From positions 1,240,001-1,304,000 of the forward strand of contig NZ_CP100404.1 in the NCBI RefSeq assembly GCF_024218775.1: DNA of 64,000 bases, written 5' to 3'. The position numbers were made by a program, and so were the translations under genes. Below the pieces are notes generated by a model. It was not told the DNA's origin. It saw nothing but the letters and a program-made list of their open reading frames with translations, and searched no databases. Numbering within the stretch: the stretch's first letter is position 1; each line of letters opens with the position of its first letter. Source of the stretch: Haloarcula marina (GTDB lineage Archaea > Halobacteriota > Halobacteria > Halobacteriales > Haloarculaceae). Below, one piece after another: positions 1-64,000 of the stretch.

Positions 1-777
1 GAACGCGATTTCCTGCGCCGCGGTCGACCCGGCCTCGCGGATGTGGTACCCCGAGATGGAGATAGTGTTGAAGTTCGGCACCTCCGCCGCGCAGAACTCG
101 AAGATGTCGGTGATGAGCCGCATCGACGGTTCGGGCGGGTAGATGAACGTGTTCCGGGCGATGTACTCTTTGAGCACGTCGTTCTGGATGGTCCCGCGCA
201 ACTGCTCGCGGTCGACGCCCTGCTGGTCGCCGACGGCGATGTACATCGCCAGCAGGACCGACGCGGGCGCGTTGATGGTCATCGACGTGGACACCTCGTC
301 GAGCGGGATGCCCTCGAACACCCGCTCCATGTCCCGCAAGGAGTCGATGGCGACGCCGGTCTTGCCGACTTCGCCCGCGGCCATCGCGTCGTCCGAATCG
401 TACCCCATCTGCGTGGGGAGGTCGAACGCCATCGAGAGGCCGGTCTGGCCCTGCTCTAAGAGGTAGTGAAAGCGCTCGTTCGTCTCCTCGGCGGTCCCCA
501 TCCCGGCGTACTGACGCATCGTCCAGAGGCGACCCCGATAGCCGGTGGGGTAGACGCCGCGGGTGTACGGTTCTTCGCCGGGGAACCCCAAGTCCTCCTC
601 GTAGTCGAGGTCCGCCACGTCCGCGGGGGTGTACAGTCGGTCTACCTCGTGCCCCTCGGTGTCCGTCGTGAACGTCTCCTCGCGTTCGCCGAAGCGGTCG
701 ACGGTCGGCTGGACGGATTCGGCGTCCCACTCGGCTTTCGCCTCGCGGATTTCGTCCAGTTCGTCGGGGTCGAACAT
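1..777 (-). CDS. mcmA: Methylmalonyl-CoA mutase large subunit, N-terminal part (cut by window edge)
   Basis: The 259 visible codons encode the N-terminal half of the B12-dependent mutase that interconverts methylmalonyl-CoA and succinyl-CoA in the cytoplasm. They begin [17 protein letters not shown] and include the family's TIM-barrel entry segment ([20 protein letters not shown], then [20 protein letters not shown]) and [15 protein letters not shown] near the edge. The ATG at 777 is the first start in the frame. The C-terminal half lies outside the window, so I cannot say whether the B12 domain is fused or separate. The enzyme would close the propionyl-CoA branch of the methylaspartate cycle encoded at 38-44 kb. 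Confidence 0.93.
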
Positions 778-914
778 GCGGAACACGTCGGACGGGGCGG
801 GCTTAAGCGTTCGCGACGGTCCCACAGTGTCGCCGTCCAGTCCGCGACTCCGGTGACGCCTGCCGGACGCGTGCGACGGCGGATACCGACCCCGCGGTCC
901 GCCGTGTCCCGGGA

Positions 915-920
915 TTTATT
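915..920 (+). promoter_or_regulatory. TATA-like box of the FKBP isomerase gene
   Basis: TTTATT sits 25-30 bases before the ATG at 945, the spacing expected of a leaderless haloarchaeal transcript. No Shine-Dalgarno sequence is present. Confidence 0.5.
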
Positions 921-944
921 TCTCTGCTCACCAGAGAGTCACGT

Positions 945-1418
945 ATGCCAATCGAACCCGGTGACGGCGTCACCATCGAGTACGTGGGCCGGTTCGAAGA
1001 CGGGACCGTCTTCGACACCTCGCGGGCCGAGGTAGCCCGCGACGAAGGACTGCTGGAGGCACAGGGAACCGACCCGACCGACTACGCGCCGCTCTCGTTT
1101 ACCGTCGGCGCGGGCGACATCATCGAGGGACTGGACGAGGCGCTGGTCGGGATGGAAGCCGGGGAGGAGGCGACGGTGACCGTGCCGCCCGAGAAAGCCT
1201 ACGGCGACCCCGCCGAAGAGAAAGTTCGGGAGTACGACCCCGAGACGTTCGAGTCGATGGTCGGCAAACCCGCGGAGGTGGGCCTGCACGTCGAGGCCGA
1301 GAACGGACTGCACGGCGACGTGACCGCCGTCCGCGGCGACGCTATCGAAGTGGACTTCAACCACGAACTCGCGGGGCGGACGCTGGTGTTCGACGTGGAA
1401 GTCGTCGACGTGCGCTAA
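945..1418 (+). CDS. FKBP-type peptidyl-prolyl cis-trans isomerase (SlyD-like)
   Basis: A 157-residue cytoplasmic prolyl isomerase and probable chaperone. It has the FKBP core YVGRFEDGTVFDTS near residues 13-27 and FTVGAGDIIEGLDEALVGM near 51-70. A PPEKAYGD stretch follows, then an inserted-in-flap (IF) chaperone-like segment before the strand that closes the fold (LVFDVEVVDVR), the arrangement of SlyD and archaeal FKBPs. Its stop overlaps the stop of the convergent GNAT gene by 4 bases. Confidence 0.9.
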   Translation: MPIEPGDGVTIEYVGRFEDGTVFDTSRAEVARDEGLLEAQGTDPTDYAPLSFTVGAGDIIEGLDEALVGMEAGEEATVTVPPEKAYGDPAEEKVREYDPETFESMVGKPAEVGLHVEAENGLHGDVTAVRGDAIEVDFNHELAGRTLVFDVEVVDVR

Positions 1419-2002
1419 CGGCCGGTGTCGTACTTGTAGGTCGCTTCCTCCGGGTCGATACCGAAGTCCTCGGCGGAGTCTTCGGGTTCCGTCTCGTGGG
1501 ACTCGTGGGCCGAGGCGTTCTTGAACCGCTCGCGGAACCGCGAGGGAATCCCGAAGTCGTCGTGTTCGAGGCGGAGCGGGACGGCTCCCGGTTGGATGTT
1601 CTCCTGCTTCGTCTCCAGTCGCTCACGCAGGGGGTCCGGTAACGCCTCGGTCGAGATGCGCTCGAAGCCGAACTGGGTGAGGTACGTGTCCTCGCTCGTC
1701 AGCGAGTACACCACGTCGAACCCCTCGTCGGCGGCGTACTCGACGAGTCGCTCGATGACGTGCGCGCCGACGCCCTGCCCGCGCCACTCCGGGAGGACGC
1801 CGATACTCGTCAGTTCGCAGACGGGGTCGCTCTCGTCCGGCTTGTGGATGCGGATGCGACCGAACCCGGCCTTCCGGTTGTCGTGTTCGTCGATGGCGAC
1901 GACGTAGTCGCGGGAGCGGAAGGCCGTCTCGTCCAGCCCCATCTCCTCGATGCGGTCCAGCAACCAGGCTTCTTCGCGGTTTTTCGCGTCCCGGACGTAC
2001 AT
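1415..2002 (-). CDS. GNAT-family N-acetyltransferase
   Basis: A 195-residue acetyl-CoA-dependent acetyltransferase. The signature acetyl-CoA loop is visible as VLPEWRGQGVGAHVIERLVEYA (about residues 74-95; R/Q-x-x-G-x-G/A pattern), preceded by the beta strand CELTSIGVLP. The roughly 60 C-terminal residues are acidic and follow the fold. The substrate cannot be told from sequence. It is divergent from the acyl-CoA synthetase gene at 2139 and overlaps the FKBP gene tail to tail. Confidence 0.85.
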   Translation of the reverse strand: MYVRDAKNREEAWLLDRIEEMGLDETAFRSRDYVVAIDEHDNRKAGFGRIRIHKPDESDPVCELTSIGVLPEWRGQGVGAHVIERLVEYAADEGFDVVYSLTSEDTYLTQFGFERISTEALPDPLRERLETKQENIQPGAVPLRLEHDDFGIPSRFRERFKNASAHESHETEPEDSAEDFGIDPEEATYKYDTGR

Positions 2003-2138
2003 ACGTGGAACTTCGCTCGCCGCGGTGAAAAGGGTTTCCGGGGGGTCGACGACACTGCCGTATGCGGCTCTGACGGGGTTCTGCGCCGGAACGTCGGCCC
2101 GCGCAACTACTTAGTGCGTTGTCACCGAACCACACGGC

Positions 2139-4172
2139 ATGGCCCCCGATTCACTCGAAGAGCTAGACCACGTCGTCCACGAACCCTCTCGGGAGTCCGT
2201 CGAATCGACCAACGTCTGGCAGTTCATGCAGACGTACGACATCGAGGACTACGAGGCCTTGATACGGCGGACGACGACGGACATCGAGGGGATAGAGGAG
2301 AGCGGCGTCGACTGGTTCTGGGACGAAGTGGTCGACTACCTCGGTATCGAGTTCTTCGAGGACTACGACGCGGTCAGAGACGACGGCGACGGCCCACAGT
2401 TCACCCGCTGGTACCCCGGCGGCGAACTGAACGCCGCCCACAACGTCGTCGACAGACACGCCGCCCGTGACAACGGCGCGCGCAACCACGTGGCGCTCAT
2501 CTGGGAGGGCGAACCCGGCGACGTGCGGCAACTCACCTACCACGACCTGCACGCCCAGTCCAATCGGGTCGCGAACTACCTCGAATCGGTCGGCGTCGAC
2601 ACCGGCGACACCGTCGGCCTCTACATGCCGATGGTCCCCGAAGTCGCCAGCATCCTCTACGGGTGTCTGAAAGTCGGGGCCATCGCCGTCCCCATCTTCT
2701 CGGGGTTCGGCGTCGACGCCACGGCCACCCGCATCGCAGACGCGGAGTGTTCCGTGCTGTTCACCGGCGACGGGTTCTACCGCCGCGGGTCGAAGGTCCA
2801 CCTCAAGGGGACGGCCGACGAGGCCATCGAGGAAGCCGAGAACCTCGTCGACGGGAGAGAGACGCCCGTCGAACACACCGTCGTCTACGACCGCATCGGC
2901 ACCGCCGAGGACCCCGTGGACCGACTGACGTGGACGCGGCGCGACGAGTGGTGGACCGAGGCCGTCGAGACACAGAGCGACGAGTACGAGACGAAGTCCC
3001 TGCCCAGCGACCAGGAGTCGATGCTGCTGTACTCCTCGGGGACGACGGGGAAACCGAAAGGCATCGTCCACACGCACGCGGGCGCGCTCCTGCAGGCGAC
3101 CAAGGAGATTTACTTCGGGTTCGACCACAAGCCCGGCGACCGCTTCTTCTGGGTCAGCGACATCGGGTGGATGATGGGGCCGTGGATGCTCTTGGGCAAC
3201 CACGCGCTGGGCGGCACGGCGTTCATGTACGAGGGCGCGCCCGACCACCCCGACCCCGACCGGTTCTGGGCGATGATAGACCGCCACGACCTGACCGTCT
3301 TCGGCGTCTCGCCGACGGCGATTCGAGCGCTCCGAAAGAAGGGCGAGACGTGGCTGGACGGCCACGACCTCTCTTCGCTCCGACTGCTCGGGTCGACGGG
3401 CGAACCGTGGGACCCGGAGAGTTGGCAGTGGTTCTACGAGAACGTGGGCGGCGGCGACTGTCCCATCATCAACATCTCGGGCGGCACGGAGATAATGGGC
3501 TGTTTCCTGATGCCGATGCCCATCCAGTCGCTGAAACCCTGTACGCTCGGCGGCCCGGGTCTGGGGATGGACATCGACATCGTGAACGAAGCGGGCGAGT
3601 CAATCGCCGATACCCACGAACGCGGCTATCTCGTCGCTCGGGACTCCTGCCCGTCGATGACGAAGTCGCTGTGGAGCGGCGACGAGCGGTATCTGGCGGA
3701 GTACTGGTCGGCGTGGCCGGACCTCTGGGACCACGGCGACTGGGCGCAGAAGGACGCGGACGGTCTCTGGTTCCTCCACGGCCGGGCCGACGACGCCCTG
3801 AACGTCGCGGGCCGGAAGGTCGGCCCCGCGGAAGTCGAGGGCGCGGCGATGGACCACCCCGCGGTGAATCAGGCCGCCGCCGTGGGCGTCCCGGACGACA
3901 CCACCGGGACGGCCGTCGTCCTCTACGCCGTCCTCGAACCGGGCCACGACCCGACGGACTCGCTCCGGGAGGCCATCAAATCCACCGTCGGCGAGGAACT
4001 GGGCAAGCCGTTCCGGCCCCGCGAGGTGCTGTTCGTGGACGCGTTCCCGAAGACCCAGAGCGGAAAGATTCTCCGACGGGCCATCGGCGCGGTGTACCGC
4101 GGCGAGGAGTTGGGCGACATGTCCAGCATCGAGAACCCCGAGGCGCTGGAGGCTATCGAAGCGGCGAACTGA
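2139..4172 (+). CDS. acs: AMP-forming acyl-CoA synthetase (acetyl-/propionyl-CoA synthetase type)
   Basis: A 677-residue ANL-superfamily ligase that adenylates a short-chain acid and transfers it to CoA. The phosphate-binding loop YSSGTTGKPKG, the adenine-site segment SGGTEIMG, the hinge region HGRADDALNVAGRKVGPAEVEG and the catalytic lysine in PKTQSGKILRR are all present. Length and N-terminal domain fit acetyl-CoA synthetases. Whether acetate, propionate or another acid is preferred is not decided by sequence. With methylmalonyl-CoA mutase upstream and the methylaspartate cycle downstream, a role in acetate or propionate assimilation is plausible. Confidence 0.9.
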   Translation: MAPDSLEELDHVVHEPSRESVESTNVWQFMQTYDIEDYEALIRRTTTDIEGIEESGVDWFWDEVVDYLGIEFFEDYDAVRDDGDGPQFTRWYPGGELNAAHNVVDRHAARDNGARNHVALIWEGEPGDVRQLTYHDLHAQSNRVANYLESVGVDTGDTVGLYMPMVPEVASILYGCLKVGAIAVPIFSGFGVDATATRIADAECSVLFTGDGFYRRGSKVHLKGTADEAIEEAENLVDGRETPVEHTVVYDRIGTAEDPVDRLTWTRRDEWWTEAVETQSDEYETKSLPSDQESMLLYSSGTTGKPKGIVHTHAGALLQATKEIYFGFDHKPGDRFFWVSDIGWMMGPWMLLGNHALGGTAFMYEGAPDHPDPDRFWAMIDRHDLTVFGVSPTAIRALRKKGETWLDGHDLSSLRLLGSTGEPWDPESWQWFYENVGGGDCPIINISGGTEIMGCFLMPMPIQSLKPCTLGGPGLGMDIDIVNEAGESIADTHERGYLVARDSCPSMTKSLWSGDERYLAEYWSAWPDLWDHGDWAQKDADGLWFLHGRADDALNVAGRKVGPAEVEGAAMDHPAVNQAAAVGVPDDTTGTAVVLYAVLEPGHDPTDSLREAIKSTVGEELGKPFRPREVLFVDAFPKTQSGKILRRAIGAVYRGEELGDMSSIENPEALEAIEAAN

Positions 4173-4389
4173 CGGCGTGGGGGTCACCGATTCGAGTACC
4201 GTTCTGAGAGGCCCCTCCGTTGCTGATGGCCTGTTGGGGCGAGCGGATACATCGCGGGCTATCACACACGATGTCCGGACCGGTTGGCACGATTCGTTCT
4301 AGTTCGACCTCCACGTCAGGTAACTGCCCGAACGCGCGCCCGATTCTGAATGCGTCTGCGGGAATTTCGTATTCTGCATAGACGACCAT
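4153..4389 (-). pseudogene. Remnant of a Bat-type (HTH_10) transcription regulator
   Basis: From the ATG at 4389 the first ~37 residues read like the N-terminus of haloarchaeal bacterio-opsin-activator-like regulators: VYAEYEIPADAFRIGRAFG, then LPDVEVELERIVPTG. After PTG the similarity stops and the frame runs on through unrelated residues into the end of the synthetase gene. The families I know exceed 200 residues and end in a helix-turn-helix, which is absent here. This is most likely a decayed 5' fragment. Confidence 0.6.
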
Positions 4390-4498
4390 ACAGCGCTCTA
4401 CGTGTTCACGAGCCAAAGCTGTAATTCAGAGTGAACGAATTCGCTGGGAGAGCCGACACTGTGTCACACGTTTGGGTTCGGGGCCCCGAATTTCCGGT
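4173..4498. other. Intergenic stretch holding the Bat-type remnant
   Basis: The 326 bases between the synthetase stop and the end of the leftward membrane-protein gene contain only the truncated regulator (homologous part 4279-4389). No RNA gene, other coding frame or convincing terminator is visible. Confidence 0.5.
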
Positions 4499-5350
4499 TC
4501 AGACTGCGTCAACGACCGACTCACCACGTGAGTCTTCCCTGTCGTCGGACCGACGACCGTACTCGACGCTCGCGACGACGGCGACGGCCCAGAGAACCGC
4601 CAAGCCACCGCCGAGGAAGCCGAGGCTCGACTCGATGGTCGGGAAGACGAGGGAGACGACCCCCAGCGATGCGGCCAGCAGTCCGCTCACCCACGCCGCG
4701 ATGCGCCAGTCGCGTTCCCGCAGGACCGCGAGGCCGCCCAGCAGAACGACGAGGAACGCCGTGATGCCCATCGCGCCGTAGTGGACGAGCGCCGCGTGTT
4801 CGTCCGCCAGCGTGAGTTGCTTGCTCACTTCCAGCGCCGCGTACGCCAGTAACGGCACCGCACCGACGGCGAACACGGCGGCGGCGCGCCGGTCCACGCG
4901 CCCGACCCGGTCGAAGCGGAACAGCGACCGCCCGGCGGGGTGGAGGGCGAGGGCGACCACCGCGAGGACCGCCGAGGTCAGAAAGCCCGTGAACAGGAAC
5001 GAGTCGGCGAGGTAGGCGAAGACGGCGACGGCGCTCACGGCGAGAACCGGCGCGAGGACGGTGTTCACCCGCTCGCTGGGGTGGTACAGCACCAGCGCCA
5101 GCGGAACGATGAGTCCCGCCCAGAGCAGCGCCGAGATGGCCATATCGTGGACTTGGTGGATGCCGAACTCGCCGCCCCAACTGAGGAAGAACGCCAACAG
5201 GACGGGGCGGGGCGTCATCACGACGTTGAGCGCGATAATCGCGACGGCGACGATGCTAAACGCGGCGAGGCGAACCTTCGCCGCGGTGCCGAGCGCCCCG
5301 ACGCGCTCGTCTCTTGGTTCCGACGTGTGGACTGATGACGACATGCTCAT
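4499..5350 (-). CDS. Polytopic membrane protein, function unknown
   Basis: A 283-residue integral membrane protein with about eight hydrophobic segments, beginning after a polar N-terminus (KVRLAAFSIVAVAIIALNVV) and ending in a short charged tail rich in D, R and E. A non-membrane loop near residues 55-70 carries SWGGEFGIHQVHDMAIS, whose histidines might bind a ligand. I recognise no family motif. The ATG at 5350 is preceded on this strand by an AT-rich stretch (ctatatctta) that could hold the promoter. Confidence 0.75.
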   Translation of the reverse strand: MSMSSSVHTSEPRDERVGALGTAAKVRLAAFSIVAVAIIALNVVMTPRPVLLAFFLSWGGEFGIHQVHDMAISALLWAGLIVPLALVLYHPSERVNTVLAPVLAVSAVAVFAYLADSFLFTGFLTSAVLAVVALALHPAGRSLFRFDRVGRVDRRAAAVFAVGAVPLLAYAALEVSKQLTLADEHAALVHYGAMGITAFLVVLLGGLAVLRERDWRIAAWVSGLLAASLGVVSLVFPTIESSLGFLGGGLAVLWAVAVVASVEYGRRSDDREDSRGESVVDAV

Positions 5351-5475
5351 TCACGTGTTACTGTTAGTTCTGTGATAAGATATAGCTAGCTAGACACACG
5401 CTATCACTGGTGCGAGTGGGATTTTCACTCCGTCTATCAACGGTCTGGCAGTCGATGCGGTAACGGGACCGGCGC

Positions 5476-6684
5476 TCACTCCTCGGAGGCAGAACTCGTC
5501 CGTGGGGCCTGTCGCCGCGTCTGTTCGATGCCGACGAGGCCGGGCAGGGCGACTATCGCACACAGGAGTTCCGCGCCGCCAGCGACGACGAACGCCGCGA
5601 GGAAGCCCACCTCGCCCGCGACGAACCCGCCGACGAGGATGCCAGCGAGGAAGCCGACGCTCCCGAAGGCGTTGAACCCGGCCATCGCCGTCCCGCGACC
5701 CGTCTCACCAGCCAAGTCGGTCACGAGTGCCATCGTGGCCGGGGCCATCAACGCGCCGATGACGCCGACGACGACCATCCCCGCCGCCGCCGTCTCGACG
5801 GTCGGGGCGAGGCCGACGCCGACGACGGCGAGGCCGTACAGCGACGACCCGGCGGCGATGGGGAGCGTCCGCCCGATGCTGTCCGAGAGGACGCCGAAGG
5901 GGTACTGGAGGAGGGCAAAGGGCGCGAAAAACAGCGCGAGCATCAGCCCCGTCTCCGCGGGCGAGAGTTCGAACGCGTCGCGGAAGTACAGCGTCCCGAC
6001 GAGCGCGAAGAAGCCAGCCGTCAGGCGGTCGATGAAGCCGAAGGCGTACGGAATCGTCAGGTTCGGCGTCTCTCGGAGGTGGGTGACGGCCGCGCGGAGT
6101 CGGCCCTCGTCGTCGGTCGGCGCGCGGTCGGTCACCAGCGTCGCCAAGAGGGCGACGACGAGCAAGAGCGCGCTCGCGACGTACAGCGGAAGCGTCGGCG
6201 AGACGCCGTACAGTTGGCCGCCCAGCGGCGCGCCCAGCGCCGTCCCCGACCCGATGGCGATACCGGCCGCGCCCATGTTCTTCCCGTGACCGCCGTCTAA
6301 GTCCATCAGCATCGTCATCGACAGCGAGAACGCGGCGATGGTCGCCGCGCCCTGTAGCGCGCGGACGAGCAGGACCGTCCCGAACGACACGTCGACGGCC
6401 ACCGGAAGCCACGCCAGCGCGGCGTAGAGGACGGCCCCGGCCACACCGCCAGCGACGATGTACGGCACGCGGCGACCGGTCGCGTCGCTCACCGCGCCCC
6501 AAACGCCCGCGAAGGCGACGAAGGCGGCGAACTCGGCGGCGAGAAACCACATGCTCGCGTCGAGGTCCGTCTCGGCCCCCAGCGCTCGGACGAGCGTGTC
6601 GACGCCGGGGTACAGCAACACCTGCGCCAGCAGGACGACGAAGACGACGCCCGCGAGGAGGGTTCGCTCTCGGCGCGTGCTCAC
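5476..6684 (-). CDS. Major facilitator superfamily (MFS) transporter
   Basis: A 402-residue, roughly 12-helix secondary carrier. The MFS loop 2-3 region appears as WGAVSDATGRRVPYIV and its second-half counterpart as PFGVLSDSIGRTLPIAAG. The frame stays open further upstream, but that part is arginine-rich and reads as the other strand's shadow. The GTG at 6684 (VSTRRERTLLAGVVF) is the sensible start. Drug- or metabolite-efflux carriers have this size, but the substrate is unknown. Its stop is followed by 125 bases before the start of the next leftward gene. Confidence 0.85.
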   Translation of the reverse strand: MSTRRERTLLAGVVFVVLLAQVLLYPGVDTLVRALGAETDLDASMWFLAAEFAAFVAFAGVWGAVSDATGRRVPYIVAGGVAGAVLYAALAWLPVAVDVSFGTVLLVRALQGAATIAAFSLSMTMLMDLDGGHGKNMGAAGIAIGSGTALGAPLGGQLYGVSPTLPLYVASALLLVVALLATLVTDRAPTDDEGRLRAAVTHLRETPNLTIPYAFGFIDRLTAGFFALVGTLYFRDAFELSPAETGLMLALFFAPFALLQYPFGVLSDSIGRTLPIAAGSSLYGLAVVGVGLAPTVETAAAGMVVVGVIGALMAPATMALVTDLAGETGRGTAMAGFNAFGSVGFLAGILVGGFVAGEVGFLAAFVVAGGAELLCAIVALPGLVGIEQTRRQAPRTSSASEE

Positions 6685-6728
6685 ACCGGACCTAGGGACG
6701 ACGGCGGAAAATACGTATCGTCTCCCCG

Positions 6729-7088
6729 TCACTCCGGGGCGTCGGCCACGACCACCCCGCGGACCAGCGCGCCGAGCGGTCCGGCGACCAGCGGCGTCAC
6801 GACGGCGATAGCGACCACCGGTCCCATCCCGAGCGCGCCGCTCAGGCTCCCCGCGAGCGCCAGTCGACCGAGGAAAACGGCGACGGCGATGACCCCGAAC
6901 CCGAGGCCGGTGGCGACTGCCGACCGGAGCGAGGGCTGACAGAGACCCACCAGCGCCCCGCCCACGACGAACCCGAACCAGTGCAGCGACCCGAGGCCGA
7001 GCCCCAGCAGGGCCGCGCCCAGCGTCGCCGCCCATCGCTGGCGAGGCGAGCGCTGGACCGCCGACAGGGTCGCGGTCGGACTACGCAT
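6729..7088 (-). CDS. Small membrane protein, function unknown
   Basis: A 119-residue protein with about four hydrophobic segments and glycine-rich turns (LGAALLGLGLGSLHWFGFVV). Its ATG overlaps the end of the penicillin-acylase-like gene by 8 bases, so the two are probably co-transcribed and translationally coupled. I recognise no family. It may be a membrane partner of the exported acylase, but only position supports that. Confidence 0.65.
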   Translation of the reverse strand: MRSPTATLSAVQRSPRQRWAATLGAALLGLGLGSLHWFGFVVGGALVGLCQPSLRSAVATGLGFGVIAVAVFLGRLALAGSLSGALGMGPVVAIAVVTPLVAGPLGALVRGVVVADAPE

Positions 7089-9501
7089 CGTCGCCTCCCG
7101 CTGCGAACCGCACGTCTGGGTCGCCGGTCGTCGTCGCCTCTTGGGGACGGTACTCGCCGTCGGCCCAGTCGCGCAACTGGTTGTCGTAGTGTTCCGAGAA
7201 CGGACTCCCGGCGTTGCCGCCGGGGATGACCGATTCCGAGGGCTGGCCGTCGAAGCGGGCGAGCAGTCGGTAACTGCTCCCGACGCCGGAGCCTTGGCGG
7301 ACGTTCTGGACCGTCGCCGGTGACCCGTCCGTCGGGTAGCGCGGATAGTTCAGGAACGACTGGTCGAACGGGTGGTCGATAGCGGTCCGGTTGTAGTCGC
7401 CGTACACCTCGTAGCCCGCCTCGTCGACGGCTTCGACGGCGTCGGCCATCGCCACGGCAATCGTTTCGGCCCGCGTCCGCGGACCACCGCCCGGCGGGTC
7501 CGCGAACCACCGACTGTCCGGCGGGAGGTGCAACAGCACCCAGTCGTTCGGGTAGAAGCGGTCGTCGAGGCCAGCGGCGTCGAATGCCGGGTCGAACACG
7601 CGCGAGCGATAGGCGTCGACGAAGAACGCGAAATAGAGCGCGGCCCGCGAGTCGCGAGTCATCCGATAGTCCCACTCGACCAGTTCGTCGGCGGCCGCGC
7701 GGGCCGGCGCGTCCATCTCCGAGCGCGCGTCGAGGATGGTCGGGACGAACAGCGCCGCTCGCTCGTCGGACACGTCGCGCTGGACCCGGCGCAGATACTC
7801 GAAGTCTATCGGCTCGTCGCTCGTCGCGCGCTCGTCCAACAGGTCGTAGATTCGCTTGCCTCGCCACGGCGCGCTGTATGCCTCGGCGAGGTAGTGGTCC
7901 AGTTGGTCGTCGGCGACGATGCGCTGGTTCGCCGTAGCGACGTAGTCCGGGTCGGCTTCCTGTGGCTTCTCGGCGCTCGGGACGAACGCCGTCCGGTCGG
8001 GGACGCCGTACGGTTCGAACCCGGCCCACTCGCCCTCCTTCGCGCTCCCGTCGAAGACGCGGTTTCCGGCGACGGCCTCGCCGTCGGTGAACCGTCGCGG
8101 AACCAAGCCGGTCATGTAGTACTGGGTGTTCCCCTCGCGGTCGGCGTAGACGGCGTTCTGCGTCGGGTGGTCGAACTTCTGCAGGGCAGTCATCGCGGAC
8201 TCGCGGCCGTCGCTGTAGTTCAGTTCGCGGACGGCCGCGGGCGTTCGGTTCGCCTGTAAGCCGACCCACGCGACGCCGACGCGCTGACCGTACCGTTCGA
8301 GGACCGGGCCGTGGACGGACTTGCGGACGGTCACCTCGCGGTTCGGCCCGCCGCTGACTTCGATTGTCTCGGTCCGTCGGTCGAACTCGCGCGTCTCGTC
8401 GCCGTAGCGGTACGTCTCGCCGTCGGCGTCGTAGCGGTAGAAGTCGATGGAGTCCGCGCCGGCGTTCGTAAATCCCCACGCGCCAGCGTCGTTCTCGCCG
8501 ATGACGACGAACGGGACGCCGGGGAAGGCGACGCCGCCGACGGCCAACTCGGGTGCGCGCAGATGCTGTCTGTACCATAGCGGCGGGGCCAGCAGCGAGA
8601 GGTGCGGGTCGTTCGCCAACAGCGGGTCCCCGGTGTCGGTGTACTCACCGGAGACGACCCAACTGTTCGACCCGACCCCGTCGGGCGACTCGAACGCCGA
8701 CGCCCAGCGCGCGAACGCGAGGTCGACCGCGCGCGACTCCTCGGTCTCGTCCCTCATCGCCGTCTTCTGCGCCTCTGTGGGTGTCTCCTGTCCCTGCGAC
8801 CCGAAGGAAGCCGACGGGCGGAGTATGGGAAAGTCGTGGTCTAACCGCTCGGGATACAGTTCGGCCGCCGCGCCGGCGTCCAGTGCCTCGGCGAGCGCTG
8901 CGTTCCGCAACGTCCGGAAACTACCCGTCAAGCCCCAGCCGATTTGCTTCTGGACGAGCAGGGTATCGACCGGCGACCACTCGCTGGGTTCGTAATCGAG
9001 CAGTTGGAACTCCGCGGCGAGCGTCCCGTCGCCCGTCGCATCCCGGACCCCGTCGGCGAACGCCGACAGCGCTGCACCCGTCTCGGTGTCCGAGAGTGCA
9101 CTCCAGTTGGCCTCGGCGGCGGCCGTGAAGTCCATCTGTCGGTGAAAGCGGTCCGACTCGACCCCCTGTTCGCCGACGGCGGCGGCGAGTTCGCCGCGCA
9201 TCCGCCGGACGAACAGGTCCATCTGGAAGCGTCGGTCCGTCGCCTGCGTGTAGCCGACGGCGTAGGCGAGGGCGGCATCCGACTCGCCCTCGACGGTCGG
9301 CACTCGGTCGTCGTCGTAGCGCACCGTCGCCGACCCGTGGGGACTCTCGACCGTCGACGGCGAACCACTCGCGGCGGCGTCCCAGTAATCGCCCGACAAC
9401 GGGGCAAAGCGGTCGAGATAGCCCGATGCTGGCGAGAGAAAGGCCGCGCCCACGCTACCCGAGAGGACGGCCGCGAGAACGGCCCTGCGACTGCGGTCCA
9501 T
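7081..9501 (-). CDS. Penicillin acylase (penicillin amidase) family hydrolase, Tat-exported
   Basis: An 806-residue Ntn-hydrolase that cleaves amides such as N-acyl homoserine lactones or acylated amino acids. The start MDRSRRAVLAAVLSGS is a short twin-arginine-like signal, so the protein should act outside the cell. The self-cleavage site and N-terminal nucleophile are seen as GSNSW (Ser278), followed by the family's LLANDPHL and later GENDAGAWGFTN. Alpha chain, spacer and beta chain therefore appear complete. The start at 9501 faces a small rightward gene at 9589. The substrate is unknown. Confidence 0.88.
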   Translation of the reverse strand: MDRSRRAVLAAVLSGSVGAAFLSPASGYLDRFAPLSGDYWDAAASGSPSTVESPHGSATVRYDDDRVPTVEGESDAALAYAVGYTQATDRRFQMDLFVRRMRGELAAAVGEQGVESDRFHRQMDFTAAAEANWSALSDTETGAALSAFADGVRDATGDGTLAAEFQLLDYEPSEWSPVDTLLVQKQIGWGLTGSFRTLRNAALAEALDAGAAAELYPERLDHDFPILRPSASFGSQGQETPTEAQKTAMRDETEESRAVDLAFARWASAFESPDGVGSNSWVVSGEYTDTGDPLLANDPHLSLLAPPLWYRQHLRAPELAVGGVAFPGVPFVVIGENDAGAWGFTNAGADSIDFYRYDADGETYRYGDETREFDRRTETIEVSGGPNREVTVRKSVHGPVLERYGQRVGVAWVGLQANRTPAAVRELNYSDGRESAMTALQKFDHPTQNAVYADREGNTQYYMTGLVPRRFTDGEAVAGNRVFDGSAKEGEWAGFEPYGVPDRTAFVPSAEKPQEADPDYVATANQRIVADDQLDHYLAEAYSAPWRGKRIYDLLDERATSDEPIDFEYLRRVQRDVSDERAALFVPTILDARSEMDAPARAAADELVEWDYRMTRDSRAALYFAFFVDAYRSRVFDPAFDAAGLDDRFYPNDWVLLHLPPDSRWFADPPGGGPRTRAETIAVAMADAVEAVDEAGYEVYGDYNRTAIDHPFDQSFLNYPRYPTDGSPATVQNVRQGSGVGSSYRLLARFDGQPSESVIPGGNAGSPFSEHYDNQLRDWADGEYRPQEATTTGDPDVRFAAGGDDA

Positions 9502-9588
9502 ACTCCACGGGTGGTTCGAGCAACTGTAAACGTTTGGTCGGTTTTCAGACCGCTACGCCCAAGTGTCGCGGACTCGCTCTCCCGGTCG

Positions 9589-9795
9589 ATGCCGACAGAC
9601 ATCACGACGCGCGTCGTCGAGACGATTCGTGACGTGACGGGCGACGACGGCTGGTGCTCGCGCGCGCAGGTCGACTCGTTGATGGGGGCGACGACCATCG
9701 ACAAGCGAGAGGTCGACCGGGCGCTGAAACGCGCCGTCGCCGAAGGCCGTCTGGAGAAAGACGGCGAGCAGTACCGGCCGACCGACGAGGCGTGA
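9589..9795 (+). CDS. Small winged-helix-like protein
   Basis: A 68-residue protein (MPTDITTRVVETIRDVTGDD). Its pattern of three helices followed by RALKRAVAEGRLEKDGEQYR resembles the second half of a winged helix: recognition helix, then a two-strand wing. The frame is open upstream, but that sequence is the shadow of the acylase gene, so the ATG at 9589 is preferred. It stands between the acylase gene and the PH-domain pair. It could be a DNA-binding regulator or a domain-only protein. Confidence 0.6.
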   Translation: MPTDITTRVVETIRDVTGDDGWCSRAQVDSLMGATTIDKREVDRALKRAVAEGRLEKDGEQYRPTDEA

Positions 9796-9803
9796 CGTGA
9801 CCG

Positions 9804-10394
9804 CTACTCGAAGCCCGCGCGAATCGCCCGGACTTCGGCAAGCACGGCCCGCCACTGGTCGGTGGCTCCGGGGATGTCGTCGCTCTGGTCTTCGTCTCGG
9901 AGTCGCGTCGCCCGGTCGGCGATTCGCTGTTGAATCGCGCCGGGGTCGTCCATCGCTTGCAGCGTGAGTTCGGCCCCCTCGCTCCCGGCGGTGTCGACGG
10001 TGACGGTTCCGTGGCCGAAGACGGTCCCGAGGACGCCCTGCCGGTAGGACGTGTTCTGCACCTTCGCCAGCGGCAGTTCCGTGACCGTCACCGAGAGGAC
10101 GCCGGTGCGGTGGTAGAGCGCCCGCGCGGTCAGGGCGTAGTGTGTCGTCCGTCGCCAGAGCCACACCGCCGCCGTCGGCACGGCGAACGCGAGGCCCGCC
10201 AGCGGCGCGGTGACCGCCAGCCGAAGACCGACGGTCACGCCCGCACCTGCGAGCGCGACCCAGACGAGGGCGGTGAGGACGACCGCCGCGACGACTCCCG
10301 CGGCGACGCCCTGAAACACGACGCGTCGCCGTGGCTGGCCCTGCCAGACGATTTCCTCACCGTCGTCAAGTGTGACCCACTCGGGAGCGGTCAT
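9804..10394 (-). CDS. PH-domain (bPH2, YdbS/YdbT-like) membrane protein
   Basis: A 196-residue protein with two membrane segments near the N-terminus (AAGVVAAVVLTALVWVALAG and the following hydrophobic stretch), then a bacterial-type PH domain (HYALTARALYHRTGVLSVTV, TELPLAKVQNTSYRQGVLGT, TVTVDTAGSEGAELTLQAM). The start ATGA overlaps the stop of the sister gene at 10391, so the two form an operon. The family is membrane-bound and usually uncharacterised. Confidence 0.85.
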   Translation of the reverse strand: MTAPEWVTLDDGEEIVWQGQPRRRVVFQGVAAGVVAAVVLTALVWVALAGAGVTVGLRLAVTAPLAGLAFAVPTAAVWLWRRTTHYALTARALYHRTGVLSVTVTELPLAKVQNTSYRQGVLGTVFGHGTVTVDTAGSEGAELTLQAMDDPGAIQQRIADRATRLRDEDQSDDIPGATDQWRAVLAEVRAIRAGFE

Positions 10395-10963
10395 CCGTCT
10401 CGCTCGCCGGGGTCGGCGTCAGTGACGGATTCGCGGGCCGCCGCCCCGTTGTCCATCGACTGTCTGATGGCTCGCAGTTCGAGTAGAATCTCGTCGAGCA
10501 CGTCCTCTTTCGTCGACTCGTCCGTCTCGCCGTCGGCGTCGCCCTGCGCGCGCTTGACGCGACGGGACAGTTGCTTCTGGACTGCCTGCGGGTCCGTGAC
10601 GCCGTCGAGAATCATCTCGACGCCGGAGCCACCGGCGGTGCTAATCATCACGTCGCCGTAGCCGAAGTACCGGCCCACCGGCCCGACCGAAAACGAGGTA
10701 TTCTGGACCTTCTCGAACTCGATTTCGGTGACGGCGCGGCTGAAGATGCCGGTCTTCTTGTAGACGCCCTTGGTCGTGATGACGTAGTCCGTGTTCTGCT
10801 GTCGGAGGTACGCCGCGGCGATGACGACCAGTCCGAGGCCCAGCAGGAGAATCATCGGAACGCCGACCAGATACGCGCCGTACAGCGACTGACTGGAGGG
10901 CTGGCCCGCCCAGACGATTTCCTCGTCGTCGTCCAACGTGAGCCAGTCGTACTCGCTACTCAT
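10391..10963 (-). CDS. PH-domain (bPH2) membrane protein, sister of the next gene
   Basis: A 190-residue paralogue of the protein at 9804-10394, with the same opening (DWLTLDDDEEIVWAGQP against EWVTLDDGEEIVWQGQP), a membrane hairpin and a PH domain (NTDYVITTKGVYKKTGIFSR, KVQNTSFSVGPVGRYFGYGD). The ATG at 10963 is chosen because the frame upstream of it is not protein-like. It is the first gene of a two-gene operon, with a 4-base overlap. An acidic, possibly coiled region near residues 150-175 follows the domain. Confidence 0.85.
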   Translation of the reverse strand: MSSEYDWLTLDDDEEIVWAGQPSSQSLYGAYLVGVPMILLLGLGLVVIAAAYLRQQNTDYVITTKGVYKKTGIFSRAVTEIEFEKVQNTSFSVGPVGRYFGYGDVMISTAGGSGVEMILDGVTDPQAVQKQLSRRVKRAQGDADGETDESTKEDVLDEILLELRAIRQSMDNGAAARESVTDADPGERDG

Positions 10964-11113
10964 ACCGCCCGGTGCGCGGTCGGCGGAAAAAAGCGTACCG
11001 TCGAGCGGAGAACGAGCGGACAGCCGAAACCGATGCCGCACCGAACTCGCGGTGTCACCACGAGTTCGGCCTTTCGGGTCCAGATTTTTGACCCGGGTGA
11101 AAAAGACGGGGTT

Positions 11114-12082
11114 CTACATGTAGCCGAGGTCGCGCAGGCGCTCCATCAGGTCCTCCTTGTCCTGGGCGCGGCCTGCGCGCTCGGTCGTGTTCTCCATGTC
11201 CTGTAGCCACGCCGGTTCCTCGGCGGACTTGTCGGTCGAGATTTCGCTTCCGAGCGAGCGGAACCCGGCGAAGTACTTCGGCGAGACGGGCACGTCCTCC
11301 TTCTCGATGCCCTCGGGGAGGTCGTCCTGTCCCTGCGGGACGTAGCCCTCTTCGGGGTAGCCCTCGACGGTGTCCGGCACGACGAAGTTCCAGAAGGTCT
11401 CCCACACGTCGGCCTCGGCGAACTGGAGGATGGTCTGGATACGGTCGTGGGGCGGGTAGATGTCGGGGTCGTGACGCGGCGAGAAGAACGTCTCGTCGGC
11501 GCGGGACTCCTGTTCGTCCCAGCGGATACCCGAGATGATGCCGTCGACATCGTGCTCCTCGATGGTGTCGTTGAGCGCGACGGTTTTCAGGAGGTGGTTG
11601 CCGACGTAGGTGTCCAGCAGGAAGGGGAAGGTATCCTCCTCGTATTCGAGGATGTTGCGGACGTGGTGCTGGTTGTGTTCGGAGAGGGCGTCGATGGGGA
11701 TGTCGTCGCCCGGTTCGAGGCCGTGTTCGTCGACGTAGTTACCCACGTCCTCGTTGCGCGCCCAGATGACGTCCAGGTCCCACTCGTCGGCCCAGTGCTC
11801 GACGAACTCGATGAGTTCGTCGAAGTGCTGGTAGTGGTCGATGAAGACGACCGGCGGGACTTCCAGGTCGAAGCGCTCGGCGACTTCCTTGACGAAGTAC
11901 AGCGTCAGCGTCGAGTCCTTGCCGCCGGTCCACATGACGACGGGGTTCTCGTACTGTTCGAGGCCGGTCTTCGTGACCTCGATGGCCTTCTCGATTTTGT
12001 GGTTGGCCGTCGGGTACTCCTCGGGTGCTTCGCCTTCGCCGTCGGTGTAGTCGACGTCGAGGTAGTCGGGGAAGTCGGACAT
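11114..12082 (-). CDS. PP-loop ATP pyrophosphatase of the PAPS-reductase/CysD superfamily
   Basis: A 322-residue enzyme with the P-loop variant TGGKDST (usual SGGKDST) near residue 52 and a CysD-like C-terminus: FRSLGSE, then ERAGRAQDKEDLMERLRDLG. The whole protein contains no cysteine, so it cannot use the catalytic cysteine of true PAPS/APS reductases. Adenylyl transfer (CysD-like) or another AMP-activating reaction is more likely. No CysN GTPase partner is near. The ATG at 12082 begins MSDFPDYLDVDY and lies just downstream of an AT-rich promoter (ctaattatatc on this strand). Confidence 0.75.
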   Translation of the reverse strand: MSDFPDYLDVDYTDGEGEAPEEYPTANHKIEKAIEVTKTGLEQYENPVVMWTGGKDSTLTLYFVKEVAERFDLEVPPVVFIDHYQHFDELIEFVEHWADEWDLDVIWARNEDVGNYVDEHGLEPGDDIPIDALSEHNQHHVRNILEYEEDTFPFLLDTYVGNHLLKTVALNDTIEEHDVDGIISGIRWDEQESRADETFFSPRHDPDIYPPHDRIQTILQFAEADVWETFWNFVVPDTVEGYPEEGYVPQGQDDLPEGIEKEDVPVSPKYFAGFRSLGSEISTDKSAEEPAWLQDMENTTERAGRAQDKEDLMERLRDLGYM

Positions 12083-12204
12083 CGTGTAATGAGATATAAT
12101 TAGCCGGTTGTAAGTGCTTTTTGGAATTCCAGCAAGTGTGCGGGTCGGTACCACTCGCTCCGACGCCGCCTTTTTTCACGCCGAGACGCGTCGAGACGGG
12201 TAGT

Positions 12205-12810
12205 ATGTCCGCCCGCAGTACGGCGGCCGGGGTGTTCCGCCGCTGGATTGCCCTCTACGTCCCCGTCGCAGCACTCGTCCTCGGTGCGAGTGCGCTCGCC
12301 GGGTTCGCTTTGGGGAGCGCCGTCCCGCTGGAGTCGTTCCCGACAGCGCCCGCGAGCGAGTCGGACGCCTTCTTTCCGATGGAACTGACCACCACCGCTA
12401 TCGCCGCTAACAACCTCGTTGCGATGCTCGTCATGCTGTTAGGTGCCGTCTCGGTGGGTATCGTCACCGTCTTCGGCCTCGTGTTGAACGGCCTCGTCAT
12501 CGGCGCCGTCGTCGGCCTCGCGGTCCAACAAGTCGACCCGCTGGTGGTCGCGGCCCTCCTCGTCCCGCACGGCATTATCGAGATTCCGGCGTTGCTCGTC
12601 GTCGCCGCCATCGGTCTCCGCTTCGGTCGTCTCACCGTTCGCTATCTTCGGGGCCTCGAAGACGAACTGCTCACCGAACGGGACCTGCGCGAAGCGGGAT
12701 GGCTGGTCGCCATCGCCGCGGTGATGATTCTGGTCGCCGCGTATATCGAGGCGACGGTCACGCTCGAAATCGCCGAGCGCGTCGCTGGTCGGGAACTGGT
12801 TGGTCGATAG
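12205..12810 (+). CDS. SpoIIM-like (stage II sporulation protein M family) membrane protein
   Basis: A 201-residue membrane protein with five or six hydrophobic helices. The family signature is the PHGIIEIPALLVVAAIGLRF segment near residues 114-133, after NNLVAMLVMLLGAVSVGIVT and the long helix around LVLNGLVIGAVVG. In archaea these proteins have no sporulation role and are unassigned. The ATG at 12205 (MSARSTAAGVF) follows upstream codons that look non-coding. It is divergent from the PP-loop ATPase. Confidence 0.82.
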   Translation: MSARSTAAGVFRRWIALYVPVAALVLGASALAGFALGSAVPLESFPTAPASESDAFFPMELTTTAIAANNLVAMLVMLLGAVSVGIVTVFGLVLNGLVIGAVVGLAVQQVDPLVVAALLVPHGIIEIPALLVVAAIGLRFGRLTVRYLRGLEDELLTERDLREAGWLVAIAAVMILVAAYIEATVTLEIAERVAGRELVGR

Positions 12811-12825
12811 AACCGCGCGGCCGGA

Positions 12826-13428
12826 TTAGCTGATGAACTCGTTGTCCCGCCAGTTGACGCCGTCTTCCTCGTCCTCGTCGGTGGGGTCTTCGACGACGTT
12901 GATGGAGGCGGGTCGCTCCTCGCCGTCGACGATGCGGACGGCTTCGAGTTGCTCGTCGACGGACGCGATAGCGGTCAGTGTCCCCTTCTCGGCGACTTTC
13001 GCGACCTCACAGAGGACCTCGAACATCGCGTACTGGAGCGCGGTGTTCTGGAGGACCGTCTCGCGGTCGCCCTTGAAGCAGGCGTACTCGACGAGTTCCG
13101 ACTCGATTTCCTCCTCTTCCTCTTCGAGTGCGCCCCACTGCGGACCGCCGCCAGAGGACCCAGTGCTCGCCGCGCCGGGCGGCCCCATCTCGTCGGGGTC
13201 TTCCTCGTAGACGCGGTTCTCGGTGACGCTGGCTTTCAGTTGGGCCGTCGGCGTGTACTTGCTCATGCTGTCGTCTTTCGCGACGGCACTCACGATGAGC
13301 GTGTTGTTGCGACGGGTAATTTCTACGTCAGCGATTTCCGGTGGAAGGTCGGGGTCTTCGAAAAAGTCGTATGCATCTTCCAGTGGCAATTCGAGTGTCG
13401 AATGAAGTCTGTATACGCGGCTAGTCAT
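12826..13428 (-). CDS. Conserved-looking acidic cytoplasmic protein, function unknown
   Basis: A 200-residue soluble protein. The N-terminal ~75 residues (VYRLHSTLELPLEDAYDFFE) suggest a compact alpha/beta domain. A glycine/serine linker and an all-glutamate run (EEEEEEIESE) separate it from an alpha/beta second half (CFKGDRETVLQNTALQYAMF). I recognise no family or catalytic motif. A likely TATA box (catataagc on this strand, near 13500) and an inverted repeat at 13537-13555 lie upstream. Confidence 0.7.
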   Translation of the reverse strand: MTSRVYRLHSTLELPLEDAYDFFEDPDLPPEIADVEITRRNNTLIVSAVAKDDSMSKYTPTAQLKASVTENRVYEEDPDEMGPPGAASTGSSGGGPQWGALEEEEEEIESELVEYACFKGDRETVLQNTALQYAMFEVLCEVAKVAEKGTLTAIASVDEQLEAVRIVDGEERPASINVVEDPTDEDEEDGVNWRDNEFIS

Positions 13429-13536
13429 GGTTGGGAGCGTGTGTCAATCGTCCAAGGCCGTCCGCTGACGCTGATGTCATCCCTACATAGGACCCACGTG
13501 CTTATATGACCTGCCCTTCATTCTGACTGTGATGAA

Positions 13537-13555
13537 TGAATGTGATTGTCATTCA
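13537..13555. promoter_or_regulatory. Inverted repeat upstream of a possible TATA box
   Basis: TGAATG and CATTCA flank a 7-base spacer (13543-13549). The element lies upstream of the leftward promoter region near 13500 and just beyond the ferredoxin stop, so it may be an operator or a termination element. Confidence 0.3.
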
Positions 13556-13597
13556 CTCACACGGCACATGGTGACGTTGTCCACTGTTTGAGGCGGG

Positions 13598-13927
13598 TCA
13601 GTCGTCGGCCGCGGCGGCGTCGCCGTCGGCGACGGCGTCGGCCTCGATGCTCGGCGGATACTTCCCTCGGTCGAGGCGGAGGTCCGAGGCCGGACGCGCC
13701 ATGCAGGTCAGCGCGTACTTCTCGCGTTCCGCGTCGGTCAGGCCGCGCGCGGCCGGTTGGACCACGTCGCCCTCGACGATTTCGGCGGAGCAGGCGAGAC
13801 ACATCCCCACGCGACAGGAGTACTCCTGCGCGATGCCTTCCTCGATGCAGCGAGAGAGAATCGTCTGCTTGTCGGAGACCGTAATCTCCTCGCCGGTCCC
13901 GACGAACTCGACGGTGTAGTCGGTCAT
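13598..13927 (-). CDS. 2Fe-2S ferredoxin (plant type)
   Basis: A 109-residue electron carrier. The four cluster ligands are in the plant-type arrangement: Cys38, Cys43 and Cys46 in YSCRVGMCLACSAEI, and Cys75 in YALTCMARP. The C-terminus is a short acidic/alanine tail (DAVADGDAAAADD), as in halophilic ferredoxins. The start chosen is ATG at 13927 (MTDYTVEFVGTGEEITVSD). It is divergent from the geranylgeranyl-reductase-like flavoprotein, which could be its redox partner (inference from position). Confidence 0.92.
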   Translation of the reverse strand: MTDYTVEFVGTGEEITVSDKQTILSRCIEEGIAQEYSCRVGMCLACSAEIVEGDVVQPAARGLTDAEREKYALTCMARPASDLRLDRGKYPPSIEADAVADGDAAAADD

Positions 13928-14029
13928 ACCCCCGCGTTCGGAACCCCCCGGCAAAACTCTTTATTCCCGGCGCTATCCCGGAATCCGACAGTCGGAACGA
14001 TTTTCTCTCTGGGGTTAGGACGAGCGTGC

Positions 14030-15403
14030 ATGACCACACACGAGTACGACGTTGCCGTCGTGGGCGCGGGAACGTCGGGCTGTTACGCCGCCGCGACGCT
14101 CGCCGACGCGGGCTACGACGTCGTCGTCGTCGAACGAAAGGACGCCGAGGAGGCGGGCCACATCGCCTGCGGGGACGCCCTGAAAGGTGCGAGCGACTTC
14201 CCCGAAGCGATTCCGAAGTCCCAACTCGAATCCGCGTTCACGAACACGGACGTCGACCACGGCCGCTTCGAGATTCCCCAAGAGGACACCGTGCTGGAGA
14301 TTCCGGTGCCCGGAGAACTCGCCGTCATCGACCGCTGGGAGTACGGTCGCTGTCTCATCGACGGGGCGGACTCGGCGGGCGCGACGTTCCACTACGACAC
14401 CGTCGTCCAAGACGTGTCGCAGGACGAGTCGGGCGAAGTCACGGGCCTCTCGGCCATCCGGAAGGGCGACCACGTCACCTACGAGGCGGAGATGGTCATC
14501 GACGCCGCGGGGTCGCTCTCGCTGTTGCAGGACAAAGTCGACTTCGAGGACGCCACCTTCGATACGAACGTCCGCTACTCGCAGTTCTGTTCGGCCTACC
14601 GGGAAATCGTCGAAGTCGAGGAACCGGTCGAGTGGGACGACGCCCTCGTGTTCAAGCCCACCGAGCGCTCTGCGGGCTACCTCTGGTACTTCCCGCGCAC
14701 GGAGACGGAGATAAACGTCGGCCTCGGCTTCCAGATGAACGAGGAACCGATGGAACTCGTCGAGGACCTGCGAGCGGACCTCCAAGACCGCGAGGAGTTC
14801 GACGGCGCCGAAGTGACGGACAAACTCGGCGCGGCCCTCCCCACTCGCCGACCCTACGACTCCGCCGTCGCCCCCGGCTACATGGCCGTCGGCGACGCGG
14901 CGGGCCACGTCAACCCCACCACCGGCGGCGGTATCGCCGGGGCGGCCTACGCGGGCAAGTACGCCGCCGAGCAGGCCATCGAGGCAATCGAGGACGGCCG
15001 GACCGACGACGAGAGCGCGCTCTGGGAGTACAACGTCAACGTGATGGACCACTTCGGCGCGCGCTACGCCGCGCTTGACGTGTACAACATCTTCACGACG
15101 GCCTACGACGTGGACGACCTGATGGCGCTGCTGGCCGCGCTGCCGGGCGAGAAACTCGCCGAGGCGCTGTACGGCGGGTCCACGAGTATCGGCCTCGCCC
15201 TCAAAGCGAAGATGGCGGTAAAGAGCTTCGGCCACTGGGGCACCATCTACGACCTCTACCAGACGAAGAATCTCGCCGACCGACTGCTGGACCACTACGA
15301 GTCCTATCCGAGCGACCCCAGCGGATTCGACGCGTGGCAGCGCGAACGGGACGCCATCATGGACGACATCTACGAACTCACCGGCGCAGAGCCGAAGTAC
15401 TGA
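14030..15403 (+). CDS. Geranylgeranyl-reductase-family FAD oxidoreductase
   Basis: A 457-residue flavoprotein. It has the Rossmann FAD motif YDVAVVGAGTSGCYAAATLA near residues 5-24, ending in the ERK acceptor strand, then CGDALKG, and a second FAD motif YMAVGDAAGHVNPTTGGGI near 284-302. This is the layout of archaeal digeranylgeranylglycerophospholipid or menaquinone-saturating reductases, which reduce isoprenoid double bonds of membrane lipids or quinones. Haloarchaea carry several paralogues, so the exact substrate is open. The ferredoxin divergent to it is a plausible electron donor. Confidence 0.85.
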   Translation: MTTHEYDVAVVGAGTSGCYAAATLADAGYDVVVVERKDAEEAGHIACGDALKGASDFPEAIPKSQLESAFTNTDVDHGRFEIPQEDTVLEIPVPGELAVIDRWEYGRCLIDGADSAGATFHYDTVVQDVSQDESGEVTGLSAIRKGDHVTYEAEMVIDAAGSLSLLQDKVDFEDATFDTNVRYSQFCSAYREIVEVEEPVEWDDALVFKPTERSAGYLWYFPRTETEINVGLGFQMNEEPMELVEDLRADLQDREEFDGAEVTDKLGAALPTRRPYDSAVAPGYMAVGDAAGHVNPTTGGGIAGAAYAGKYAAEQAIEAIEDGRTDDESALWEYNVNVMDHFGARYAALDVYNIFTTAYDVDDLMALLAALPGEKLAEALYGGSTSIGLALKAKMAVKSFGHWGTIYDLYQTKNLADRLLDHYESYPSDPSGFDAWQRERDAIMDDIYELTGAEPKY

Positions 15404-15430
15404 GGCGACTCGAACTCGGTTTCTCCCCGC

Positions 15431-16699
15431 TCACCAACAGCGGGCAATCGTCTCGGCGAGGACTGCGATACCGATGTCCAGCGACGCCTCGTCCACGTCG
15501 AACGTCGGCGTGTGGTGGCCGCCGGGGTGGTCCGTGCCGACGCCGACGTACGCTGCGAGGCCGCCCCGCTCTTGGACGCGGTCCATGAGGTAGGTCGCGT
15601 CCTCGCTCCCGCCGAGGTCGTCGCGGTGCAGTCGCGAGGTGACGCCCGTCACGCCTCCGGCCACGTCGTAGACGATGTCTGCCAATTCCGCGTCGCTCTC
15701 GGCGCTGGGTGCTTCGGCCGTCGTTCGAATCTCGGCTTCGCAGTCGTGCATCGCCGCCGCGTGTTCGACGACGGTGTCGGCCCGGTCGCTCATGTACTCT
15801 TTCAGGCGTGTGGTCTCGCCGCGCACTTCGCCCGCGATGCGGGCCGATTCGGGGACGATGTTGGTTGCCGTCCCGCCTTCGACGACGCCCGTATTGACTC
15901 GCGTCGCGCCGTCCTCGTGCCGCCGGATGGCGTGGAGGTTCTGGACGGCCGTCGCGAGGGCCTGCACCGCGTCCCGGCCGGACCCCGGACTCGCGCCCGC
16001 GTGGGCGGACTCGCCGGTGAAGGTCACTTCGAACTGCCGGACCGCGAGGAACCCGTCGACCCCTGCGACGACTTCGCCGGTCGGGTGGTCGAGTCCCACG
16101 TGGACGGCCAGTAACCGGTCTACGTCGTCCAGCACGCCGCTCTCGGCGACGGCCTTCCCGCCGCCGATGACCTCCTCTGCCGGTTGGAACAGGAGTTTGA
16201 ACGTCCCCGAGAAGTCGCTGTCGACGACGGCTTCGAGGACGCCGATACCGAACGTCGCGTGCGCGTCGTGCCCGCAGGCGTGCATGAACCCCACGTTCTC
16301 GGAGCGAAAGCCCGCGTCGGCGGGGACGTGCGTGGTCGCGTCCGACTCGGTGATGGGCAGGGCGTCGATGTCGACTCGCAGGGCCACGGTCGGCCCGTCG
16401 CCGCGTTCGATGGTCGCGAGCGCGCCGGTGAACCCGCCAGCACACGCGTCAAGTACGTCTTCTCGCGCGCCCGCCTCGCGGGCGCGTTCGTGCCACTCGG
16501 CGAGCACGTCGTCGTCGGGGACCGCCATCCGGGCCTCGCCGTCCAGTATCTCCGGGCCGACCAGCAGGTCGTCCACGCCGATTCGCTCGACTTCCTCGAC
16601 GATGCGACTGGTGGTGTAGAACTCGCACCACGCCGGTTCGGGGTGGCGGTGGAGGTCACGGCGCAGTGCTACGAGACGGTCGCGTCGGTCCGCATCCAT
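15431..16699 (-). CDS. M20-family amidohydrolase / aminoacylase
   Basis: A 422-residue zinc amidohydrolase. Metal-site motifs are visible: ALRVDIDALPITE, then MHACGHDAHATFGIGVLEAV, FQPAEEVIGGGKAVAESGV, and HTPTFDVDE near the C-terminus. The family removes acyl groups from amino acids (hippuricase, indole-acetyl-amino-acid hydrolase). Its catalytic domain is split by a dimerisation domain around residues 190-300. ATG 16699 (MDADRRDRLVALRRDLHRHP) is preferred to a TTG three codons earlier. It lies 24 bases downstream of the uS10-like gene and may be co-transcribed. Confidence 0.88.
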   Translation of the reverse strand: MDADRRDRLVALRRDLHRHPEPAWCEFYTTSRIVEEVERIGVDDLLVGPEILDGEARMAVPDDDVLAEWHERAREAGAREDVLDACAGGFTGALATIERGDGPTVALRVDIDALPITESDATTHVPADAGFRSENVGFMHACGHDAHATFGIGVLEAVVDSDFSGTFKLLFQPAEEVIGGGKAVAESGVLDDVDRLLAVHVGLDHPTGEVVAGVDGFLAVRQFEVTFTGESAHAGASPGSGRDAVQALATAVQNLHAIRRHEDGATRVNTGVVEGGTATNIVPESARIAGEVRGETTRLKEYMSDRADTVVEHAAAMHDCEAEIRTTAEAPSAESDAELADIVYDVAGGVTGVTSRLHRDDLGGSEDATYLMDRVQERGGLAAYVGVGTDHPGGHHTPTFDVDEASLDIGIAVLAETIARCW

Positions 16700-16723
16700 G
16701 GGGGCCAAAGGGCCCGCAGGGCC

Positions 16724-17056
16724 TTATGACCCGCTCCCCGGCGGTGTCTTTCGCTCGACGCTCACTTCGAGGTGCATTCCGGGCGGGAGGCCTTCACCGG
16801 CGACGCTCCGGGCGAACTCGTCGTAGCCGACGATGTCTAGCGAGCGCGTGAAGACGGTGTACTCCCACGGGTCGAAGCGGCCGCCATCGGGTCCCAGCGA
16901 CTTCGACTGCGGGACGTGCAGTTTCTCGGGTTCGTCCTGCCGGGGTCCTTTCAGTTGGACGCCTTTGCGCTCGGCGCGGTCTTTGATGTCCGCCACGACG
17001 TCGTCGAGGCGGTGTCGGTCCCCACTCGTGAGTGTCAGGGTCGTGACGAAGGGCAT
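16724..17056 (-). CDS. uS10 (ribosomal protein S10) paralogue
   Basis: A 110-residue protein that aligns by eye over its length with archaeal uS10: an LTSGDRHRLDDVVADI N-terminal helix, GVQLKGP, LHVPQSKS, WEYTVFTRSLDI and GMHLEVSVE. It is clearly diverged from the canonical halophilic S10 I remember. It stands alone rather than beside EF-1alpha in a translation operon. The ATG at 17056 (MPFVTTLTLTSG) matches the expected S10 N-terminus. It could be a specialised ribosomal variant or an antitermination partner like bacterial NusE. Confidence 0.75.
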   Translation of the reverse strand: MPFVTTLTLTSGDRHRLDDVVADIKDRAERKGVQLKGPRQDEPEKLHVPQSKSLGPDGGRFDPWEYTVFTRSLDIVGYDEFARSVAGEGLPPGMHLEVSVERKTPPGSGS

Positions 17057-17250
17057 CTCTGGACGGAGTGTGGCGAGCGCGTGTAAAAGGCCCACCGTTT
17101 CGCGCTTCGTCTCGGCGGCCGGAACTCTGCGGCGTCGCCGGAACGCGTTTAATCCGCCGGTTGCGGGCAGAAAACTGCCGTTCGCGCCCAACCTAGCGGC
17201 TGACGGTGGCTCCGATATTCTCTTAAGTACTGATGTTGTAAAATCCCGTA

Positions 17251-17685
17251 ATGATAGAGGCCACGAGCGCGGGAGCCATCCTCTTTCGCGATACGCGTGG
17301 CCGGCGGGAGTACCTCCTGCTCAAGAGCCGACCCGGCGATTGGGAATTCCCCAAGGGCGGCGTCGAGGGCGACGAGGAACTCCAGCAGACCGCCATCCGC
17401 GAAGTGAAAGAGGAGGCCGGAATCGGTGATTTCCGGCTCTTAGACGGTTTCCGCAAAGACTACGACTACGTCTTCGAGGCGAACGGCAACACCATCCACA
17501 AGACGGTGCACCTGTTCATCGCAAAGTCCTTCGAAGCGTCCGCAGAGCTATCGACCGAACACCGCGACCTGCAGTGGCGCGACTACGACCAGGCAGTCAA
17601 CACCGTCACGCAGGACGGGCCGCGCGAGATACTGAAAGACGCCCACGATTTCCTCGACGAGGAGTTAGAGGACGAGGAAGAGTGA
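17251..17685 (+). CDS. Nudix hydrolase (bis(5'-nucleosyl)-tetraphosphatase-like)
   Basis: A 144-residue pyrophosphohydrolase. The complete Nudix box spans residues 36-58 (G-x5-E-x7-REVKEEAGI), preceded by GDWEFPKG as in Ap4A hydrolases. The C-terminus is acidic (DEELEDEEE). It probably cleaves dinucleoside polyphosphates or another nucleoside-diphosphate compound. The promoter region TCTTAAGTACT lies ~30 bases before the ATG. Confidence 0.9.
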   Translation: MIEATSAGAILFRDTRGRREYLLLKSRPGDWEFPKGGVEGDEELQQTAIREVKEEAGIGDFRLLDGFRKDYDYVFEANGNTIHKTVHLFIAKSFEASAELSTEHRDLQWRDYDQAVNTVTQDGPREILKDAHDFLDEELEDEEE

Positions 17686-17923
17686 CCGCGCCGGTCGGCG
17701 TGAGTGCGGTCAGGTAGCGGTGCCGCCGGGCTATTTTCGGTGGACATCTCCGTGGCTCCGCCTCCGGGGTCGATTGACGGTAGAGCGGGCCCGCTGAGGG
17801 AGCTAGTCACCGGTCGTACCGAGGTAACTCGACCTCATTTCTACACTCGACGGCGCTCAAACAACCGGTTTAGCATCAAATTTATATGTAGTTGGATTGA
17901 GCCTCAAGTTGAGGTATCCACAA

Positions 17924-18616
17924 ATGCTAGAAGATGGGCTGTCTTACCCCATGCAGGGTGAAAGTTGGATCGGGCGAATGCTAATCGGCGGCGTCGTGCT
18001 GTTCCTGTCGTTCCTCATCGTGCCGATTTTCGCGTTCAACGGCTATCTGCTCCGCGTCATCGGGTCGACGGTTCAGGGTGACCCGGAACCCCCGGCGTGG
18101 GAAGATTGGGGTGGGCTCATTGTCGACGGTATCAAAGTGACAATCGTAGGCTTCGTCTACGCCATCGTCCCGACCGTTGTCATCGTCGGCGGCGGCGCCG
18201 TCTTCCTCGGTCTGGGGAGTGCGGCAGGCGGCGACGGCGGTGGCCTCCTCGCCGGATTCGGCCTGCTGAGCATCCTCCTCCTGATTCCGGTGTTGTTCCT
18301 CGTCTACTACATCGTTCCCGCAGCCCTCGCGAACATGGCCGTCGAGGGGAGTCTCGGTGCGGCGTTCGACTTCAACATGCTGAAGAACGTCGTCCTGACG
18401 AGCGACTACTTCGTCGCGGTGCTGATGCCCATCGTCGTCGGCGTCATCCTCAACATCATCAACCAGATTCTCGCGTTCACCATTATCGGCCTCCTCTTGG
18501 TCCCATTCACGACGTTCTACGGGCAGGTTGCGGTGTTCCGGATGTTCGGACTCGCCTTCGAAAAACACGCGGGCCAGACCGGACAGCAGTCCACCGGCAC
18601 CGCCACGACGGTCTGA
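17924..18616 (+). CDS. DUF4013-like polytopic membrane protein
   Basis: A 230-residue membrane protein with about six hydrophobic segments. The opening LEDGLSYPMQGESWIGRMLI followed by the GYLLRVI and WEDWGGLIVDGIK segments is the pattern I associate with archaeal DUF4013 proteins, whose function is unknown. The ATG at 17924 is preferred to a TTG at 17897 because a TATA-like tttatatg at about 17880-17887 puts the transcript start close to this ATG. A short T/G/Q-rich tail ends the protein. Confidence 0.75.
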   Translation: MLEDGLSYPMQGESWIGRMLIGGVVLFLSFLIVPIFAFNGYLLRVIGSTVQGDPEPPAWEDWGGLIVDGIKVTIVGFVYAIVPTVVIVGGGAVFLGLGSAAGGDGGGLLAGFGLLSILLLIPVLFLVYYIVPAALANMAVEGSLGAAFDFNMLKNVVLTSDYFVAVLMPIVVGVILNIINQILAFTIIGLLLVPFTTFYGQVAVFRMFGLAFEKHAGQTGQQSTGTATTV

Positions 18617-18667
18617 CACCGCGCTTTTCGACCGGAGAGTTTTCTTTTCGGCACACGTACGAGGCCC

Positions 18668-19705
18668 GTGCCCAGCACCACCTCCGAGTTCGCCTTCGAA
18701 CTGTGCGTCTGTCAGTGGGCCGAACGGGAGTGGGTCCCCGAGCGTGGCGATTCGGCCGTCGTCGTCGCCCGTCAACTCGGGACGAAGTACCGCCGATGGG
18801 ACACCGTCGTCCTCGAATGCGACCCCGAGGGACTCCGAGAGCGGGCGACGTTCGGCGCGGACTCGTTCGACTCCGACCTGTTGCACGTCCTCCGACACGC
18901 GCCCGCCGACTGGACGTACTACCGCGACGCCCTGCCGGACCCCGGCTATCCGTGGCGGTACGTCCGCGAGTCCATCCACGAGGCGGCCGACCGCGACGCC
19001 CTCCGGACGCGCAAGCGCGGCAACCGAATCGAGATTCGACGGCGCACGGCCTACCCCGAGTGGGTCCGCCGAATCGTCGCCGTCGAGAACAAACCCGATT
19101 TGACGGCGAGCGCGGCGCGTGACCTCGCGGGGCAACTGGAACGGGACGTGGCGCTCGGACTGGCCGACGAGGTGTGGGTGGCGACGGCGACGACCGGCGA
19201 GCGCGTCGAACCGATTCTGCTCGCGGACCTGCCTGCGGAGGTGGGCGTCCTGACCGTCGACACCGACGCGGGGACGGCCGCGTCGGCGTGGGAACCGCGG
19301 ACCCTCGCCGCGTCTGGACCGGGCACGCGCATCCTCGAACGACCCGACGACGGCGTGAGCGCGGCCCGCTTCGAGTACGCCGACCCCGAGTGGAAACGGG
19401 AGAAGCGGCTGGCAATCGCCGAGCGAGCGTACGAGCGCGGATGGCGCGCGTACGCGGGGACGATGCGCCCCGACTGTCGACACTTCGAACTCCGGGCGGA
19501 CGAGACGGGGGTGTACCCGTACTGTGCGGCGAAAGACCGCGTGCCGACCCAGAGCGAGTGTCGCGGGGCATGCGCGGCGTTCGAACCCGAACCGCCGGTC
19601 TGGCGCGGCCGCGGGTGGCCTATCGAGGGTGGGCCGGGCCGCAGAATCAAACGGTTGCTCGACACGCGGCGTCGCAGGCGACGGCCGGGATTGCCGGAGC
19701 GATAG
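18668..19705 (+). CDS. Candidate PD-(D/E)XK-type nuclease with a C-terminal cysteine cluster
   Basis: A 345-residue soluble protein starting at GTG 18668. Residues 35-50 (RQLGTKYRRWDTVVLE) and 134-142 (VRRIVAVENK), then RDLAGQLERD and ADEVWVAT, follow the order of a restriction-endonuclease-like core: Asp45, then Glu140-x-Lys142, then a glutamine helix. A second region holds four cysteines (270, 286, 298, 302) in the C-RHF...C...EC-x3-C pattern. These could bind zinc or an Fe-S cluster, as in Cas4/AddB-type nucleases. The C-terminus is arginine-rich. I know no assigned function. Confidence 0.5.
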   Translation: MPSTTSEFAFELCVCQWAEREWVPERGDSAVVVARQLGTKYRRWDTVVLECDPEGLRERATFGADSFDSDLLHVLRHAPADWTYYRDALPDPGYPWRYVRESIHEAADRDALRTRKRGNRIEIRRRTAYPEWVRRIVAVENKPDLTASAARDLAGQLERDVALGLADEVWVATATTGERVEPILLADLPAEVGVLTVDTDAGTAASAWEPRTLAASGPGTRILERPDDGVSAARFEYADPEWKREKRLAIAERAYERGWRAYAGTMRPDCRHFELRADETGVYPYCAAKDRVPTQSECRGACAAFEPEPPVWRGRGWPIEGGPGRRIKRLLDTRRRRRRPGLPER

Positions 19706-19706
19706 G

Positions 19707-20186
19707 CTACGACTCTGTCACTTCCACGTCCACGTCCTCGCGGGCGACGGCGAGCCTGAACGTCGGCACGGTCCGCTGAATCGTCTCGACGAGGCCCTTA
19801 TCCGCGAGGCCGCGGAGAGCCGAACGGACTTCGCCGACCTCGGGGTCCTCGCCCGCCGCTCTGAGCGCGTGCAGCACCGAGACGACGCTCTGACTGTCGT
19901 CGTCCGGGCCAGCAATCACCTCGACGATAACGCTCTGTAGCGGCGTGACCGTCATGGTCTGGACTCGGTCCGAGTCCTCACCGTCGATGAGCGTCGTCGC
20001 TTCGGGCGTCGCGCAGATGAGGCTGTTCTCGTTCCGGTAGTAGTACTCTTTCAGTTCCGATTCGAGGTACTGGTGGACCTCGCTGCCGCTGTCCATGTCC
20101 CACAGGTCCTGTAACTCGCCGTTCTTGGTCGGTTGGTGGGCGACGATGTCGGCGAGTCGCTCGCGGGCCTCCTCCGAGAGGGTCAT
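19707..20186 (-). CDS. Winged-helix-like haloarchaeal protein, possible regulator
   Basis: A 159-residue soluble protein with two helix-turn-helix-like stretches. The N-terminal one is EEARERLADIVAHQPTKNGE, then SEVHQYLESELKEYYYR. The C-terminal one is GEVRSALRGLADKGLVETIQ, followed by a wing-like strand pair. It may be a two-domain transcription regulator or a protein that uses winged helices for protein contacts. Ligand and targets are unknown. It converges on the candidate nuclease gene with a 1-base gap. Confidence 0.65.
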   Translation of the reverse strand: MTLSEEARERLADIVAHQPTKNGELQDLWDMDSGSEVHQYLESELKEYYYRNENSLICATPEATTLIDGEDSDRVQTMTVTPLQSVIVEVIAGPDDDSQSVVSVLHALRAAGEDPEVGEVRSALRGLADKGLVETIQRTVPTFRLAVAREDVDVEVTES

Positions 20187-20282
20187 CGTTCGACTCTAAG
20201 GCCGAGGGTAGTTACAAGCGTTCTGGACTCGTCCGTTCCTGCCAGCCAAGGTATTTGGCCGTTCGGCCCCTTACGAACGTAG

Positions 20283-21866
20283 ATGGTGCGCGAACGCCCC
20301 TACGCCCTCCTCGCGGTGGTTGGACTGCTCCTGTTCGGTCCCGTCGCCGCCGTCGGCCCGGCAGTTGCGGCCGACGCGCGACTCACGCTGACAGACGCGA
20401 CGGTGACGCCAGCGACGCCGACGGCAGGTGCGCCGATAACCGCCGAGACGACGGTCAGGCTCTCGGGCGGGAGCAACACCTCGCTGACGCTCGACGAGGT
20501 CCGCGTCGTCCGCCCGCGCGACGGCGGTGACGACGAAATCCTCGGCCGCGCGACGGACCTCGGCCGCCTCTCGCCCGGCGAGACGCTCTCGGTTCCGGTG
20601 ACGTTCACCGTCGACGAACCCCGCTCGTACGACCTCCGCTTGGAGGTCGTCGGGACGGACGTCGACGGCGAGACGGCCCGGGCGACGCGGCCCCTGACCG
20701 TCGGCGTCGAGGCGGGCGCGCCGCAGATAGAACTCCGTACCGATGGCGTCGTCGCGGGCGCGGACACGCCGGTCCGGGCCGTCGTCTCGAACCCGACGAC
20801 GGCGGCGCTACGGGGTATCGAACTGACGGTGACCGGCCCCGCCACTGGCGAACGGACCCGGCGGACGGTCGCGACGCTCGCGGCGGGCGCGTCCGAGACG
20901 GTGAACCTCTCGGTGCGCGCCCCCGAGGCGAGCGAGACGCGCGTCGCGGTCCGGACCGACTACACGACGCCGGTCGGCGTCGAGCGAACGGCCACCTTCG
21001 CGCGGAACCTGACCGTCGCGCCGCTGGAGACAGACGTTGGCGTCCGGGCGCAACGCGCGCAGGGCGACCAGCAGGCGCAGGTCCCCGGCGGCTTATCGGG
21101 CCTCTTCGGCGGCGGCGCTGGCGGCGGCGCGCTCCAGCCACAGGCCGACGACGACGAGGAGACGAGCGAGGCACAGGTCGACGTGACGGTTACCAACTTC
21201 GGCAACGCGCCGATTTCCGACGTGGAACTCCTCGCGCGAACGCCCGACGGCGCGGCGCTCTCGGCCGTCGGGCGATTCGCCGTCGCGCCCGAACTCGGTC
21301 CCGGCGAGTCGGCCACGGTCACCGCCGACCTCTCACGCGTCGAGACGGTCGACGGCGTCCGGTTCGTCGCGCGCTACGACGCGGCGGGCGAACGCAGCGA
21401 GAGCGCGACGACGTACGACTACGCCGCGGCCCGCGGCGCGGCCGAACTTACCGGCCTCGACGTGTCCGTGAGCGACGACGGACGGGTCAGCGTCGACGGG
21501 AACCTCGCCAACGTCGGGGACGGCGACGTGACGAGCGCCGTCGTCGCCGTCGAACCCACGGCGTACGTCGAACCGGCCTACCCACAGCGGACCTACTTCG
21601 TCGGGACCGTCGCCGGGAGCGAGTTCGCGCCGTTCGAACTCGTCGCGCAGGCGGACACGGCGAACGCGACGGCGCTCACCGTCCGGGTTCAGTACACCAC
21701 TGGCGGCGAGCGAGTCACCGAAACCGCCGAGGTTCCGCTCCCGGCCGACGACGGGACCGACCGAAGTACGGACCGGCAGTCGCTGGGTATCGCGCTCGCG
21801 GTGACCCTCGGCCTCCTCGTCACCGTCGTCGTGACGCTGTTCGCTCGCCGGACCCGCAACGGATGA
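20283..21866 (+). CDS. Exported Ig-like/CARDB-domain protein anchored in the membrane
   Basis: A 527-residue surface protein with a hydrophobic signal segment (LLAVVGLLLFGPVAAVGPAV, about residues 8-27). Repeated beta-sandwich, S-layer-associated domains follow (RLTLTDATVTPATPTAGAPI; VTNFGNAPISDVELL; ELTGLDVSVSDDGRVSVDG), and the protein ends in a C-terminal membrane helix and a basic stop (FARRTRNG). A low-complexity insert rich in Q, G and A sits near residues 260-295. Its stop overlaps the ATPase start (ATGA at 21863), so it is part of a MacB-like system as an extracytoplasmic partner. Confidence 0.8.
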   Translation: MVRERPYALLAVVGLLLFGPVAAVGPAVAADARLTLTDATVTPATPTAGAPITAETTVRLSGGSNTSLTLDEVRVVRPRDGGDDEILGRATDLGRLSPGETLSVPVTFTVDEPRSYDLRLEVVGTDVDGETARATRPLTVGVEAGAPQIELRTDGVVAGADTPVRAVVSNPTTAALRGIELTVTGPATGERTRRTVATLAAGASETVNLSVRAPEASETRVAVRTDYTTPVGVERTATFARNLTVAPLETDVGVRAQRAQGDQQAQVPGGLSGLFGGGAGGGALQPQADDDEETSEAQVDVTVTNFGNAPISDVELLARTPDGAALSAVGRFAVAPELGPGESATVTADLSRVETVDGVRFVARYDAAGERSESATTYDYAAARGAAELTGLDVSVSDDGRVSVDGNLANVGDGDVTSAVVAVEPTAYVEPAYPQRTYFVGTVAGSEFAPFELVAQADTANATALTVRVQYTTGGERVTETAEVPLPADDGTDRSTDRQSLGIALAVTLGLLVTVVVTLFARRTRNG

Positions 21867-22519
21867 CGGCGACGGACCTGCACCCGGTCGAACTCGCCCC
21901 GCCGCTCCAACTGAGCGACGTGACAAAGCGCTACGACAGCGGCGCGGGCGGCGAAGTGGTCGCCGTCGTCGGACCGAGCGGAAGCGGCAAGAGCACGATG
22001 CTCAACGTCCTCGGACTGCTCGACGACCCCACCAGCGGGCGCGTGGAACTCCGCGGGCAATCGACCACCGGATTGACCGAGGCCCAGCGAACCGACGCCC
22101 GCCGCGAGTCGCTGGGGTTCGTCTTTCAGGACTTCCACCTCCTGCCGACGCTGACCGCCGTCGAGAACGTTCGATTGCCGACGGCGTTCCTCCCGGGCGA
22201 CGCCACCGGTCGGGCGCGCGATTTGTTGGAACGGGTCGGCCTCGGCGACCGACTGGACCACACGCCGGACGAGTTGTCCGGCGGGCAGAAACAGCGCGTC
22301 GCCATCGCGCGGGCGCTCATCAACGAACCCGACGTGTTACTGGCCGACGAACCGACCGGCAACTTGGACCGGGAGACGGGAACTGCTATCTTGGAGGAGA
22401 TTCGCCGCATCGCCGACGAATCTGCGGTGGGCGTCGTCGCCGTCACGCACGACGACTTGGTGACCGAGTACGCCGACCGAACCGTCGAACTCGTCGACGG
22501 GGTGATTCAGCGTGAGTGA
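21863..22519 (+). CDS. ABC transporter ATP-binding protein (MacB/LolD type)
   Basis: A 218-residue ATPase of the type that drives FtsX-like permeases. Walker A is GPSGSGKST near residue 35, the Q-loop VFQDFHLLPTLTAVEN, the signature LSGGQKQRVAIARAL, Walker B VLLADEPTGNLD and the switch histidine AVTHDD. It sits between the exported partner (4-base overlap) and the permease (8-base overlap). Such systems export peptides, lipoproteins or macrolides, or transmit mechanical force. Confidence 0.92.
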   Translation: MTATDLHPVELAPPLQLSDVTKRYDSGAGGEVVAVVGPSGSGKSTMLNVLGLLDDPTSGRVELRGQSTTGLTEAQRTDARRESLGFVFQDFHLLPTLTAVENVRLPTAFLPGDATGRARDLLERVGLGDRLDHTPDELSGGQKQRVAIARALINEPDVLLADEPTGNLDRETGTAILEEIRRIADESAVGVVAVTHDDLVTEYADRTVELVDGVIQRE

Positions 22520-23648
22520 CGCCGAACACCGGTTCCCGGCGCTCTCGCTCGCCCGGCGCAACCTCTCCCGCCAGCGACTGCGGGCCGCGCTGGCGGCGCT
22601 CGGCATCGTCATCGGCGTCTTCGCTGTCGTCACACTCGGACTGCTCGGCAACTCGCTGAGCGCCGCGGCGACGGAGGAACTCGGCGGCCTCGGCAATCAG
22701 ATCATCGTCAGCCCCGGCGAGGGCGGCCCGGAGTCGCTGGACTCGCGCGACTTGGCGGCGATTCAGCGAGCCGCCGACGGCCGCGGGACGGTCGTCCCGC
22801 TCAAGGCGACGGGCGGGTCGGTCAGCGCGAGCGGCGGACAGACCGTCGCGCAAGTGTACGGGACCGATAGCCCGCAGGCGTTGTTCGGCAACGGCAGCGG
22901 CGTCGTCCCGGCGTTCCACAGGCAAGGTGCTATCGTCGGGTCCGAGGTGGCCGCCGACCTCTCGCTCCGTCCGGGGAGCACCATCACCGTCGAACAGAAC
23001 GAGTACCGCGTCGTCAGCGTCCTGCCCGAGGTGGACAGCATCTCGCCCCTCCAAGCCGATTCGGCGGTCATCCTCCCGCCGAGCGAGTTCGCCGCGTCGG
23101 GCTACTCGCAGGTGGTGGTCCAAGCCGACTCGGCGGCCGACGCGCGGGCCATCGCGGACGGCATCGACCGGCGACTGAACGCCCGGCAGGAGCGGGTCAG
23201 CGTCTTCTCGCTGACGAGCGTCCTCGACAGAATCTCGGAGTTCTTCGACCTGCTGAACGGCTTCCTGCTCGCGGTGGCGGGCGTCTCGCTGGTCGTCGCT
23301 GGCGTCAGCATCTTCAACGTCATGTTGATGACCGTCTCGGAGCGACGGGGCGAAATCGGCGTCCTTCGGGCGGTGGGCATCCACCGCCGACAGGTCCTCC
23401 GAACCCTGCTCGTCGAGGCGACGCTACTGGGGGTGGTCGGCGGGGCCGTCGGCGCACTCCTGGGCGTCACGGCCGTCGTCGTCACGGCGACGCAGACGGA
23501 ACTCCCGCTGTGGGCCGTCCTCCTGCCCGGCAACGCCGTCGTCCCGCTGGGCGCGTTCGCCTTCGGCGTCGTCGTGGCGCTCGTCGGCGGCCTGTATCCG
23601 GCCTACCGGGCGGCGTGGGAGCCGCCGGTCGAAGCGCTCCGGGGGTAA
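22512..23648 (+). CDS. FtsX-like (MacB-type) ABC permease
   Basis: A 378-residue permease starting at GTG 22512, inside the ATPase gene. It has the MacB plan: an N-terminal helix (LAALGIVIGVFAVVTLGLLG), a large external domain (residues ~55-235, with NQIIVSPGEGGPESL and FGNGSGVVPAFHRQGAIVGS), then three C-terminal helices around SVFSLTSVLDRISEFFDLLN, RRGEIGVLRAVGIHRRQVLR and GLYPAYRAAWEPPVEALRG. It is the membrane engine of the three-gene operon. Confidence 0.9.
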   Translation: MSDAEHRFPALSLARRNLSRQRLRAALAALGIVIGVFAVVTLGLLGNSLSAAATEELGGLGNQIIVSPGEGGPESLDSRDLAAIQRAADGRGTVVPLKATGGSVSASGGQTVAQVYGTDSPQALFGNGSGVVPAFHRQGAIVGSEVAADLSLRPGSTITVEQNEYRVVSVLPEVDSISPLQADSAVILPPSEFAASGYSQVVVQADSAADARAIADGIDRRLNARQERVSVFSLTSVLDRISEFFDLLNGFLLAVAGVSLVVAGVSIFNVMLMTVSERRGEIGVLRAVGIHRRQVLRTLLVEATLLGVVGGAVGALLGVTAVVVTATQTELPLWAVLLPGNAVVPLGAFAFGVVVALVGGLYPAYRAAWEPPVEALRG

Positions 23649-24113
23649 TCAGAGGTCCGCGATGGTGTCGGCCACGTCCTCCCAGTGGCTCCCACGCCAG
23701 AAGTGTTGGCCGCAGTCTCGGCACCGCCAGACCGGTTCCTCGCCGGGGTTCGGCGCGTAGTCGGGCGTCGGTTCCGTCCGGTCGACGCGTTCGAGCGGCG
23801 CGTTACAGGTCCCGCAGTGGCGCGGTTCCTCGGAGAGTTCGAGCGGAAAGCCCGCCGCGGCGAGTTCGCGCAACTGGTCGGCCACCTCGCGTTCGGTCAG
23901 GAGGACCGCGTCCGGCGCGTCGCGGGCGAGTCGCTCGTCCCGCGTGACGAGGCGACGACCCTCGGTTCTGACGAGCGCCAGCACGTCCTCGTCGGCTTCC
24001 GCGTCGCGGTCCAGAGCGTAGGCCGCGTCGTAGCCGCACATCCGGAGGTACGTCGCCAGTTTACCCAGCATCGCGTCGAGCAGGAGCGGGTCCCGCATCT
24101 CCGGTTCACTCAT
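23649..24113 (-). CDS. Mut7-C RNase domain protein with zinc ribbon
   Basis: A 154-residue predicted PIN-fold RNase. The N-terminal two thirds carry the Mut7-C pattern (LLDAMLGKLATYLRMCGYDA; ADEDVLALVRTEGRRLVTRD; DAVLLTE). The last third is a zinc ribbon with CGTC and CRDC pairs. It overlaps the end of polX by 8 bases and is the last gene of a leftward operon, suggesting a nucleic-acid role beside that polymerase/PHP enzyme. Confidence 0.88.
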   Translation of the reverse strand: MSEPEMRDPLLLDAMLGKLATYLRMCGYDAAYALDRDAEADEDVLALVRTEGRRLVTRDERLARDAPDAVLLTEREVADQLRELAAAGFPLELSEEPRHCGTCNAPLERVDRTEPTPDYAPNPGEEPVWRCRDCGQHFWRGSHWEDVADTIADL

Positions 24114-25842
24114 CGAGGAACTCCCTGACGCCGTCGGCGTCGCGCGCGTTCAACACGTCCGCCGTCTCCGCCCAGCCGCGTCGGGCGGTGTGGACACCGT
24201 AGCGAATCTGCGCGAAGTTGCCGGGGCTGTGGGCGTCGGTGTCGATGACGATGGTCGCACCGGCCTCGATGGCCTGCTTGACGCCGCTGCCGCTCAGGTC
24301 CAGCCGCGCGGGACTGGCGTTCACTTCGAGCGCCGTGCCGTTCGCGGCGGCCACGTCCGCCAGTCGTTCCACGTCGACATCGAGGCCGGGACGACGGTTC
24401 AGGTAGCGACCGGTCGGGTGGCCGATGACGTTCACGTCCGGGTGTTCGGCGGCGGCGACGAGACGGTCGGTCCCGTCGCCGTCGAGCGCGGCGTGGGGCG
24501 ACGCGACCACCACGTCGAGTTCGGCGAGCAAGTCGTCGGCGACGGAGATAGCGCCGTCCTCGCCGATGTTGGCCTCGACGCCGGTGAACACGTCGATGTC
24601 GGCGTCCTCGGCGACCGACCGAACCTCTTCGAGTTGCTCCCACAACTCCTCGTCGGGGACCCCCACCCCACCGACCATTCCCGGCCCCGTCGCGTGGTCG
24701 CTGATAGCGATGTAATCGTGGCCGAACTCGGCCGCACCGGCGACCATCTCCGCGACGGTGTTGCCGCCGTCGGACCACTCTGTGTGCGTGTGCAGGTCGC
24801 CGCGTATCTCGTCTTCTTCGAGCAAGTCCGGCAGGTCGTCGTCGACGGCCGCCTCGACTTCGCCGCGGTTCTCCCGCAGTTCGGGCGGCATCCACGTCAT
24901 GCCCAGCGCCTCGTAGACGCCTTCCTCCGTCGCGCCCGCGAGTCGCTCGCCCGCCCGCTGGTCGTCGTCTTCGACGCCCGAAACGTCGAAGACGCCGTAC
25001 TCGTTAACCTTCAGGTCGCGCTCGATGGCCCGGTTGCGGACGGCGACGTTGTGGTCCTTGCTCCCGGTGAAGTACTGAAGTGCGGCCCCGAACTCCTCGG
25101 GGACGACCACGCGGAGGTCGACCCGCACCCCGCCCGCCATCACGCTGGCTTTCGTCTCGCCCGCCTCGATGACGCGGTCCACGTCGGGCCAGTCGGTGAA
25201 CGCCGCGACGACGGCCTCGGCGGCCTCGCTCCCGACCAGTACGTCCACGTCGCCGATGGTCGCGCGCCACCGTCGGAGCGACCCGCCGAGCGCGTACTTC
25301 TCGACCCCTTCCACGTCGGCCATGTACGATTCGACGCGTTCGCCGTAGGGTCGTGCCTCACCGAGTAGCGTCCGCGCGTGGGCCTCGCGGGCGAAGTCGA
25401 TGTTGTCGAGGATGTTCTGTTCCGTCTTCGCACCGAATCCCGACACCGTCTGTATCTCGCCAGCCTCTGCGGCCGCTTCGAGTTCGTCGAGCGTGGTGAT
25501 TTCGAGCGCTTCGTACAGTTTCCCGACCGACTTGGGGCCGACGCCCTCGACGGCGGTCAGCGCTTCCATGTCGACGGGTAGGTCGGCGCGCAGTTCCGCT
25601 AACTCCGCGATTTCGCCCGTCTCGAAGTACTCGACGACTTTCGAGGAGATGGCGTCGCCGACCCCCTCGATTTCACCGACGGCGTCCGCGCCATCCGCGG
25701 CGAGGCCTTCGACGGCCCCGGGATAGTCACGGATGTTCTCGGCCGCGCGGCGGTAGGCCTGCGGTTTGTACTCGACGCCCTTCGCGTCGAGCAGGTCGGC
25801 GAACTCCTCCAGTCGCGTCGCGATTTCGTCGTTTCGGCTCAT
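24106..25842 (-). CDS. polX: Family-X DNA polymerase with PHP domain (PolX)
   Basis: A 578-residue repair polymerase. Helix-hairpin-helix repeats come first (EGVGDAISSKVVEYF near 55-70; EGVGPKSVGKLYEAL near 95-110; SGFGAKTEQNIL), then the nucleotidyl-transferase core (GGSLRRWRATIGDVDVLVGS, and VRVDLRVV for the third Asp). A C-terminal PHP phosphoesterase follows with an intact DLHTHTEWSDGGNT and TDAHS metal site. It should fill gaps in base-excision repair and process 3' ends. It lies 7 bases after the upstream hypothetical gene and overlaps the Mut7-C gene. Confidence 0.93.
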   Translation of the reverse strand: MSRNDEIATRLEEFADLLDAKGVEYKPQAYRRAAENIRDYPGAVEGLAADGADAVGEIEGVGDAISSKVVEYFETGEIAELAELRADLPVDMEALTAVEGVGPKSVGKLYEALEITTLDELEAAAEAGEIQTVSGFGAKTEQNILDNIDFAREAHARTLLGEARPYGERVESYMADVEGVEKYALGGSLRRWRATIGDVDVLVGSEAAEAVVAAFTDWPDVDRVIEAGETKASVMAGGVRVDLRVVVPEEFGAALQYFTGSKDHNVAVRNRAIERDLKVNEYGVFDVSGVEDDDQRAGERLAGATEEGVYEALGMTWMPPELRENRGEVEAAVDDDLPDLLEEDEIRGDLHTHTEWSDGGNTVAEMVAGAAEFGHDYIAISDHATGPGMVGGVGVPDEELWEQLEEVRSVAEDADIDVFTGVEANIGEDGAISVADDLLAELDVVVASPHAALDGDGTDRLVAAAEHPDVNVIGHPTGRYLNRRPGLDVDVERLADVAAANGTALEVNASPARLDLSGSGVKQAIEAGATIVIDTDAHSPGNFAQIRYGVHTARRGWAETADVLNARDADGVREFLDE

Positions 25843-25849
25843 GCTCTCT

Positions 25850-26302
25850 CTATCTCCCGCGCCCGGCACGACCCGTGCCGGAGTCCGCGTCCTGGTGGCC
25901 CAGCGCCTTCTGCAGGAACTTCATCCACCGCTTCGTGTCGGCCGTCTCTTGGGCTTTCGCCTCCGCTTCGAGGTTGGCGGGACCGAGCTGTTCCAGCGCG
26001 TTCAACGCCCGGTCGATACCGATGATGGCGTTGGCGAGTTCCTCGCCCTCCTCGAAGGAGATGTCTCCCTCCGCTATCAGTTCCTTGCGCTCGATGCGCT
26101 CGCGTCGCAGGTTCTTCTTCGCCTCGTCGACTCGTTCGCGCTTGCCGCGCGGAATCGTGTCCCGGCGCTTGATTTCGAACACGAACGACTGGAGGTCGAT
26201 TTCGTCGCCCTGCACGGTAATCTCGTCGGGAATCGCCGCGCCCACGGTCGCGCCCTCCCGTTCGATGCGCTCCAACAACTGTTTGCGCTCGAACTCTTGC
26301 AC
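25850..26302 (-). CDS. Conserved-looking protein upstream of polX, function unknown
   Basis: A 150-residue charged, mainly helical protein: VQEFERKQLLERIEREGATV, DEIDLQSFVFEIKRRDTIPR, then EGEELANAIIGIDRALNALE. It has no membrane segment or obvious metal site. The start is taken at GTG 26302, as a TTG two codons upstream is less likely. It is the first gene of the three-gene leftward operon with polX and Mut7-C, so a link to DNA or RNA processing is possible but rests on position alone. Confidence 0.7.
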   Translation of the reverse strand: MQEFERKQLLERIEREGATVGAAIPDEITVQGDEIDLQSFVFEIKRRDTIPRGKRERVDEAKKNLRRERIERKELIAEGDISFEEGEELANAIIGIDRALNALEQLGPANLEAEAKAQETADTKRWMKFLQKALGHQDADSGTGRAGRGR

Positions 26303-26392
26303 TACCAACGCGTTCGGTCTACGGGGTTTTACCCGCTTCGTTCCCCCCCGGTTCTATCGCCGGTATCTTTTTCGTGCTCTCGCAACCTACTA

Positions 26393-26400
26393 TAGTATAA
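26393..26400 (+). promoter_or_regulatory. Possible TATA box of the CHAT-protein gene
   Basis: TAGTATAA lies 32-39 bases before the ATG at 26432 in a short AT-rich stretch between divergent genes. Confidence 0.4.
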
Positions 26401-26431
26401 CCGAACACTGTCGTCGGGAGCCGTCGGTAAG

Positions 26432-28519
26432 ATGGGGTTAACGTTCACGCCGCTCGATGAATGCCCTGGGGTCGAAGTTATCGACCCCGTCGAGCGACAG
26501 CGCTACCGACTCCTGACCCCCGACCCGGTTCAGCCGACGCCGGCGAGCACCGACACCTTCCGCTTCCCGGTGGGGTCGGCCGTCGACATCCGCACCAGCG
26601 CTATCGTCTTGCCGACGGTCGTTCCCGTGTACGTCCGCGACGCCGACGGCGGACTGGTTGCGGAGGTCAAGCAGTTCGAGTCCGCCGAGGTGCCCGCGGA
26701 CACCTACAGCATCGACCTCTGTACGCGCATCAAGACGTACCTCCGGGTCCACGCCGATTTCGAGGTCAGCGTCTCCATGGAGGAGACGCGCATCGAGTTC
26801 GCGGAGGAAGTCGACGTTCGGGTCGGCGCGCGCTCCCGGCACGAACGTCCCGCGGCGACGGTCACCACCACCGAGGACCCCCTCGACGTGATGGCCGCCG
26901 TCGAGACGTTCGGGTCGGCGCTGAAGACGACCGACCCCGAGCGGTCGTATCCGACGCTCCGCGGGCATCCGCCAGCGCTCGAACTCGGCGATTCGCTGGA
27001 CATTCCCGACACCATCGAGCGGCCCGACACCGGCATCACGCTGGAACTGCCGCCCGACCTCCCGTCCGTCTTCGTCGCCGCGCCGCTCTCGTACTACCTC
27101 GGCGCGTCGATTCGTCCCGGGCCGTCGCCACGCCTTCTCACCGACGACGGCTTCGAGTATTCGCTGGCCGGTCCCGACGGGTACGAACGCACCGTCGAAC
27201 GGACCCTCAAGCAGTTGTTCTTCCTCGACTGCGTGACCCGAACGGAGGGGTTCTACGAAATCGACCTCCACGAGCGCCGCGCGGTCGAACCCTACGTCGA
27301 CCTCGACTTCGCGGACCTGTACGACCGCCCGCTCTCCGAACAGGTCGCGGCCTACCTCGGCGTGTCGTACGACGTGGTCGCGGACCACGTTCCCGAGTGG
27401 CGACTCACCACCCACATCGAACCGCTCGCGGAGCACGCCACGCAGTTGCCGTTCGTGGTCGACGACCTCGCTATCGTCCGGACGCCGCAGGCCGCCCCGA
27501 CGACCGGTACCAGCGCGCCCGCGGGCTACGACCAGCAACTCACCCGCGCGAACGACTTCACGCGCTCGGCGAGCGCCGACGCCGACGCCGACTCTGGCAC
27601 TACCGACTACGTCGAACCGCAGTCCGACCAGACGCTGGAACAGGCGTGGATAGGCGACCGTATCCCCATCGGCGCGAGCAAACTCACCCAGGCGGCATTC
27701 GAGAACCGACTGGACCGCGAGACCACCGAGGGCGACATCGCCATCACCGTCGTCCAGAACGACGCCCGCATGGCCGAAGAGCGGGAAATCGCCGACGCGG
27801 TGTACGGCAACCGCTCGGACCTGCCGTTCGACATCACCGTCCGCGAGAACCTGACCACCGACGAACTCGAAGCCGAACTCCGCAAATCCTCGGACTTCTT
27901 CCACTACATCGGCCACACCGACCACGACGGGTTCACCTGCGAAGACGGCACGCTCGACGCCCGCGACATCGACGCCGTCGGCGTCGACACGTTCCTCCTG
28001 AACGCCTGTAACTCGTACAATCAGGGCCTTGCGCTCGTCGAACGCGGCGCAATCGGTGGCATCGTCACGCTCAACGAAGTGCTGAACGACGGCGCAGTCG
28101 CCATCGGTGAATCCGTCGCCCGCCTCCTGAACAGCGGATTCCCACTCCGCGCGGCGCTCACCATCGCCCGCGAGGAGAGCATCCTCGGCGGCCAGTACAT
28201 CGTCGTCGGCGACGGGGGAATCACGGTGACGCAACCCGCAGGTGGGTCACCAAATCTGCTCGAAATAGAAGAAGTGAGCGAAGAATATAACGTGAAAATA
28301 ACGACCTATCCGACTGACCAGAAAGGGCTTGGTAGCATCCACATGCCCTTCATCGGCAAGAACAATCTCTATTATTTGGCATCTGGGCCCATTGACGAGT
28401 TTGTCGTTTCAAAACAGGAGCTTTATAATTACCTTTGCTTAGAAGATATTCCAATAAAATTTCGTGAGGAATCTATCTGGAGTCCTGAATTTATCGAGAA
28501 GAAGTTACACAACCTCTAA
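26432..28519 (+). CDS. CHAT-domain (caspase-like) protein with an AT-rich C-terminal segment
   Basis: A 695-residue protein. The first ~370 residues form a beta-rich domain I do not recognise; an acidic linker follows (SASADADADSGTTD). Residues ~430-600 carry CHAT-protease features: FFHYIGHTDHDGF with candidate catalytic His495, and FLLNACNSYNQGLALVERGA with candidate Cys526, then EVLNDGAVAIGESVARLLNS. From about codon 603 base composition drops sharply (28261-28320 and 28381-28440 each have 24 G+C of 60; 28441-28500 has 20), while 28141-28200 has 43. The last ~90 codons look imported. A 44-residue hydrophobic protein is encoded convergently just downstream. Confidence 0.75.
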   Translation: MGLTFTPLDECPGVEVIDPVERQRYRLLTPDPVQPTPASTDTFRFPVGSAVDIRTSAIVLPTVVPVYVRDADGGLVAEVKQFESAEVPADTYSIDLCTRIKTYLRVHADFEVSVSMEETRIEFAEEVDVRVGARSRHERPAATVTTTEDPLDVMAAVETFGSALKTTDPERSYPTLRGHPPALELGDSLDIPDTIERPDTGITLELPPDLPSVFVAAPLSYYLGASIRPGPSPRLLTDDGFEYSLAGPDGYERTVERTLKQLFFLDCVTRTEGFYEIDLHERRAVEPYVDLDFADLYDRPLSEQVAAYLGVSYDVVADHVPEWRLTTHIEPLAEHATQLPFVVDDLAIVRTPQAAPTTGTSAPAGYDQQLTRANDFTRSASADADADSGTTDYVEPQSDQTLEQAWIGDRIPIGASKLTQAAFENRLDRETTEGDIAITVVQNDARMAEEREIADAVYGNRSDLPFDITVRENLTTDELEAELRKSSDFFHYIGHTDHDGFTCEDGTLDARDIDAVGVDTFLLNACNSYNQGLALVERGAIGGIVTLNEVLNDGAVAIGESVARLLNSGFPLRAALTIAREESILGGQYIVVGDGGITVTQPAGGSPNLLEIEEVSEEYNVKITTYPTDQKGLGSIHMPFIGKNNLYYLASGPIDEFVVSKQELYNYLCLEDIPIKFREESIWSPEFIEKKLHNL

Positions 28520-28573
28520 GAAGCAGATCGTACGAAATACTCTACCGAACCTTCTGCGAGTAAATTGGTCGTT

Positions 28574-28708
28574 TCAGGGGCCTGCAATAGTCGCACCGTT
28601 ACCTGCCGCCGCGCTCCCGGCCTGCGTCAGCAGGAGGAGAATCGTGAACAGTGCGCCGGTCATCTTGGGGTGCTCTGCGAGGTACGCCTTCATGCTTGAG
28701 TCGGACAT
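28574..28708 (-). CDS. 44-residue hydrophobic (signal-peptide-like) small protein
   Basis: An ATG at 28708 opens a 44-codon frame: MSDSSMKAYLAEHPKMTGAL, then a hydrophobic stretch of about 12 residues (LFTILLLLTQAG), ending AAAGNGATIAGP and TGA. The plan is an amphipathic start, the HPKM turn, one membrane or signal segment with an AAAG-like cleavage site, and a tiny polar tail. A strong TATA box (28732-28738) sits 24-30 bases upstream, supporting a real leaderless gene. It converges on the CHAT gene with a 54-base gap. The role is unknown: a membrane peptide, a toxin-like peptide or a substrate of the CHAT protein are all possible. Confidence 0.7.
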   Translation of the reverse strand: MSDSSMKAYLAEHPKMTGALFTILLLLTQAGSAAAGNGATIAGP

Positions 28709-28731
28709 GGTACATCCAAAATATCAGGGGG

Positions 28732-28738
28732 ATTTATA
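28732..28738 (-). promoter_or_regulatory. TATA box of the 44-residue protein gene
   Basis: On the minus strand the box reads tataaat, 24-30 bases before the ATG at 28708, within an otherwise AT-rich stretch. Confidence 0.6.
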
Positions 28739-28805
28739 TTAAATATTTTTGAAGTGTTCCGACATATATAAAATGAGATTAAGTAAAAACCAACTCTACA
28801 CTGCG

Positions 28806-28852
28806 AGGAAATGTTTTCCTGCTCGGCCGCAGATGCGAAGGCCGAGCGAAAA
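28806..28852. repeat. Long stem-loop (about 13 base pairs)
   Basis: TTTTC (28814-28818) plus GCTCGGCC (28821-28828) pairs exactly with GGCCGAGC (28840-28847) plus GAAAA (28848-28852). There is a 2-base bulge (28819-28820) and an 11-base loop. A competing hairpin, AGGAAA-TGT-TTTCCT (28806-28820), overlaps its left arm, so the two could be alternative structures. Confidence 0.55.
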
Positions 28853-29035
28853 GCGAGATGAGGGTGGTCGAACTCGGCACGTACCGCGGCTACACCGTCG
28901 TCGCTATTCGTTTGGCATAGCTTACTGTGTGTTGGTTGGTGACTATCGTCATTATCAGTATCGTTTTGTGACCGGCCACCGAATAAGGGACTAGAGTTCA
29001 GACAGATGGCACACGACGCATATGGGAACCGTCGC

Positions 29036-29075
29036 GTCTCGCGGTTTCGGCGAATCGATGGTCGCCGAGCGAGAC
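29036..29075. repeat. Stem-loop with 7 + 6 base pairs
   Basis: GTCTCGC (29036-29042) pairs with GCGAGAC (29069-29075). Inside it CGGCGA (29048-29053) pairs with TCGCCG (29062-29067) around an 8-base loop. Five unpaired bases on one side and one on the other separate the two helices. Confidence 0.5.
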
Positions 29076-29142
29076 AGCCCGCCATCATGACAATGAAATT
29101 ATGACTATGATTGGCGCTCCTGTTCAGACGGTGTCAGCACTG

Positions 29143-29147
29143 GGAGG
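29143..29147 (+). promoter_or_regulatory. Shine-Dalgarno sequence of the REC-PAS gene
   Basis: GGAGG lies 7-11 bases before the ATG at 29154. This is notable because most neighbouring genes look leaderless, and it supports that start. Confidence 0.6.
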
Positions 29148-29153
29148 ACACAG

Positions 29154-30098
29154 ATGACGGCCGACGGCGGCCACTCGCAGGGAACCGAGACGATAGCGCT
29201 CTCGCGGGACATCCTCCGCGGGAGCGGTCGCGCGTCGCAACAGCGCGTACCGTTCATCCGGACGCAGTCCTCCGAGTCGGCGGAGGAGGTCCTGACCGAG
29301 GTTCCGATTCCGCTGGCGAAGGTGCGGTCAGACCAGCAGATACGGGTCCTGCACGTCGACGACAACCCGCAAATCGGGGAACTGATTCAGACGTTCCTCG
29401 AACGCATCAACGACGACCTGTCGGTGGTGACGGAGACGAGCGCCGTCGCGGCGATGGACCACCTGCGCGACGGGGGCGTCGACTGCATCGTCAGCGACTA
29501 CCAGATGCCCAACACCAACGGGCTGGAGTTCCTGGAAATCGTCCGCGAGCAGTACCCGGACGTGCCGTTTATCCTCTTTACCGGCGAAGGGAGCGAGGCG
29601 ATAGCCAGCGAGGCGATTCAGGCGGGCGTGACCGACTACATGCAGAAGGAGACGGGGACCGAGCAGTACGAAGTCCTCGCCAACAGAGTCGAGAACGCCG
29701 TCGAGCAGTACCGGACCGAACAGCAGTTCTGGAACGCGCTGTCGTGGTACCAGCGCCTCGTCGAACAGGAGATTGCGGGCGTCTGCATCATCCAAGAGCG
29801 GGCGTTCGTCTACGTGAACCGCAAACTCGCGGAGACCTTCGGGTACACGCAGAGCGAACTCATCGGCGAGTCGCCCGCTCGCATCACCGCCGAGGGAGAA
29901 GCCGAGCGCTTCTTCGAGTACGTCCAGTCCGACGACCACGGGTCGCTGGACTCGTTCGAATCGACGTTCACCGGCGTGCGCGCCGACGGCGAAGACGTGC
30001 CCGTCGAACTCTCCGGCGGCGCTATCGACTACGACGGGTCACCGGCGTGGATCGGTGTCCTCCGAACCGCCGAGGACGAAACCGAAGCGGGCGAGTAG
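29154..30098 (+). CDS. Response-regulator receiver plus PAS sensor protein (no kinase domain)
   Basis: A 314-residue cytoplasmic signalling protein. The REC domain (about residues 60-180) opens VRVLHVDD-like as IRVLHVDDNPQIGELIQTFL, with the phosphoacceptor Asp in CIVSDYQMPNTNG and the conserved Thr/Lys region in ILFTGEGSEA and DYMQKE. A PAS domain follows (LVEQEIAGVCIIQERAFVYV; FGYTQSELIGESP). It ends without HisKA/HATPase, so it must receive phosphate from a separate kinase or act through protein contacts. No partner kinase is adjacent. Confidence 0.85.
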   Translation: MTADGGHSQGTETIALSRDILRGSGRASQQRVPFIRTQSSESAEEVLTEVPIPLAKVRSDQQIRVLHVDDNPQIGELIQTFLERINDDLSVVTETSAVAAMDHLRDGGVDCIVSDYQMPNTNGLEFLEIVREQYPDVPFILFTGEGSEAIASEAIQAGVTDYMQKETGTEQYEVLANRVENAVEQYRTEQQFWNALSWYQRLVEQEIAGVCIIQERAFVYVNRKLAETFGYTQSELIGESPARITAEGEAERFFEYVQSDDHGSLDSFESTFTGVRADGEDVPVELSGGAIDYDGSPAWIGVLRTAEDETEAGE

Positions 30099-30168
30099 GC
30101 CGCCGCGCCGGTCAGTGTACGGACACGCAAACACAATCCCTTTGCACGGTCCACCCGAAGAACGAGCA

Positions 30169-31110
30169 ATGTCGGAGTGCGACGTCTGCGGGAAGCAGGA
30201 GAACATGCCCTACCAGTGCGGGCACTGCGGGGGGACTTACTGCGGCGAACACCGATTGCCCGAGGCCCACGACTGCCCAGGTCTCGACAACTGGAACGAC
30301 CCGAAGGGAGTCTTCGACAGCGGCTTCGACGACAGCGTGAACGGCCGACAGTCCGCCGAGTCGCGGAGCGTCACCGACCGACTCGGCCTCAACACCGGGA
30401 CGGGCGGACCACTGGCGTACTTCCGCGGGAACATGACCTACCTCTTCCTCGCGGTGATGGCCGTCGTCTTCGTCCTCGAACACGTCGTCATCCTCGCGAC
30501 GGGGAGCAGAGCGCTGTTTCAGGCGCTGTTCGTCCTCAGTCCGGACAATCCGCTGTACGTCTGGACGTGGGTGACCTCCGTCTTCTCACACCAGCCGTTT
30601 ACCTTCTACCACATCCTCGGCAACGGCATCATCATCTACTTCTTCGGCCGCCTCGTCGAGCAACAGCTAGGGTCGAAGCGGTACACAGTCTTCTTCCTCG
30701 CCTCGGGAATGCTCGCTGGCCTCGGCCAAATAGGGCTGCAGGCCGTCCAGAGTACGGGTTCCTACGGCGTCCTCGGCGCGAGCGGCGCGGCGCTCGCCAT
30801 CCTCGCGTTCCTGACGGTGTTGAACCCCGGTCTGCGCGTCTACCTGTACTTCCTCATCCCGGTTCCCATCTGGGCTATCACCGGATTCTACCTCCTGCTC
30901 AGCGTGTTCGGGTCGCTCTCGCCCGGCGCGACGGGGCTTCTCGGCGGGAACATCGCCCACGCCGCCCACCTCATCGGGTTGGCAATCGGCCTGTGGTACG
31001 GTAACCGGTTCAAGAACCAGATGCGCATCCCCAGTCAGTTACAGTTCGGCGGCGGCGGTCCCGGGGGTCCGGGCGGTCCCGGTGGGCCGGGCGGACGCGG
31101 TCCCTTCTGA
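30169..31110 (+). CDS. Rhomboid intramembrane serine protease with AN1 zinc finger (RhoII-like)
   Basis: A 313-residue membrane protease. The N-terminus is a complete AN1-type zinc finger: Cys4, 7, 17, 20 and 25, His28, His34, Cys36. Six membrane helices follow, with the oxyanion pair His148/Asn152 (FYHILGNG), catalytic Ser205 in GASGA and His267 in AHAAHLIGLAIG. The C-terminus is a glycine/proline repeat. I recall the same AN1-rhomboid fusion in Haloferax (RhoII), linked to glycoprotein maturation. The gene is followed two bases later by endonuclease V. Confidence 0.92.
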   Translation: MSECDVCGKQENMPYQCGHCGGTYCGEHRLPEAHDCPGLDNWNDPKGVFDSGFDDSVNGRQSAESRSVTDRLGLNTGTGGPLAYFRGNMTYLFLAVMAVVFVLEHVVILATGSRALFQALFVLSPDNPLYVWTWVTSVFSHQPFTFYHILGNGIIIYFFGRLVEQQLGSKRYTVFFLASGMLAGLGQIGLQAVQSTGSYGVLGASGAALAILAFLTVLNPGLRVYLYFLIPVPIWAITGFYLLLSVFGSLSPGATGLLGGNIAHAAHLIGLAIGLWYGNRFKNQMRIPSQLQFGGGGPGGPGGPGGPGGRGPF

Positions 31111-31112
31111 CG

Positions 31113-31922
31113 ATGGATATCGTTCGTCCCGAGTTCGTTCCCGACCCGTCGCTGTCGACGGCGGAGATGGAGTCGCTCCAGCGTAACATCGCCGCCGAAG
31201 CGGTTTTCGAGGACGACTTCGCGTTCGACCCGGCAAGCGTCAGGCTCGACGGTCCGGCCGGACAGCAGACGCTCGACGAGAGCGGCGGTGAAACAGGCGA
31301 CGAACCTGTCCGACCGCTCGTCGCGGGCGTCGACCAAGCGTTCGTCGGGGACCGGACCGTCTCGGCCATCGTCGTCCTGCGCGGGCGCGAGGTGGTTGAA
31401 CGGACCTACGCCGTCGAACGGACCGAGATTCCGTATATCCCGGGTCTCCTCTCGTTCCGGGAGGGCGGGGCCATCCTCTCGGCGTTCGAGCAGTTGGCCC
31501 ACGACCCCGACGTGGTGTTCGTCGACGGGAGCGGTCGCATCCACTACCGGGAGGCCGGACTGGCGACGCATATCGGGGTGACGCTGGACGTGCCCACCGT
31601 CGGCGTCGCGAAGAACCTCCTCTGTGGTAGGCCGCGCGAGTCTATCGACGGGAAGCTTCCGGCGGGAACGCGCGTCCCCATCGAGGCCGACGAGGAGTAC
31701 GAGACGACCGAAGCGGGAACTGTCGTCGGCTACGCCGTCCAGACTCGCCAGTACGACTCGCCGAACCGCCACGTCAACCCGCTCATCGTCAGCCCCGGCC
31801 ACCGCGTCAGCGCCGAGACGGCCGCCGACCTCGTGTTGGCGACGGCGGGCGGCTACAAACTCCCGGAACCGACGCGACTCGCAGACGCGTACGCGGACGA
31901 CGTGAAGTCCGACGTGGCCTGA
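31113..31922 (+). CDS. nfi: Endonuclease V
   Basis: A 269-residue repair nuclease that nicks DNA beside deoxyinosine. The metal-binding and catalytic positions are present: Asp74 in LVAGVDQAF, the IPYIPGLLSFREG motif with Glu117, and Asp138 in VVFVDGSGRIHYREAGLATH with His153. The N-terminus is longer than in bacterial Nfi and contains an acidic insert. The start is 2 bases after the rhomboid stop, so it is probably in the same transcript. Confidence 0.92.
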   Translation: MDIVRPEFVPDPSLSTAEMESLQRNIAAEAVFEDDFAFDPASVRLDGPAGQQTLDESGGETGDEPVRPLVAGVDQAFVGDRTVSAIVVLRGREVVERTYAVERTEIPYIPGLLSFREGGAILSAFEQLAHDPDVVFVDGSGRIHYREAGLATHIGVTLDVPTVGVAKNLLCGRPRESIDGKLPAGTRVPIEADEEYETTEAGTVVGYAVQTRQYDSPNRHVNPLIVSPGHRVSAETAADLVLATAGGYKLPEPTRLADAYADDVKSDVA

Positions 31923-31984
31923 GCGGGGACTGACCCGCGACTGGACCGGGGGTGCTTAATTGTCCGGCGTGTGTCACCCCATCC

Positions 31985-32803
31985 ATGGCTAAGACGGTGT
32001 TGATTACGGAAGCGGACTCGGCCGTCGGTCGGGCGACCGCCGAGGCGTTTCTGGACGACGACTGGACGGTGTGGGCGACCGCCCCTGACGAAGACGATAT
32101 CGCGGACCTCGCCGACGCCGGGTGTCGGACCGCCGAACTGGACGTGACGAACGCCCGCGAGTGCGAACGCGTCGTCGAGGACGTGGTCGACGAGGCGGGG
32201 CGAATCGACTGCCTGGTGAACCGCGCCGGTGCGAGTCAGTTCGGGGCCGTCGAAGACATCTCGACCGCCGACCTCGAAGCGCAACTCGACGCGAACGTCC
32301 TCGGGCCGCACCGTCTCGTCCGCGAGGCGTTGCCCCACATGCGCGCCCGCGAAAACGGGACCATCGTCAACGTCTCAGGCGTGGTCGGCCAACTCGCGCT
32401 CCCGGGACAGGGGGCCGACGCCGCCTCGAAGTTCGCGCTCGAAGGCCTGAGCGACGCCCTACGGATGGAGGCCGCGGCCCACGACGTGGACGTGGTCGTC
32501 GTCGAACCGGGGCCAGTGGAGACGTACGACGAGGAGGAAGACGACGAGCGTGACACCGAGCGAACCGGCGCGTACGAGTGGCTCTATCGGACGCGCGAAG
32601 ACGCGCGACTCGCGGGCGTCAGAGACGCGATATCGGTGACGCCGGGCGCGGTGGCACTGACGATTCGCGACGCCGCCAGCGCCAGCGACCCCGAACCGCG
32701 GTATCCGGTCGGCGAGGGCGCGAACCTTCTCCTTCTCGCACGGCACGTCCCCGCTCGCTGGCGAGACGCCGCGTTCTCGCTCGTCCGCCGACTGACCAAC
32801 TAG
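31985..32803 (+). CDS. Short-chain dehydrogenase fold, probable pseudoenzyme
   Basis: A 272-residue Rossmann protein of the SDR family with several key residues changed. The TGxxxGxG cofactor motif reads T8-EADSAV-G15 (both inner glycines lost), NNAG reads N79-R-A-G82, and the catalytic YxxxK reads Asp145-AASK149. The DNA codon is GAC where TAC is expected. Ser131 (VNVSGVVG) and the PGPVET loop are kept. The reading frame is intact and ends one base-pair overlap short of the convergent ArsA gene. It may bind a ligand or protein rather than reduce a carbonyl. Confidence 0.85.
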   Translation: MAKTVLITEADSAVGRATAEAFLDDDWTVWATAPDEDDIADLADAGCRTAELDVTNARECERVVEDVVDEAGRIDCLVNRAGASQFGAVEDISTADLEAQLDANVLGPHRLVREALPHMRARENGTIVNVSGVVGQLALPGQGADAASKFALEGLSDALRMEAAAHDVDVVVVEPGPVETYDEEEDDERDTERTGAYEWLYRTREDARLAGVRDAISVTPGAVALTIRDAASASDPEPRYPVGEGANLLLLARHVPARWRDAAFSLVRRLTN

Positions 32804-33870
32804 TCGAGACAGGCGGCGACGACGGCCAGCAGTCGTTCGCCGTGGACCTCCTCGGCGAACAGGGGCACCCGCCGGACCTCGTGACCGCGGAACAGGTCCT
32901 GTGCGCGGGCCAGTGCGCCCTGCTGGACTTCCCACCGGCGAGCGCAGAACTCGCAGTCGTCGTGGTTCGGTCCGGCGATGTCCACGTCGTAGCCCAGCAC
33001 CTCGCTCGGGTCTTGCATCACGCGATTGACGACGATAGTGCCGACGGGGATGCCGAACTCCCGAAGTTGGCCTAGCAACCGCTCGGACTCGACGACGGAG
33101 AGTTCTTCAGGGACCATCACGATGCGGAAGTCCGTCTTCGAGGGGTCCCGGAGAATCCCGCGCAGGTGTTCGATGCGCTCGCTCAGTTCCCGCAGGTCTT
33201 CGATACCCGCTTCGGGGTCCACGTCCTCGTCGTCGCCGCCGAACATCCCCGTGAGGTTGCCCATCATCCCCGAGAACCGCTCGCGGAGTTGGAGAATCTT
33301 CCCGACCATCGAGTCCATCGTCTCCGGGAGTTCGAGCAAGCGGAGGGTGTGGCCCGTCGGCGCGGTGTCGACCACGACGCGGTCGAACCGCGGGTCGTCC
33401 ACGTAGTCCAGCAGGAGGCGCATCGCCGCCGCCTCGTCCGCGCCGGGCATCGACCCGCCGAGGAGGCCGTCGTCGCCGCCGACGGGACCCGTCCCGTCGC
33501 CCTCGCCGAGTGGCCCGCCCTCACCGCCGAGCATCCCGCCGAGGCCACCCAGCGCGTCTTCCTCCATGCCGAGCGGTCCCTCCCCGACGGCTTCTTCGGG
33601 GTCGATTTCGGCGGCGTACAGCGGCGTATCTTCGCGGATGCGTGTCGGGGTCGCCGGAATCTCGGTTTCGAGTGTGTCCGACAGCGAGTGTGCCGGGTCC
33701 GTCGAGACGACGAGCGTCGCCGTTCCGTCGCGCGCGGAGGCCAGCGCCGTCGCCGCCGCACACGTCGTCTTGCCGACGCCGCCTTTCCCGCCGTAGAGGA
33801 CGTAGTCGGGGGCGTCGACGCCGGTCGGTGCGTCGATGTCGTCGACCGCTTGCACGTCGATGTCGCTCAT
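32800..33870 (-). CDS. ArsA/Get3-family ATPase
   Basis: A 356-residue cytoplasmic ATPase of the deviant Walker type: the P-loop GGKGGVGKTT at residues 27-36, STDPAHSLSD, VVVDTAPTGHTLRLLELP, and VNRVM for adenine contact. The CxxC pair Cys306/Cys309 (DDCEFCARRW) matches the zinc-binding pair of Get3, the tail-anchored-protein targeting factor. A glycine-rich insert lies near residues 107-140. No arsenite pump is nearby, so a targeting or chaperone role is more likely than arsenite export. Confidence 0.88.
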   Translation of the reverse strand: MSDIDVQAVDDIDAPTGVDAPDYVLYGGKGGVGKTTCAAATALASARDGTATLVVSTDPAHSLSDTLETEIPATPTRIREDTPLYAAEIDPEEAVGEGPLGMEEDALGGLGGMLGGEGGPLGEGDGTGPVGGDDGLLGGSMPGADEAAAMRLLLDYVDDPRFDRVVVDTAPTGHTLRLLELPETMDSMVGKILQLRERFSGMMGNLTGMFGGDDEDVDPEAGIEDLRELSERIEHLRGILRDPSKTDFRIVMVPEELSVVESERLLGQLREFGIPVGTIVVNRVMQDPSEVLGYDVDIAGPNHDDCEFCARRWEVQQGALARAQDLFRGHEVRRVPLFAEEVHGERLLAVVAACLD

Positions 33871-33920
33871 ACCTGTGCCTGTGGGTCACGACTTGTGTAC
33901 TTCTCGAAAAGGGAGCGGCG

Positions 33921-34082
33921 TTACTGTCGCGAGGACCGCGCTTCTCGAACCTCCGCCCCGTCACGGAGTTTGTCTTCGCAGTTCGGGCAGACCCGCGGGC
34001 CGTGCGCCTCGGCAGACTCTGGTGTGAAAACCCGCACGTACTGCTCCGTTACGAACTCTCCACAGTTTTGACACTCGGGCAT
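33921..34082 (-). CDS. 53-residue zinc-ribbon protein
   Basis: A short frame starting at ATG 34082 reads MPECQNCGEFVTEQYVRVFT, continues with RVCPNCEDKLRDGAEVREAR and stops at 33921. CxxC pairs at Cys4/7 and Cys32/35 form one zinc ribbon. A TATA-like gtatatac on this strand near 34110 supports a promoter. Such tiny zinc ribbons are frequent in haloarchaea and unassigned; nucleic-acid or protein binding is likely. Confidence 0.75.
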   Translation of the reverse strand: MPECQNCGEFVTEQYVRVFTPESAEAHGPRVCPNCEDKLRDGAEVREARSSRQ

Positions 34083-34171
34083 CCTTTGAAACACTCTAAC
34101 GATTTTGTATATACTTTTTGTTGCCTACGAAATAATCCGGTTAATCACGGCGTCGAGACGCCCTGCGGGGC

Positions 34172-36616
34172 TTACGCGTGTCCGTCCCAGAACAGGTCGA
34201 GTTGTCCCGCGAGGAAGTCGGTGGTCATCCGTTTGAACTCCTCGCGTTCGCCTTCCGGGAGGAACCGGTAGACCGAGTGGCGGCCGTCGGGGGTGTACCG
34301 TCGGCCGACGAACGCGCGCACGCCGACTTCTTCAGTTCCGCGGATGACGCGCCCGATGGCCTGTCGAGAACGCCGAACCGCCGGGACGGTCAACGCGTAT
34401 TCGAAGGCGTTCTCCTCACCGAACGCATCGCCATAGGCCCGCTGAACCGCCCGCACTCGGGGCGACCCGATGTTCACCAGTGGGACGCCGACGACGGCGC
34501 ACGTCGACAGTTTCTCGCCGTCGTAGTCGACGCCCTCGGTCAGCGTCCCGCGCGTCGAGGTGACGAGCACCTTCCCCTCGCCGCTGATGAACGACTGTTT
34601 GCGTCGCTCCGTCTCCTCGTTGGTGGAGGACTCGTCGACGACGACGGGTTTCTCGACGGCCTCCTGTAGGTACGCACCCGCCCAGCGCGCTTCCCGGTAG
34701 TTCGGCATCGCGACCATGACGTTGCCGGGTGACCGAGCGAGCGCCCGCAACGCCTGCGCGTACTCGTCGCGTGTCGGGTTCCAGTTCTCCCCGAGCGGTT
34801 TCATGTCGTCGGGGTCGCCCCGGTTGCGCGCGGTGAACGGCCGCGCGTCGACGATATACGACGCGCGGTTTTCCGGCGGGAACCGGAGGTCGTAGGTCGC
34901 AGAGCGAACCGACCGCGTCAGGTCGTCCTCGTCGTCGCCGTCGTCGGTTTCGGCCAGCGCGTCCAACCCCGAGACACGCGTGAACACGTCCATCGGCTCC
35001 AACGTCGCGCTCATCAGCACGCCGCCGCCCAACTCGTCGAAGACGTCCCGCAGCGCCAGCGCTGGCATGCAGTTGTAACAGAGCAGTCCGGGCGTGTAGA
35101 CGGCCTCGTAGTCGGCGTCGGTAGTCCGCCCCTCGTTCGGCGAGTATTCGAGTTCTATCTCCCGCAGGAACGTCGAGTGGTCCCGTTCCCACCACTGTCC
35201 GGCGATGACGCCGACGGCCGCACAGACGGGCTGGCGCGTCAGACCGAGTTGGTCGATGGCGTCCTCGACGGCCGCGCCGATTTTCGAGAGCGAGCGCCAC
35301 AACTGCCCGTCGTACCCTTTCTGCTCGGCCCACTGTGTCAGTTCGTCCTGCTCGACGGTGTCGGGGTCCCGGAGCGGAATCTCGCGGTCCCGTTCGGGGA
35401 GCATTCCGGGATTCGCCCGCCAGCCCTCGTGTTCCGCGTCGAGGAACGACCCCACGCGGTCGTCCAGCCATCGTCCCAAGTCGTCGTAGAACTTCCGGGC
35501 GTGGTCGACGGCTTCCAGCGGCACTTCGCGGGCCGACAGCACTTCGCGGACCTGTTTCTTGTGGTCGGCGCTCTGCTGGGCGCGCTGGACGAGGAGGTTG
35601 CAGTCGTTGCGCGCCTGCGTGATGGTCTGTTTCCCGAGTCGGTCCGAGAGGAGGTCACGAACGCGCTCTTCGAGGCGGTGGGCCTCGTCGACGACGACGA
35701 ACGTGCGGTCGTCGAGAACCGACGACAGCAGGGGACGGGCCGTCGGGTCGAACAGGTGGTTGTAGTTGCCGACCACCACGTCCGCGCGTTCCAGCATCAC
35801 GCTCATCACGCGATGGGGGCAGGTCCCGCGCTCGACGGCCGCCGGGAGGTAGTTCTCCAGCGTGACCACGTTGTTCGGTCCCGCCGAGAAGTCCACCGGA
35901 GACCCCTTGTTCCGGGCGTACCAGTCGGCCTCGAAGGGGCAGTACAGCGGCGGGTCGTCGCTCTCGGCCATCGACTCCGGGGCGGTCGGTTGGTCCGGTC
36001 GGTACGGCGAGGCCGCGCCTGCCGTCGAGAGCGTGTCCTCGCCGAGTCGGGTCTGTGAGACGGCGTCGGGGCGGGCCGCCGCCGCGAGGTCCTGTCCCTT
36101 CCGCGGGTCCCACCACTGGTCCTCGTCGTCGATGTCGCTCTGGATGGCTGTCTCGGCGACGGCAGCCCCGTCGCCGCGCCCGTCGTCCTCGACGAGGCGG
36201 GCCGTCGCTTCCCGCAGGTCCTCACAGCGGTCGTGCGTCCCCACGTCCTCGGGGAACTTCCCCTCGCGCCCGTACGGACAGAGGTCTGTCTTGCCCACCA
36301 GCGCGATGCCGTCGAGGGGGTCCTCGACGCCCGCGTTCAGCGTCCGCAGGTCGTCGACGAACTGCTGTAACTGCTGTTTGACCGGCGTGACGACGACGAC
36401 GCGGTCGTAGAGGTCCGTATCGTTGACGAGGTGAGCGGCGGCAGTCAGCGCTGCCATCGTCTTGCCAGTCCCGCAGGGGCCTTCCATCGCGAGGAAGCCG
36501 CGCGACTTCCCGGCCTCGATAGCCCGCTCTATCGCGTCGGCTTGGTTCTCGTACGGGGCGTCGAAGCCGAAGTACTGCCGCCACGACTCGCCGCCCGCCG
36601 AGGCCGTATCCCGCAT
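34172..36616 (-). CDS. XPD/DinG-like superfamily 2 DNA helicase with Fe-S cysteines
   Basis: An 814-residue helicase. Walker A is GPCGTGKT (residues 46-53), the DEAH box is VVVDEAHRL (310-313 DEAH), and SF2 motifs V/VI follow near the C-terminus (ATSRGTLTEGVDY; RRSRQAIGRVIRGTEEVG). Four cysteines between motifs I and II (113, 131, 226, 266) match the 4Fe-4S ligands of XPD-type 5'-3' helicases. The ATG at 36616 (MRDTASAGGESWRQYFGF) starts the coding part; the frame upstream is a shadow. Roles in repair or recombination are expected. Confidence 0.92.
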   Translation of the reverse strand: MRDTASAGGESWRQYFGFDAPYENQADAIERAIEAGKSRGFLAMEGPCGTGKTMAALTAAAHLVNDTDLYDRVVVVTPVKQQLQQFVDDLRTLNAGVEDPLDGIALVGKTDLCPYGREGKFPEDVGTHDRCEDLREATARLVEDDGRGDGAAVAETAIQSDIDDEDQWWDPRKGQDLAAAARPDAVSQTRLGEDTLSTAGAASPYRPDQPTAPESMAESDDPPLYCPFEADWYARNKGSPVDFSAGPNNVVTLENYLPAAVERGTCPHRVMSVMLERADVVVGNYNHLFDPTARPLLSSVLDDRTFVVVDEAHRLEERVRDLLSDRLGKQTITQARNDCNLLVQRAQQSADHKKQVREVLSAREVPLEAVDHARKFYDDLGRWLDDRVGSFLDAEHEGWRANPGMLPERDREIPLRDPDTVEQDELTQWAEQKGYDGQLWRSLSKIGAAVEDAIDQLGLTRQPVCAAVGVIAGQWWERDHSTFLREIELEYSPNEGRTTDADYEAVYTPGLLCYNCMPALALRDVFDELGGGVLMSATLEPMDVFTRVSGLDALAETDDGDDEDDLTRSVRSATYDLRFPPENRASYIVDARPFTARNRGDPDDMKPLGENWNPTRDEYAQALRALARSPGNVMVAMPNYREARWAGAYLQEAVEKPVVVDESSTNEETERRKQSFISGEGKVLVTSTRGTLTEGVDYDGEKLSTCAVVGVPLVNIGSPRVRAVQRAYGDAFGEENAFEYALTVPAVRRSRQAIGRVIRGTEEVGVRAFVGRRYTPDGRHSVYRFLPEGEREEFKRMTTDFLAGQLDLFWDGHA

Positions 36617-36668
36617 CGGGACAGGGTTGGGCGGCCCGGTATTTGAACCGCCGGGTTCGACTATCCGC

Positions 36669-37589
36669 TCACAACACCAGGAAACTAGGGAGGTAGAGCG
36701 CCAGACAGACGACGGCCGCGCGGCGGTCGATGCCCCGTCGCCAGTAGAACAGGCCGAGGACGGCGATGGAGACACCGAGCATGTACAGCAGCGACGGCAT
36801 GATGGTCGCGGGGTCGCCCACCGCAACGTCGAAGAAGACGGCCCCGATACCCAGCGAGAAGACGGGGTCGGTGATGTTGCTACCGAGAATCGACCCGACG
36901 GAGATGCCGCTCCGCCCCTCGTAGGCCGCGATACCCGCGATGAAGATTTCGGGCAGAGTCGTCCCGAGGCCGGTCAGCAGACCGATGAAAAACTCCGAGA
37001 GGCCGACCACTCTGGCGATGGCGACGCCGTTCGTGACCATCAGTTGCCCGCCGACGACGACCAACAGCAGACCCCCCAGAATCCACGGGAGGGTCTCGCG
37101 CGGCGACCGGGGTTCCTCGATGACTTCCTCGGTAATCTCCTCGCCGCCCTCGTTGGTGTACAGCGTGTAGATGAACTGGACGTACGCGAGCATCATCAAC
37201 AGGCCCTCGGCGCGGCCGATGACGCCGTCGTCCAGCGTCAGAATCATGATTATCATCGCGAGAATCATCGCCGTCCCGTAGACGAGGACGCTCCGGCGCT
37301 CGACGACGAACGGGGAAACGAACGCGACGACGGCGATGGCGAGCGTAATTTGGGCCGTCTCGGACCCGACGATGTTGCCGACGACGAGGTCGCCAGCGCC
37401 GTAGAAGGCCGCGTATATCGAGGTGACCATCTCCGGGACGGACGTACCCACGGAGACGACGGTCACCCCGATGAAGAAGGGCGAGACGCCGTAGTACAGC
37501 GCGAGGTCGCCAGACGCGGTGACCGCGCGGTCCGCGCCGACGACGAGGGCCGCCAACCCGACCAGAAACAGGGCCACCTCGACGAGCAT
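36669..37589 (-). CDS. Calcium/sodium:cation antiporter (CaCA family)
   Basis: A 306-residue exchanger with about ten helices. The two inverted alpha-repeats are clear: GTSVPEMVTSIYAAFYGAGD with VVGNIVGSETAQ, and GTTLPEIFIAGIAAYEGRSG with VGSILGSNITDPVF. Size and motifs match prokaryotic Na+/Ca2+ exchangers (YrbG/CaxA), with an acidic cytoplasmic loop (NEGGEEITEEVIEEP) between halves. It is transcribed toward the helicase gene, with a 52-base gap. Confidence 0.92.
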   Translation of the reverse strand: MLVEVALFLVGLAALVVGADRAVTASGDLALYYGVSPFFIGVTVVSVGTSVPEMVTSIYAAFYGAGDLVVGNIVGSETAQITLAIAVVAFVSPFVVERRSVLVYGTAMILAMIIMILTLDDGVIGRAEGLLMMLAYVQFIYTLYTNEGGEEITEEVIEEPRSPRETLPWILGGLLLVVVGGQLMVTNGVAIARVVGLSEFFIGLLTGLGTTLPEIFIAGIAAYEGRSGISVGSILGSNITDPVFSLGIGAVFFDVAVGDPATIMPSLLYMLGVSIAVLGLFYWRRGIDRRAAVVCLALYLPSFLVL

Positions 37590-37649
37590 CGTCTGAAGTG
37601 ACAGTCGGGTAGAGGTAAAGCGTTGGCGTCGGCCCCAGTGCCGCCGCCG

Positions 37650-38840
37650 TCAGTCGTCGCTCTCGGCCGGTTGTCGGTCCCCCGCCGACTCGGTCTCCCC
37701 TAGGAGTTCCTCGCGATGTTCGTCAAGCAGGGGCGCACGTCCCCGCGGACGCGGGTTCGTCTGGCTCATCTTGATGGGGCTTCCGGCGACGGTCATCTCG
37801 CCGTCGGCCCCCGGTTGCGCCACGTCGGCCAGCATCTCCCGTGCGTGGACGTGCGGGTCCGCGAACACGTCGGCGGTGTCCTGCACCGGCGCGGCGGGGA
37901 CGCGGCCGTCGAGCAGTTCGAGCAGTTCGTCGCTCGTCTGCTGGCGGGTCCACGCCGCCAACTCCGCGCGCAACTGCTCGCGGTGTTCGAGGCGGTCCGG
38001 CGTCGTCGGGTACTCTGCGGCGAGGTCGGGGCGGTCCATCGCCTCACAGAGGGTCTGCCAGTGGCGGTCGTTGAACGCCGCGATGACCACGTGGCCGTCG
38101 GCGGCCTCGAAGGCGTCGTACGGGAACAGCGTCGGGTGGGAGTTGCCCTGCCGGGTCGGCGACTCGCCGTCACAGGAGTACTGATAGACGCTCCGCTCGG
38201 CCAGCGACACCATCGCGTCGTACATCGCGGTGTCGACGTACTGGCCCTCGCCCGTTCGCTCGCGGTGGTGGACGGCCGCGAGGATGCCCACGGCGTTCAG
38301 CGCCGCGGTGAAGATGTCGCCGACGCCCGGCCCCACCTTCGTCGGTGGGCCGTCTTCGGGGCCAGTTATCTCCATGACGCCGCCCAAGGCCTGGGCGATG
38401 AGGTCGAACGACGGTTGGCCCTGTCGGTGTGTCTCACCCGTGCGCGGGTCGCCGAAGCCCCGAATCGAGGAGTAGATTAGCTGTGGGTTCCGCTCGCGGA
38501 GCGTCTCGTAGCCGAGGTCGAACTTCTCCATCGTCCCGGCCTTGAAGTTCTCGACGACCACGTCGGCCCGGTCGACCAGCGAGAGGAACGCCGCGCGGTC
38601 CTCGTCGGTCCGCAGGTCGAGTTCCAGCGAGCGCTTGCCGCGGTTGACGCTCTGGAAGTAGCCACCGTAGGCCTCCGCGTCGGGGTCGGAGACGAACGGC
38701 GGGTTCGACCGAATCATGTCGCCGCCGGGTCGCTCGACCTTTACCACGTCCGCGCCCATGTCCGCGAGCAGCATCGTGCAGTACGGTCCGGACAGGACTT
38801 GCGTCAGGTCGAGCACACGCAAGTCGGCAAGCGCACCCAT
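37650..38840 (-). CDS. mct: Succinyl-CoA:mesaconate CoA-transferase (family III)
   Basis: A 396-residue family III CoA-transferase (LRVLDLTQVLSGPYCTMLLA; GADVVKVERPGGD; FDLIAQALGGVMEITG). It would activate mesaconate to mesaconyl-CoA using succinyl-CoA. Family members look alike, so the assignment rests on position: the gene is divergent from the glutamate-mutase operon across a 121-base promoter region, and mesaconate is the product of that operon's third gene. Start ATG at 38840, with a TATA-like element 23-30 bases upstream. Confidence 0.88.
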   Translation of the reverse strand: MGALADLRVLDLTQVLSGPYCTMLLADMGADVVKVERPGGDMIRSNPPFVSDPDAEAYGGYFQSVNRGKRSLELDLRTDEDRAAFLSLVDRADVVVENFKAGTMEKFDLGYETLRERNPQLIYSSIRGFGDPRTGETHRQGQPSFDLIAQALGGVMEITGPEDGPPTKVGPGVGDIFTAALNAVGILAAVHHRERTGEGQYVDTAMYDAMVSLAERSVYQYSCDGESPTRQGNSHPTLFPYDAFEAADGHVVIAAFNDRHWQTLCEAMDRPDLAAEYPTTPDRLEHREQLRAELAAWTRQQTSDELLELLDGRVPAAPVQDTADVFADPHVHAREMLADVAQPGADGEMTVAGSPIKMSQTNPRPRGRAPLLDEHREELLGETESAGDRQPAESDD

Positions 38841-38862
38841 GCAACAGGGGACCGGTCGGACC

Positions 38863-38870
38863 CTGATAAA
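38863..38870 (-). promoter_or_regulatory. TATA-like box of mct
   Basis: On the minus strand it reads tttatcag, 23-30 bases before the mct ATG, consistent with a leaderless transcript. Confidence 0.5.
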
Positions 38871-38876
38871 CTTTGG

Positions 38877-38914
38877 TGATAAATCATTATATATTCTCTA
38901 AGGGCATATTATCA
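38877..38914. promoter_or_regulatory. TGATAA inverted repeats in the divergent mct-glmS promoter
   Basis: TGATAA (38877-38882) is mirrored by TTATCA (38909-38914). The left copy is itself within the small palindrome TGAT-AA-ATCA (38877-38886), and another TGATAAA lies at 38864-38870. The elements lie between the two TATA boxes, where an operator controlling both operons would be expected. Confidence 0.4.
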
Positions 38915-38929
38915 TGAAAGACCATTAAG

Positions 38930-38936
38930 TTTATAC
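38930..38936 (+). promoter_or_regulatory. TATA box of the glmS operon
   Basis: TTTATAC lies 26-32 bases before the glmS ATG at 38962, as expected of a leaderless haloarchaeal mRNA. Confidence 0.6.
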
Positions 38937-38961
38937 GGTCGCCGTGAGCACCCAGTAGTAC

Positions 38962-39402
38962 ATGCCCCGGACCGTCATTCTCGGCGTGATTGGATCCGAC
39001 GCCCACGTCGTCGGTATCACGATTCTCGAGCAGGCGCTCTCGGCCGCTGGCTTCGAGGTCGAAAACCTCGGTGTCCAGACGTCACAGGCCGAGTTCGTCG
39101 ACGCTGCTAAGTCTCACGACGCCGAGGCTGTACTGGTCTCCTCGCTGTACGGGCACGCCCGGCAGGACTGCGAGGGGTTCCACGACCGGCTTACGGAGGC
39201 GGGACTCGACGTCCTGACCTACGTCGGCGGGAACCTCGCGGTCGGCCAAGACGACTTCGAGACCACTCGCGAGACGTTCCGCGAGATGGGCTTCGACCGC
39301 GTCTTCGACGCGGAGACCGACCCCGAAGAGGCTATCGCCACCCTCCGGCGCGACCTCAACGTCACCACCACAGAGGGCGAACGGGTCAGGGTCGACAGCT
39401 AA
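38962..39402 (+). CDS. glmS: Glutamate mutase small subunit (B12-binding; MamA)
   Basis: A 146-residue cobalamin-binding subunit of methylaspartate mutase. The base-off/His-on motif DAHVVG (Asp13-x-His15-x-x-Gly18) and SSLYGHARQDCEG are the family's B12-site features, and the fold is the full Rossmann-like B12 domain. With glmE it converts L-glutamate to L-threo-3-methylaspartate, the first committed step of the methylaspartate cycle. First gene of a five-gene operon; 4 bases separate it from glmE. Confidence 0.95.
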   Translation: MPRTVILGVIGSDAHVVGITILEQALSAAGFEVENLGVQTSQAEFVDAAKSHDAEAVLVSSLYGHARQDCEGFHDRLTEAGLDVLTYVGGNLAVGQDDFETTRETFREMGFDRVFDAETDPEEAIATLRRDLNVTTTEGERVRVDS

Positions 39403-39406
39403 GGCC

Positions 39407-40861
39407 ATGCCCACGGACACGCCACTCCCCACCGACGAGCTACAGCGTATCGCCAACGACTTGCGGGACGACTGGCCGACCGGCCGACAGGTCGACTTCG
39501 AGGAGGCCGTCGACTTCCACGAGTCGCTGCCAGCGGGCAAGCGGTTCGCCCGCGTCCTCGAAACGGCGGACCAGCCGCTCCTCCAACCCCGCGCCGGGGT
39601 TCCCTGTCTGGAAGCCCAGATAGACCTCCTGCGCTATCTGCAGGACGAGGGCGGCGCGGACCTCCTGCCGACGACCATCGACTCCTACACGCGGGACAAC
39701 CAGTACGAGAAAGCGGAAGAAGGCCTCGCGGCCTCGCGCAACAGCGAGACGGACGAACTGAACGGCTTTCCGGCCGTCAACCACGGCGTCGAGGACTGCC
39801 GCCGCCTCGTCCGGGCGCTCGATACACCCATCGAAGTTCGCCACGGCACGCCCGACGCGCGCCTGCTGGCGATGGTCACCCTCGCGGGGGGCTTCCAGTC
39901 CTTCGAGGGCGGCCCCATCTCGTACAACATCCCGTACACGAAACGGCACGACTTGGCGACGACCATCGAACACTGGCAGTTCGTGGACCGCCTCTGCGGC
40001 GCGTACACCGAGCGCGGCGTCACCATCAACCGCGAACCGTTCGGCCCGCTGACCGGGACGCTCGTTCCGCCGTGTATCGCCATCGCGGTGATGCTCGTCG
40101 AGGGACAGCTCGCGGCGACGCAGGGCGTCCGGTCGCTCACGCTGGGTTACGGGCAGGTCGGCAACGTCGTCCAAGACGTGGCCGCGCTCCGCACGCTCAG
40201 GAAACTCGGCGAGGAGTACCTGCCCGACGCCGTCACGGTCACCACCGTCTTCCACGAGTGGATGGGCGGATTCCCGCCCGACGAGGCCCGCGCGAACGGC
40301 GTCATCAGCCTCGGCGGCGCGACGGCGGCCGTCGCCAAACCGGACAAGGTCATCACCAAGTCCGCACAGGAGTTCCAGGGCGTCCCGACGAAGGAGGCCA
40401 ACGCCGCCGGACTCCGGACGACGAGACAGCTAATCGATATGATGATAGAGCAAGACATCGAACTCGGCGGCATCGAGGAGGAACAACGCCTCATCGAGCG
40501 GGCCACACGCGCGCTCATGGACGCCATCTACGACGCCGGCGACGGCGACGTGGCGCGAGGGGTCTGTCGCGCGTTCGAGACCGGCGCGCTGGACGTGCCA
40601 TTCGCGCCCAGCGACGCCGCGGCGGGGGCAGTCCTCCCGGCCCGCGACGACGATGGCCGGGTCCGCATCTTCGAGTTCGCCGACCTCGCGTTGCCCGACG
40701 ACATCAAACAGACCCACAAGGCCCGACTGGGCGAACGCGCCCGCACGGAGGGCCGCGACCAGTCGTTCCGGATGGTCGCCGACGACGTGGACGCCATCAG
40801 CGACGGGAAACTCATCGGTCGACCGACCGGCGGACGGGGAGGCAAGAGCGATGCGGATTGA
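39407..40861 (+). CDS. glmE: Glutamate mutase large (epsilon) subunit (MamB)
   Basis: A 484-residue TIM-barrel catalytic subunit, about the length of clostridial GlmE. Recognisable segments include PLLQPRAGVPCLEAQIDLLR, AVNHGVEDCRRLV, RHGTPDARLLAM, GGPISYNIPYTK, and TVFHEWMGGFPPDEARANGV, which surround the substrate arginines and glutamate site. It carries out the radical carbon-skeleton rearrangement of glutamate. Its stop overlaps the start of mal by 11 bases, indicating coupled translation. Confidence 0.95.
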   Translation: MPTDTPLPTDELQRIANDLRDDWPTGRQVDFEEAVDFHESLPAGKRFARVLETADQPLLQPRAGVPCLEAQIDLLRYLQDEGGADLLPTTIDSYTRDNQYEKAEEGLAASRNSETDELNGFPAVNHGVEDCRRLVRALDTPIEVRHGTPDARLLAMVTLAGGFQSFEGGPISYNIPYTKRHDLATTIEHWQFVDRLCGAYTERGVTINREPFGPLTGTLVPPCIAIAVMLVEGQLAATQGVRSLTLGYGQVGNVVQDVAALRTLRKLGEEYLPDAVTVTTVFHEWMGGFPPDEARANGVISLGGATAAVAKPDKVITKSAQEFQGVPTKEANAAGLRTTRQLIDMMIEQDIELGGIEEEQRLIERATRALMDAIYDAGDGDVARGVCRAFETGALDVPFAPSDAAAGAVLPARDDDGRVRIFEFADLALPDDIKQTHKARLGERARTEGRDQSFRMVADDVDAISDGKLIGRPTGGRGGKSDAD

Positions 40862-42164
40862 GGCGATTCGCGCCTATCCGGGCCTCTCCGGCTTTTTCTT
40901 CGACGACCAGCGGGCCATCAAGGACGGCGCGACCCAGCAGGGGTTCGCCTACGACGGCGCGCCGGTCACCGAGGGGTTCGACCGGGTGCGAGAGGCCGGT
41001 GAGTGTCTCATCGTGGAACTCGAACTCGCCGACGGGTCGGTGGTCACGGGCGACTGCGCCGCGGTCCAGTACTCCGGTGCGGGCGGGCGAGACCCGCTCT
41101 TTCGGGCCAGCGAGTACCGGCCGGTCGTGGAGGGCGTCGTCGCCGACGCCCTGCGCGGGCGGGACGCGACGCTGTTCCGCGAGAACGCCGAGACGCTCGA
41201 AGCCATCGACCCCGCGCGCTCGGGCGGCGACCGCCTGCACACGGCGGTCCGGTACGGCGTCTCTCAAGCCCTGCTGAACGCCGCCGCTCGGGCGCGCGGA
41301 CAGACGCCGACGGCGGTGCTCGCAGCGGCCTACGACACCGAACCCGCGACGCGTCCGGTCCCCGTCTTCGGCCAGTCGGGCGACGAGCGCCGGACCAACG
41401 CGGAGAAGATGCTCATCAAGGGCGTTCCGGTCCTCCCCCACGGCCTGTTCAACAGCGTCGAGAAGGTCGGTGAATCGGGGGAGGGACTGCGCGACTACCT
41501 CGCGTGGCTCTCGGACCGCGCGGGCGAACTCGGCCCCGAGAGCTACGCCCCGCGGTTCCACGTCGACGTGTACGGCATCCTCGGAAAGGTGTTCGGCCCG
41601 CCGTACGACCGGGCCGAGGTCACGGACTACTTCGAGACGCTTCGAGAGGCCGCCGCGCCGTACCCCCTCCAGGTCGAGGGGCCGATGGACGCTGGCGGCC
41701 GGGCGGCCCAAATCGAACAGATGGCCGAACTGCGCGACGGCCTGCGGAGCGCGGGAGTCGCCGTCGACATCGTCGCCGACGAGTGGTGCAACACCTTCGA
41801 GGACGTGCGGGCGTTCGTCGACGCGGGCGCGGCGGACGTGGTGCAGGTGAAGACGCCCGACTTGGGCGGTGTCCAGCGCTCCGCGGAGGCGGTGCTGTAC
41901 TGCGACGGTACGGACACCCGCGCGTACCTCGGCGGGACGTGCAACGAAACGGTCACCTCGGCGCGGGCCTGCGCCCACGTCGCCCTGGCCACCGACGCCG
42001 CCCAAGTCCTCGCCAAGCCCGGGATGGGCTTCGACGAGGGATTCATGGTCGTCACGAACGAGATGCGGCGGGCGCTCGCACGGATGGGAACGACCCGCGG
42101 GCACGCCGCCGGGCGACCGGACGATAGCCGCGAGGCGCGACCCGACGGGGGGACGGACCGATGA
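40851..42164 (+). CDS. mal: Methylaspartate ammonia-lyase
   Basis: A 437-residue enolase-superfamily enzyme that removes ammonia from 3-methylaspartate to give mesaconate. Motifs seen: FHVDVYGILGKVFG, PLQVEGPMDAGG, IVADEWCNTFEDV, VQVKTPDLGGVQ with the candidate catalytic lysine, and YLGGTCNETVTSARACAHVA. A ~20-residue polar tail (GRPDDSREARPDGGTDR) extends beyond the usual end. The ATG at 40851 lies inside the end of glmE; the gene runs into mch with a 4-base overlap. Confidence 0.95.
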   Translation: MRIEAIRAYPGLSGFFFDDQRAIKDGATQQGFAYDGAPVTEGFDRVREAGECLIVELELADGSVVTGDCAAVQYSGAGGRDPLFRASEYRPVVEGVVADALRGRDATLFRENAETLEAIDPARSGGDRLHTAVRYGVSQALLNAAARARGQTPTAVLAAAYDTEPATRPVPVFGQSGDERRTNAEKMLIKGVPVLPHGLFNSVEKVGESGEGLRDYLAWLSDRAGELGPESYAPRFHVDVYGILGKVFGPPYDRAEVTDYFETLREAAAPYPLQVEGPMDAGGRAAQIEQMAELRDGLRSAGVAVDIVADEWCNTFEDVRAFVDAGAADVVQVKTPDLGGVQRSAEAVLYCDGTDTRAYLGGTCNETVTSARACAHVALATDAAQVLAKPGMGFDEGFMVVTNEMRRALARMGTTRGHAAGRPDDSREARPDGGTDR

Positions 42165-43240
42165 CGGACTGGTCGGCCCCCGACGCCATCGACTGCGCCG
42201 ACGAGTCGACGTTCGAGACGCTCCTCGACCGCGCCGAGACCCGGGAGAAGGGCCACTACTTCGAGTTCTTCGAGAACGGCGACGAACTCGTCCACGACCC
42301 CGGACTCCGCCTCTCACAGCACGGCAGCGAGCAGTGGATGGGCCAGACGCTCAATCACGACCCGGCGTACTGGCGGCCCGACGCCGCCCGCGAACGGGGG
42401 TTCGACGACCCGCCGGTCCACCCGGACTACCTCCTCGCCTGCGTGATGGGCATCACCGTCGAGGACCTCTCGGAGAAGGGCGGGTACTTCCTCGGTCGCA
42501 CGAACGTGGAGTTCCACCGGACCGCGTACCCGGGGACGGAACTCGCCGTCTCCTCCCGCGTCGTCGGGACGCGGACCTCCTCCTCGCGGCCGAACTACGG
42601 CATCGTGACGTGGGAGACGGAGGGCCGCGACCGGGTGACCGGCGAGACGCTGGTGACCTACGAGCGGACGAACATGATTCCGCGGCGGGAACCGACGGCG
42701 ACGGACGGTGGAACGGCCGAGAAGCACCCGGAACCCGACGGCGGTCCCGACCTCCCGGAGACGCTCATAGCTCCCGACGGCGAGTACTTCGAGGACTTCC
42801 GCGACGCACTGCGGCGCTCACGGACGAAGTCGGCGGCCGTCGCGTACCGCCACGAACGCGGGCGGACGATGGACGACCAACTGGTCGCGGGTCTGCCGCT
42901 GGCGACGCTCAACACCGCCCGTCAGCACCACAACCGCGACGAGATGGCCGACTCGCCGTCGGGCGACATCGTGGCCTACGGCGACGTGACTCGCTCTATC
43001 GCGCTGGCGCACGCCCGCTCCGACGAGGCGACCTACCGCGAACGTCGCTTCGACGACGAGCGGTTCCACTCGTTCGTCACGCTCGGCGACACCGTCTACG
43101 GGTTCACCCGCGTCCTCGACTGCGACGGTGATTCGGGTCCCGACGACGCGGGCGCGGTCACCTTCGAACACGTCGCCTTCAATCAGCACAGCACCCCGGT
43201 CTACTCCGGCCGGAGAACTGCACTCGTTCACCGACAATGA
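42161..43240 (+). CDS. mch: Mesaconyl-CoA hydratase (double hot-dog, MaoC-like)
   Basis: A 359-residue enzyme that adds water to mesaconyl-CoA, giving beta-methylmalyl-CoA. The N-terminal hot-dog region holds KGHYFEFFENGDELVHDPGL and FHRTAYPGTELAVSSRVVG, and the C-terminal half repeats the fold (VAYGDVTRSIALAHARSDEA; VTFEHVAFNQHSTPVYSGRR). MaoC-type hydratases share this size. The position between mal and the lyase supports the assignment. Overlaps both neighbours by 4 bases. Confidence 0.92.
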   Translation: MTDWSAPDAIDCADESTFETLLDRAETREKGHYFEFFENGDELVHDPGLRLSQHGSEQWMGQTLNHDPAYWRPDAARERGFDDPPVHPDYLLACVMGITVEDLSEKGGYFLGRTNVEFHRTAYPGTELAVSSRVVGTRTSSSRPNYGIVTWETEGRDRVTGETLVTYERTNMIPRREPTATDGGTAEKHPEPDGGPDLPETLIAPDGEYFEDFRDALRRSRTKSAAVAYRHERGRTMDDQLVAGLPLATLNTARQHHNRDEMADSPSGDIVAYGDVTRSIALAHARSDEATYRERRFDDERFHSFVTLGDTVYGFTRVLDCDGDSGPDDAGAVTFEHVAFNQHSTPVYSGRRTALVHRQ

Positions 43241-44283
43241 CCGACACACGACTCTGCCGAACCTTCCAGACCGCACCCGCTGCCGTCCCCCGGGACAACA
43301 GCGCGAAGTTCCTCGATTCGGGCCTCACCAGCGAGGGGTTCCAGACCCCCGATTGGCTCGTGCCGGACATCGAAGACGGGACGGCCCCGTCGATGAAAGC
43401 CGAGGCCGTCGACAACATCGTCGACCGCCTGCCCGACCACGCGCCCGACTTCGCCGGGAAGATTCTCCCGCGCGTCGAGTGGGCCTACGACGGCCCCGAG
43501 TTCCGCGAGCGCGGGACCGAACAGGTCCGTCGCCTCGCGAGCGAGGTGGGCGAACACCTCGACGGCATCGTCTTCCCGAAGGTCGGCCGCCTCGAAAACG
43601 TCCGGGACGCCGCCGGGGTGCTGGCCGACGCCGAACGCGAGGCGGGCCTCGACGACGGGGCCTTGGAGATGGCCATCATCCTTGAAACCGCGGCCGCCCG
43701 GTCGGACCTTCGGGAAATCTGCCAGTTCGCGGCCGATTCCAGACTGTCGGGCATCGTCTTCGGCCCCGTCGACTACACGGCGGAACTGGGCGGCCGGGCG
43801 CTCCACGGCGAGCGACCGCGCTGGGACGGCCTGCTCGAAGCCCTCTCGAACGAGACGAGCGCCGTCGACCTCGTCGCTATCGGCGGCCCCTTCGACCAAC
43901 TGTTCCACGAACGGGCGGGTGTCACCTACTACAACGCCGAGGGCTACGCCGACCAAGTGGAACGCGAGGCCACCATCGGCATCGACGGGTCGTGGTCGCT
44001 CCACCCCAAACAGACCGTCCAGGCCAACCGCATCCACATGCCCACGACGGAGGAACTGGACCGCGACCTCACGAAGATAGAGGCCTTCAACGACGCCAAG
44101 CGCGAGGGGACGGGGGCCGTCGTCGTCGACGGGCAGATGGTCGACGAGGCCACCTACAAGAACTTCGCCAACACCGTCGTGAAGGTCCGTGCCATCGACG
44201 AGGCCCACCCCGGACAGACGAGCGAATTCTACGACGACGCGCTCTTAGAGCGGGCGCTGACCGTCGACCTCGTGTTCAACTGA
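43237..44283 (+). CDS. citE: Beta-methylmalyl-CoA (malyl-CoA) lyase, CitE-like
   Basis: A 348-residue HpcH/HpaI-CitE lyase. The CoA/metal motifs are visible as LVPDIEDGTAPSMKAEAV, LPRVEWAYDGPEF, VFPKVGRLENVRD, IILETAAARSDLREIC with the metal-binding Glu, and FGPVDYTAELGGR. It should split beta-methylmalyl-CoA into glyoxylate and propionyl-CoA. Glyoxylate would then condense with acetyl-CoA by malate synthase, not present in the window. Last gene of the cycle operon. Confidence 0.93.
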   Translation: MTDTRLCRTFQTAPAAVPRDNSAKFLDSGLTSEGFQTPDWLVPDIEDGTAPSMKAEAVDNIVDRLPDHAPDFAGKILPRVEWAYDGPEFRERGTEQVRRLASEVGEHLDGIVFPKVGRLENVRDAAGVLADAEREAGLDDGALEMAIILETAAARSDLREICQFAADSRLSGIVFGPVDYTAELGGRALHGERPRWDGLLEALSNETSAVDLVAIGGPFDQLFHERAGVTYYNAEGYADQVEREATIGIDGSWSLHPKQTVQANRIHMPTTEELDRDLTKIEAFNDAKREGTGAVVVDGQMVDEATYKNFANTVVKVRAIDEAHPGQTSEFYDDALLERALTVDLVFN

Positions 44284-44329
44284 CGCTCGCGGACCAACCC
44301 TCAAGCCCGTCCGGCCCGTCGAGACGGCA

Positions 44330-45349
44330 ATGGCAGCCATCGAAGTCGACGGACTGACGCGGCGCTACGGCGACCTCGTCGCTGTCGACGACGTTTCCTT
44401 TTCCGTGGCCGAGGGCGAGATTCTCGGCTTGCTCGGCCCCAACGGCGCGGGCAAGTCGACGCTCGTCAACACGCTGTGTACCCTCCTCCGACCCAGCGAG
44501 GGGACCGCCCGCGTCGCGGGCCACGACGTGCGCACCGACCCCGGCGGCGTGCGCGGGAGCATCGGCGTCGTGTTTCAGGAACCGGCGCTCGACGAGGAAC
44601 TCACCGGCGTCGAGAACCTCCGCTTTCACGCCCGTCTGTACGGGATTCGGAGAGCCGAGCGCACGGCGCGGATGCGGGCGGTGCTGGACCTCGTGGACCT
44701 CGCCGACGATGCCAACAAACCGGCCGGCGAGTATTCGGGGGGCATGGCCCGCCGTCTCGAACTCGCGCGCGGTCTGCTCCACGAACCGTCGGTCCTCTTT
44801 CTGGACGAACCGACCGTCGGACTGGACGCGGGCACGCGCAAGACCGTCCGGGAGTACATTGCCCGTCTGAACCGCGAAGCGGGCGTCACCGTCGTCCTGA
44901 CGACCCACTACATGGAGGAAGCCGACGCGCTCTGTGACCGGGTCGCCATCGTCGACGACGGGAACGTGGTCGCCCTCGATACGCCCGACGCGCTGAAACA
45001 CGGCCTCGGCGGGGACGTGGTCCGTCTCGGGACGGACGACCCGGCGGCCGTCACGCGCGCCGTCGGCGACGAACCGTGGGTCCGGTCCGTGACGACCACA
45101 GCGGACGGCGTGGACGTGGGCGTCGACGACGGCGAACACCGGGTCGCGGCGCTTGTCACCGCGGCCAGCGAGGTAGCGGGCGTACAGACCGTCTCCGTCG
45201 ACCGGCCAACGCTGGAACGTGTGTTCCTCTCGCTGACGGGCCGGACCGTCGACGAGGCGGAGGCCGAGATGGGGGAGACACCACAGAAGGCCTCTGCGAG
45301 AGCAGACGGCGACGGTCGAAGCGGCAAGAGCGACGGGGAGGAACGATGA
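44330..45349 (+). CDS. ABC-2 type transporter ATP-binding protein (DrrA/NodI-like)
   Basis: A 339-residue ATPase. Walker A LLGPNGAGKST, Q-loop VVFQEPALDEELTGVENL, signature YSGGMARRLELARGL (a YSGGM variant), Walker B VLFLDEPTVGLD and the switch TTHYMEE are all present. A ~110-residue C-terminal regulatory domain follows (DVVRLGTDDPAAVTRAVGDE; LERVFLSLTGRTVDEAEAEM). The start at 44330 is preceded by only 46 bases from citE. It overlaps the permease start by 4 bases. Drug, lipid or glycan export is typical. Confidence 0.92.
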   Translation: MAAIEVDGLTRRYGDLVAVDDVSFSVAEGEILGLLGPNGAGKSTLVNTLCTLLRPSEGTARVAGHDVRTDPGGVRGSIGVVFQEPALDEELTGVENLRFHARLYGIRRAERTARMRAVLDLVDLADDANKPAGEYSGGMARRLELARGLLHEPSVLFLDEPTVGLDAGTRKTVREYIARLNREAGVTVVLTTHYMEEADALCDRVAIVDDGNVVALDTPDALKHGLGGDVVRLGTDDPAAVTRAVGDEPWVRSVTTTADGVDVGVDDGEHRVAALVTAASEVAGVQTVSVDRPTLERVFLSLTGRTVDEAEAEMGETPQKASARADGDGRSGKSDGEER

Positions 45350-46134
45350 CGGATTCGTCCGCCCGTCTCACTCGCGAGGCGGTGGCCGTCTACGGCCTCT
45401 GGAAGCGCGACCTCGTGCGGTTCTGGCGGGCCAAGAGCCGCGTCGTCGGCCTCCTGTTGGGACCGTTCTTCATCCTCGTGTTCTTCGGGTTCGGGTTCAG
45501 CGACGCCCGATTCGGGTCCATCCCGTCGTCGCTGTCGTATCTGGACTACCTCGTCCCCGGCATCCTCGGGTTCACGATGCTGTTCTCGGCGTCGTTCACG
45601 GGCCTGGCCGTCCTCTCTGACCGCGAAGTCGGCTTCCTGAAGGAGATTCTGGTCGCGCCGGTGAGTCGGACGGCCGTCGTCGTCGGGCGCATCGCTGGCG
45701 GCGCGACGACGACGATGTTGCAGGCGCTGCTCATCCTCGCGCTCGCCGTGCCGCTGGGCTTCCGTCCGCGGTCGCTGGTCGGCGTCGCCCTCGCCGTCGT
45801 CTTTCTCGTCCTCATCGCGGCGACGTTCATCGGTCTCGGGTTGGCGATGGCTTCGCAGTTCAAGGACACGCAGGGGTACAACCTCATCATCAACTTCGCG
45901 CTGTTTCCGCTGGCGTTCCTCTCCGGGGCGTTCTACCCGTTGTCGAACCTGCCGCTCCCGATTCAGGTCGTCGGCTACCTCAACCCCCTCACCTACGGCG
46001 TCGACGGCTTGCGAGGGGCGTTGGTCGGCTACTCCGAGCGAGCGCTCGTCTTGGACCTCGGGGCGATGGTCGTCGCGGCCGTCGTGACGGTGGCGCTCGG
46101 TGCGGCGCTGTTCCGGCGCGTCGAAGCGGTGTAG
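45346..46134 (+). CDS. ABC-2 family permease
   Basis: A 262-residue permease with six hydrophobic helices, starting MTDSSARLTREAVAVYGLWK. The ABC-2 signature near the C-terminus reads FPLAFLSGAFYPLSNLPLPI and YLNPLTYGVDGLRGALVGY. The amphipathic N-terminus (KRDLVRFWRAKSRVVGLLL) is typical of DrrB/NodJ exporters. It pairs with the ATPase just upstream to form an exporter of unknown substrate. Confidence 0.9.
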   Translation: MTDSSARLTREAVAVYGLWKRDLVRFWRAKSRVVGLLLGPFFILVFFGFGFSDARFGSIPSSLSYLDYLVPGILGFTMLFSASFTGLAVLSDREVGFLKEILVAPVSRTAVVVGRIAGGATTTMLQALLILALAVPLGFRPRSLVGVALAVVFLVLIAATFIGLGLAMASQFKDTQGYNLIINFALFPLAFLSGAFYPLSNLPLPIQVVGYLNPLTYGVDGLRGALVGYSERALVLDLGAMVVAAVVTVALGAALFRRVEAV

Positions 46135-46146
46135 CCGTGTTCCGTC

Positions 46147-47265
46147 TCAGTCGAAGAAGTCCGCCAGTCGCGCCGTGGCTGTCTCGACGCGGTCGGTCAT
46201 CATCGCGAACCGTATCCAGTCGGCGCGCGAGTCGCCGAACGCCGCACCCGGCATCCCCGCGACGCCCCCTTCGTCGACGAGTTCGAAGACGTTCTCGAAA
46301 CTCCCCGGAAAGCCGGGGAATCGGGCCATGACGTAGAAGCCGCCGTCGGGGCGGTTGTACTCTGCACCAACATCCGCAAGCGCGTCACAGAAGGTATCGA
46401 TGCGCCGTTGCAGACGGCGACGGCTGGCGGCGTAGTAGTCGGGGCTGGTCGTCTGCAAGGCGCGGAGGACGGCGTACTGTGCGGGGCGACTCCCTGAGAC
46501 GTTCGTGAGCATGTGCCGCGTCTGCGCGCGGTCCAGCAGTTCGCCGTGCGGGCCGTCCGCGGGCGGGAACACGGCGTAGCCGACGCGGAACCCGGTAATC
46601 GCCATCGACTTCGAGAAGGAGTTGGTGGCGACGACGTTCGGCGAGTCGAAGCGGAGCGCCGACGCGAACCGCCCGGCGTAGTCGAAGTGGTCGTACACCT
46701 CGTCGCTGACCAGCAGGGCGTCGTTGGCCTCGGCGATGTCGACGAACGCTCTCATCGCGTCGGCGTCGTAGACTGCGCCCGTCGGGTTGTTCGGCGAGTT
46801 GACGACGATGACGGCGGTGTCCTCGCTGGCGGCCGCGCGCACGGCCGCCGGGTCGAGTCGCCCGTCGTCGTCGACGGGGACGAACGACATCTCGGCCCCG
46901 ACGAAGTTGACGCGCCCGGCGTAGTAGGGGTACACGGGGTCGGTGAGCAGGACTTCCTCGCCCGGAAAGTGGTCGAGTCCGCCGGTCATGGCGAGGTGGT
47001 TCGCCCCGCCAGCCCCGTTGGTGACGACGACGCGGTCCCGGTCGACGCCGCGCCGGGCCGCTATCTCCTCACGGAGTTCCGTCAGCCCGGGACTGGGGGC
47101 GTACTGATACTCGTCGACGCCAGCCTCGGCGTAGTCTCGAAGCGCGTCCCGAAGCCCCTCGGGCGGGTCCCAGTCGGGGTTGCCCGAGACCATGTCGACG
47201 ACGTCCCGGTCTGCCTCCGCCGCGTACTGCATGACCCGGAAGAACTGGGGCGTCTCGTAGTCCAT
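46147..47265 (-). CDS. Class I/II PLP-dependent aminotransferase
   Basis: A 372-residue fold-type I aminotransferase. It has the substrate/PLP motifs VTNGAGGANHLAM, VVNSPNNPTGAVYDADAM, LLVSDEVYDHFDYAG and the Schiff-base lysine in NSFSKSMAITGFRVGYAVF, plus the C-terminal arginine region GFYVMARFPGF. Aspartate or aromatic amino acids are common substrates of this subgroup. Its stop is 13 bases from the end of the convergent permease gene. Confidence 0.9.
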   Translation of the reverse strand: MDYETPQFFRVMQYAAEADRDVVDMVSGNPDWDPPEGLRDALRDYAEAGVDEYQYAPSPGLTELREEIAARRGVDRDRVVVTNGAGGANHLAMTGGLDHFPGEEVLLTDPVYPYYAGRVNFVGAEMSFVPVDDDGRLDPAAVRAAASEDTAVIVVNSPNNPTGAVYDADAMRAFVDIAEANDALLVSDEVYDHFDYAGRFASALRFDSPNVVATNSFSKSMAITGFRVGYAVFPPADGPHGELLDRAQTRHMLTNVSGSRPAQYAVLRALQTTSPDYYAASRRRLQRRIDTFCDALADVGAEYNRPDGGFYVMARFPGFPGSFENVFELVDEGGVAGMPGAAFGDSRADWIRFAMMTDRVETATARLADFFD

Positions 47266-47316
47266 ACGCGCTCTGCGGACGCGGCCATCCTGTGTCTTTC
47301 CGTTGTGTCTGCGTGC

Positions 47317-47460
47317 TCACTGCCGAACGTACAGCGTCACGACGCCCAACACGAGGAGCAGGCCGCCCCAGAGGAAGTCTGACCCGGGGAGGAAGCCGAG
47401 CAGGAGCGTCACGATTCCCGAGGACAAGAGCGACCATCCGACCGTCGTCTGGTAGGACAT
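47317..47460 (-). CDS. 47-residue two-helix membrane protein
   Basis: A short frame starts at ATG 47460 (MSYQTTVGWSLLSSGIVTLL) and continues through a PGSDFLWGG turn to a second hydrophobic helix ending LYVRQ, stop at 47317. Two transmembrane helices joined by a short loop are likely. It is the first gene upstream of the leftward aminotransferase, separated by 51 bases, and divergent from cinA. The function is unknown. Confidence 0.6.
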   Translation of the reverse strand: MSYQTTVGWSLLSSGIVTLLLGFLPGSDFLWGGLLLVLGVVTLYVRQ

Positions 47461-47520
47461 ACGACACGTCGTCGTTCCATACTGAAAGGTTCCGGGCCGA
47501 CGGCTGAACCCTTATTCGCT

Positions 47521-47537
47521 CCCGCGTCCAACGCGGG
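47521..47537. promoter_or_regulatory. Hairpin between TATA box and start codon of the CinA gene
   Basis: CCCGCG (47521-47526) and CGCGGG (47532-47537) flank TCCAA and end three bases before the ATG at 47541. A TTATT element lies at 47512-47516. Confidence 0.3.
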
Positions 47538-47540
47538 GGT

Positions 47541-48050
47541 ATGAGCGACACCGACCGACCCGTCGAGGAACGGGTCGGCGACGTACTGCGGGAACGCGGC
47601 GAGACTGTCGCCGTCGCCGAGTCCTGCACGGGCGGCCTCGTTGGGTCCCGACTGACAGACGTGCCGGGGTCGAGCGACTATTTCGACCGCTCGGTGGTCA
47701 CCTACTCCTACGCGGCCAAACAGGACCTCTTGGCCGTCTCTCGGGAGGCGCTGGACGCTCACGGGGCCGTCTCCGAACCCGTCGCGCGCGAGATGGCCCG
47801 CGGCATCCGCGATACCGCCGGAACGGACTGGGGCCTCGCGACGACGGGTATCGCTGGACCGAGCGGAGGCACGCCCGAGAAACCGGTCGGAACCGTCTAC
47901 GTCGGCGTCGCCTACGCCGCGCCGTGGGAGTCCGGCGACTCCGAGTGTGCCGTCGCGCGCTACGAGTTCGACGGGAGTCGGACCGCGGTGAAAGCGCAGT
48001 TCGCCGAGCAGGCGCTGACGGACCTGTTGACGGCCGCACAGGACCAGTAG
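47541..48050 (+). CDS. pncC: CinA C-terminal domain protein (nicotinamide-nucleotide amidase type)
   Basis: A 169-residue stand-alone CinA C-terminal domain. Landmarks are [46 protein letters not shown] and [20 protein letters not shown]. This family deamidates nicotinamide mononucleotide in NAD recycling. The N-terminal MoaB-like domain of full CinA is absent, as in many PncC proteins. It is followed 37 bases later by a membrane metal-hydrolase gene. Confidence 0.92.
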
Positions 48051-48087
48051 CAAAGCCTTTCGGTCGCGCGGTACTCGGGCGGGATAG

Positions 48088-48594
48088 ATGAACAAACGCG
48101 GCCACGTGCTGAACGCGGTGTTGCTGAGCATCGGGTTGGGGTACGTCCTCGACCCGTCGGGCGACGTCTCGACGTTCGCGACCATCGCCGAGGTGTTCCT
48201 CCCAGTCGTCCTCGGAGCGCTGTTCCCCGACGTGGACACCGCCTTCGGCAAACACCGGAAGACGCTCCACAACCTCCCCGTTCTCATCATCTTCCTCGCC
48301 CACCCCATCTACCACGGGGGCAACCTCCAGTGGGTGTGGCTCGGGGTGCTGACCCACTACGTACTCGACTATCTCGGGTCCAGACGCGGCATCGCGCTGT
48401 TCTACCCGCTGTCCGATACGGAGTACGGCTTCCCGTTCGGCGTCACGACCTCCAGCGACCGTGCCGAGATAGTCACCGTCGCTATCACTATCGTCGAACT
48501 CGCGGCTATCGCGGCTATCGTCCACGTCCTCCCGCAGTACCTCCCGCCGGAGATGACGCAGATGCTCGCGGAAAACACCACGCTCGTCGTTTAG
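48088..48594 (+). CDS. Membrane-bound metal-dependent hydrolase (YdjM-like)
   Basis: A 168-residue protein with four hydrophobic segments and the YdjM-family histidine/aspartate motifs: NKRGHVLNAVLL at the start, ALFPDVDTAFGKHRKTLHNL, then LTHYVLDYLGSRRGIALFYP. The family is named for likely metal binding, but its substrates are not established. It overlaps the tail of the convergent PHP-like gene by 4 bases. Confidence 0.82.
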   Translation: MNKRGHVLNAVLLSIGLGYVLDPSGDVSTFATIAEVFLPVVLGALFPDVDTAFGKHRKTLHNLPVLIIFLAHPIYHGGNLQWVWLGVLTHYVLDYLGSRRGIALFYPLSDTEYGFPFGVTTSSDRAEIVTVAITIVELAAIAAIVHVLPQYLPPEMTQMLAENTTLVV

Positions 48595-49352
48595 TACACC
48601 TTCACGTCGTCGAACTGCCCGTCGTAGGCGACGTGGTCCGGATGGGTCGGCGCGGTGCCCTGTAACATCACGCGGTCGAACTTCTCCCAACTGTTCTCGT
48701 AACCGAGGTGCGCGAACTCCAGCGCCCGCCGGAGCGCGTGACTCGGTCCGTCACGGTGGACGACCCGCCGAGGTGCGCCGGACTGCAACGCCTCGACGAG
48801 GGCCGCCTCGTCAGCCAGCGGTTCCTCGAATTCGGTCCACACCTCGCCGACGGTGCGGGTCAGATGCGCGTAGGAGGACCCGAACGTCGGCAGGCCCGTC
48901 TCGCTGGCGATGTGGCGCGCCCGCCGTTCGTGGTGGGGCAGGTATTTGGGATTGTACGCCTCCACCGCGTCGATGTTGTTCGCGTGGGTCCGTATCTCCT
49001 CGATACCGAGGCTGACGCTCAGGAATCCGGGATGGGGAACCAGCACCGCCGCGTCCTGTCGCTGGAGTTCCGCCATCGTCCCGTCGAGGGTGAGAAAGTC
49101 CGGTACCTGCTCGTTGAGGCCGACGGCGAGGAGGTGCCGACGGCGCTGCCACGTCCCCGTGAACAGTTCGCGGGCCGGGTAAATCTGCAACTCTTCGTCG
49201 GAGAACCGCTCGGCCCGCGCCCTGATGTTCGGCAACCGAATGAAGTGCGGCGCGTACACGAGGGCGTCGAGGCCGCGGGCTTTCGCTCGTTGGACGACCT
49301 GCTCGTTCAGTATCTTCACGTGCAGGTCGACGGCGTACCCCTCACTCGTCAC
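48591..49352 (-). CDS. PHP-domain-like protein with altered metal ligands
   Basis: A 253-residue PHP-type TIM-barrel protein starting at GTG 49352. The first motif is DLHVK (His11, then Lys13 where the usual second His is expected). The middle motifs YAPHF (His36), IYPARELFT (Glu62) and VLVPHPGF (His107) are kept. The last motif GSSYAHL has Ser160/Tyr161 before His163 instead of the usual Asp-x-His. At least two metal ligands are therefore changed. It may bind fewer metals, act on RNA or phosphate esters by another route, or be inactive. Confidence 0.75.
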   Translation of the reverse strand: MTSEGYAVDLHVKILNEQVVQRAKARGLDALVYAPHFIRLPNIRARAERFSDEELQIYPARELFTGTWQRRRHLLAVGLNEQVPDFLTLDGTMAELQRQDAAVLVPHPGFLSVSLGIEEIRTHANNIDAVEAYNPKYLPHHERRARHIASETGLPTFGSSYAHLTRTVGEVWTEFEEPLADEAALVEALQSGAPRRVVHRDGPSHALRRALEFAHLGYENSWEKFDRVMLQGTAPTHPDHVAYDGQFDDVKVY

Positions 49353-49452
49353 GCGTTTCGTTATCCCGGTGTACCCATTAGAGGTTTCTATTCGCGGAAG
49401 CGACCCTGGCCGTGGCGAACGCTTTTATCCGAGGGCGGCCTGCCTCTCAGCA

Positions 49453-49743
49453 ATGCCACGCTGGGAGTGCGCCATCGAGGGGGACGACAGCCAGTTCGAC
49501 CACGTCGAGGACCTCATCGTCCACCAGTCGACCGAACACGACCGCATCTCGTGTAAGGTGTGCGGGACCGTCGTCCCCGACGGCTATTTCGCCATCAAAC
49601 ACGCCTTCGACGAACACTCACGCGCCGAGTACGTCCGCGCCTACGACGCCTCCGCCGCCGAGGTCCGTCGCCGCGAGAACATCAAAGAGTCAGTCGAGGC
49701 CGCCGCCGACATGAACGAAGTCATCGAGCGACTGGAAGGGTAA
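49453..49743 (+). CDS. Small Cys/His-rich protein, possible zinc finger
   Basis: A 96-residue protein. MPRWECAIEGDDSQFDHVED is followed by a region with spaced His and Cys (LIVHQSTEHDRISCKVCGTV) and then FAIKHAFDEHSRAEY, suggesting one C2H2- or C2HC-like zinc site. The C-terminal ~40 residues form a charged helix. The ATG at 49453 is preceded by a TTTTATCC element at about 49422-49429, leaderless spacing. It probably binds protein or nucleic acid. Confidence 0.7.
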   Translation: MPRWECAIEGDDSQFDHVEDLIVHQSTEHDRISCKVCGTVVPDGYFAIKHAFDEHSRAEYVRAYDASAAEVRRRENIKESVEAAADMNEVIERLEG

Positions 49744-49944
49744 GGTAGGTCACCCTGTCTGTCGTCTCCCTTCGGTACGCGCCCAGAGCAGACGCTATGC
49801 GAATGGGACTCGAAAACCGGAATCGTTCAGTGACCGACGGTGACGCCACCGGGCGTTCGCTCACCGCCGCCTGCCGTCTCACGGCTTGCTTCGCTCTCTG
49901 TTTCTCGTTATATTCGGCGCGACGAGGCCGTGCCGATTGCTTGT

Positions 49945-49963
49945 GGAGCGCGTTCAGCGCTCC
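49945..49963. terminator. Hairpin at the spt5 stop codon
   Basis: GGAGCGC (49945-49951) and GCGCTCC (49957-49963) form a 7-base-pair stem around a 5-base loop that contains the spt5 stop (49954-49956). No long T-run follows, so a terminator role is only possible. Confidence 0.3.
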
Positions 49964-50391
49964 TCACTGTCCAGCACGCGAATCTGGTCGCCGCGCACGG
50001 TGACCGGAATCGGGACCGTCGCCTCGTACAGTTCGACGGTGACCTGGTCTTTGCCCTCGTCGATGCGCTGGACCTGGGCCTTCTCGCCTTTGAACGGCCC
50101 GGCGATGAGTTCGACGATGTCCCCCTCGGCGATGCCCTCCACGTCCGGTTTCGGCGAGAGGAAGTGCTCGACTTCCGCGATGGAGGACTCGCCTTGCACG
50201 ACGCCGTTGGCGTGGGGAATCTCGTCCAAGATGCGGTCGAACACGGCGTGGTCGTCGGCCTCGACCATGACGTAACTCGTCAGCGAGTCCGGGGCCAGCG
50301 CCGCGTGGATGTCCGGTTCCTCGCGGTTGATAATCATGTCCGCGACGGTGCGTTCCTGACTCGCCGTGGTCTTGACTGCGTAGATACCCAT
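49954..50391 (-). CDS. spt5: Transcription elongation factor Spt5 (NusG family)
   Basis: A 145-residue archaeal Spt5. The NGN domain ([54 protein letters not shown]) is followed by a KOW domain ([20 protein letters not shown]). With Spt4 it clamps RNA polymerase to raise processivity. It follows secE with a 4-base gap; ftsZ1, secE and spt5 lie in a row on one strand, as I recall from other haloarchaea. Confidence 0.95.
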
Positions 50392-50395
50392 CTGT

Positions 50396-50575
50396 TTACA
50401 CCGGCTTGCTGCCAGGGACGAAGGTCATGATGGCGAAGATGATGAACCCGATGAGGCCGACGAGCACGATGCCCGCACCGGCTATCTTTGCGATTTGCGA
50501 GAACTCCTCCCACGACGGGGTGCTCGCCAACTTGAGCACGCGCACGTAGGAGGTGAGGTCGTAGGGAACGTCCAT
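50396..50575 (-). CDS. secE: Protein translocase subunit SecE
   Basis: A 59-residue single-helix membrane protein: [20 protein letters not shown], then [19 protein letters not shown], a helix around [13 protein letters not shown] and a short PGSKPV tail. This is the archaeal SecE/Sec61gamma plan, an amphipathic helix before the single transmembrane helix that clamps SecY. It starts at ATG 50575 with a TATA box at 50602-50609 and precedes spt5 by 4 bases. Confidence 0.9.
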
Positions 50576-50601
50576 AGCGGGTCGTATCCACCGATGGCTT
50601 T

Positions 50602-50609
50602 TCTATATT
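50602..50609 (-). promoter_or_regulatory. TATA-like box of the secE-spt5 transcript
   Basis: On the minus strand it reads aatatag, 28-34 bases before the secE ATG at 50575. Confidence 0.5.
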
Positions 50610-50722
50610 GTGGTCGCCGTCCGCGGTGTGAGCGGACCGCAGGGTCGTCGCGCCCACCGGACAGACCAGTCGGTACCGACGCGGGTGCGACGGAAAATCC
50701 GAGACGGTGAGGAACTGCGGAC

Positions 50723-51883
50723 TCAGTCGACGTAGTCGATGTCGTCGCCCAACTGCTGGGCGGCCCGTTCCTGTTCGGCCTCGCTCTTGCCGTAAATCTG
50801 CGGACTCTCGACGCCGGTGACGACTATCATCGTCTCCATCTTCCCCTCGAACTCGTTGTTGATAGACGCCCCCCAGATGATGCGGGCGTCGGGGTCGATG
50901 CGGTCGTAAATCTCCTCGACGACGCCTTCGGCTTCCTCGATGGACATGTCCGGACCGCCGACGACGTTGACCAGCGCGGAGTTCGCGCCGTCGAACTCCA
51001 CGTCCAGCAGCGGCGAGCGGAGCGCGGAGCGGATGGAGTCTTGGGCCTTGTTCTCGGAGTCGGACTCGCCGAGGCCGATCATCGCGACGCCGCCGTTCTC
51101 CATGATGGTGCGAACGTCGGCGAAGTCGACGTTGACCAGACCGGGCTTGGTGATGAGTTCGGTCATCCCCTTCACCGAGCGCATGAGGACGCGGTCACAG
51201 ATTTTGAAGGCGTCCTGGAGGGGCATCGACGGCGCGTAGTCAAGCAGGCGGTCGTTCGGGACGACGATGACGGTGTCGGAGACGGCGCGCAGACGTTCCA
51301 GACCGGCGTCGGCGTTGGCGCGGCGGCGTTCGCCCTCCGCGGTGAACGGAATCGTGACGATAGAGATAGTGAGCGCACCGGCCTCTTGGGCGGCCTGTGC
51401 GACGACGGGGGCAGAGCCTGTGCCGGTCCCGCCGCCGAGACCGGCGGTGACGAACACCATGTCGGACCCGCTGATGGACTGCTGGATGTCCTCGATGTCC
51501 TCTTGGGCGGCTTCCTCGCCGATTTTCGGGACCGAGCCAGCGCCGCGGCCGCCGGTGCGCTTCCGGCCGATGAGTATCTTCGTGTCGGCTTTCACCTCGT
51601 CCGCGAGGTGCTGGGCGTCGGTGTTGGCGGCGACGAGTTTCGCGCCGTGGATACCCTCTTCCATCATCCGGGTGACGGTGTTCCCACCGGCCCCGCCACA
51701 CCCGACGACGGTAATCTTCGTTTCGAGGTCTTTGACGACGCTCGCGAGTTCCTCGTCGGTCATCTGCCCGGAGGTGGACATGTCCTCTCTGCTCGGCGTC
51801 GTCTCCGCTGCCGACTCGGCGTCCGAGGATGCATCGTGCTCCTCTTCGGCTTCGTCGATGGCGTCGTCGATAATCGAGTCCAT
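50723..51883 (-). CDS. ftsZ1: Cell-division protein FtsZ1
   Basis: A 386-residue tubulin-like GTPase. The tubulin signature [15 protein letters not shown], the T4/T7 loops ([34 protein letters not shown]) and a 60-residue acidic N-terminal extension ([20 protein letters not shown]) are as in haloarchaeal FtsZ1. The short C-terminus ([11 protein letters not shown]) lies after the globular part. It acts in Z-ring assembly at mid-cell. Start ATG at 51883; it precedes secE and spt5. Confidence 0.95.
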
Positions 51884-51986
51884 ATTTAAATCCCCGTTGC
51901 GTACGAACACTCATTAGTTTTCCCCCTGCGTCTGACACGCGTCTGACGATTTCTCGGGGTGTTTCGGGCAATGAAACGCCGGTTTA

Positions 51987-53339
51987 CTACAACGTAAATT
52001 GACGTATACGTTCTCTCTGAACGCTCTCCGGCGGTATCTCGTCTCCGTCGACTTCGACTGGTTGCCCTGCCGACAGCTTGCCGAACTTCGGTCCTTCCGG
52101 GACGCCGAGGGTCCGCGCGCGCTCCGGATCGAACCGCTGTTCGCGGGCGACCAGCGCACCGTCTTCGCGCACGACGCTGTCGTAGCGCTGCCGAAGCACG
52201 TCGGCCAGCATCGACACCGCGGCGTCCCGTGACTGCTCGGCGGACAGCACGACCGGTCCGGCGACGACGGTCCCGTTCTGTTCGGTGCCGAACGCCACGG
52301 CGTCGCGTTCGAGCCACGACCGCACCGTCTCGGCGTCGATGCCCCGCGCTTCCGCGAGCAAGTCCTCGGGAATCTCGGCGACGCGCCACTCGGGGTCGTC
52401 GGCGGCCGGGTCGCCAAAGCGCAGGCCCTCGGCGACGGCCCCGACGGCGTCTTCGAGCGCCGAGACCAGCCCCAGCGGAACGCCCGTCGTCTCCCTGACG
52501 AACGTCTCGTCGACGACCCGATAGCCAAGCGACTCGATAGTCTCGACCAGTTCCGGATGGTCGGCTTCGAGGAGCGCGTAGTCGGCGGCGCTGGCCTCGA
52601 ATGCGCGGTCGACGGTGGCCGCTCGGGCCTCGTCGCTGTCGGCCCACTCGTCGAGGGCGTCGAGACACCACTCGGCGGCGATGTGGCCGACTGCCCAGTC
52701 CGTCTCGCGGACCACGCGCTCGAAGCGGGGCGCGTAGTGACCGCCGCCGAAGCCGACGAGGTGGCGTCGAGTGCCGTTCTCGGTCAGGGCGTCGGCCGTC
52801 GCGTCGCGGAGCGCGAGGACGGCCCGTGCCACCGCTCGGGCCGCTTCGGGGTCGCGCCACTGCGCCTCGGCGCTCCCCACTTCGACGAACATCGAGGGAG
52901 CGCCGACTTCAGTCGGTCCGTGGTGCGTACACTCCATGCCGACCTCGTAGTCGTCCGGCGCGAACTCGGTCAGCGCGTCGACGACTTCCCGGTGAGCGTT
53001 CGGGCAGGCACGCGCGAAGCGACCGGACTCGCCGCCGTACTCGGCCGCGCCGAAGTTCCCGGTGTGGTGGGCAGTCAGCAGTTTCCCGGTGTCACCGGCG
53101 TGGCGCGAGGCGAAGACGAGACACTCCGGGTCGCCGAAGGCGGCCGCGGCGTCGTCGATGTCCAGATGGAGCGCGTCGAACTCGCGGAGTTCCGCGCCGT
53201 CGGTCCGGTACACTGTGCCGCCACCCTCGTCGTCAGGTCGTGTTTCGTCCTCGACCGTCGTCCAATCGGCGAGTTCTCGGAGGTGGTCGCCGACGTGGAC
53301 GGAGGCTTCGTCCGCGCGCGAGACGACGATAGCGAGCAT
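51987..53339 (-). CDS. dtdA: D-aminoacyl-tRNA deacylase, archaeal DtdA, with C-terminal extension
   Basis: A 450-residue proofreading enzyme that removes D-amino acids from tRNA. The archaeal DTD2 core fills about the first 270 residues (MLAIVVSRADEASVHVGDHL; TAHHTGNFGAAEYGG; VGMECTHHGPTEVGAPSMFV; HLVGFGGGHYAPRF). A further ~180 residues, including VREDGALVAREQRFDPERAR, go beyond the archaeal core length I know. The ATG at 53339 overlaps the stop of the upstream exchanger gene by one base, so both are in one transcript. Confidence 0.92.
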   Translation of the reverse strand: MLAIVVSRADEASVHVGDHLRELADWTTVEDETRPDDEGGGTVYRTDGAELREFDALHLDIDDAAAAFGDPECLVFASRHAGDTGKLLTAHHTGNFGAAEYGGESGRFARACPNAHREVVDALTEFAPDDYEVGMECTHHGPTEVGAPSMFVEVGSAEAQWRDPEAARAVARAVLALRDATADALTENGTRRHLVGFGGGHYAPRFERVVRETDWAVGHIAAEWCLDALDEWADSDEARAATVDRAFEASAADYALLEADHPELVETIESLGYRVVDETFVRETTGVPLGLVSALEDAVGAVAEGLRFGDPAADDPEWRVAEIPEDLLAEARGIDAETVRSWLERDAVAFGTEQNGTVVAGPVVLSAEQSRDAAVSMLADVLRQRYDSVVREDGALVAREQRFDPERARTLGVPEGPKFGKLSAGQPVEVDGDEIPPESVQRERIRQFTL

Positions 53340-54724
53340 CAGTCGGCCCGTTCGGGGTGGACCGGTTCGTTCCCCATCGCGCTCCGGAACGCGTCGGCGG
53401 CCAGTCCGACGAGCAGTTTCGCCGACCGCCACCGGACGGCGAACAGGACGACTCCGGCGACGACGTACAGGCCCGTGTAGACGAGCAACAGGTCGTGGCT
53501 CGTGATGGGCAACACCAGCAGGTCCTGGATGAGCGCGAACTCTATCAGCACCTGCGAGATGAACAGACTGAACAGCACGATGGCCTCGCGAACGGAGATT
53601 TCGAAGTTACAGAGAATCGCTAACGCGAAGAAGGACTGTCCGGCGGTAATCCATATCTCCGCCGACTGTCGGGAGTCAAAGGGGAGGACGCCGTACCGGC
53701 CCAGCGCGAGGGAGTAGATGACGGCGATTGTCCCGATGAGGAGCGTCCACTGGTTCAGTTTCGAAGAGATGAGCGCGTTGAACCCGGCCGTCGAGCGAGC
53801 CTTATTGACGAGGACGGCGACGACGATGAGTTCGGGCGACTCGCTCGCCAGCGGCGCAATCCACTGAATCATGAAGAAGGAGGGGACGCCGATTTGCAGG
53901 CCGATTTCCTCCAGTCCGTGCGCGAACGGTTCGACGGCCGTGAAAATCATCGCGCCCGAGTACCCGAAGAGCGCGAGGACGGCGATGGGCCGCCAGGGGA
54001 GGGACCACTGCTGGAAGTACAGCGGGACGCCCACGGTGTGGTCGGACTCCTCGATATCTGACTTGAGGACGAGGCCGATGTAGGTGACGTAGAGACCGAC
54101 GAGGAACAGCGTGTCCAGCGCGCCGATACCGCCGCCGAGTGGCACGGCGAAGGCCCACGCCGTCGCGGCGAGCAGGAACGCGATTTCGGTCGCGATGTCT
54201 TTGTCGAGGGTGACTACGTCGGCCAGCAATCCGTCGCGTGACTCGACTGCGGGGTCGTTGGTCGAGGCGGCCCGGAGGATGGTGAACACGGCGATACCGG
54301 CCCAGCCGATGCCGATGAGGATGCGGTTCGCACCGGTCATGTTGGCGATGGCGAGGTTGGCGTCGTGACAGGCCTCCGCCAACGGCGTTTCGCCCGCTTC
54401 GATGGCCGCTGCGGACAGTTGGCTACAGGCCTCGATAGTCGCCCCGCCAGCCCCGGCGTTCCACGCGAACAGCGCGTCGACGGCGTACTCCGGCGCGACG
54501 GCCAACACGGCGAGGACCGCGATGGCGAACGCCCGCGGTACGTCTTTCTCGGCAGTCTCCGCGCCCCACGCGAGGAGAAACGACGCGCCGAGGACGGCGA
54601 GCCCGCTCACCGCGACGGTCGTGAGGATGTCCATACCGACGCCGAGGAGACCCGCGACGACCCAGCCAGCGGTCAACAGGACGGCAAGGCCGACCTGAAC
54701 GAGTGGATGACGTAGACGACTCAC
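53339..54724 (-). CDS. Sodium/calcium exchanger family membrane protein (divergent CaCA)
   Basis: A 461-residue, ~12-helix protein starting at GTG 54724 (VSRLRHPLVQVGLAVLLTAG). The alpha-repeats are recognisable but changed: APEYAVDALFAWNAGAGG takes the place of the GTS-PE repeat, and ASESPELIVVAVLVNKARST that of the second. A loop of about 50 residues with a possible cysteine pair (EACSQL and EACHDAN) sits between the repeats of the first half. It overlaps dtdA by one base. The transported cation is uncertain. Confidence 0.82.
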   Translation of the reverse strand: MSRLRHPLVQVGLAVLLTAGWVVAGLLGVGMDILTTVAVSGLAVLGASFLLAWGAETAEKDVPRAFAIAVLAVLAVAPEYAVDALFAWNAGAGGATIEACSQLSAAAIEAGETPLAEACHDANLAIANMTGANRILIGIGWAGIAVFTILRAASTNDPAVESRDGLLADVVTLDKDIATEIAFLLAATAWAFAVPLGGGIGALDTLFLVGLYVTYIGLVLKSDIEESDHTVGVPLYFQQWSLPWRPIAVLALFGYSGAMIFTAVEPFAHGLEEIGLQIGVPSFFMIQWIAPLASESPELIVVAVLVNKARSTAGFNALISSKLNQWTLLIGTIAVIYSLALGRYGVLPFDSRQSAEIWITAGQSFFALAILCNFEISVREAIVLFSLFISQVLIEFALIQDLLVLPITSHDLLLVYTGLYVVAGVVLFAVRWRSAKLLVGLAADAFRSAMGNEPVHPERAD

Positions 54725-54824
54725 TAGCAGAGCACAGCAGAGGTCGGAGTGAAAAGCTTGCGAAAGGACCGCCGACCGCCCGGATAGCGTGGCGTTCATA
54801 ACTCTCCCGCGCGCTGGCGCGAGT

Positions 54825-55622
54825 ATGAACGTCTACGGTCTCATCGGGAATCCGGTCGGCCACTCGCTGTCGCCGCCGATGCACGAGGCAGGGTACGAGG
54901 CGCTCGGTATCGACGCGAAGTACGTCACCTTCGAACCGCCCGCAGACGAGGGCGCGGCGGCCGTCGAAGCGGCCGAAAAACTTGGCGTTGCGGGTCTGAA
55001 CGTCACCATCCCGTTCAAACAGGACGTCCTCGCGGCCGTCGACCCGGACCCGTTGGCCCAGCGCATCGGCGCGGTCAACACCGTCGATTTCTCCGGTGAG
55101 ACGCCGCGGGGCTACAACACTGACGCCGTCGGGGCAGTCCGCGCCCTCGACCACCACGGCGTCGAGCTATCCGGGACGACGGTCGTCGTCGGCGCGGGCG
55201 GGGCCGGTCGCGCCGTCGCGTTCGGACTTGCCGACGAAGGGATGGCGGTCCGCATCGCCAACCGGACCGAATCGAAGGCCGTCGACCTCGCGGCCGACGT
55301 ACCCGAGGCGAGCGGGCACGGCCTCGACGAACTCGCGGAACTACTGGCCGACGCCGACGTGCTGGTCAACTGCACGAGCGTCGGGATGGACGAGGACGCG
55401 ACGCCGGTTCCGGCCGAGGCGCTCCACGGCGACCTCGCCGTCCTCGACGCGGTGTACTCGCCCATCGAGACGCGACTGCTCCGGGACGCCGCCGCGGCGG
55501 GGGCGACGACCGTCGACGGCGCGTGGATGTTACTGTATCAGGGAGTCGAGGCGTTCGAACGATGGACGGGCGAAGACGCGCCCGTGGATTCGATGAACGC
55601 GGCGCTCCGTGCCGGTTTGTGA
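54825..55622 (+). CDS. aroE: Shikimate dehydrogenase
   Basis: A 265-residue NADPH enzyme of aromatic amino-acid biosynthesis. The N-terminal substrate site reads [20 protein letters not shown], followed by [15 protein letters not shown] with the catalytic lysine. A Rossmann NADP site follows ([30 protein letters not shown]), then [11 protein letters not shown] and the closing [15 protein letters not shown]. The ATG at 54825 lies 4 bases after a GCGCG-rich hairpin-like stretch. Transcribed in the same direction as the pab genes downstream. Confidence 0.96.
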
Positions 55623-55655
55623 CCGATAACGTACCAGCAAGAGATTAGTGTCGGG

Positions 55656-55668
55656 GGGCTGTAAGCCC
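55656..55668. promoter_or_regulatory. Hairpin before the start of the helix-hairpin-helix gene
   Basis: GGGCT and AGCCC flank GTA, ending 4 bases before the ATG at 55673. A GAGATTAG element lies ~27 bases upstream. Confidence 0.25.
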
Positions 55669-55672
55669 GCGT

Positions 55673-56266
55673 ATGGGTCTACTTCAGAAGCTAAAGTCTG
55701 CGCTCGGGCTCGACGGCTCGGAGTCTTCCGGGAGGCGCTCTTCCGGAGATGTCGACGTCACCGTCGAGCGAGAGCCATCTACCGAATCCGAAGATGCGGT
55801 CAAAGGGACTGAGACAGCGACGACTGCGGACTCTGCGGCCGACACTGGGACCGGGACAGAGACCGAATCCGAGACAGGGACCGAGACCAAGAGCGAGACC
55901 GAGACCGAGACTGACGCCGACAGTTCGGCGGACAGCGAGAGCGATGCCGCCGAGGAATCCGAGGACGCGGCCGAGGAGGACGTGGACGCGGACCTAATCG
56001 AGGACGAGATACCGGAAGGGACCGAGGAAGAGTCGGAAGCGGCGGCCGCCGACGCGACGGTCCCCGAGGCCGAACCCGACGACGGGAGTTCCCTGCCCGT
56101 CACCGAAATCAAGGGTATCGGTCCGGCCTACGCCGAGCGACTGTCGGGCCTCGACATCGAGTCGGTCGGCGACCTCGCCGCGGCCGACGCCGCCGACATC
56201 GCGGCCGAGACTGACCTCTCGGAGAGCCGCGTCGCCGGGTGGATAGAACGCGCACAGGACTACTGA
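55673..56266 (+). CDS. Acidic repeat protein with a C-terminal helix-hairpin-helix domain
   Basis: A 197-residue protein. A ten-residue amphipathic start (MGLLQKLKSALGLDG) is followed by ~110 residues of glutamate/threonine/serine/aspartate low complexity (TETESETGTETKSETETETD). The C-terminal 60 residues form a helix-hairpin-helix fold (LPVTEIKGIGPAYAERLSGL; SVGDLAAADAADIAAETDLS; SRVAGWIERAQDY), usually a DNA- or protein-binding module. The acidic part could act as a flexible linker. Confidence 0.8.
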   Translation: MGLLQKLKSALGLDGSESSGRRSSGDVDVTVEREPSTESEDAVKGTETATTADSAADTGTGTETESETGTETKSETETETDADSSADSESDAAEESEDAAEEDVDADLIEDEIPEGTEEESEAAAADATVPEAEPDDGSSLPVTEIKGIGPAYAERLSGLDIESVGDLAAADAADIAAETDLSESRVAGWIERAQDY

Positions 56267-56314
56267 CTGCCCGAACCGCAAGGGAATTACACTCCCGTCT
56301 GCTTTCTCTCGGTA

Positions 56315-57787
56315 ATGCCAACGGTGAAGACTGGCCGCGACGCTTTCGAGCGACTCGCGGCGGACGCGCCGCCGACAGCCCGCGTGCCGGTGGCCGTCCG
56401 CGTGACCGTCGACGACCCGTTCGACGCCTACCGACGGGCGCGCGACGACGTTGGTGGCGTGTACCTCGGCACGACCGGCGGACAGTCCGGGTGGGGCTAC
56501 TTCGCGACGACGCCAGCCGATTTCTGCGAGGTGAATCCCGGGGATGGCGATTCGCTGCCTCGACTCGCTGCCGTCTTAGACGGGGAGACGCTCGTTCGCG
56601 GGGACTGTTCGGTCCCGTACCCCTGCGGCGCAATCGGCTGGCTCTCCTACGACATCGCCCGGGAACTGGAAGACCTGCCCGAGCACGCAGTCGCCGACCG
56701 CGCCCTCCCGCGGTTGCAGGTCGCCACGTACGACCGCGTCGCGGCGTGGGAGGAACCCCGCGGTGACGGCCCCGTCGAACTCACGATTACCGCCTGCCCG
56801 CGACTCGACGAGTTCGACACCGCGGGGCTGGCCTACGAGTTCGGCCGCGAACACGCCCTCGAACTCGCCCGCGTGGCCGTCGACGGCGACCCGAGCGTCG
56901 GCCCGCCAGCGGTCGACACCGACTCCGCTGCCTTCGAGAGCGACTGCACCCGCGACGCCTTCGCCGAGCGGGTGCGAGCGGTCAAACAGTACATCCGCGA
57001 CGGCGATACGTTTCAGGCGAACGTCTCCCAGCGACTCACCGCGCCCGCCGCGGTCCATCCGGTCGAAGCGTTCGACGCGCTTCGGACGGTCAACCCAGCA
57101 CCGTACTCGGCGCTCGTGGAGTTTCCCGGCGTCGATTTGGTCAGCGCCAGCCCGGAACTCCTCCTCCATCGGGACGGCGACCGCCTCGTCACCGAACCTA
57201 TCGCGGGGACCCGACCGCGCGGAGAGACGACTGCGGCCGACGAGGAACTGGAGGCCGACCTGCTCGACGACGAGAAAGAGCGGGCCGAACACGCGATGCT
57301 CGTCGACCTCGAACGAAACGACCTCGGGAAGGTCAGCCGATTCGGGAGCGTCGAGGTGACCGACTACCGGCGCGTCGACCGCTACTCGGCGGTGATGCAC
57401 CTCGTCTCGGAAGTCGAAGGCCGACTCCGAGAGCGGGCGACCCTCGAAGACGCAATCGCGGCGGTGTTCCCCGGCGGGACCATCACGGGCGCGCCCAAGC
57501 CGCGGACGATGGAGATAATCGACGAGGTCGAACGGACCCGCCGCGGCCCGTACACCGGTTCTATCGGTATCTTCGGATTCGACGGCCGGGCGACGCTGAA
57601 CATCGTCATCCGCACGCTAGTCCGGTACGCCGACGAGTACCACCTCCGGGTCGGCGCGGGCATCGTCCACGACTCGGACCCGGACAGCGAGTACGACGAG
57701 ACGCTGGACAAGGGCCGGGCGCTCGTCACCGCCGTCGACGAGGCGCTGGGTCGTCGGGCGAACCTCTCGGTGGGGGGGTCCCGATGA
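56315..57787 (+). CDS. pabB: Aminodeoxychorismate (anthranilate) synthase component I
   Basis: A 490-residue chorismate-using synthase. Motifs in order: [100 protein letters not shown], and [20 protein letters not shown] with the catalytic lysine region. Members split into anthranilate (TrpE) and aminodeoxychorismate (PabB) synthases. The class IV aminotransferase two genes downstream favours PabB and folate-precursor synthesis. The next gene overlaps by 4 bases. Confidence 0.88.
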
Positions 57788-58452
57788 GCGATTCGAGCCA
57801 CCAGCGGGGTCGCGGCGCACCGCCCAGCGACTCGCTCGCCCCGACAATTCTCGTCGTCGACAACTACGACTCGTTCGCGTACAACCTCGTCCAGTACGTC
57901 GGCGAGGTGCTACTGCGACTGGACGGCACGGAGGACGACGTGCTCGTTCGGCGCAACGACGCCGTCACCGTCGACGAGATTCACGACCTCGCTCCGGACG
58001 GCATCGTCGTCTCGCCGGGACCGGGGACTCCCGAAGCCGCCGGTATCTCGATGCCGACGTTCGCGGAACTCCGGTATCCGACGCTCGGCGTCTGTCTCGG
58101 CCATCAGGCGCTGTGTGCCGCCAACGGGTCGACCGTGGGCCACGCCGAGGCCGTCGTCCACGGCAAGTCCTCGTTCGTGACCCACGACGGCGAGGGCATC
58201 TTCGAGGGCGTGCCCGACCCCGTGAAAGTCGGCCGGTATCACTCGCTCGCGGTTCGCCGCGACGACCTGCCGGACGTGCTGGAGGAGACGGCCTACACCG
58301 TGGAGGACGACGGCGGCGAGGAGAGCATCGTCATGGGCGTCCGCCACCGCGAACTCCCCCACGTCGGCGTCCAGTTCCACCCTGAAAGCATCCTGACCGA
58401 CCACGGGAAACGGATGGTCGAGAACTTCTGTCACACATGCACTACCACGTAA
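57784..58452 (+). CDS. pabA: Glutamine amidotransferase component II (PabA/TrpG)
   Basis: A 222-residue class I glutamine amidotransferase. It provides ammonia to the synthase encoded immediately upstream. The family motifs are [20 protein letters not shown], the oxyanion strand [22 protein letters not shown] with the nucleophile cysteine, and [14 protein letters not shown] with the histidine. A polar 17-residue N-terminus precedes the core. It starts inside the end of pabB and overlaps pabC by 16 bases, so the three are translated as a unit. Confidence 0.92.
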
Positions 58453-59309
58453 ACGGCGACCTCGTACCCGAATCCGAGGCGACGGTGTCGGTGCTTGACC
58501 GCGGGTTCGCCTACGGTGACGGCGTGTTCGAGACCCTGCGGGTATACGGCGGCGACCCGTTTGCGTGGGACGCCCACCGCGCCCGCCTCCAGCGGAGCGC
58601 CGAGACGCTGGGGTTCGGCGAGGCGATTCCGGACGACCTGCGCGAACGAGTCGACGAGACGCTCGACGCGAACGACCTCACCGAGGCGTACTGCAAAGTC
58701 TCGGTCACTCGCGGCGTCCAACCGGGGAAACTCACCCCCGGGGCCGAGGTGGACCCCACGGTAGTCGTCGTCGTGAAAGAACTCCCGCGCGGCGGCCGGG
58801 ACGGCGAGCGAGTCTGGGACGGCCCCGCCGACGTGCAGACGGTCCGGACTCGTCGGATTCCGAGCGAGGCAGTCCCGGCGGACGCGAAGACCCACAACTA
58901 CCTCAACGGCATCCTCGGGCGACTCGAACTCCGACGGGCGGCCGTCGACGGCGACGCCGCCGACGAGTGTCTCATGCGGGACGTAGACGGCAACGTCGTC
59001 GAGGGCGCGACGAGCAACGTCTTCTTCGTCTCCGACAACGCGCTCCGGACGCCGAGCGAGGGGTTGGACCTGCTTCCGGGCATCACCCGAGAAGTCGTGG
59101 TCGAACTTGCCCAGGAAGAGGGATTCCCCGTCGAGACGGGGGCGTACTCGTTGGACGCGATTCGGGACGCCGACGAGGCGTTCCTGACGAACTCGACGTG
59201 GGAGATTCGCCCGATAGGGACCGTCGACGGCATCGACGTGGGTGCCGGTCCGATGACGAAACTGCTCCAGCGCCTGTACGACGAGCGAATCGAGACCGAA
59301 CACTACTGA
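58437..59309 (+). CDS. pabC: Class IV PLP aminotransferase/lyase (aminodeoxychorismate lyase candidate)
   Basis: A 290-residue fold-type IV enzyme: RGFAYGDGVFETLRVYGGD, LQRSAETLGF, then KTHNYLNGILGRLELRRAAV with the likely PLP lysine, and GATSNVFFVSDNALRTPSEG. Family members are branched-chain aminotransferases, D-amino acid transaminases or aminodeoxychorismate lyase. Its gene sits directly after pabB-pabA with a 16-base overlap, which favours PabC in para-aminobenzoate synthesis. Haloarchaeal folate-type cofactors need this precursor. Confidence 0.85.
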   Translation: MHYHVNGDLVPESEATVSVLDRGFAYGDGVFETLRVYGGDPFAWDAHRARLQRSAETLGFGEAIPDDLRERVDETLDANDLTEAYCKVSVTRGVQPGKLTPGAEVDPTVVVVVKELPRGGRDGERVWDGPADVQTVRTRRIPSEAVPADAKTHNYLNGILGRLELRRAAVDGDAADECLMRDVDGNVVEGATSNVFFVSDNALRTPSEGLDLLPGITREVVVELAQEEGFPVETGAYSLDAIRDADEAFLTNSTWEIRPIGTVDGIDVGAGPMTKLLQRLYDERIETEHY

Positions 59310-59373
59310 GCCAGTCGCTCTGGCGGAGAGACCGGCAAAAAAGTAGGACGATGCAACCCGTGCTGACAGTTTA

Positions 59374-60672
59374 CTACGGTGCGTAACAGACCCAACTCTG
59401 GGGCGGGACCCACACTTCGACCCAGTTGTCCCCGTTCGTGGTCACGTCACCGGCGTTGCCGCTGTAGTCGTTGAGCGTCTGGTTGGTCCACGACGTGTAG
59501 ACCCACTTGCCCTGCCACGAGTCGGACCGATTCAGGCCGACGAGCAGGTTGTTCTGCCGCTCGTAAATGTAGAGGTTCTGGTCGACGTGGCGGGTGTAGG
59601 CCGCGCCGCCTGCGAGGTTGTTCTTTATCCACAGCAGGTTGCGGATGTCACCGTCGCTGACGCCGATGCGGTTGCTGTAGACGCGCGGGTATCCCTCGTA
59701 GGTGAGGATGTACGCGTACGCGAGTTTCTCGTACTGCGGCGGGCCGCTGTCGTGGTTCGAGACGAAGGTGAGCGACTGGAACGGCGACTGGTTGACCAGT
59801 CCGGCCCCGTCGAGGGCGTTCATGTCGCCGTTCTGGTGGAACACGTCCTCCTTCATCGTGTAGTAGAGGGCGTAGTCCGTGACGGACATGCCCGTGTTCG
59901 CGTAGCCCTGACAGTAGTTCACGTCGCCTTGCAGGACTTCACCGACCTTGTAGAGGCCGAGGTCGTCGGCCCACTGGTTCGCGTAGTCGCTGAAGAACCA
60001 CTCGGGGACGTGTTTCGCGGCGTCCCACCGAACGCCGTCGACACCGAGTCCCGCGTACTTCTCGACGTAGTCTTTCAGTTGGCCGCGGACGTACGACGAC
60101 TCCTGTTTGAGGTCTTTCAGGCCGACGAGCCACCCGTCCTCGACCGATTCGGGGTCCGAATAGTCGATGGAGGACTCGGGATGGAAGTCCTGTTCGCTGA
60201 AGTACGGCAGGTCCGCGAAGGAGATGCCGGGCGCGCCGCGGAAGTCGTCGTTCGCCGCCATGTGATTGATGACGGCGTCGGCGATGACATCGAGGCCCTG
60301 TGCGTGAGCCTCGGCCACCATGTCCTCGTACTCCGACTCGGTGCCGAAGACGCTGTTGAAGTTCTTCAAGTCGACCGGCTGATACCCCAGCGGCGGGTCT
60401 GTCACGCCTTGCTGATGGCTCCGGTCCAGCCGACTGTACTGCGCTGGCGGCACCTGAATCGCGTCGTAGCCTTGGTCGGCAATCGTCGAGAGGTCGCTTT
60501 TGACCTGGTTCCAGTCGGTGTGGTAGTACTGATACACCGCGCTCGAACCGACCGCCTCGGCCCCACCGCTCGCGAGTGATGCACCCGTCGCCGCTGCGCC
60601 GAGCGCGCCCATGCCTTTGAGTACGTCGCGTCGAGAGAAGCCACCGCTTCTCCCTGCGTTGAATCCTGTCAT
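59374..60672 (-). CDS. Secreted GH13 alpha-amylase (Tat substrate)
   Basis: A 432-residue glycoside hydrolase that hydrolyses alpha-1,4 glucans outside the cell. The Tat signal has twin arginines 14-15 (SRRDVLKG) and a hydrophobic stretch to about residue 40. The four GH13 regions are seen: DVIADAVINHMA (132-140), GVRWDAAKH with nucleophile Asp217 and Lys220-His221, the acid/base Glu245 in KVGEVLQG, and FVSNHDSG with Asp308. The short C-terminal beta domain includes RQNNLLVGLNRSDSWQGKW. Its promoter lies in an AT-rich region with an inverted repeat at 60752-60774. Confidence 0.95.
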   Translation of the reverse strand: MTGFNAGRSGGFSRRDVLKGMGALGAAATGASLASGGAEAVGSSAVYQYYHTDWNQVKSDLSTIADQGYDAIQVPPAQYSRLDRSHQQGVTDPPLGYQPVDLKNFNSVFGTESEYEDMVAEAHAQGLDVIADAVINHMAANDDFRGAPGISFADLPYFSEQDFHPESSIDYSDPESVEDGWLVGLKDLKQESSYVRGQLKDYVEKYAGLGVDGVRWDAAKHVPEWFFSDYANQWADDLGLYKVGEVLQGDVNYCQGYANTGMSVTDYALYYTMKEDVFHQNGDMNALDGAGLVNQSPFQSLTFVSNHDSGPPQYEKLAYAYILTYEGYPRVYSNRIGVSDGDIRNLLWIKNNLAGGAAYTRHVDQNLYIYERQNNLLVGLNRSDSWQGKWVYTSWTNQTLNDYSGNAGDVTTNGDNWVEVWVPPQSWVCYAP

Positions 60673-61047
60673 CTGTCTGTATTTCCGTGATCGTTTACCG
60701 CGTGCCGTGTGGTCTGCGCTGCCATGCCTACATCCATGAAGAATTACTACATAACATTAAAGATAAGGATGTTATTGGTTTGTAATATATTCGAAAACTA
60801 GACTGAAAAATTCAATCAAACTTTTCAATATGCGCTCGATGCAGGCCTCCTTCGCGGCGCTCTCCCGGTCAGGTGTTCGAGTCTGTGGGATTGTGGTAGC
60901 GTTGCTGACTGGTATTGTGTGCTATTCTCTCTCAATATCTCGGTGGCTGTTCGACCGCACTCAGCGACTCGCGCGACACGGGTCGTGGGGCGCTCCTGCG
61001 GACGCCGCGTTCGACGCCGTCCAACCGCGTTCTCGACGCGTCGGCAC
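60673..61047. other. 375-base gap: AT-rich promoter region, no gene
   Basis: The part nearest the amylase start is AT-rich (about 60725-60830) and includes an inverted repeat. The rest (60830-61047) is GC-rich without a credible coding frame or RNA fold. Confidence 0.45.
60752..60774. promoter_or_regulatory. Inverted repeat upstream of the amylase gene
   Basis: TAACAT (60752-60757) and ATGTTA (60769-60774) flank 11 bases, 80-102 bases before the amylase ATG. It may be a regulator site for carbohydrate control. Confidence 0.35.
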
Positions 61048-62106
61048 TCAGAGTACGTCTTCGCGCTCCACCCCGTCGATGTCGAGAATCAGGTCCGGAC
61101 CGTACGCACCGGCGGGCGTCTGATAGCCGGTGTGGACGTTCCCGTCGAGGACGCGCTCGACGGTCGCCATGGCGGTTTCGACGGTCAGCGTGTACGTGTG
61201 CGGGCCGCGAAGTCGGCTGATGACGCGGTCGCCGCCCGCGGCGCGTGCCTCGCCCCACACGAGGCTCTCGCCGCTGGCCCGTTCGTCGGCGTCCGGGCCG
61301 TCGGTCGTCTGTTCGATGAGCCACTGGAGGCCCGCCTTCACCGGGGGGAGGCCGAGGACCGGCGACAGGGTTCCGGCGAGTCGCGTCTGCCGCACGGCGC
61401 TCGGTGGCATCGACATGTAGACGGTGACGTTCGGGATGCCGGTCGTGTAGTACGCCGTCGCCACGTCACCCCACGGGATGCTCGCGGCGTGGCGGCCGTC
61501 GTGTCCCCACCCGAAGTCGATTGTTCGGGATTCGTGGGCGACGCCGACCTGCCGGATTCGGCCGTCGCGCCGGACGGCCCCGCCCTCGTCGATGTGTTCG
61601 ACCAGCGTCTTCGCCGTTCCCGTCGAAGCCCCCATCTCGGCGTGGAAGGCCAGTTCCAGCGTGTCGGCTTCAGGCAGTCGTTCGTGGAGGTGCGCGCCCA
61701 GACAGTCGGTCGGAACCACGTCGAACCCGACGCCGGGCAACAGCATCACCCCCGCCTCGTCCGCCTCGCTGTCCCGGTCGTGGATGGCCTCGAAGACGCC
61801 GAGTTCCCCGGTGATGTCGAGGTAGTGCGTCCCGGTTCGGAGGCAGGCGTCGACCATCGGTTCCCACGTCCGCGAGAAGGGACCGGCGCAGTGGAGGACT
61901 GCTGTCGCGTCGGCGAGCATCGCGTCGAGTGCCCGTGGTTCGTCGAGGCCGACCACCTCGTAGTTACACCCCAACTCGGTCGCCTGTCGTTCGATTGTCC
62001 GCCGGTTGCGCCCGGCCAGCACAGGGTTCAATCCGCGGTCGACGGCTTCCTCGGCGACCAGTTCTCCCGTGTACCCGTACGACCCGTAGATGACGACCTC
62101 GTCCAT
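61048..62106 (-). CDS. Saccharopine dehydrogenase-like NAD(P) oxidoreductase (trans-acting enoyl reductase type)
   Basis: A 352-residue Rossmann protein. The N-terminal nucleotide site reads VVIYGSYGYTGELVAEEAVD (GxxGxxG-like), followed by LAGRNRRTIERQATELG, LHCAGPFSRTWEPMVDACL, and THYLDITGELGVFEAIHDRD. The family includes saccharopine dehydrogenases and trans-acting enoyl reductases of lipid and polyketide paths; no lysine-pathway gene is beside it. It is divergent from the Rieske gene across a perfect 14-base palindrome. Confidence 0.82.
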   Translation of the reverse strand: MDEVVIYGSYGYTGELVAEEAVDRGLNPVLAGRNRRTIERQATELGCNYEVVGLDEPRALDAMLADATAVLHCAGPFSRTWEPMVDACLRTGTHYLDITGELGVFEAIHDRDSEADEAGVMLLPGVGFDVVPTDCLGAHLHERLPEADTLELAFHAEMGASTGTAKTLVEHIDEGGAVRRDGRIRQVGVAHESRTIDFGWGHDGRHAASIPWGDVATAYYTTGIPNVTVYMSMPPSAVRQTRLAGTLSPVLGLPPVKAGLQWLIEQTTDGPDADERASGESLVWGEARAAGGDRVISRLRGPHTYTLTVETAMATVERVLDGNVHTGYQTPAGAYGPDLILDIDGVEREDVL

Positions 62107-62130
62107 ACCACGGAGTTGGTCCGACGCGTG

Positions 62131-62144
62131 AATAAACGTTTATT
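62131..62144. promoter_or_regulatory. Perfect AT palindrome in a divergent promoter
   Basis: AATAAACGTTTATT is a perfect inverted repeat 25-38 bases upstream of the leftward start at 62106. Either half could act as a TATA box, so it may serve both directions. Confidence 0.4.
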
Positions 62145-62202
62145 GAATGGAGAGTTTCCGACCGAGGAATTGAAGCGGGCCAGTCACATATCTCGAGTCA
62201 AC

Positions 62203-62619
62203 ATGGACGAGGACAGCAGGATTGTGGCGGTCGACGAGGTCCCCGAGGACGGGAGTTTTCTGTTCACGGTCCGCGACGGGTTCGACACCGAGGAAGCCAT
62301 CCTCGTGCGCCTCACCGACGGCGTCGTCGCCTTCGAGAACTACTGCCCTCACTGGCGAGACATCCGGTTGGACAAGGGAAGCGGCGCGACGATGCGCGAA
62401 GACGAACTCGTCTGTGAGAAACACGGGGCGACGTTCGAGTCGGATACCGGCACCTGCACGTTCGGCCCCTGCGAGGGCGCGGTGCTGGAGGAAGTCGCCG
62501 TCACCGTCGAGGACGGCGCGGTGTACCTGACCGACGACCGCTACGAGTTCGAACAGCAGGGCTCGTCGGGCGACCACGACCTCTCCTCGGGCGGACGCAT
62601 CGGCTTTTCGGGGCAGTAG
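62203..62619 (+). CDS. Rieske 2Fe-2S protein
   Basis: A 138-residue soluble Rieske-fold protein. The two ligand pairs are Cys48-Pro-His50 (ENYCPHWRD) and Cys71-x-x-His74 (VCEKHGATF). The C-terminus has the GAVLEEVAVTVEDGAVYLT strands, then a polar tail with HDLSSGGRIGFSGQ. It lacks a membrane helix and so is not the cytochrome-bc1 type. It may be a ferredoxin for an oxygenase or for the divergent oxidoreductase gene. The ATG at 62203 (MDEDSRIVAVDEVPEDGSF) is used. Confidence 0.88.
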   Translation: MDEDSRIVAVDEVPEDGSFLFTVRDGFDTEEAILVRLTDGVVAFENYCPHWRDIRLDKGSGATMREDELVCEKHGATFESDTGTCTFGPCEGAVLEEVAVTVEDGAVYLTDDRYEFEQQGSSGDHDLSSGGRIGFSGQ

Positions 62620-62637
62620 CGTCGACCGCACCCCCGC

Positions 62638-62928
62638 TCAAGCGATTCGATAGGCGGGTTCGGCGACGCTCTCAGATTTGCACTCCGGGCATCGACTCGG
62701 CCGGTTCGTCAGGTCGTCGAAGTCCGTGAACCCGCACTTCTCGCACTCGGGCGGCGCGACGAGCAGTTGTTCGTCGGTGGCGTCCAGCGATTTCGCGATG
62801 TGTTCCACGTGGCTGAGCGCGCTGCTCGTGCGTATCTCGAACGTGTTCGCGATTGTCCCCGCCGCCATCGTCTCGTCGCGTAATCTATCGGCGATGCGTT
62901 GGCGCGTCGTCCGACTTGCCTCACGCAT
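62638..62928 (-). CDS. Winged-helix plus zinc-ribbon transcription regulator (COG3357-like)
   Basis: A 96-residue archaeal regulator. A winged-helix part (RQRIADRLRDETMAAGTIAN; SSALSHVEHIAKSLDATDEQ) is followed by a zinc ribbon with Cys62/65 and Cys80/83 (ECEKCGF; SRCPECKSESV). Such HTH-ribbon proteins are common and mostly unstudied. ATG 62928 with a TATA-like element at 62951-62957 is preferred to upstream codons. Confidence 0.85.
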   Translation of the reverse strand: MREASRTTRQRIADRLRDETMAAGTIANTFEIRTSSALSHVEHIAKSLDATDEQLLVAPPECEKCGFTDFDDLTNRPSRCPECKSESVAEPAYRIA

Positions 62929-62950
62929 GGGATTGCTTGGCAACCGTCGG

Positions 62951-62957
62951 TAATAGG
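62951..62957 (-). promoter_or_regulatory. TATA-like box of the winged-helix/zinc-ribbon gene
   Basis: On the minus strand it reads cctatta, 23-29 bases before the ATG at 62928. Confidence 0.45.
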
Positions 62958-62987
62958 TTTTGTTACGGTTCCATCGCCGTCTCGACA

Positions 62988-62994
62988 TTTATTA
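62988..62994 (+). promoter_or_regulatory. TATA box of the FMN-binding split-barrel gene
   Basis: TTTATTA lies 24-30 bases before the ATG at 63018 and so would give a leaderless transcript. Confidence 0.5.
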
Positions 62995-63017
62995 CCGCGG
63001 CTCGCCACAAATTACGT

Positions 63018-63455
63018 ATGAGTGACACGAGCGCAGTGGAAATGACGGGCGACGAACGCGACACCTTCCTCGGCGTCGGCGGGACGGGCGTCCTCGCGTT
63101 CAGTGCGTCCGGTGACGGCCCGCCCGATGCCGTCCCGGTGTCGTACGGGTACGACCCCGGCGAGACGACGTTCTACTTCCGGTTGGCGACCCGGCCGACC
63201 AGCGACCGCGCCACCGACGGCAGACCGGTGACGTTTGTCACCTACGACCGGTCGGGCGAGGGGTACCGGAGCGTCGTCGCGTCGGGTCGACTGGAACCCG
63301 TCCGCATCGAAGACGTCGCCGACCGGTCGCTCGCGGGACTGGAGAACGTCGACATCCCCGCCGTCGACATCTTCGACCGGCCAGTCGAGGATGTGTCGTT
63401 CGAACTCAGGCGACTGGTTCCCGAGACGCTGACGACGCGCCGGTCCCGGGAGTAG
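63018..63455 (+). CDS. Pyridoxamine 5'-phosphate oxidase-like FMN-binding protein
   Basis: A 145-residue flavin split-barrel protein. AVEMTGDERDTFLGVGGTGV followed by the strand AFSASGDGPPDAVPVSYGYD and the FYFRLATRPTSDRA segment match archaeal FMN-binding/PNPOx-like families. The domain closes with VVASGRLEPVRIEDVADR. Substrates range from F420 to flavin compounds and are not determined here. The ATG at 63018 follows a TATA box. Confidence 0.82.
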   Translation: MSDTSAVEMTGDERDTFLGVGGTGVLAFSASGDGPPDAVPVSYGYDPGETTFYFRLATRPTSDRATDGRPVTFVTYDRSGEGYRSVVASGRLEPVRIEDVADRSLAGLENVDIPAVDIFDRPVEDVSFELRRLVPETLTTRRSRE

Positions 63456-63578
63456 TCGATTGACTGGTATCGACCTCGCAGTTCCGTGGTTTGCTCTGCG
63501 GTCGCACACTCCGATACGTCCCGAACTCGCGACGACGCCGGAGTTCGGTCGTTTTCACGAACGCCTTTCCAGAAATGA

Positions 63579-63595
63579 TTCGCGCTCCGCGCGAA
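63579..63595. terminator. Short hairpin between convergent genes
   Basis: TTCGCGC and GCGCGAA are a perfect 7-base inverted repeat around TCC, placed between the ends of two convergent genes. It may terminate transcription from both sides, but no T-run is seen. Confidence 0.3.
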
Positions 63596-63613
63596 CCCGA
63601 CGAACAAAGCGGT

Positions 63614-64000
63614 TCAGCCGAAGTTTTCCACCTTCGCGTCGTCGGCGTCCACACCGGCGGCCTCCAGCGCGGCCGTCGCGTCGTCCAAGAAGTCGGCGAA
63701 GCCGTAGATGAACACCTGACCGCCATCGGCGGTGGCGTCGGCGACGGCGTCGGTCAGGCCGTCGTCCCCGTCGAGGACGGCGACGAACGCGCCGTCTGCT
63801 TCGAGCGCGGCCAGTCGGTCCTCGTGAATCGGGTCGTCGTCCTGATAGACGACGGCGGCGTCGTTCCCGTCGGCCAGCGCGCGCTCTGCGATGCCGACGG
63901 CCGGACCGATGCCGGGGCCGCCAGCGAGGAGTACCGCCCGTGCTTCGCCCTCGTAGAAGTCCGACCCGAAGGGACCGGCGATGCGGACCGTGTCACCCGC
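63614..64000 (-). CDS. FAD-dependent ferredoxin-NAD(P)-reductase-like protein, C-terminal part (cut by window edge)
   Basis: The 128 visible residues encode the nucleotide-binding half of a ferredoxin-reductase-fold oxidoreductase: GDTVRIAGPFG, LLAGGPGIGPAVGIAERAL with the NAD(P)-binding glycines, and VFIYGFADFLDDATAALEAA. The gene starts beyond the right edge and ends at 63614. This half transfers electrons between NAD(P)H and flavin; the partner (ferredoxin, Rieske protein or other) is unknown. The nearby Rieske gene is a possible partner, supported only by position. Confidence 0.85.
   Translation of the reverse strand, partial: AGDTVRIAGPFGSDFYEGEARAVLLAGGPGIGPAVGIAERALADGNDAAVVYQDDDPIHEDRLAALEADGAFVAVLDGDDGLTDAVADATADGGQVFIYGFADFLDDATAALEAAGVDADDAKVENFG

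Follow-up and report, generated by a model that had tools for sequence, protein, structure and literature searches.

The 64,000-nucleotide stretch of Haloarcula marina DNA analyzed here (the window) contains, at 18668..19705, an open frame that raised the question of whether its product belongs to a nuclease family that had escaped recognition. The original prediction named Asp45, Glu140-x-Lys142 and a glutamine helix after them, in restriction-endonuclease-like order, together with cysteines 270, 286, 298 and 302, and proposed a possible new nuclease family with some resemblance to Cas4 and AddB. All of these residues, Gln156 being the glutamine, are present in the frame, the parts of which are as follows, with the basis of each assignment in brackets.

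18668..19705, + strand: gene for a DUF5787 protein, paralogue A, of 345 aa with a GTG start (open frame; PF19100 match, E 1.7e-118)
18686..18730, + strand: first helix, residues 7-21, in which Glu7 and Glu11 are invariant and Cys15 (18710-18712) is nearly so (DSSP of the model; conservation)
18755..18820, + strand: predicted nuclease-core strands 1-2, residues 30-51, with R35-Q36-x-G38, R42 and the catalytic-type Asp45 (18800-18802) (model; conservation)
18851..19057, + strand: predicted winged helix-turn-helix, residues 62-130, an insert that separates the Asp45 strand from the ExK strand (H-H-H-E-E order in the model; structural alignments; D-to-E span)
19085..19093, + strand: Glu140-Asn141-Lys142, forming the (D/E)xK motif where the predicted third core strand ends (model; conservation)
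19106..19156, + strand: predicted second core helix, residues 147-163, which carries Gln156 and Asp160, both invariant (model; conservation)
19475..19573, + strand: C-terminal four-cysteine region, C270-x15-C286-x11-C298-x3-C302, with the pattern CRHF...PYC...C...C (sequence; conservation; similarity to DUF7140 under the cut-off)
19640..19702, + strand: Arg-rich C-terminal tail, residues 325-345 (sequence; helix 322-337 in a part of the model with low to middling confidence)

Assignment of the protein to a family was straightforward. Its match to PF19100 (DUF5787) scored 395.8 bits against a curated cut-off of 25 bits, and residues 32-307 covered the whole profile. DUF5787 is a haloarchaeal family to which Pfam assigns no function. 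NCBIfam contained no match for the window protein, none of the families in PADLOC-DB 2.0.0 matched either of the two DUF5787 paralogues described below, and PHROG likewise gave no match for either. The claim of a new family was therefore borne out to the extent that the protein is catalogued only as DUF5787, its nuclease activity being putative. The name DUF5787 was not found in a search of openly accessible papers, and papers on haloarchaeal nuclease families or winged-helix insertions, judged by title and the start of the abstract, included none on DUF5787. Thus, although the PD-(D/E)XK superfamily is well known, this family had gone unrecognized as a likely part of it, and what appears to be new for DUF5787 is the predicted nuclease fold, the predicted winged-helix insert and the existence of two diverged paralogues.

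Residue conservation was assessed with the family protein from all 220 loci of the set (L001-L180 and L260-L299), which yielded 202 aligned sequences (148 of paralogue A and 54 of paralogue B) after 18 identical copies were dropped; these loci are related to one another and come partly from the same species. Six of 40 loci gathered as paralogue B turned out to be paralogue A. In an untrimmed realignment of the distinct homologues, E7, E11, D45, E140, K142, Q156, C270, C286 and C298 were each found in 202 of 202 proteins, C302 in 201 and C15 in 200. Only 28 of 339 columns were invariant across the 202 proteins, and these included every residue just named except C15 and C302. An apparent loss of the cysteine cluster from six paralogue-A proteins proved to be an artefact of hmmsearch domain ends, and the untrimmed realignment restored all of them. 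Since 80 of the loci (L101-L180) came from a peptide-pattern scan in which one of two patterns contained E140-N-K142, a selection that favours conservation, the count was repeated without them. Among the remaining 134 distinct proteins (80 A and 54 B, from 140 loci), the same nine residues were present in 134 of 134, C302 in 133 and C15 in 132. The residues listed in the original prediction are thus invariant or nearly so, D45, E140 and K142 with or without the motif filter, and cannot be put down to chance. Three features can be added to that list: E7 and E11, which are invariant, the conserved cysteine C15 and a predicted winged-helix module that separates D45 from E140.

Conservation of this kind bears on the possibility that DUF5787 has the PD-(D/E)XK fold but no catalytic activity and is retained to bind DNA, as the winged helix could do by itself, or to act as a scaffold. 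To our knowledge, dead members of the superfamily normally lose their catalytic residues, whereas the catalytic-type residues of DUF5787 are intact in both paralogues (202 of 202 proteins), which makes this reading very improbable.

A structural model of DUF5787-A was built with AlphaFold2 on 55 aligned family members (the 56 representatives kept, less L041, which was removed manually before they were aligned). The model, to the numbering of which 4 is added for the window protein, had a pLDDT of 88.7 and a pTM of 0.87, with ten-residue block means of pLDDT between 90 and 98 over model residues 1-170. In window-protein numbering, the modelled core begins with helix 7-21, strands 30-38 and 43-51, the second of which has D45 near its start, and helix 53-60. 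There follows an insert of helices 69-77, 85-88 and 96-108 and strands 112-117 and 120-125, after which the core resumes with strand 133-141 (E140 close to the end of it, K142 immediately beyond), helix 147-163 with Q156 and strand 168-174. The canonical PD-(D/E)XK core is alpha-beta-beta-beta-alpha-beta, its Asp lying in the second strand and its (D/E)xK motif in the third. The predicted fold of DUF5787 has this canonical order of strands and helices, with the putative site residues in the corresponding places. Structure prediction, which had been suggested as a check for this fold, thus returned a PD-(D/E)XK topology and no other fold, and the solved structures that align to the core include enzymes of this type.

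The insert is predicted to be a winged-helix module of three helices and two strands, placed after the strand of Asp45 and before the strand that leads into ExK. When solved structures were aligned to the model with VIA-align, 42 of the 50 rows shown were confined to model residues 55-126 and were largely winged-helix proteins (MarR, ArsR-type, BlaI, PerR and Z-alpha). The number of residues from D to E was alike in the two paralogues (96-97 in 40 A sequences and 91-95 in 15 B sequences). Single-member Pfam hints of GntR (E 0.098) and PaaX (E 0.14) agree with a winged helix and are as weak as matches judged to be due to chance. The latter comprised AtDEF-like (six of 55 members, best E 0.0037), Cas3-like_C (three of 55, best E 0.019) and FhaA_N, LPG_synthase_C and others (one of 55 each).

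The remaining eight of the 50 rows spanned the DUF5787 core with Z between 7.3 and 11.6. The highest score was that of 3dnx (Z 11.6, 139 residues aligned, 4.2 A), followed by PaqCI (8em1, Z 10.0, 195 aligned, 5.7 A; 8epx, Z 9.4, 136 aligned, 3.3 A), XisH (2okf, Z 9.4, 110 aligned, 2.6 A; 2inb, Z 9.3, 111 aligned, 2.5 A) and AF2093 (2ph7, Z 8.4, 108 aligned, 2.8 A). Because Z below 8 can reflect a common arrangement, the rows for SfsA (4dap, Z 7.4, 112 aligned, 3.0 A) and Card1 (6wxw, Z 7.3, 109 aligned, 3.0 A), like most of the winged-helix rows, are supportive but not conclusive. The structures of 3dnx, XisH, AF2093, SfsA and Card1 are all ones that we take to be PD-(D/E)XK proteins, and 3dnx, which by its own title is of unknown function, presumably belongs to the MmcB family. 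A plain Foldseek search of the PDB with the model gave no match below E 0.001, and a search of PDB sequences gave no match worth the name. In a library of predicted viral structures, the best match was to a protein named 'MmcB family DNA repair protein' (E 7.2e-4, prob 1.00), with modest TM-scores of 0.28 by query and 0.52 by target, and MmcB was in the names of four of the best 12 rows. This best-matching phage protein was itself under the cut-off of the MmcB profile (15.2 of 22 bits), had no PDB match, and in a search for relatives retrieved only a contig that was 100% identical. At the level of sequence, no named PD-(D/E)XK family was among the 12 Pfam families listed for the 55 DUF5787 members; as far as we know, many true members of the superfamily are undetectable by sequence.

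The C-terminal region was less informative as a structure. Modelled alone, it gave a mediocre model (pLDDT 77.5, pTM 0.60) that had no structural match in the PDB with E below 0.001 and a best VIA Z of 2.6, with Z of 2 or more in four of 308 chains. The best E in a comparison of the region with PDB sequences was 3.8, which was not counted as a match. With a model of this quality, these results do not bear on whether the fold is new. A local likeness was seen to DUF7140, a similarity under the cut-off (18.3 of 27 bits for the window protein) that was noted in 15 of 55 DUF5787 members with a best E of 0.0013. A CRHF...PYC element is common to both, but DUF7140, as encoded elsewhere in the genome of the window, reads C-x2-C-R-H-F...P-Y-C...C, so that the fourth cysteine follows the element in DUF5787 and precedes it in DUF7140. 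The DUF7140 tail at L243:1498-1662 (- strand) has the reading NYCGNCRHFQY...PYC...C. The shared element favours a small structural metal site in DUF5787, and a single structural zinc ion is the most likely occupant of the four C-terminal cysteines, ahead of an Fe-S cluster.

A competitor to a zinc site is a Cas4/AddB-like nuclease in which Cys15 and three of the C-terminal cysteines hold a 4Fe-4S cluster. Nucleases of the Cas4/AddB type have one N-terminal cysteine, located in the first helix, and a C-terminal C-x2-C-x5-C, and the Cas4 frame at L213 fits this description with one cysteine near the N-terminus and three, as C-x2-C-x5-C, at the end. DUF5787 resembles these proteins in combining a predicted PD-(D/E)XK core with conserved cysteines, one of which, C15 (200 of 202 proteins), is in the first helix. 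The claim that all four cysteines are C-terminal was consequently right for the cluster but passed over this fifth conserved cysteine in the N-terminal helix. The likeness goes little further, however, since the C-terminal cysteines of Cas4 are three at short spacing whereas those of DUF5787 are four at x15/x11/x3 and already make up a complete ligand set. Two proteins with A15 keep all four C-terminal cysteines and one with A302 keeps C15; thus, in the few cases of variation, C15 does not vary with the cluster. Comparison of DUF5787 and Cas4 profiles with hhalign, using a shallow Cas4 alignment of 25 frames from 30 loci, gave a probability of 0.2%, and the local similarity points instead to the CxxCRHF...PYC...C of DUF7140. 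An Fe-S nuclease of Cas4/AddB type is therefore unlikely, and the resemblance that the original prediction had put forward with reservations was not backed by sequence, given neither the cysteine spacing of Cas4 nor a profile signal with it.

Searches of genomes indicated that DUF5787 is nearly universal among the haloarchaea examined. The genome of the window itself falls, by its nearest named loci, in the Haloarcula/Halomicroarcula group. It was found in 55 of 60 genomes, that of the window included, with two matches in 53 of the 55; the two genomes with a single match were 76% and 63% complete. The five genomes without DUF5787 (G036, G043, G045, G052 and G058) are from three families, are 0.9-2.3 Mb in size and are 70-98% complete. 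All five, which lack both copies, carry Hjc and form a natural comparison set for function. Across the phylum, 80 of 392 genomes were over the cut-off, all 80 in the order of the window and each with at least two matches, while among the misses listed only one (G045) belongs to this order. Haloferax volcanii, the control for the search, was among the species in which DUF5787 was detected. Outside the order, only G276 yielded a match with E no higher than 0.001, and the matching sequence (21.1 bits, under the cut-off) was recognized by eye as the zinc-knuckle region of a methionyl-tRNA synthetase and was missed by a second family profile. A pattern-based scan of viral contigs gave no relative of DUF5787, and only one of 72,556 plasmid records, an 828-kb Natronorubrum replicon, contained the gene. 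Taken over genomes, viruses and plasmids, this distribution looks like that of a chromosomal, vertically inherited haloarchaeal gene pair and, together with the lack of PADLOC and PHROG matches, fits a housekeeping function.

The same results bear heavily on the idea of a restriction or anti-phage nuclease, which is suggested by the presence of PaqCI, a Type IIS restriction enzyme, among the structural neighbours. A defence gene of this kind would not be expected in two copies in almost every genome of an order, nor without a PADLOC match, a relative in the viral contigs scanned or more than a single plasmid record, and no methylase family was noted among the Pfam matches of neighbouring frames scanned at either paralogue, several of these frames being matchless. 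Such a role is extremely improbable.

Two copies of DUF5787 that diverged long ago are present in nearly all of the haloarchaeal genomes examined. In the genome of the window, paralogue B is at G000:C1:271315-272208 and is 36% identical to paralogue A. The two are separated by one long branch in a tree of 220 sequences (166 A and 54 B, support 1.0), and the A clade of a 55-sequence tree holds 40 of 40 A sequences with support of 0.90. From the co-occurrence of A and B in 53 of 55 genomes, the single split on a long branch and the retention of both sets of catalytic-type residues, it might be supposed that A and B are two subunits of one haloarchaea-specific nuclease. This is a bold supposition and a decidedly unlikely one, as the same co-occurrence would be expected if A and B were housekeeping genes independent of each other; if true, an A+B enzyme with two sites could make paired incisions, for example at interstrand crosslinks or broken forks.

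Gene order around paralogue A was examined within 6 kb at the best-scoring 80 loci of the peptide-pattern scan, some of which end at contig ends and all of which are mutually related, so that the counts below are not independent. The neighbours in the window are as follows.

16724-17191, - strand: ribosomal S10-like domain protein of 155 aa, divergent from the NUDIX gene (65 of 80 loci)
17251..17685, + strand: NUDIX hydrolase, upstream of DUF5787-A on the same strand (67 of 80 loci; median gap 99 bp)
19707..20186, - strand: DUF5797 protein, convergent with and downstream of DUF5787-A (74 of 80 loci; median gap 42 bp)
23649-25869, - strand: Mut7-C RNase-domain gene adjoining a PolX-type DNA polymerase with a PHP domain

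The Mut7-C and PolX genes were found downstream within 6 kb at 21 and 20 of the 80 loci, respectively. At 20 loci of paralogue B, the neighbours (permease, TrkA, metallo-beta-lactamase fold and AAA) gave no functional lead. Several long frames at these loci, which overlap real genes of the opposite strand, are probably spurious products of GC-rich sequence.

Considered together, these findings suggest that DUF5787 is probably a metal-dependent PD-(D/E)XK DNA nuclease with a chromosomal housekeeping function, most likely in genome maintenance, that acts in the manner of MmcB without belonging to that family. Catalysis, DNA as the substrate, the identity of the metal and a part in repair are all putative, and for repair the analogy and the gene neighbourhood (NUDIX, DUF5797 and PolX, the last at 20 of 80 loci) are suggestive at best. 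An active PD-(D/E)XK enzyme with some other task, either RNA processing or turnover or a regulated cleavage of DNA in replication or the cell cycle with the winged helix conferring site specificity, is possible but rather unlikely. Many of the winged-helix proteins in the structural alignment are sequence-specific regulators, and the neighbours are indeed mixed, NUDIX and S10-like genes lying by A and those for permease, TrkA, metallo-beta-lactamase-fold and AAA proteins by B. Nevertheless, the structural neighbours with a role described in the publications cited below, MmcB and PaqCI, act on DNA, and no RNA-binding domain reached the Pfam cut-off in DUF5787. A further candidate role was that of a stand-in for NurA, HerA and NurA being stated in PMC7776575 to be absent from H. 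volcanii. This was rejected when 24 genomes of the order, that of the window included, and the H. volcanii control all proved to have NurA-family (PF09376) matches over the cut-off. The NurA-family match in the genome of the window is at G000:C1:2749478-2750395, and that in H. volcanii is contrary to the statement in PMC7776575.

In PD-(D/E)XK enzymes, Asp and Glu bind Mg or Mn and Lys orients the nucleophile. For DUF5787 as a genome-maintenance nuclease, DNA would be bound by the winged-helix insert together with the basic tail, the latter possibly through non-specific contact of its arginines with nucleic acid. As the winged helix emerges between the two catalytic strands in the model, it may place DNA across the site. 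Asp45 and Glu140, joined by Glu7 or Glu11 from helix 7-21, would hold one or two Mg or Mn ions, Lys142 would position the water that attacks the scissile phosphate and Gln156 would support the active site from the second helix. Zinc held by the four cysteines, or less likely an Fe-S cluster, would shape a small domain beside the nuclease.

The interest of such a protein is that it occurs in two copies in almost every haloarchaeal genome examined, hitherto without a function, and that one of its hosts, Haloferax volcanii, is a model organism for which genetics is established. Haloarchaea are noted for survival of desiccation and radiation (PMC4598649), and HVO_A0006, the subject of PMC4389544, is another PD-(D/E)XK family protein of H. 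volcanii. If the proposed function is correct, a lineage-specific nuclease joins the haloarchaeal inventory for genome maintenance, and the PD-(D/E)XK superfamily gains a further example of a domain inserted within the catalytic core.

Comparison with known systems places DUF5787 beside several nucleases, and membership in the MmcB, Cas4 or Hjc families is not supported by sequence. The residue order of Hjc is Glu in the first helix, then Asp and ExK, an order that was seen in four Hjc frames and is shared by DUF5787. In contrast, there was no profile signal between the two: hhalign comparison of DUF5787 with Hjc (PF01870; a shallow alignment of 23 frames from 30 loci) gave 0.3% for the whole protein, equal to the 0.3% of a shuffled control, and 0.7% for the core against 0.2% for the control, with no aligned motif in either case. 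A separate Hjc is present in 58 of 59 genomes of the order, including that of the window.

The likeness to MmcB, a PD-(D/E)XK endonuclease whose gene is one of two that protect Caulobacter from mitomycin C according to PMC9578287, lies in the similar predicted core fold and in the viral-library match with its modest scores. The difference is that the MmcB profile, PF06319, does not match DUF5787: it did not appear in searches with E limits of 1 and 10, nor is it among the families listed for the 55 members. In 31 genomes, no PF06319 match was over the cut-off and none of the 13 places listed coincided with a place of DUF5787. The four MmcB-named structure matches are 145-192 aa in length and the PF06319 model has 148 positions, as compared with 345 aa for DUF5787; proteins so short would seem to have no room for both a winged-helix insert and a four-cysteine domain.

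PaqCI, as described in PMC10201449, has a PD-(D/E)xK motif, an N-terminal endonuclease domain and a separate C-terminal target recognition domain. Its nuclease domain aligns to the predicted core of DUF5787 with Z of 9.4-10.0, but PaqCI is a restriction enzyme that carries its target recognition in this separate domain, whereas DUF5787 is a chain of 345 aa with a four-cysteine tail.

Follow-up and report, generated by a model that had tools for sequence, protein, structure and literature searches.

The CHAT protease gene and the small DUF7503 gene that converge in the window, the 64,000-nucleotide stretch of Haloarcula marina DNA analysed here, probably form an order-wide two-gene recognition module, in which the C-terminal tail of a caspase-fold protease reads a cognate peptide and one recombination event swaps the ends of both genes. 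The features of the locus are presented in Table 1.

Table 1. Features of the CHAT-DUF7503 locus, in positions of the window
Feature	Position	Strand	Remarks
CHAT (caspase-fold) protease gene	26432..28519	+	695 aa; open reading frame throughout
Putative catalytic His495 codon (HYIGH motif)	27914..27916	+	His in 140/140 nonredundant relatives
Putative catalytic Cys526 codon (LNAC motif)	28007..28009	+	Cys in 140/140 nonredundant relatives
AT-rich hypervariable C-terminal tail domain	28232..28516	+	Residues 601-695; from GC step, exchange and predicted fold
Inferred exchange block (CHAT tail, gap, DUF7503 end)	28232..28600		From identity profiles of pairs
Gap between the two convergent stop codons	28520..28573		Inside exchanged block; low identity in close pairs
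DUF7503 propeptide gene	28574..28708	-	44 aa, MSDSSMKAYLAEHPKMTGALFTILLLLTQAGSAAAGNGATIAGP; Pfam PF24335, E=7.3e-23; genome's only copy
Variable last 8 codons (NGATIAGP) and stop of DUF7503	28574..28600	-	Putative mature signal
Signal-peptide-like conserved part of DUF7503	28601..28708	-	Downstream exchange anchor; 90-100% identity in close pairs

Composition step and exchange block

The initial annotation had reported an abrupt fall in GC content inside the CHAT gene, in a frame that stays open. Its counts were reproduced, with 43 G+C per 60 bases at 28141-28200 and then 24, 28, 24 and 20 per 60 across 28261-28500, and the reading frame of 695 residues is uninterrupted. A scan of third codon positions places the change-point at codon 600 (log-likelihood ratio 36.6; GC3 falling from 0.88 to 0.47). 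The last 270 nt of the gene have a GC content of 0.404, against a mean of 0.673 (sd 0.023) in the body, where all 516 segments of this length reach at least 0.622. Across the 64 kb, 0.06% of 270-nt segments are as GC-poor as the end of the CHAT gene, and the low-GC segments all merge into a single region, 28221-28610. The AT-richness runs beyond the CHAT stop codon, through the gap and into the end of the convergent DUF7503 gene.

In pairs of close relatives, identity falls at about CHAT residue 600, stays reduced across stop codon and gap, and returns abruptly to 90-100% within DUF7503, giving a profile of 97%, then about 50%, then 98% identity. Over 73 pairs from 35 loci, which are not independent, the mean edges lie at CHAT residue ~600 and at DUF7503 codon -7/-8, the share of DUF7503 in the block being its last ~8 codons. 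The same profile recurs in several other genera, while CHAT paralogues of the genus without DUF7503 show flat identity through the tail. The distance between the two genes is variable. In many genera (for example at L104, L109 and L123) the stop-to-stop distances centre on -4, 0 and 1 nt, so that the stop codons adjoin or overlap in many lineages; in other genera they cluster at 45-100 nt.

The tail is one domain with exchanged alleles

Relatives of the CHAT gene were gathered as 42 loci from GTDB genomes and, in addition, from 32 genomes belonging to the genus. The alignment of almost every intact orthologue extends at least to residue 675, and G634, P674 and W683 are nearly invariant across their tails. 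The expectation of unrelated C-terminal ends behind a common joint is thus not borne out by the orthologue alignment; judged from these sequences, the tail is a single homologous domain that exists as deeply diverged, exchangeable alleles. Orthologue tails are AT-rich as a rule. Genus-wide, GC3 is about 0.83 before the common joint and 0.49 after it, and amino-acid identity, mostly 0.6-0.9 in the body, is about 0.45 in the tail; a marked drop is missing in a few members (L052, L053 and, weakly, L049). Natrinema-like genomes have little tail variation and little GC drop.

Species pairs whose bodies are 0.94-0.97 identical often have tails that are just 0.34-0.58 identical, and even at 97% body identity the tails can be as low as 34-57%, while other pairs have their tails in common. 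The body of locus L060, for example, is 0.96 identical to that of L061 and 0.94 to that of L064, whereas its tail is 0.92 identical to L064 and 0.37 to L061. Body and tail trees are mutually rejected (AU p 9e-40 and 1e-51). Between loci L057 and L066 the body dS is 0.118 and the synonymous difference of the tail 0.80, and synonymous sites are saturated in the tail only, not in the body. Within tail classes dN/dS is 0.05-0.19. Taken together, these comparisons indicate that the tails are old, functionally constrained alleles moving between lineages.

Two sources of the tails were considered and set aside. An archive of silent cassettes in the cell's own genome was rejected, as the genomes of the genus carry just the tail of CHAT itself and that of its paralogue; the sole exception is one decayed copy in genome G006, and the lack of spare tails makes another strain the donor. 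A single AT-rich donor is unlikely because GC3 in the tail rises with that in the body (r=0.40, slope 0.6) and because, of the tails linked to a peptide, 94% are lower in GC3 than their own body. The decayed copy in G006 (C1:7-1945) is a second CHAT gene with internal stop codons that adjoins an intact second DUF7503 gene.

Protease fold and active site

The CHAT Pfam match is weak (E=3.6e-4; 20.5 bits, under the curated cut-off of 24). The AF2 model of the protein (pLDDT 90.6, pTM 0.90) matches separase (1e-7), SAVED-CHAT (7e-7), gingipain and TPR-CHAT, and on the strength of this model the protein has a clan CD caspase-like fold. By analogy with clan CD proteases, His495 and Cys526 would be the catalytic residues. 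In the prediction the tail forms a compact domain, largely of beta structure, for which a fold search gave nothing below E=0.046. The PDB sequence search returned no match and NCBIfam nothing useful, family and fold searches found no TPR or HTH family in the CHAT protein, and the PADLOC models of anti-phage defence matched neither CHAT nor DUF7503.

The putative propeptide DUF7503

The Pfam match of DUF7503 reaches 80.3 bits against a cut-off of 27. From its charged start, which has an HP(R/K)M motif, the protein runs through a hydrophobic core and an Ala-x-Ala site to a variable end. Close relatives have low identity to each other only around codons -3 to -7. In a set of 107 distinct peptides with a Gly-Pro end, positions -3 to -8 are the most variable and position -10 is almost always Ala; all four Gly codons and all four Pro codons are used, which argues that selection acts on the amino acids. 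The Gly-Pro end is present in 117 of the 122 nonredundant loci, five being without it. DUF7503 therefore looks like a signal peptide followed by a peptide of 8-9 residues that almost always ends in Gly-Pro, and by the -3/-1 rule the variable stretch would start at the expected signal-peptidase cut site.

Pairing and distribution

DUF7503 is present in 331 of the order's 392 genomes and in 80 of its 95 genera; of 14 named control genomes, Haloferax volcanii alone has it. A convergent CHAT gene lies beside DUF7503 in 79 of 80 loci from other genera, which are best-scoring matches and not a random sample, mostly with at most ~100 nt from stop to stop. In a comparison of 140 nonredundant CHAT genes, GC3 drops on average by 0.205 where the peptide is present vs 0.034 where it is absent (rank test p=1e-6, phylogeny uncorrected), and peptide-less CHAT genes mostly have no GC drop. 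All five genomes of the genus that have the CHAT paralogue alone (G009, G012, G016, G021 and G025) are without DUF7503. This second paralogue (L002, at C1:2118024-2119607 on the minus strand of the same genome, and L068-L073) has no DUF7503 alongside, no GC drop and no hypervariable tail, and served as the negative control.

In some genomes of family f17 (for example G213, G142 and G178) up to 8-12 DUF7503 copies occur with many CHAT genes, so that a single cell may harbour more than one peptide-protease pair. Of 45 representative loci, 18 have a DUF7504 (PF24336) gene immediately upstream of CHAT (for example L124:6182-7255), on the same strand in the cases checked, which suggests from gene order a third component in some genera. 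No other conserved neighbour was found among the 45 loci, and DUF7504 is absent from this window. The next gene downstream here (29154-30098, plus strand) encodes a response-regulator receiver plus PAS protein.

Covariation of tail and peptide

Tail distance and peptide distance are correlated (r=0.76) in a set of 89 pairs whose bodies are almost the same. When tails are less than 0.10 apart, 0.09 of the 7 peptide positions differ, against about 2.6 when they are more than 0.40 apart. Partial Mantel tests that control for body distance gave 0 of 2000 permutations as high as the data, both in the genus and overall. Such covariation is partly expected from linkage alone and hence is no proof of binding. 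Residue-level coupling of the peptide with CHAT, used to place a binding site, gave no excess in the tail and was dominated by phylogeny. The strongest coupling falls on CHAT residues 486-548, around the dyad (mean z 4.56 vs 2.5-3.6 elsewhere, phylogeny uncorrected). Coupling near the catalytic dyad would fit a peptide that enters the active site, which is suggestive.

Proposed mechanism

In the model that we favour, DUF7503 would give a short propeptide with a signal-peptide-like N-terminus and a variable C-terminal peptide of 8-9 residues ending in Gly-Pro, and the C-terminal domain of the CHAT protease would recognise the cognate peptide and thereby control or aim the protease. The tail-to-tail arrangement would put both specificity ends side by side; because they are adjacent, a single homologous exchange with its anchors in two conserved stretches, the CHAT body and the signal part of DUF7503, could swap both ends and keep lock and key matched. 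The output would most likely be density or kin sensing through proteolysis, with killing on mismatch as another candidate. The protease has no evident export signal, and therefore an exported peptide would have to re-enter the cell or be met otherwise. We infer cognate recognition, physical binding, export, cleavage at the Ala-x-Ala site, access of the peptide to the protease and the biological output.

Alternative explanations

The main rival to this peptide-signal model is a cleaved membrane effector: DUF7503 would be a small membrane effector or substrate whose variable C-terminus is recognised by the CHAT tail and which CHAT cleaves, and a mismatched pair, formed for instance by cell fusion or mating, would release killing or fail to restrain it, as likened to caspase-like proteases acting on bacterial gasdermins or to fungal allorecognition pairs. 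The protease is intact, the hydrophobic core of DUF7503 could be a membrane segment, the peptide coupling peaks around the catalytic dyad (phylogeny uncorrected) and hypervariability suits allorecognition. However, the variable stretch is only ~8 residues long and begins at an Ala-x-Ala site like those cut by signal peptidase, the conserved Arg/Lys ahead of the core would put the variable end outside the cell, away from a cytosolic protease, and DUF7503 is not gasdermin-like by length or family; we therefore hold this explanation to be unlikely. Still less likely is that diversifying or balancing selection acts on the CHAT tail only, for example for recognising viral or rival proteins, with the DUF7503 end hitchhiking. 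Tight linkage by itself predicts covariation of peptide and tail, but it leaves the near-obligate pairing of CHAT and DUF7503, the small GC drop of peptide-less CHAT copies, the flat tails of the genus paralogues and the retention of Gly-Pro while adjacent codons vary as evidence to the contrary.

The initial annotation had read the AT-rich end as a C-terminal cassette of the kind seen in polymorphic toxin or recognition systems; on the toxin reading, unrelated toxin modules are swapped. Its claim of recombinational exchange near residue 600 is strongly supported by the joint, the identity profiles, the trees and the dS values, and a common joint with clear recombination would suit toxin modules as well. 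What fails is the nature of the module: the tails are all homologous, with conserved positions in common, and represent allelic diversity of one domain; no immunity-type gene is found at the joint, and the protein is itself a protease. The strict form of that reading is ruled out by the alignments and the reading as a whole is very improbable; it had also missed the reach of the block into the DUF7503 end. A dispensable tail that diverged fast in the ordinary way or under a local mutational bias would account for the low GC of the adjacent intergenic DNA, as would an artefact of assembly, and ordinary divergence was the outcome named beforehand as counting against exchange. It is excluded by the tree incongruence and by saturated tail dS beside unsaturated body dS, and the dN/dS within tail classes and the identical pattern in many independent genomes leave these explanations a negligible probability.

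Comparison with known systems

Little is known of archaeal peptide signals and of self/non-self recognition in archaea. The locus described here, which most haloarchaeal genomes have, shows the features of a ligand-receptor pair that is matched and diversifying, one partner being an intact caspase-fold protease. The chances seem about even that it is the first system of peptide signalling or allorecognition in archaea, with a hypervariable ligand-receptor locus across the order, a caspase-fold receptor and, for haloarchaea, compatibility groups. The peptide-signal model predicts the sequence of the mature peptide and a difference between cognate and non-cognate responses, and convergent geometry would be a general way of keeping lock and key together through recombination. 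Our literature search found no paper on DUF7503, none on the CHAT domain together with haloarchaea and nothing relevant on haloarchaeal peptide signals; these genes may have been listed earlier as candidates, and the 2019 survey of Makarova et al. in mBio may list related ones.

Caspase-like activity of haloarchaea has long been reported without a known gene homologue (PMC3615174), and the CHAT family is a candidate to test against it. With separase, SAVED-CHAT, TPR-CHAT Csx29 and gingipain the protein shares the clan CD fold and the His-Cys dyad, but it has an N-terminal region of its own and a hypervariable tail without a PDB fold match, and no CRISPR or SAVED partner is found in the window. 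Bacterial gasdermin-protease pairs have a gasdermin-family partner, whereas the 44-residue DUF7503 has no gasdermin match. Polymorphic toxins likewise combine a conserved body with an exchanged C-terminal part (PMC3482391), but there the parts behind a common body are non-homologous toxin modules, whereas the tails here are one family. The VARTIG modules of Thermococcales are an archaeal case of a hypervariable C-terminal domain, apparently formed by recombination; unlike the present locus, they involve a secreted Ig-domain protein and variable downstream gene sets, with no protease and no convergent propeptide (PMC8416519). Haloferax volcanii too encodes DUF7503. Its quorum-sensing signal is reported to be a secreted small molecule insensitive to proteinase K, with no peptide gene or CHAT protein implicated, and the same paper names filI of Methanosaeta as the sole archaeal gene with a demonstrated role in quorum sensing (PMC12240190).

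A close likeness is to Gram-positive pherotype loci, with a short precursor, a signal-type N-terminus, a short variable C-terminal peptide and a linked receptor. In these pheromone loci (comQXP and agr pherotypes; PapR-PlcR and other RRNPP pairs) ligand and receptor ends covary, and in our locus too the linked segments of the candidate ligand and receptor are hypervariable and exchanged together. The architecture of DUF7503 fits the small exported propeptide of RRNPP pairs, its export being putative, but the receptor of these pairs is a TPR-type cytosolic protein, mostly with a DNA-binding domain, and the candidate here is the CHAT protease. To our knowledge, neither pherotype loci nor VARTIG have a caspase-fold receptor or a convergent common block. 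The Gram-positive receptor is a kinase or a TPR regulator, whereas the archaeal locus described here would pair its peptide with a caspase-fold protease through convergent genes that have one hypervariable block in common.
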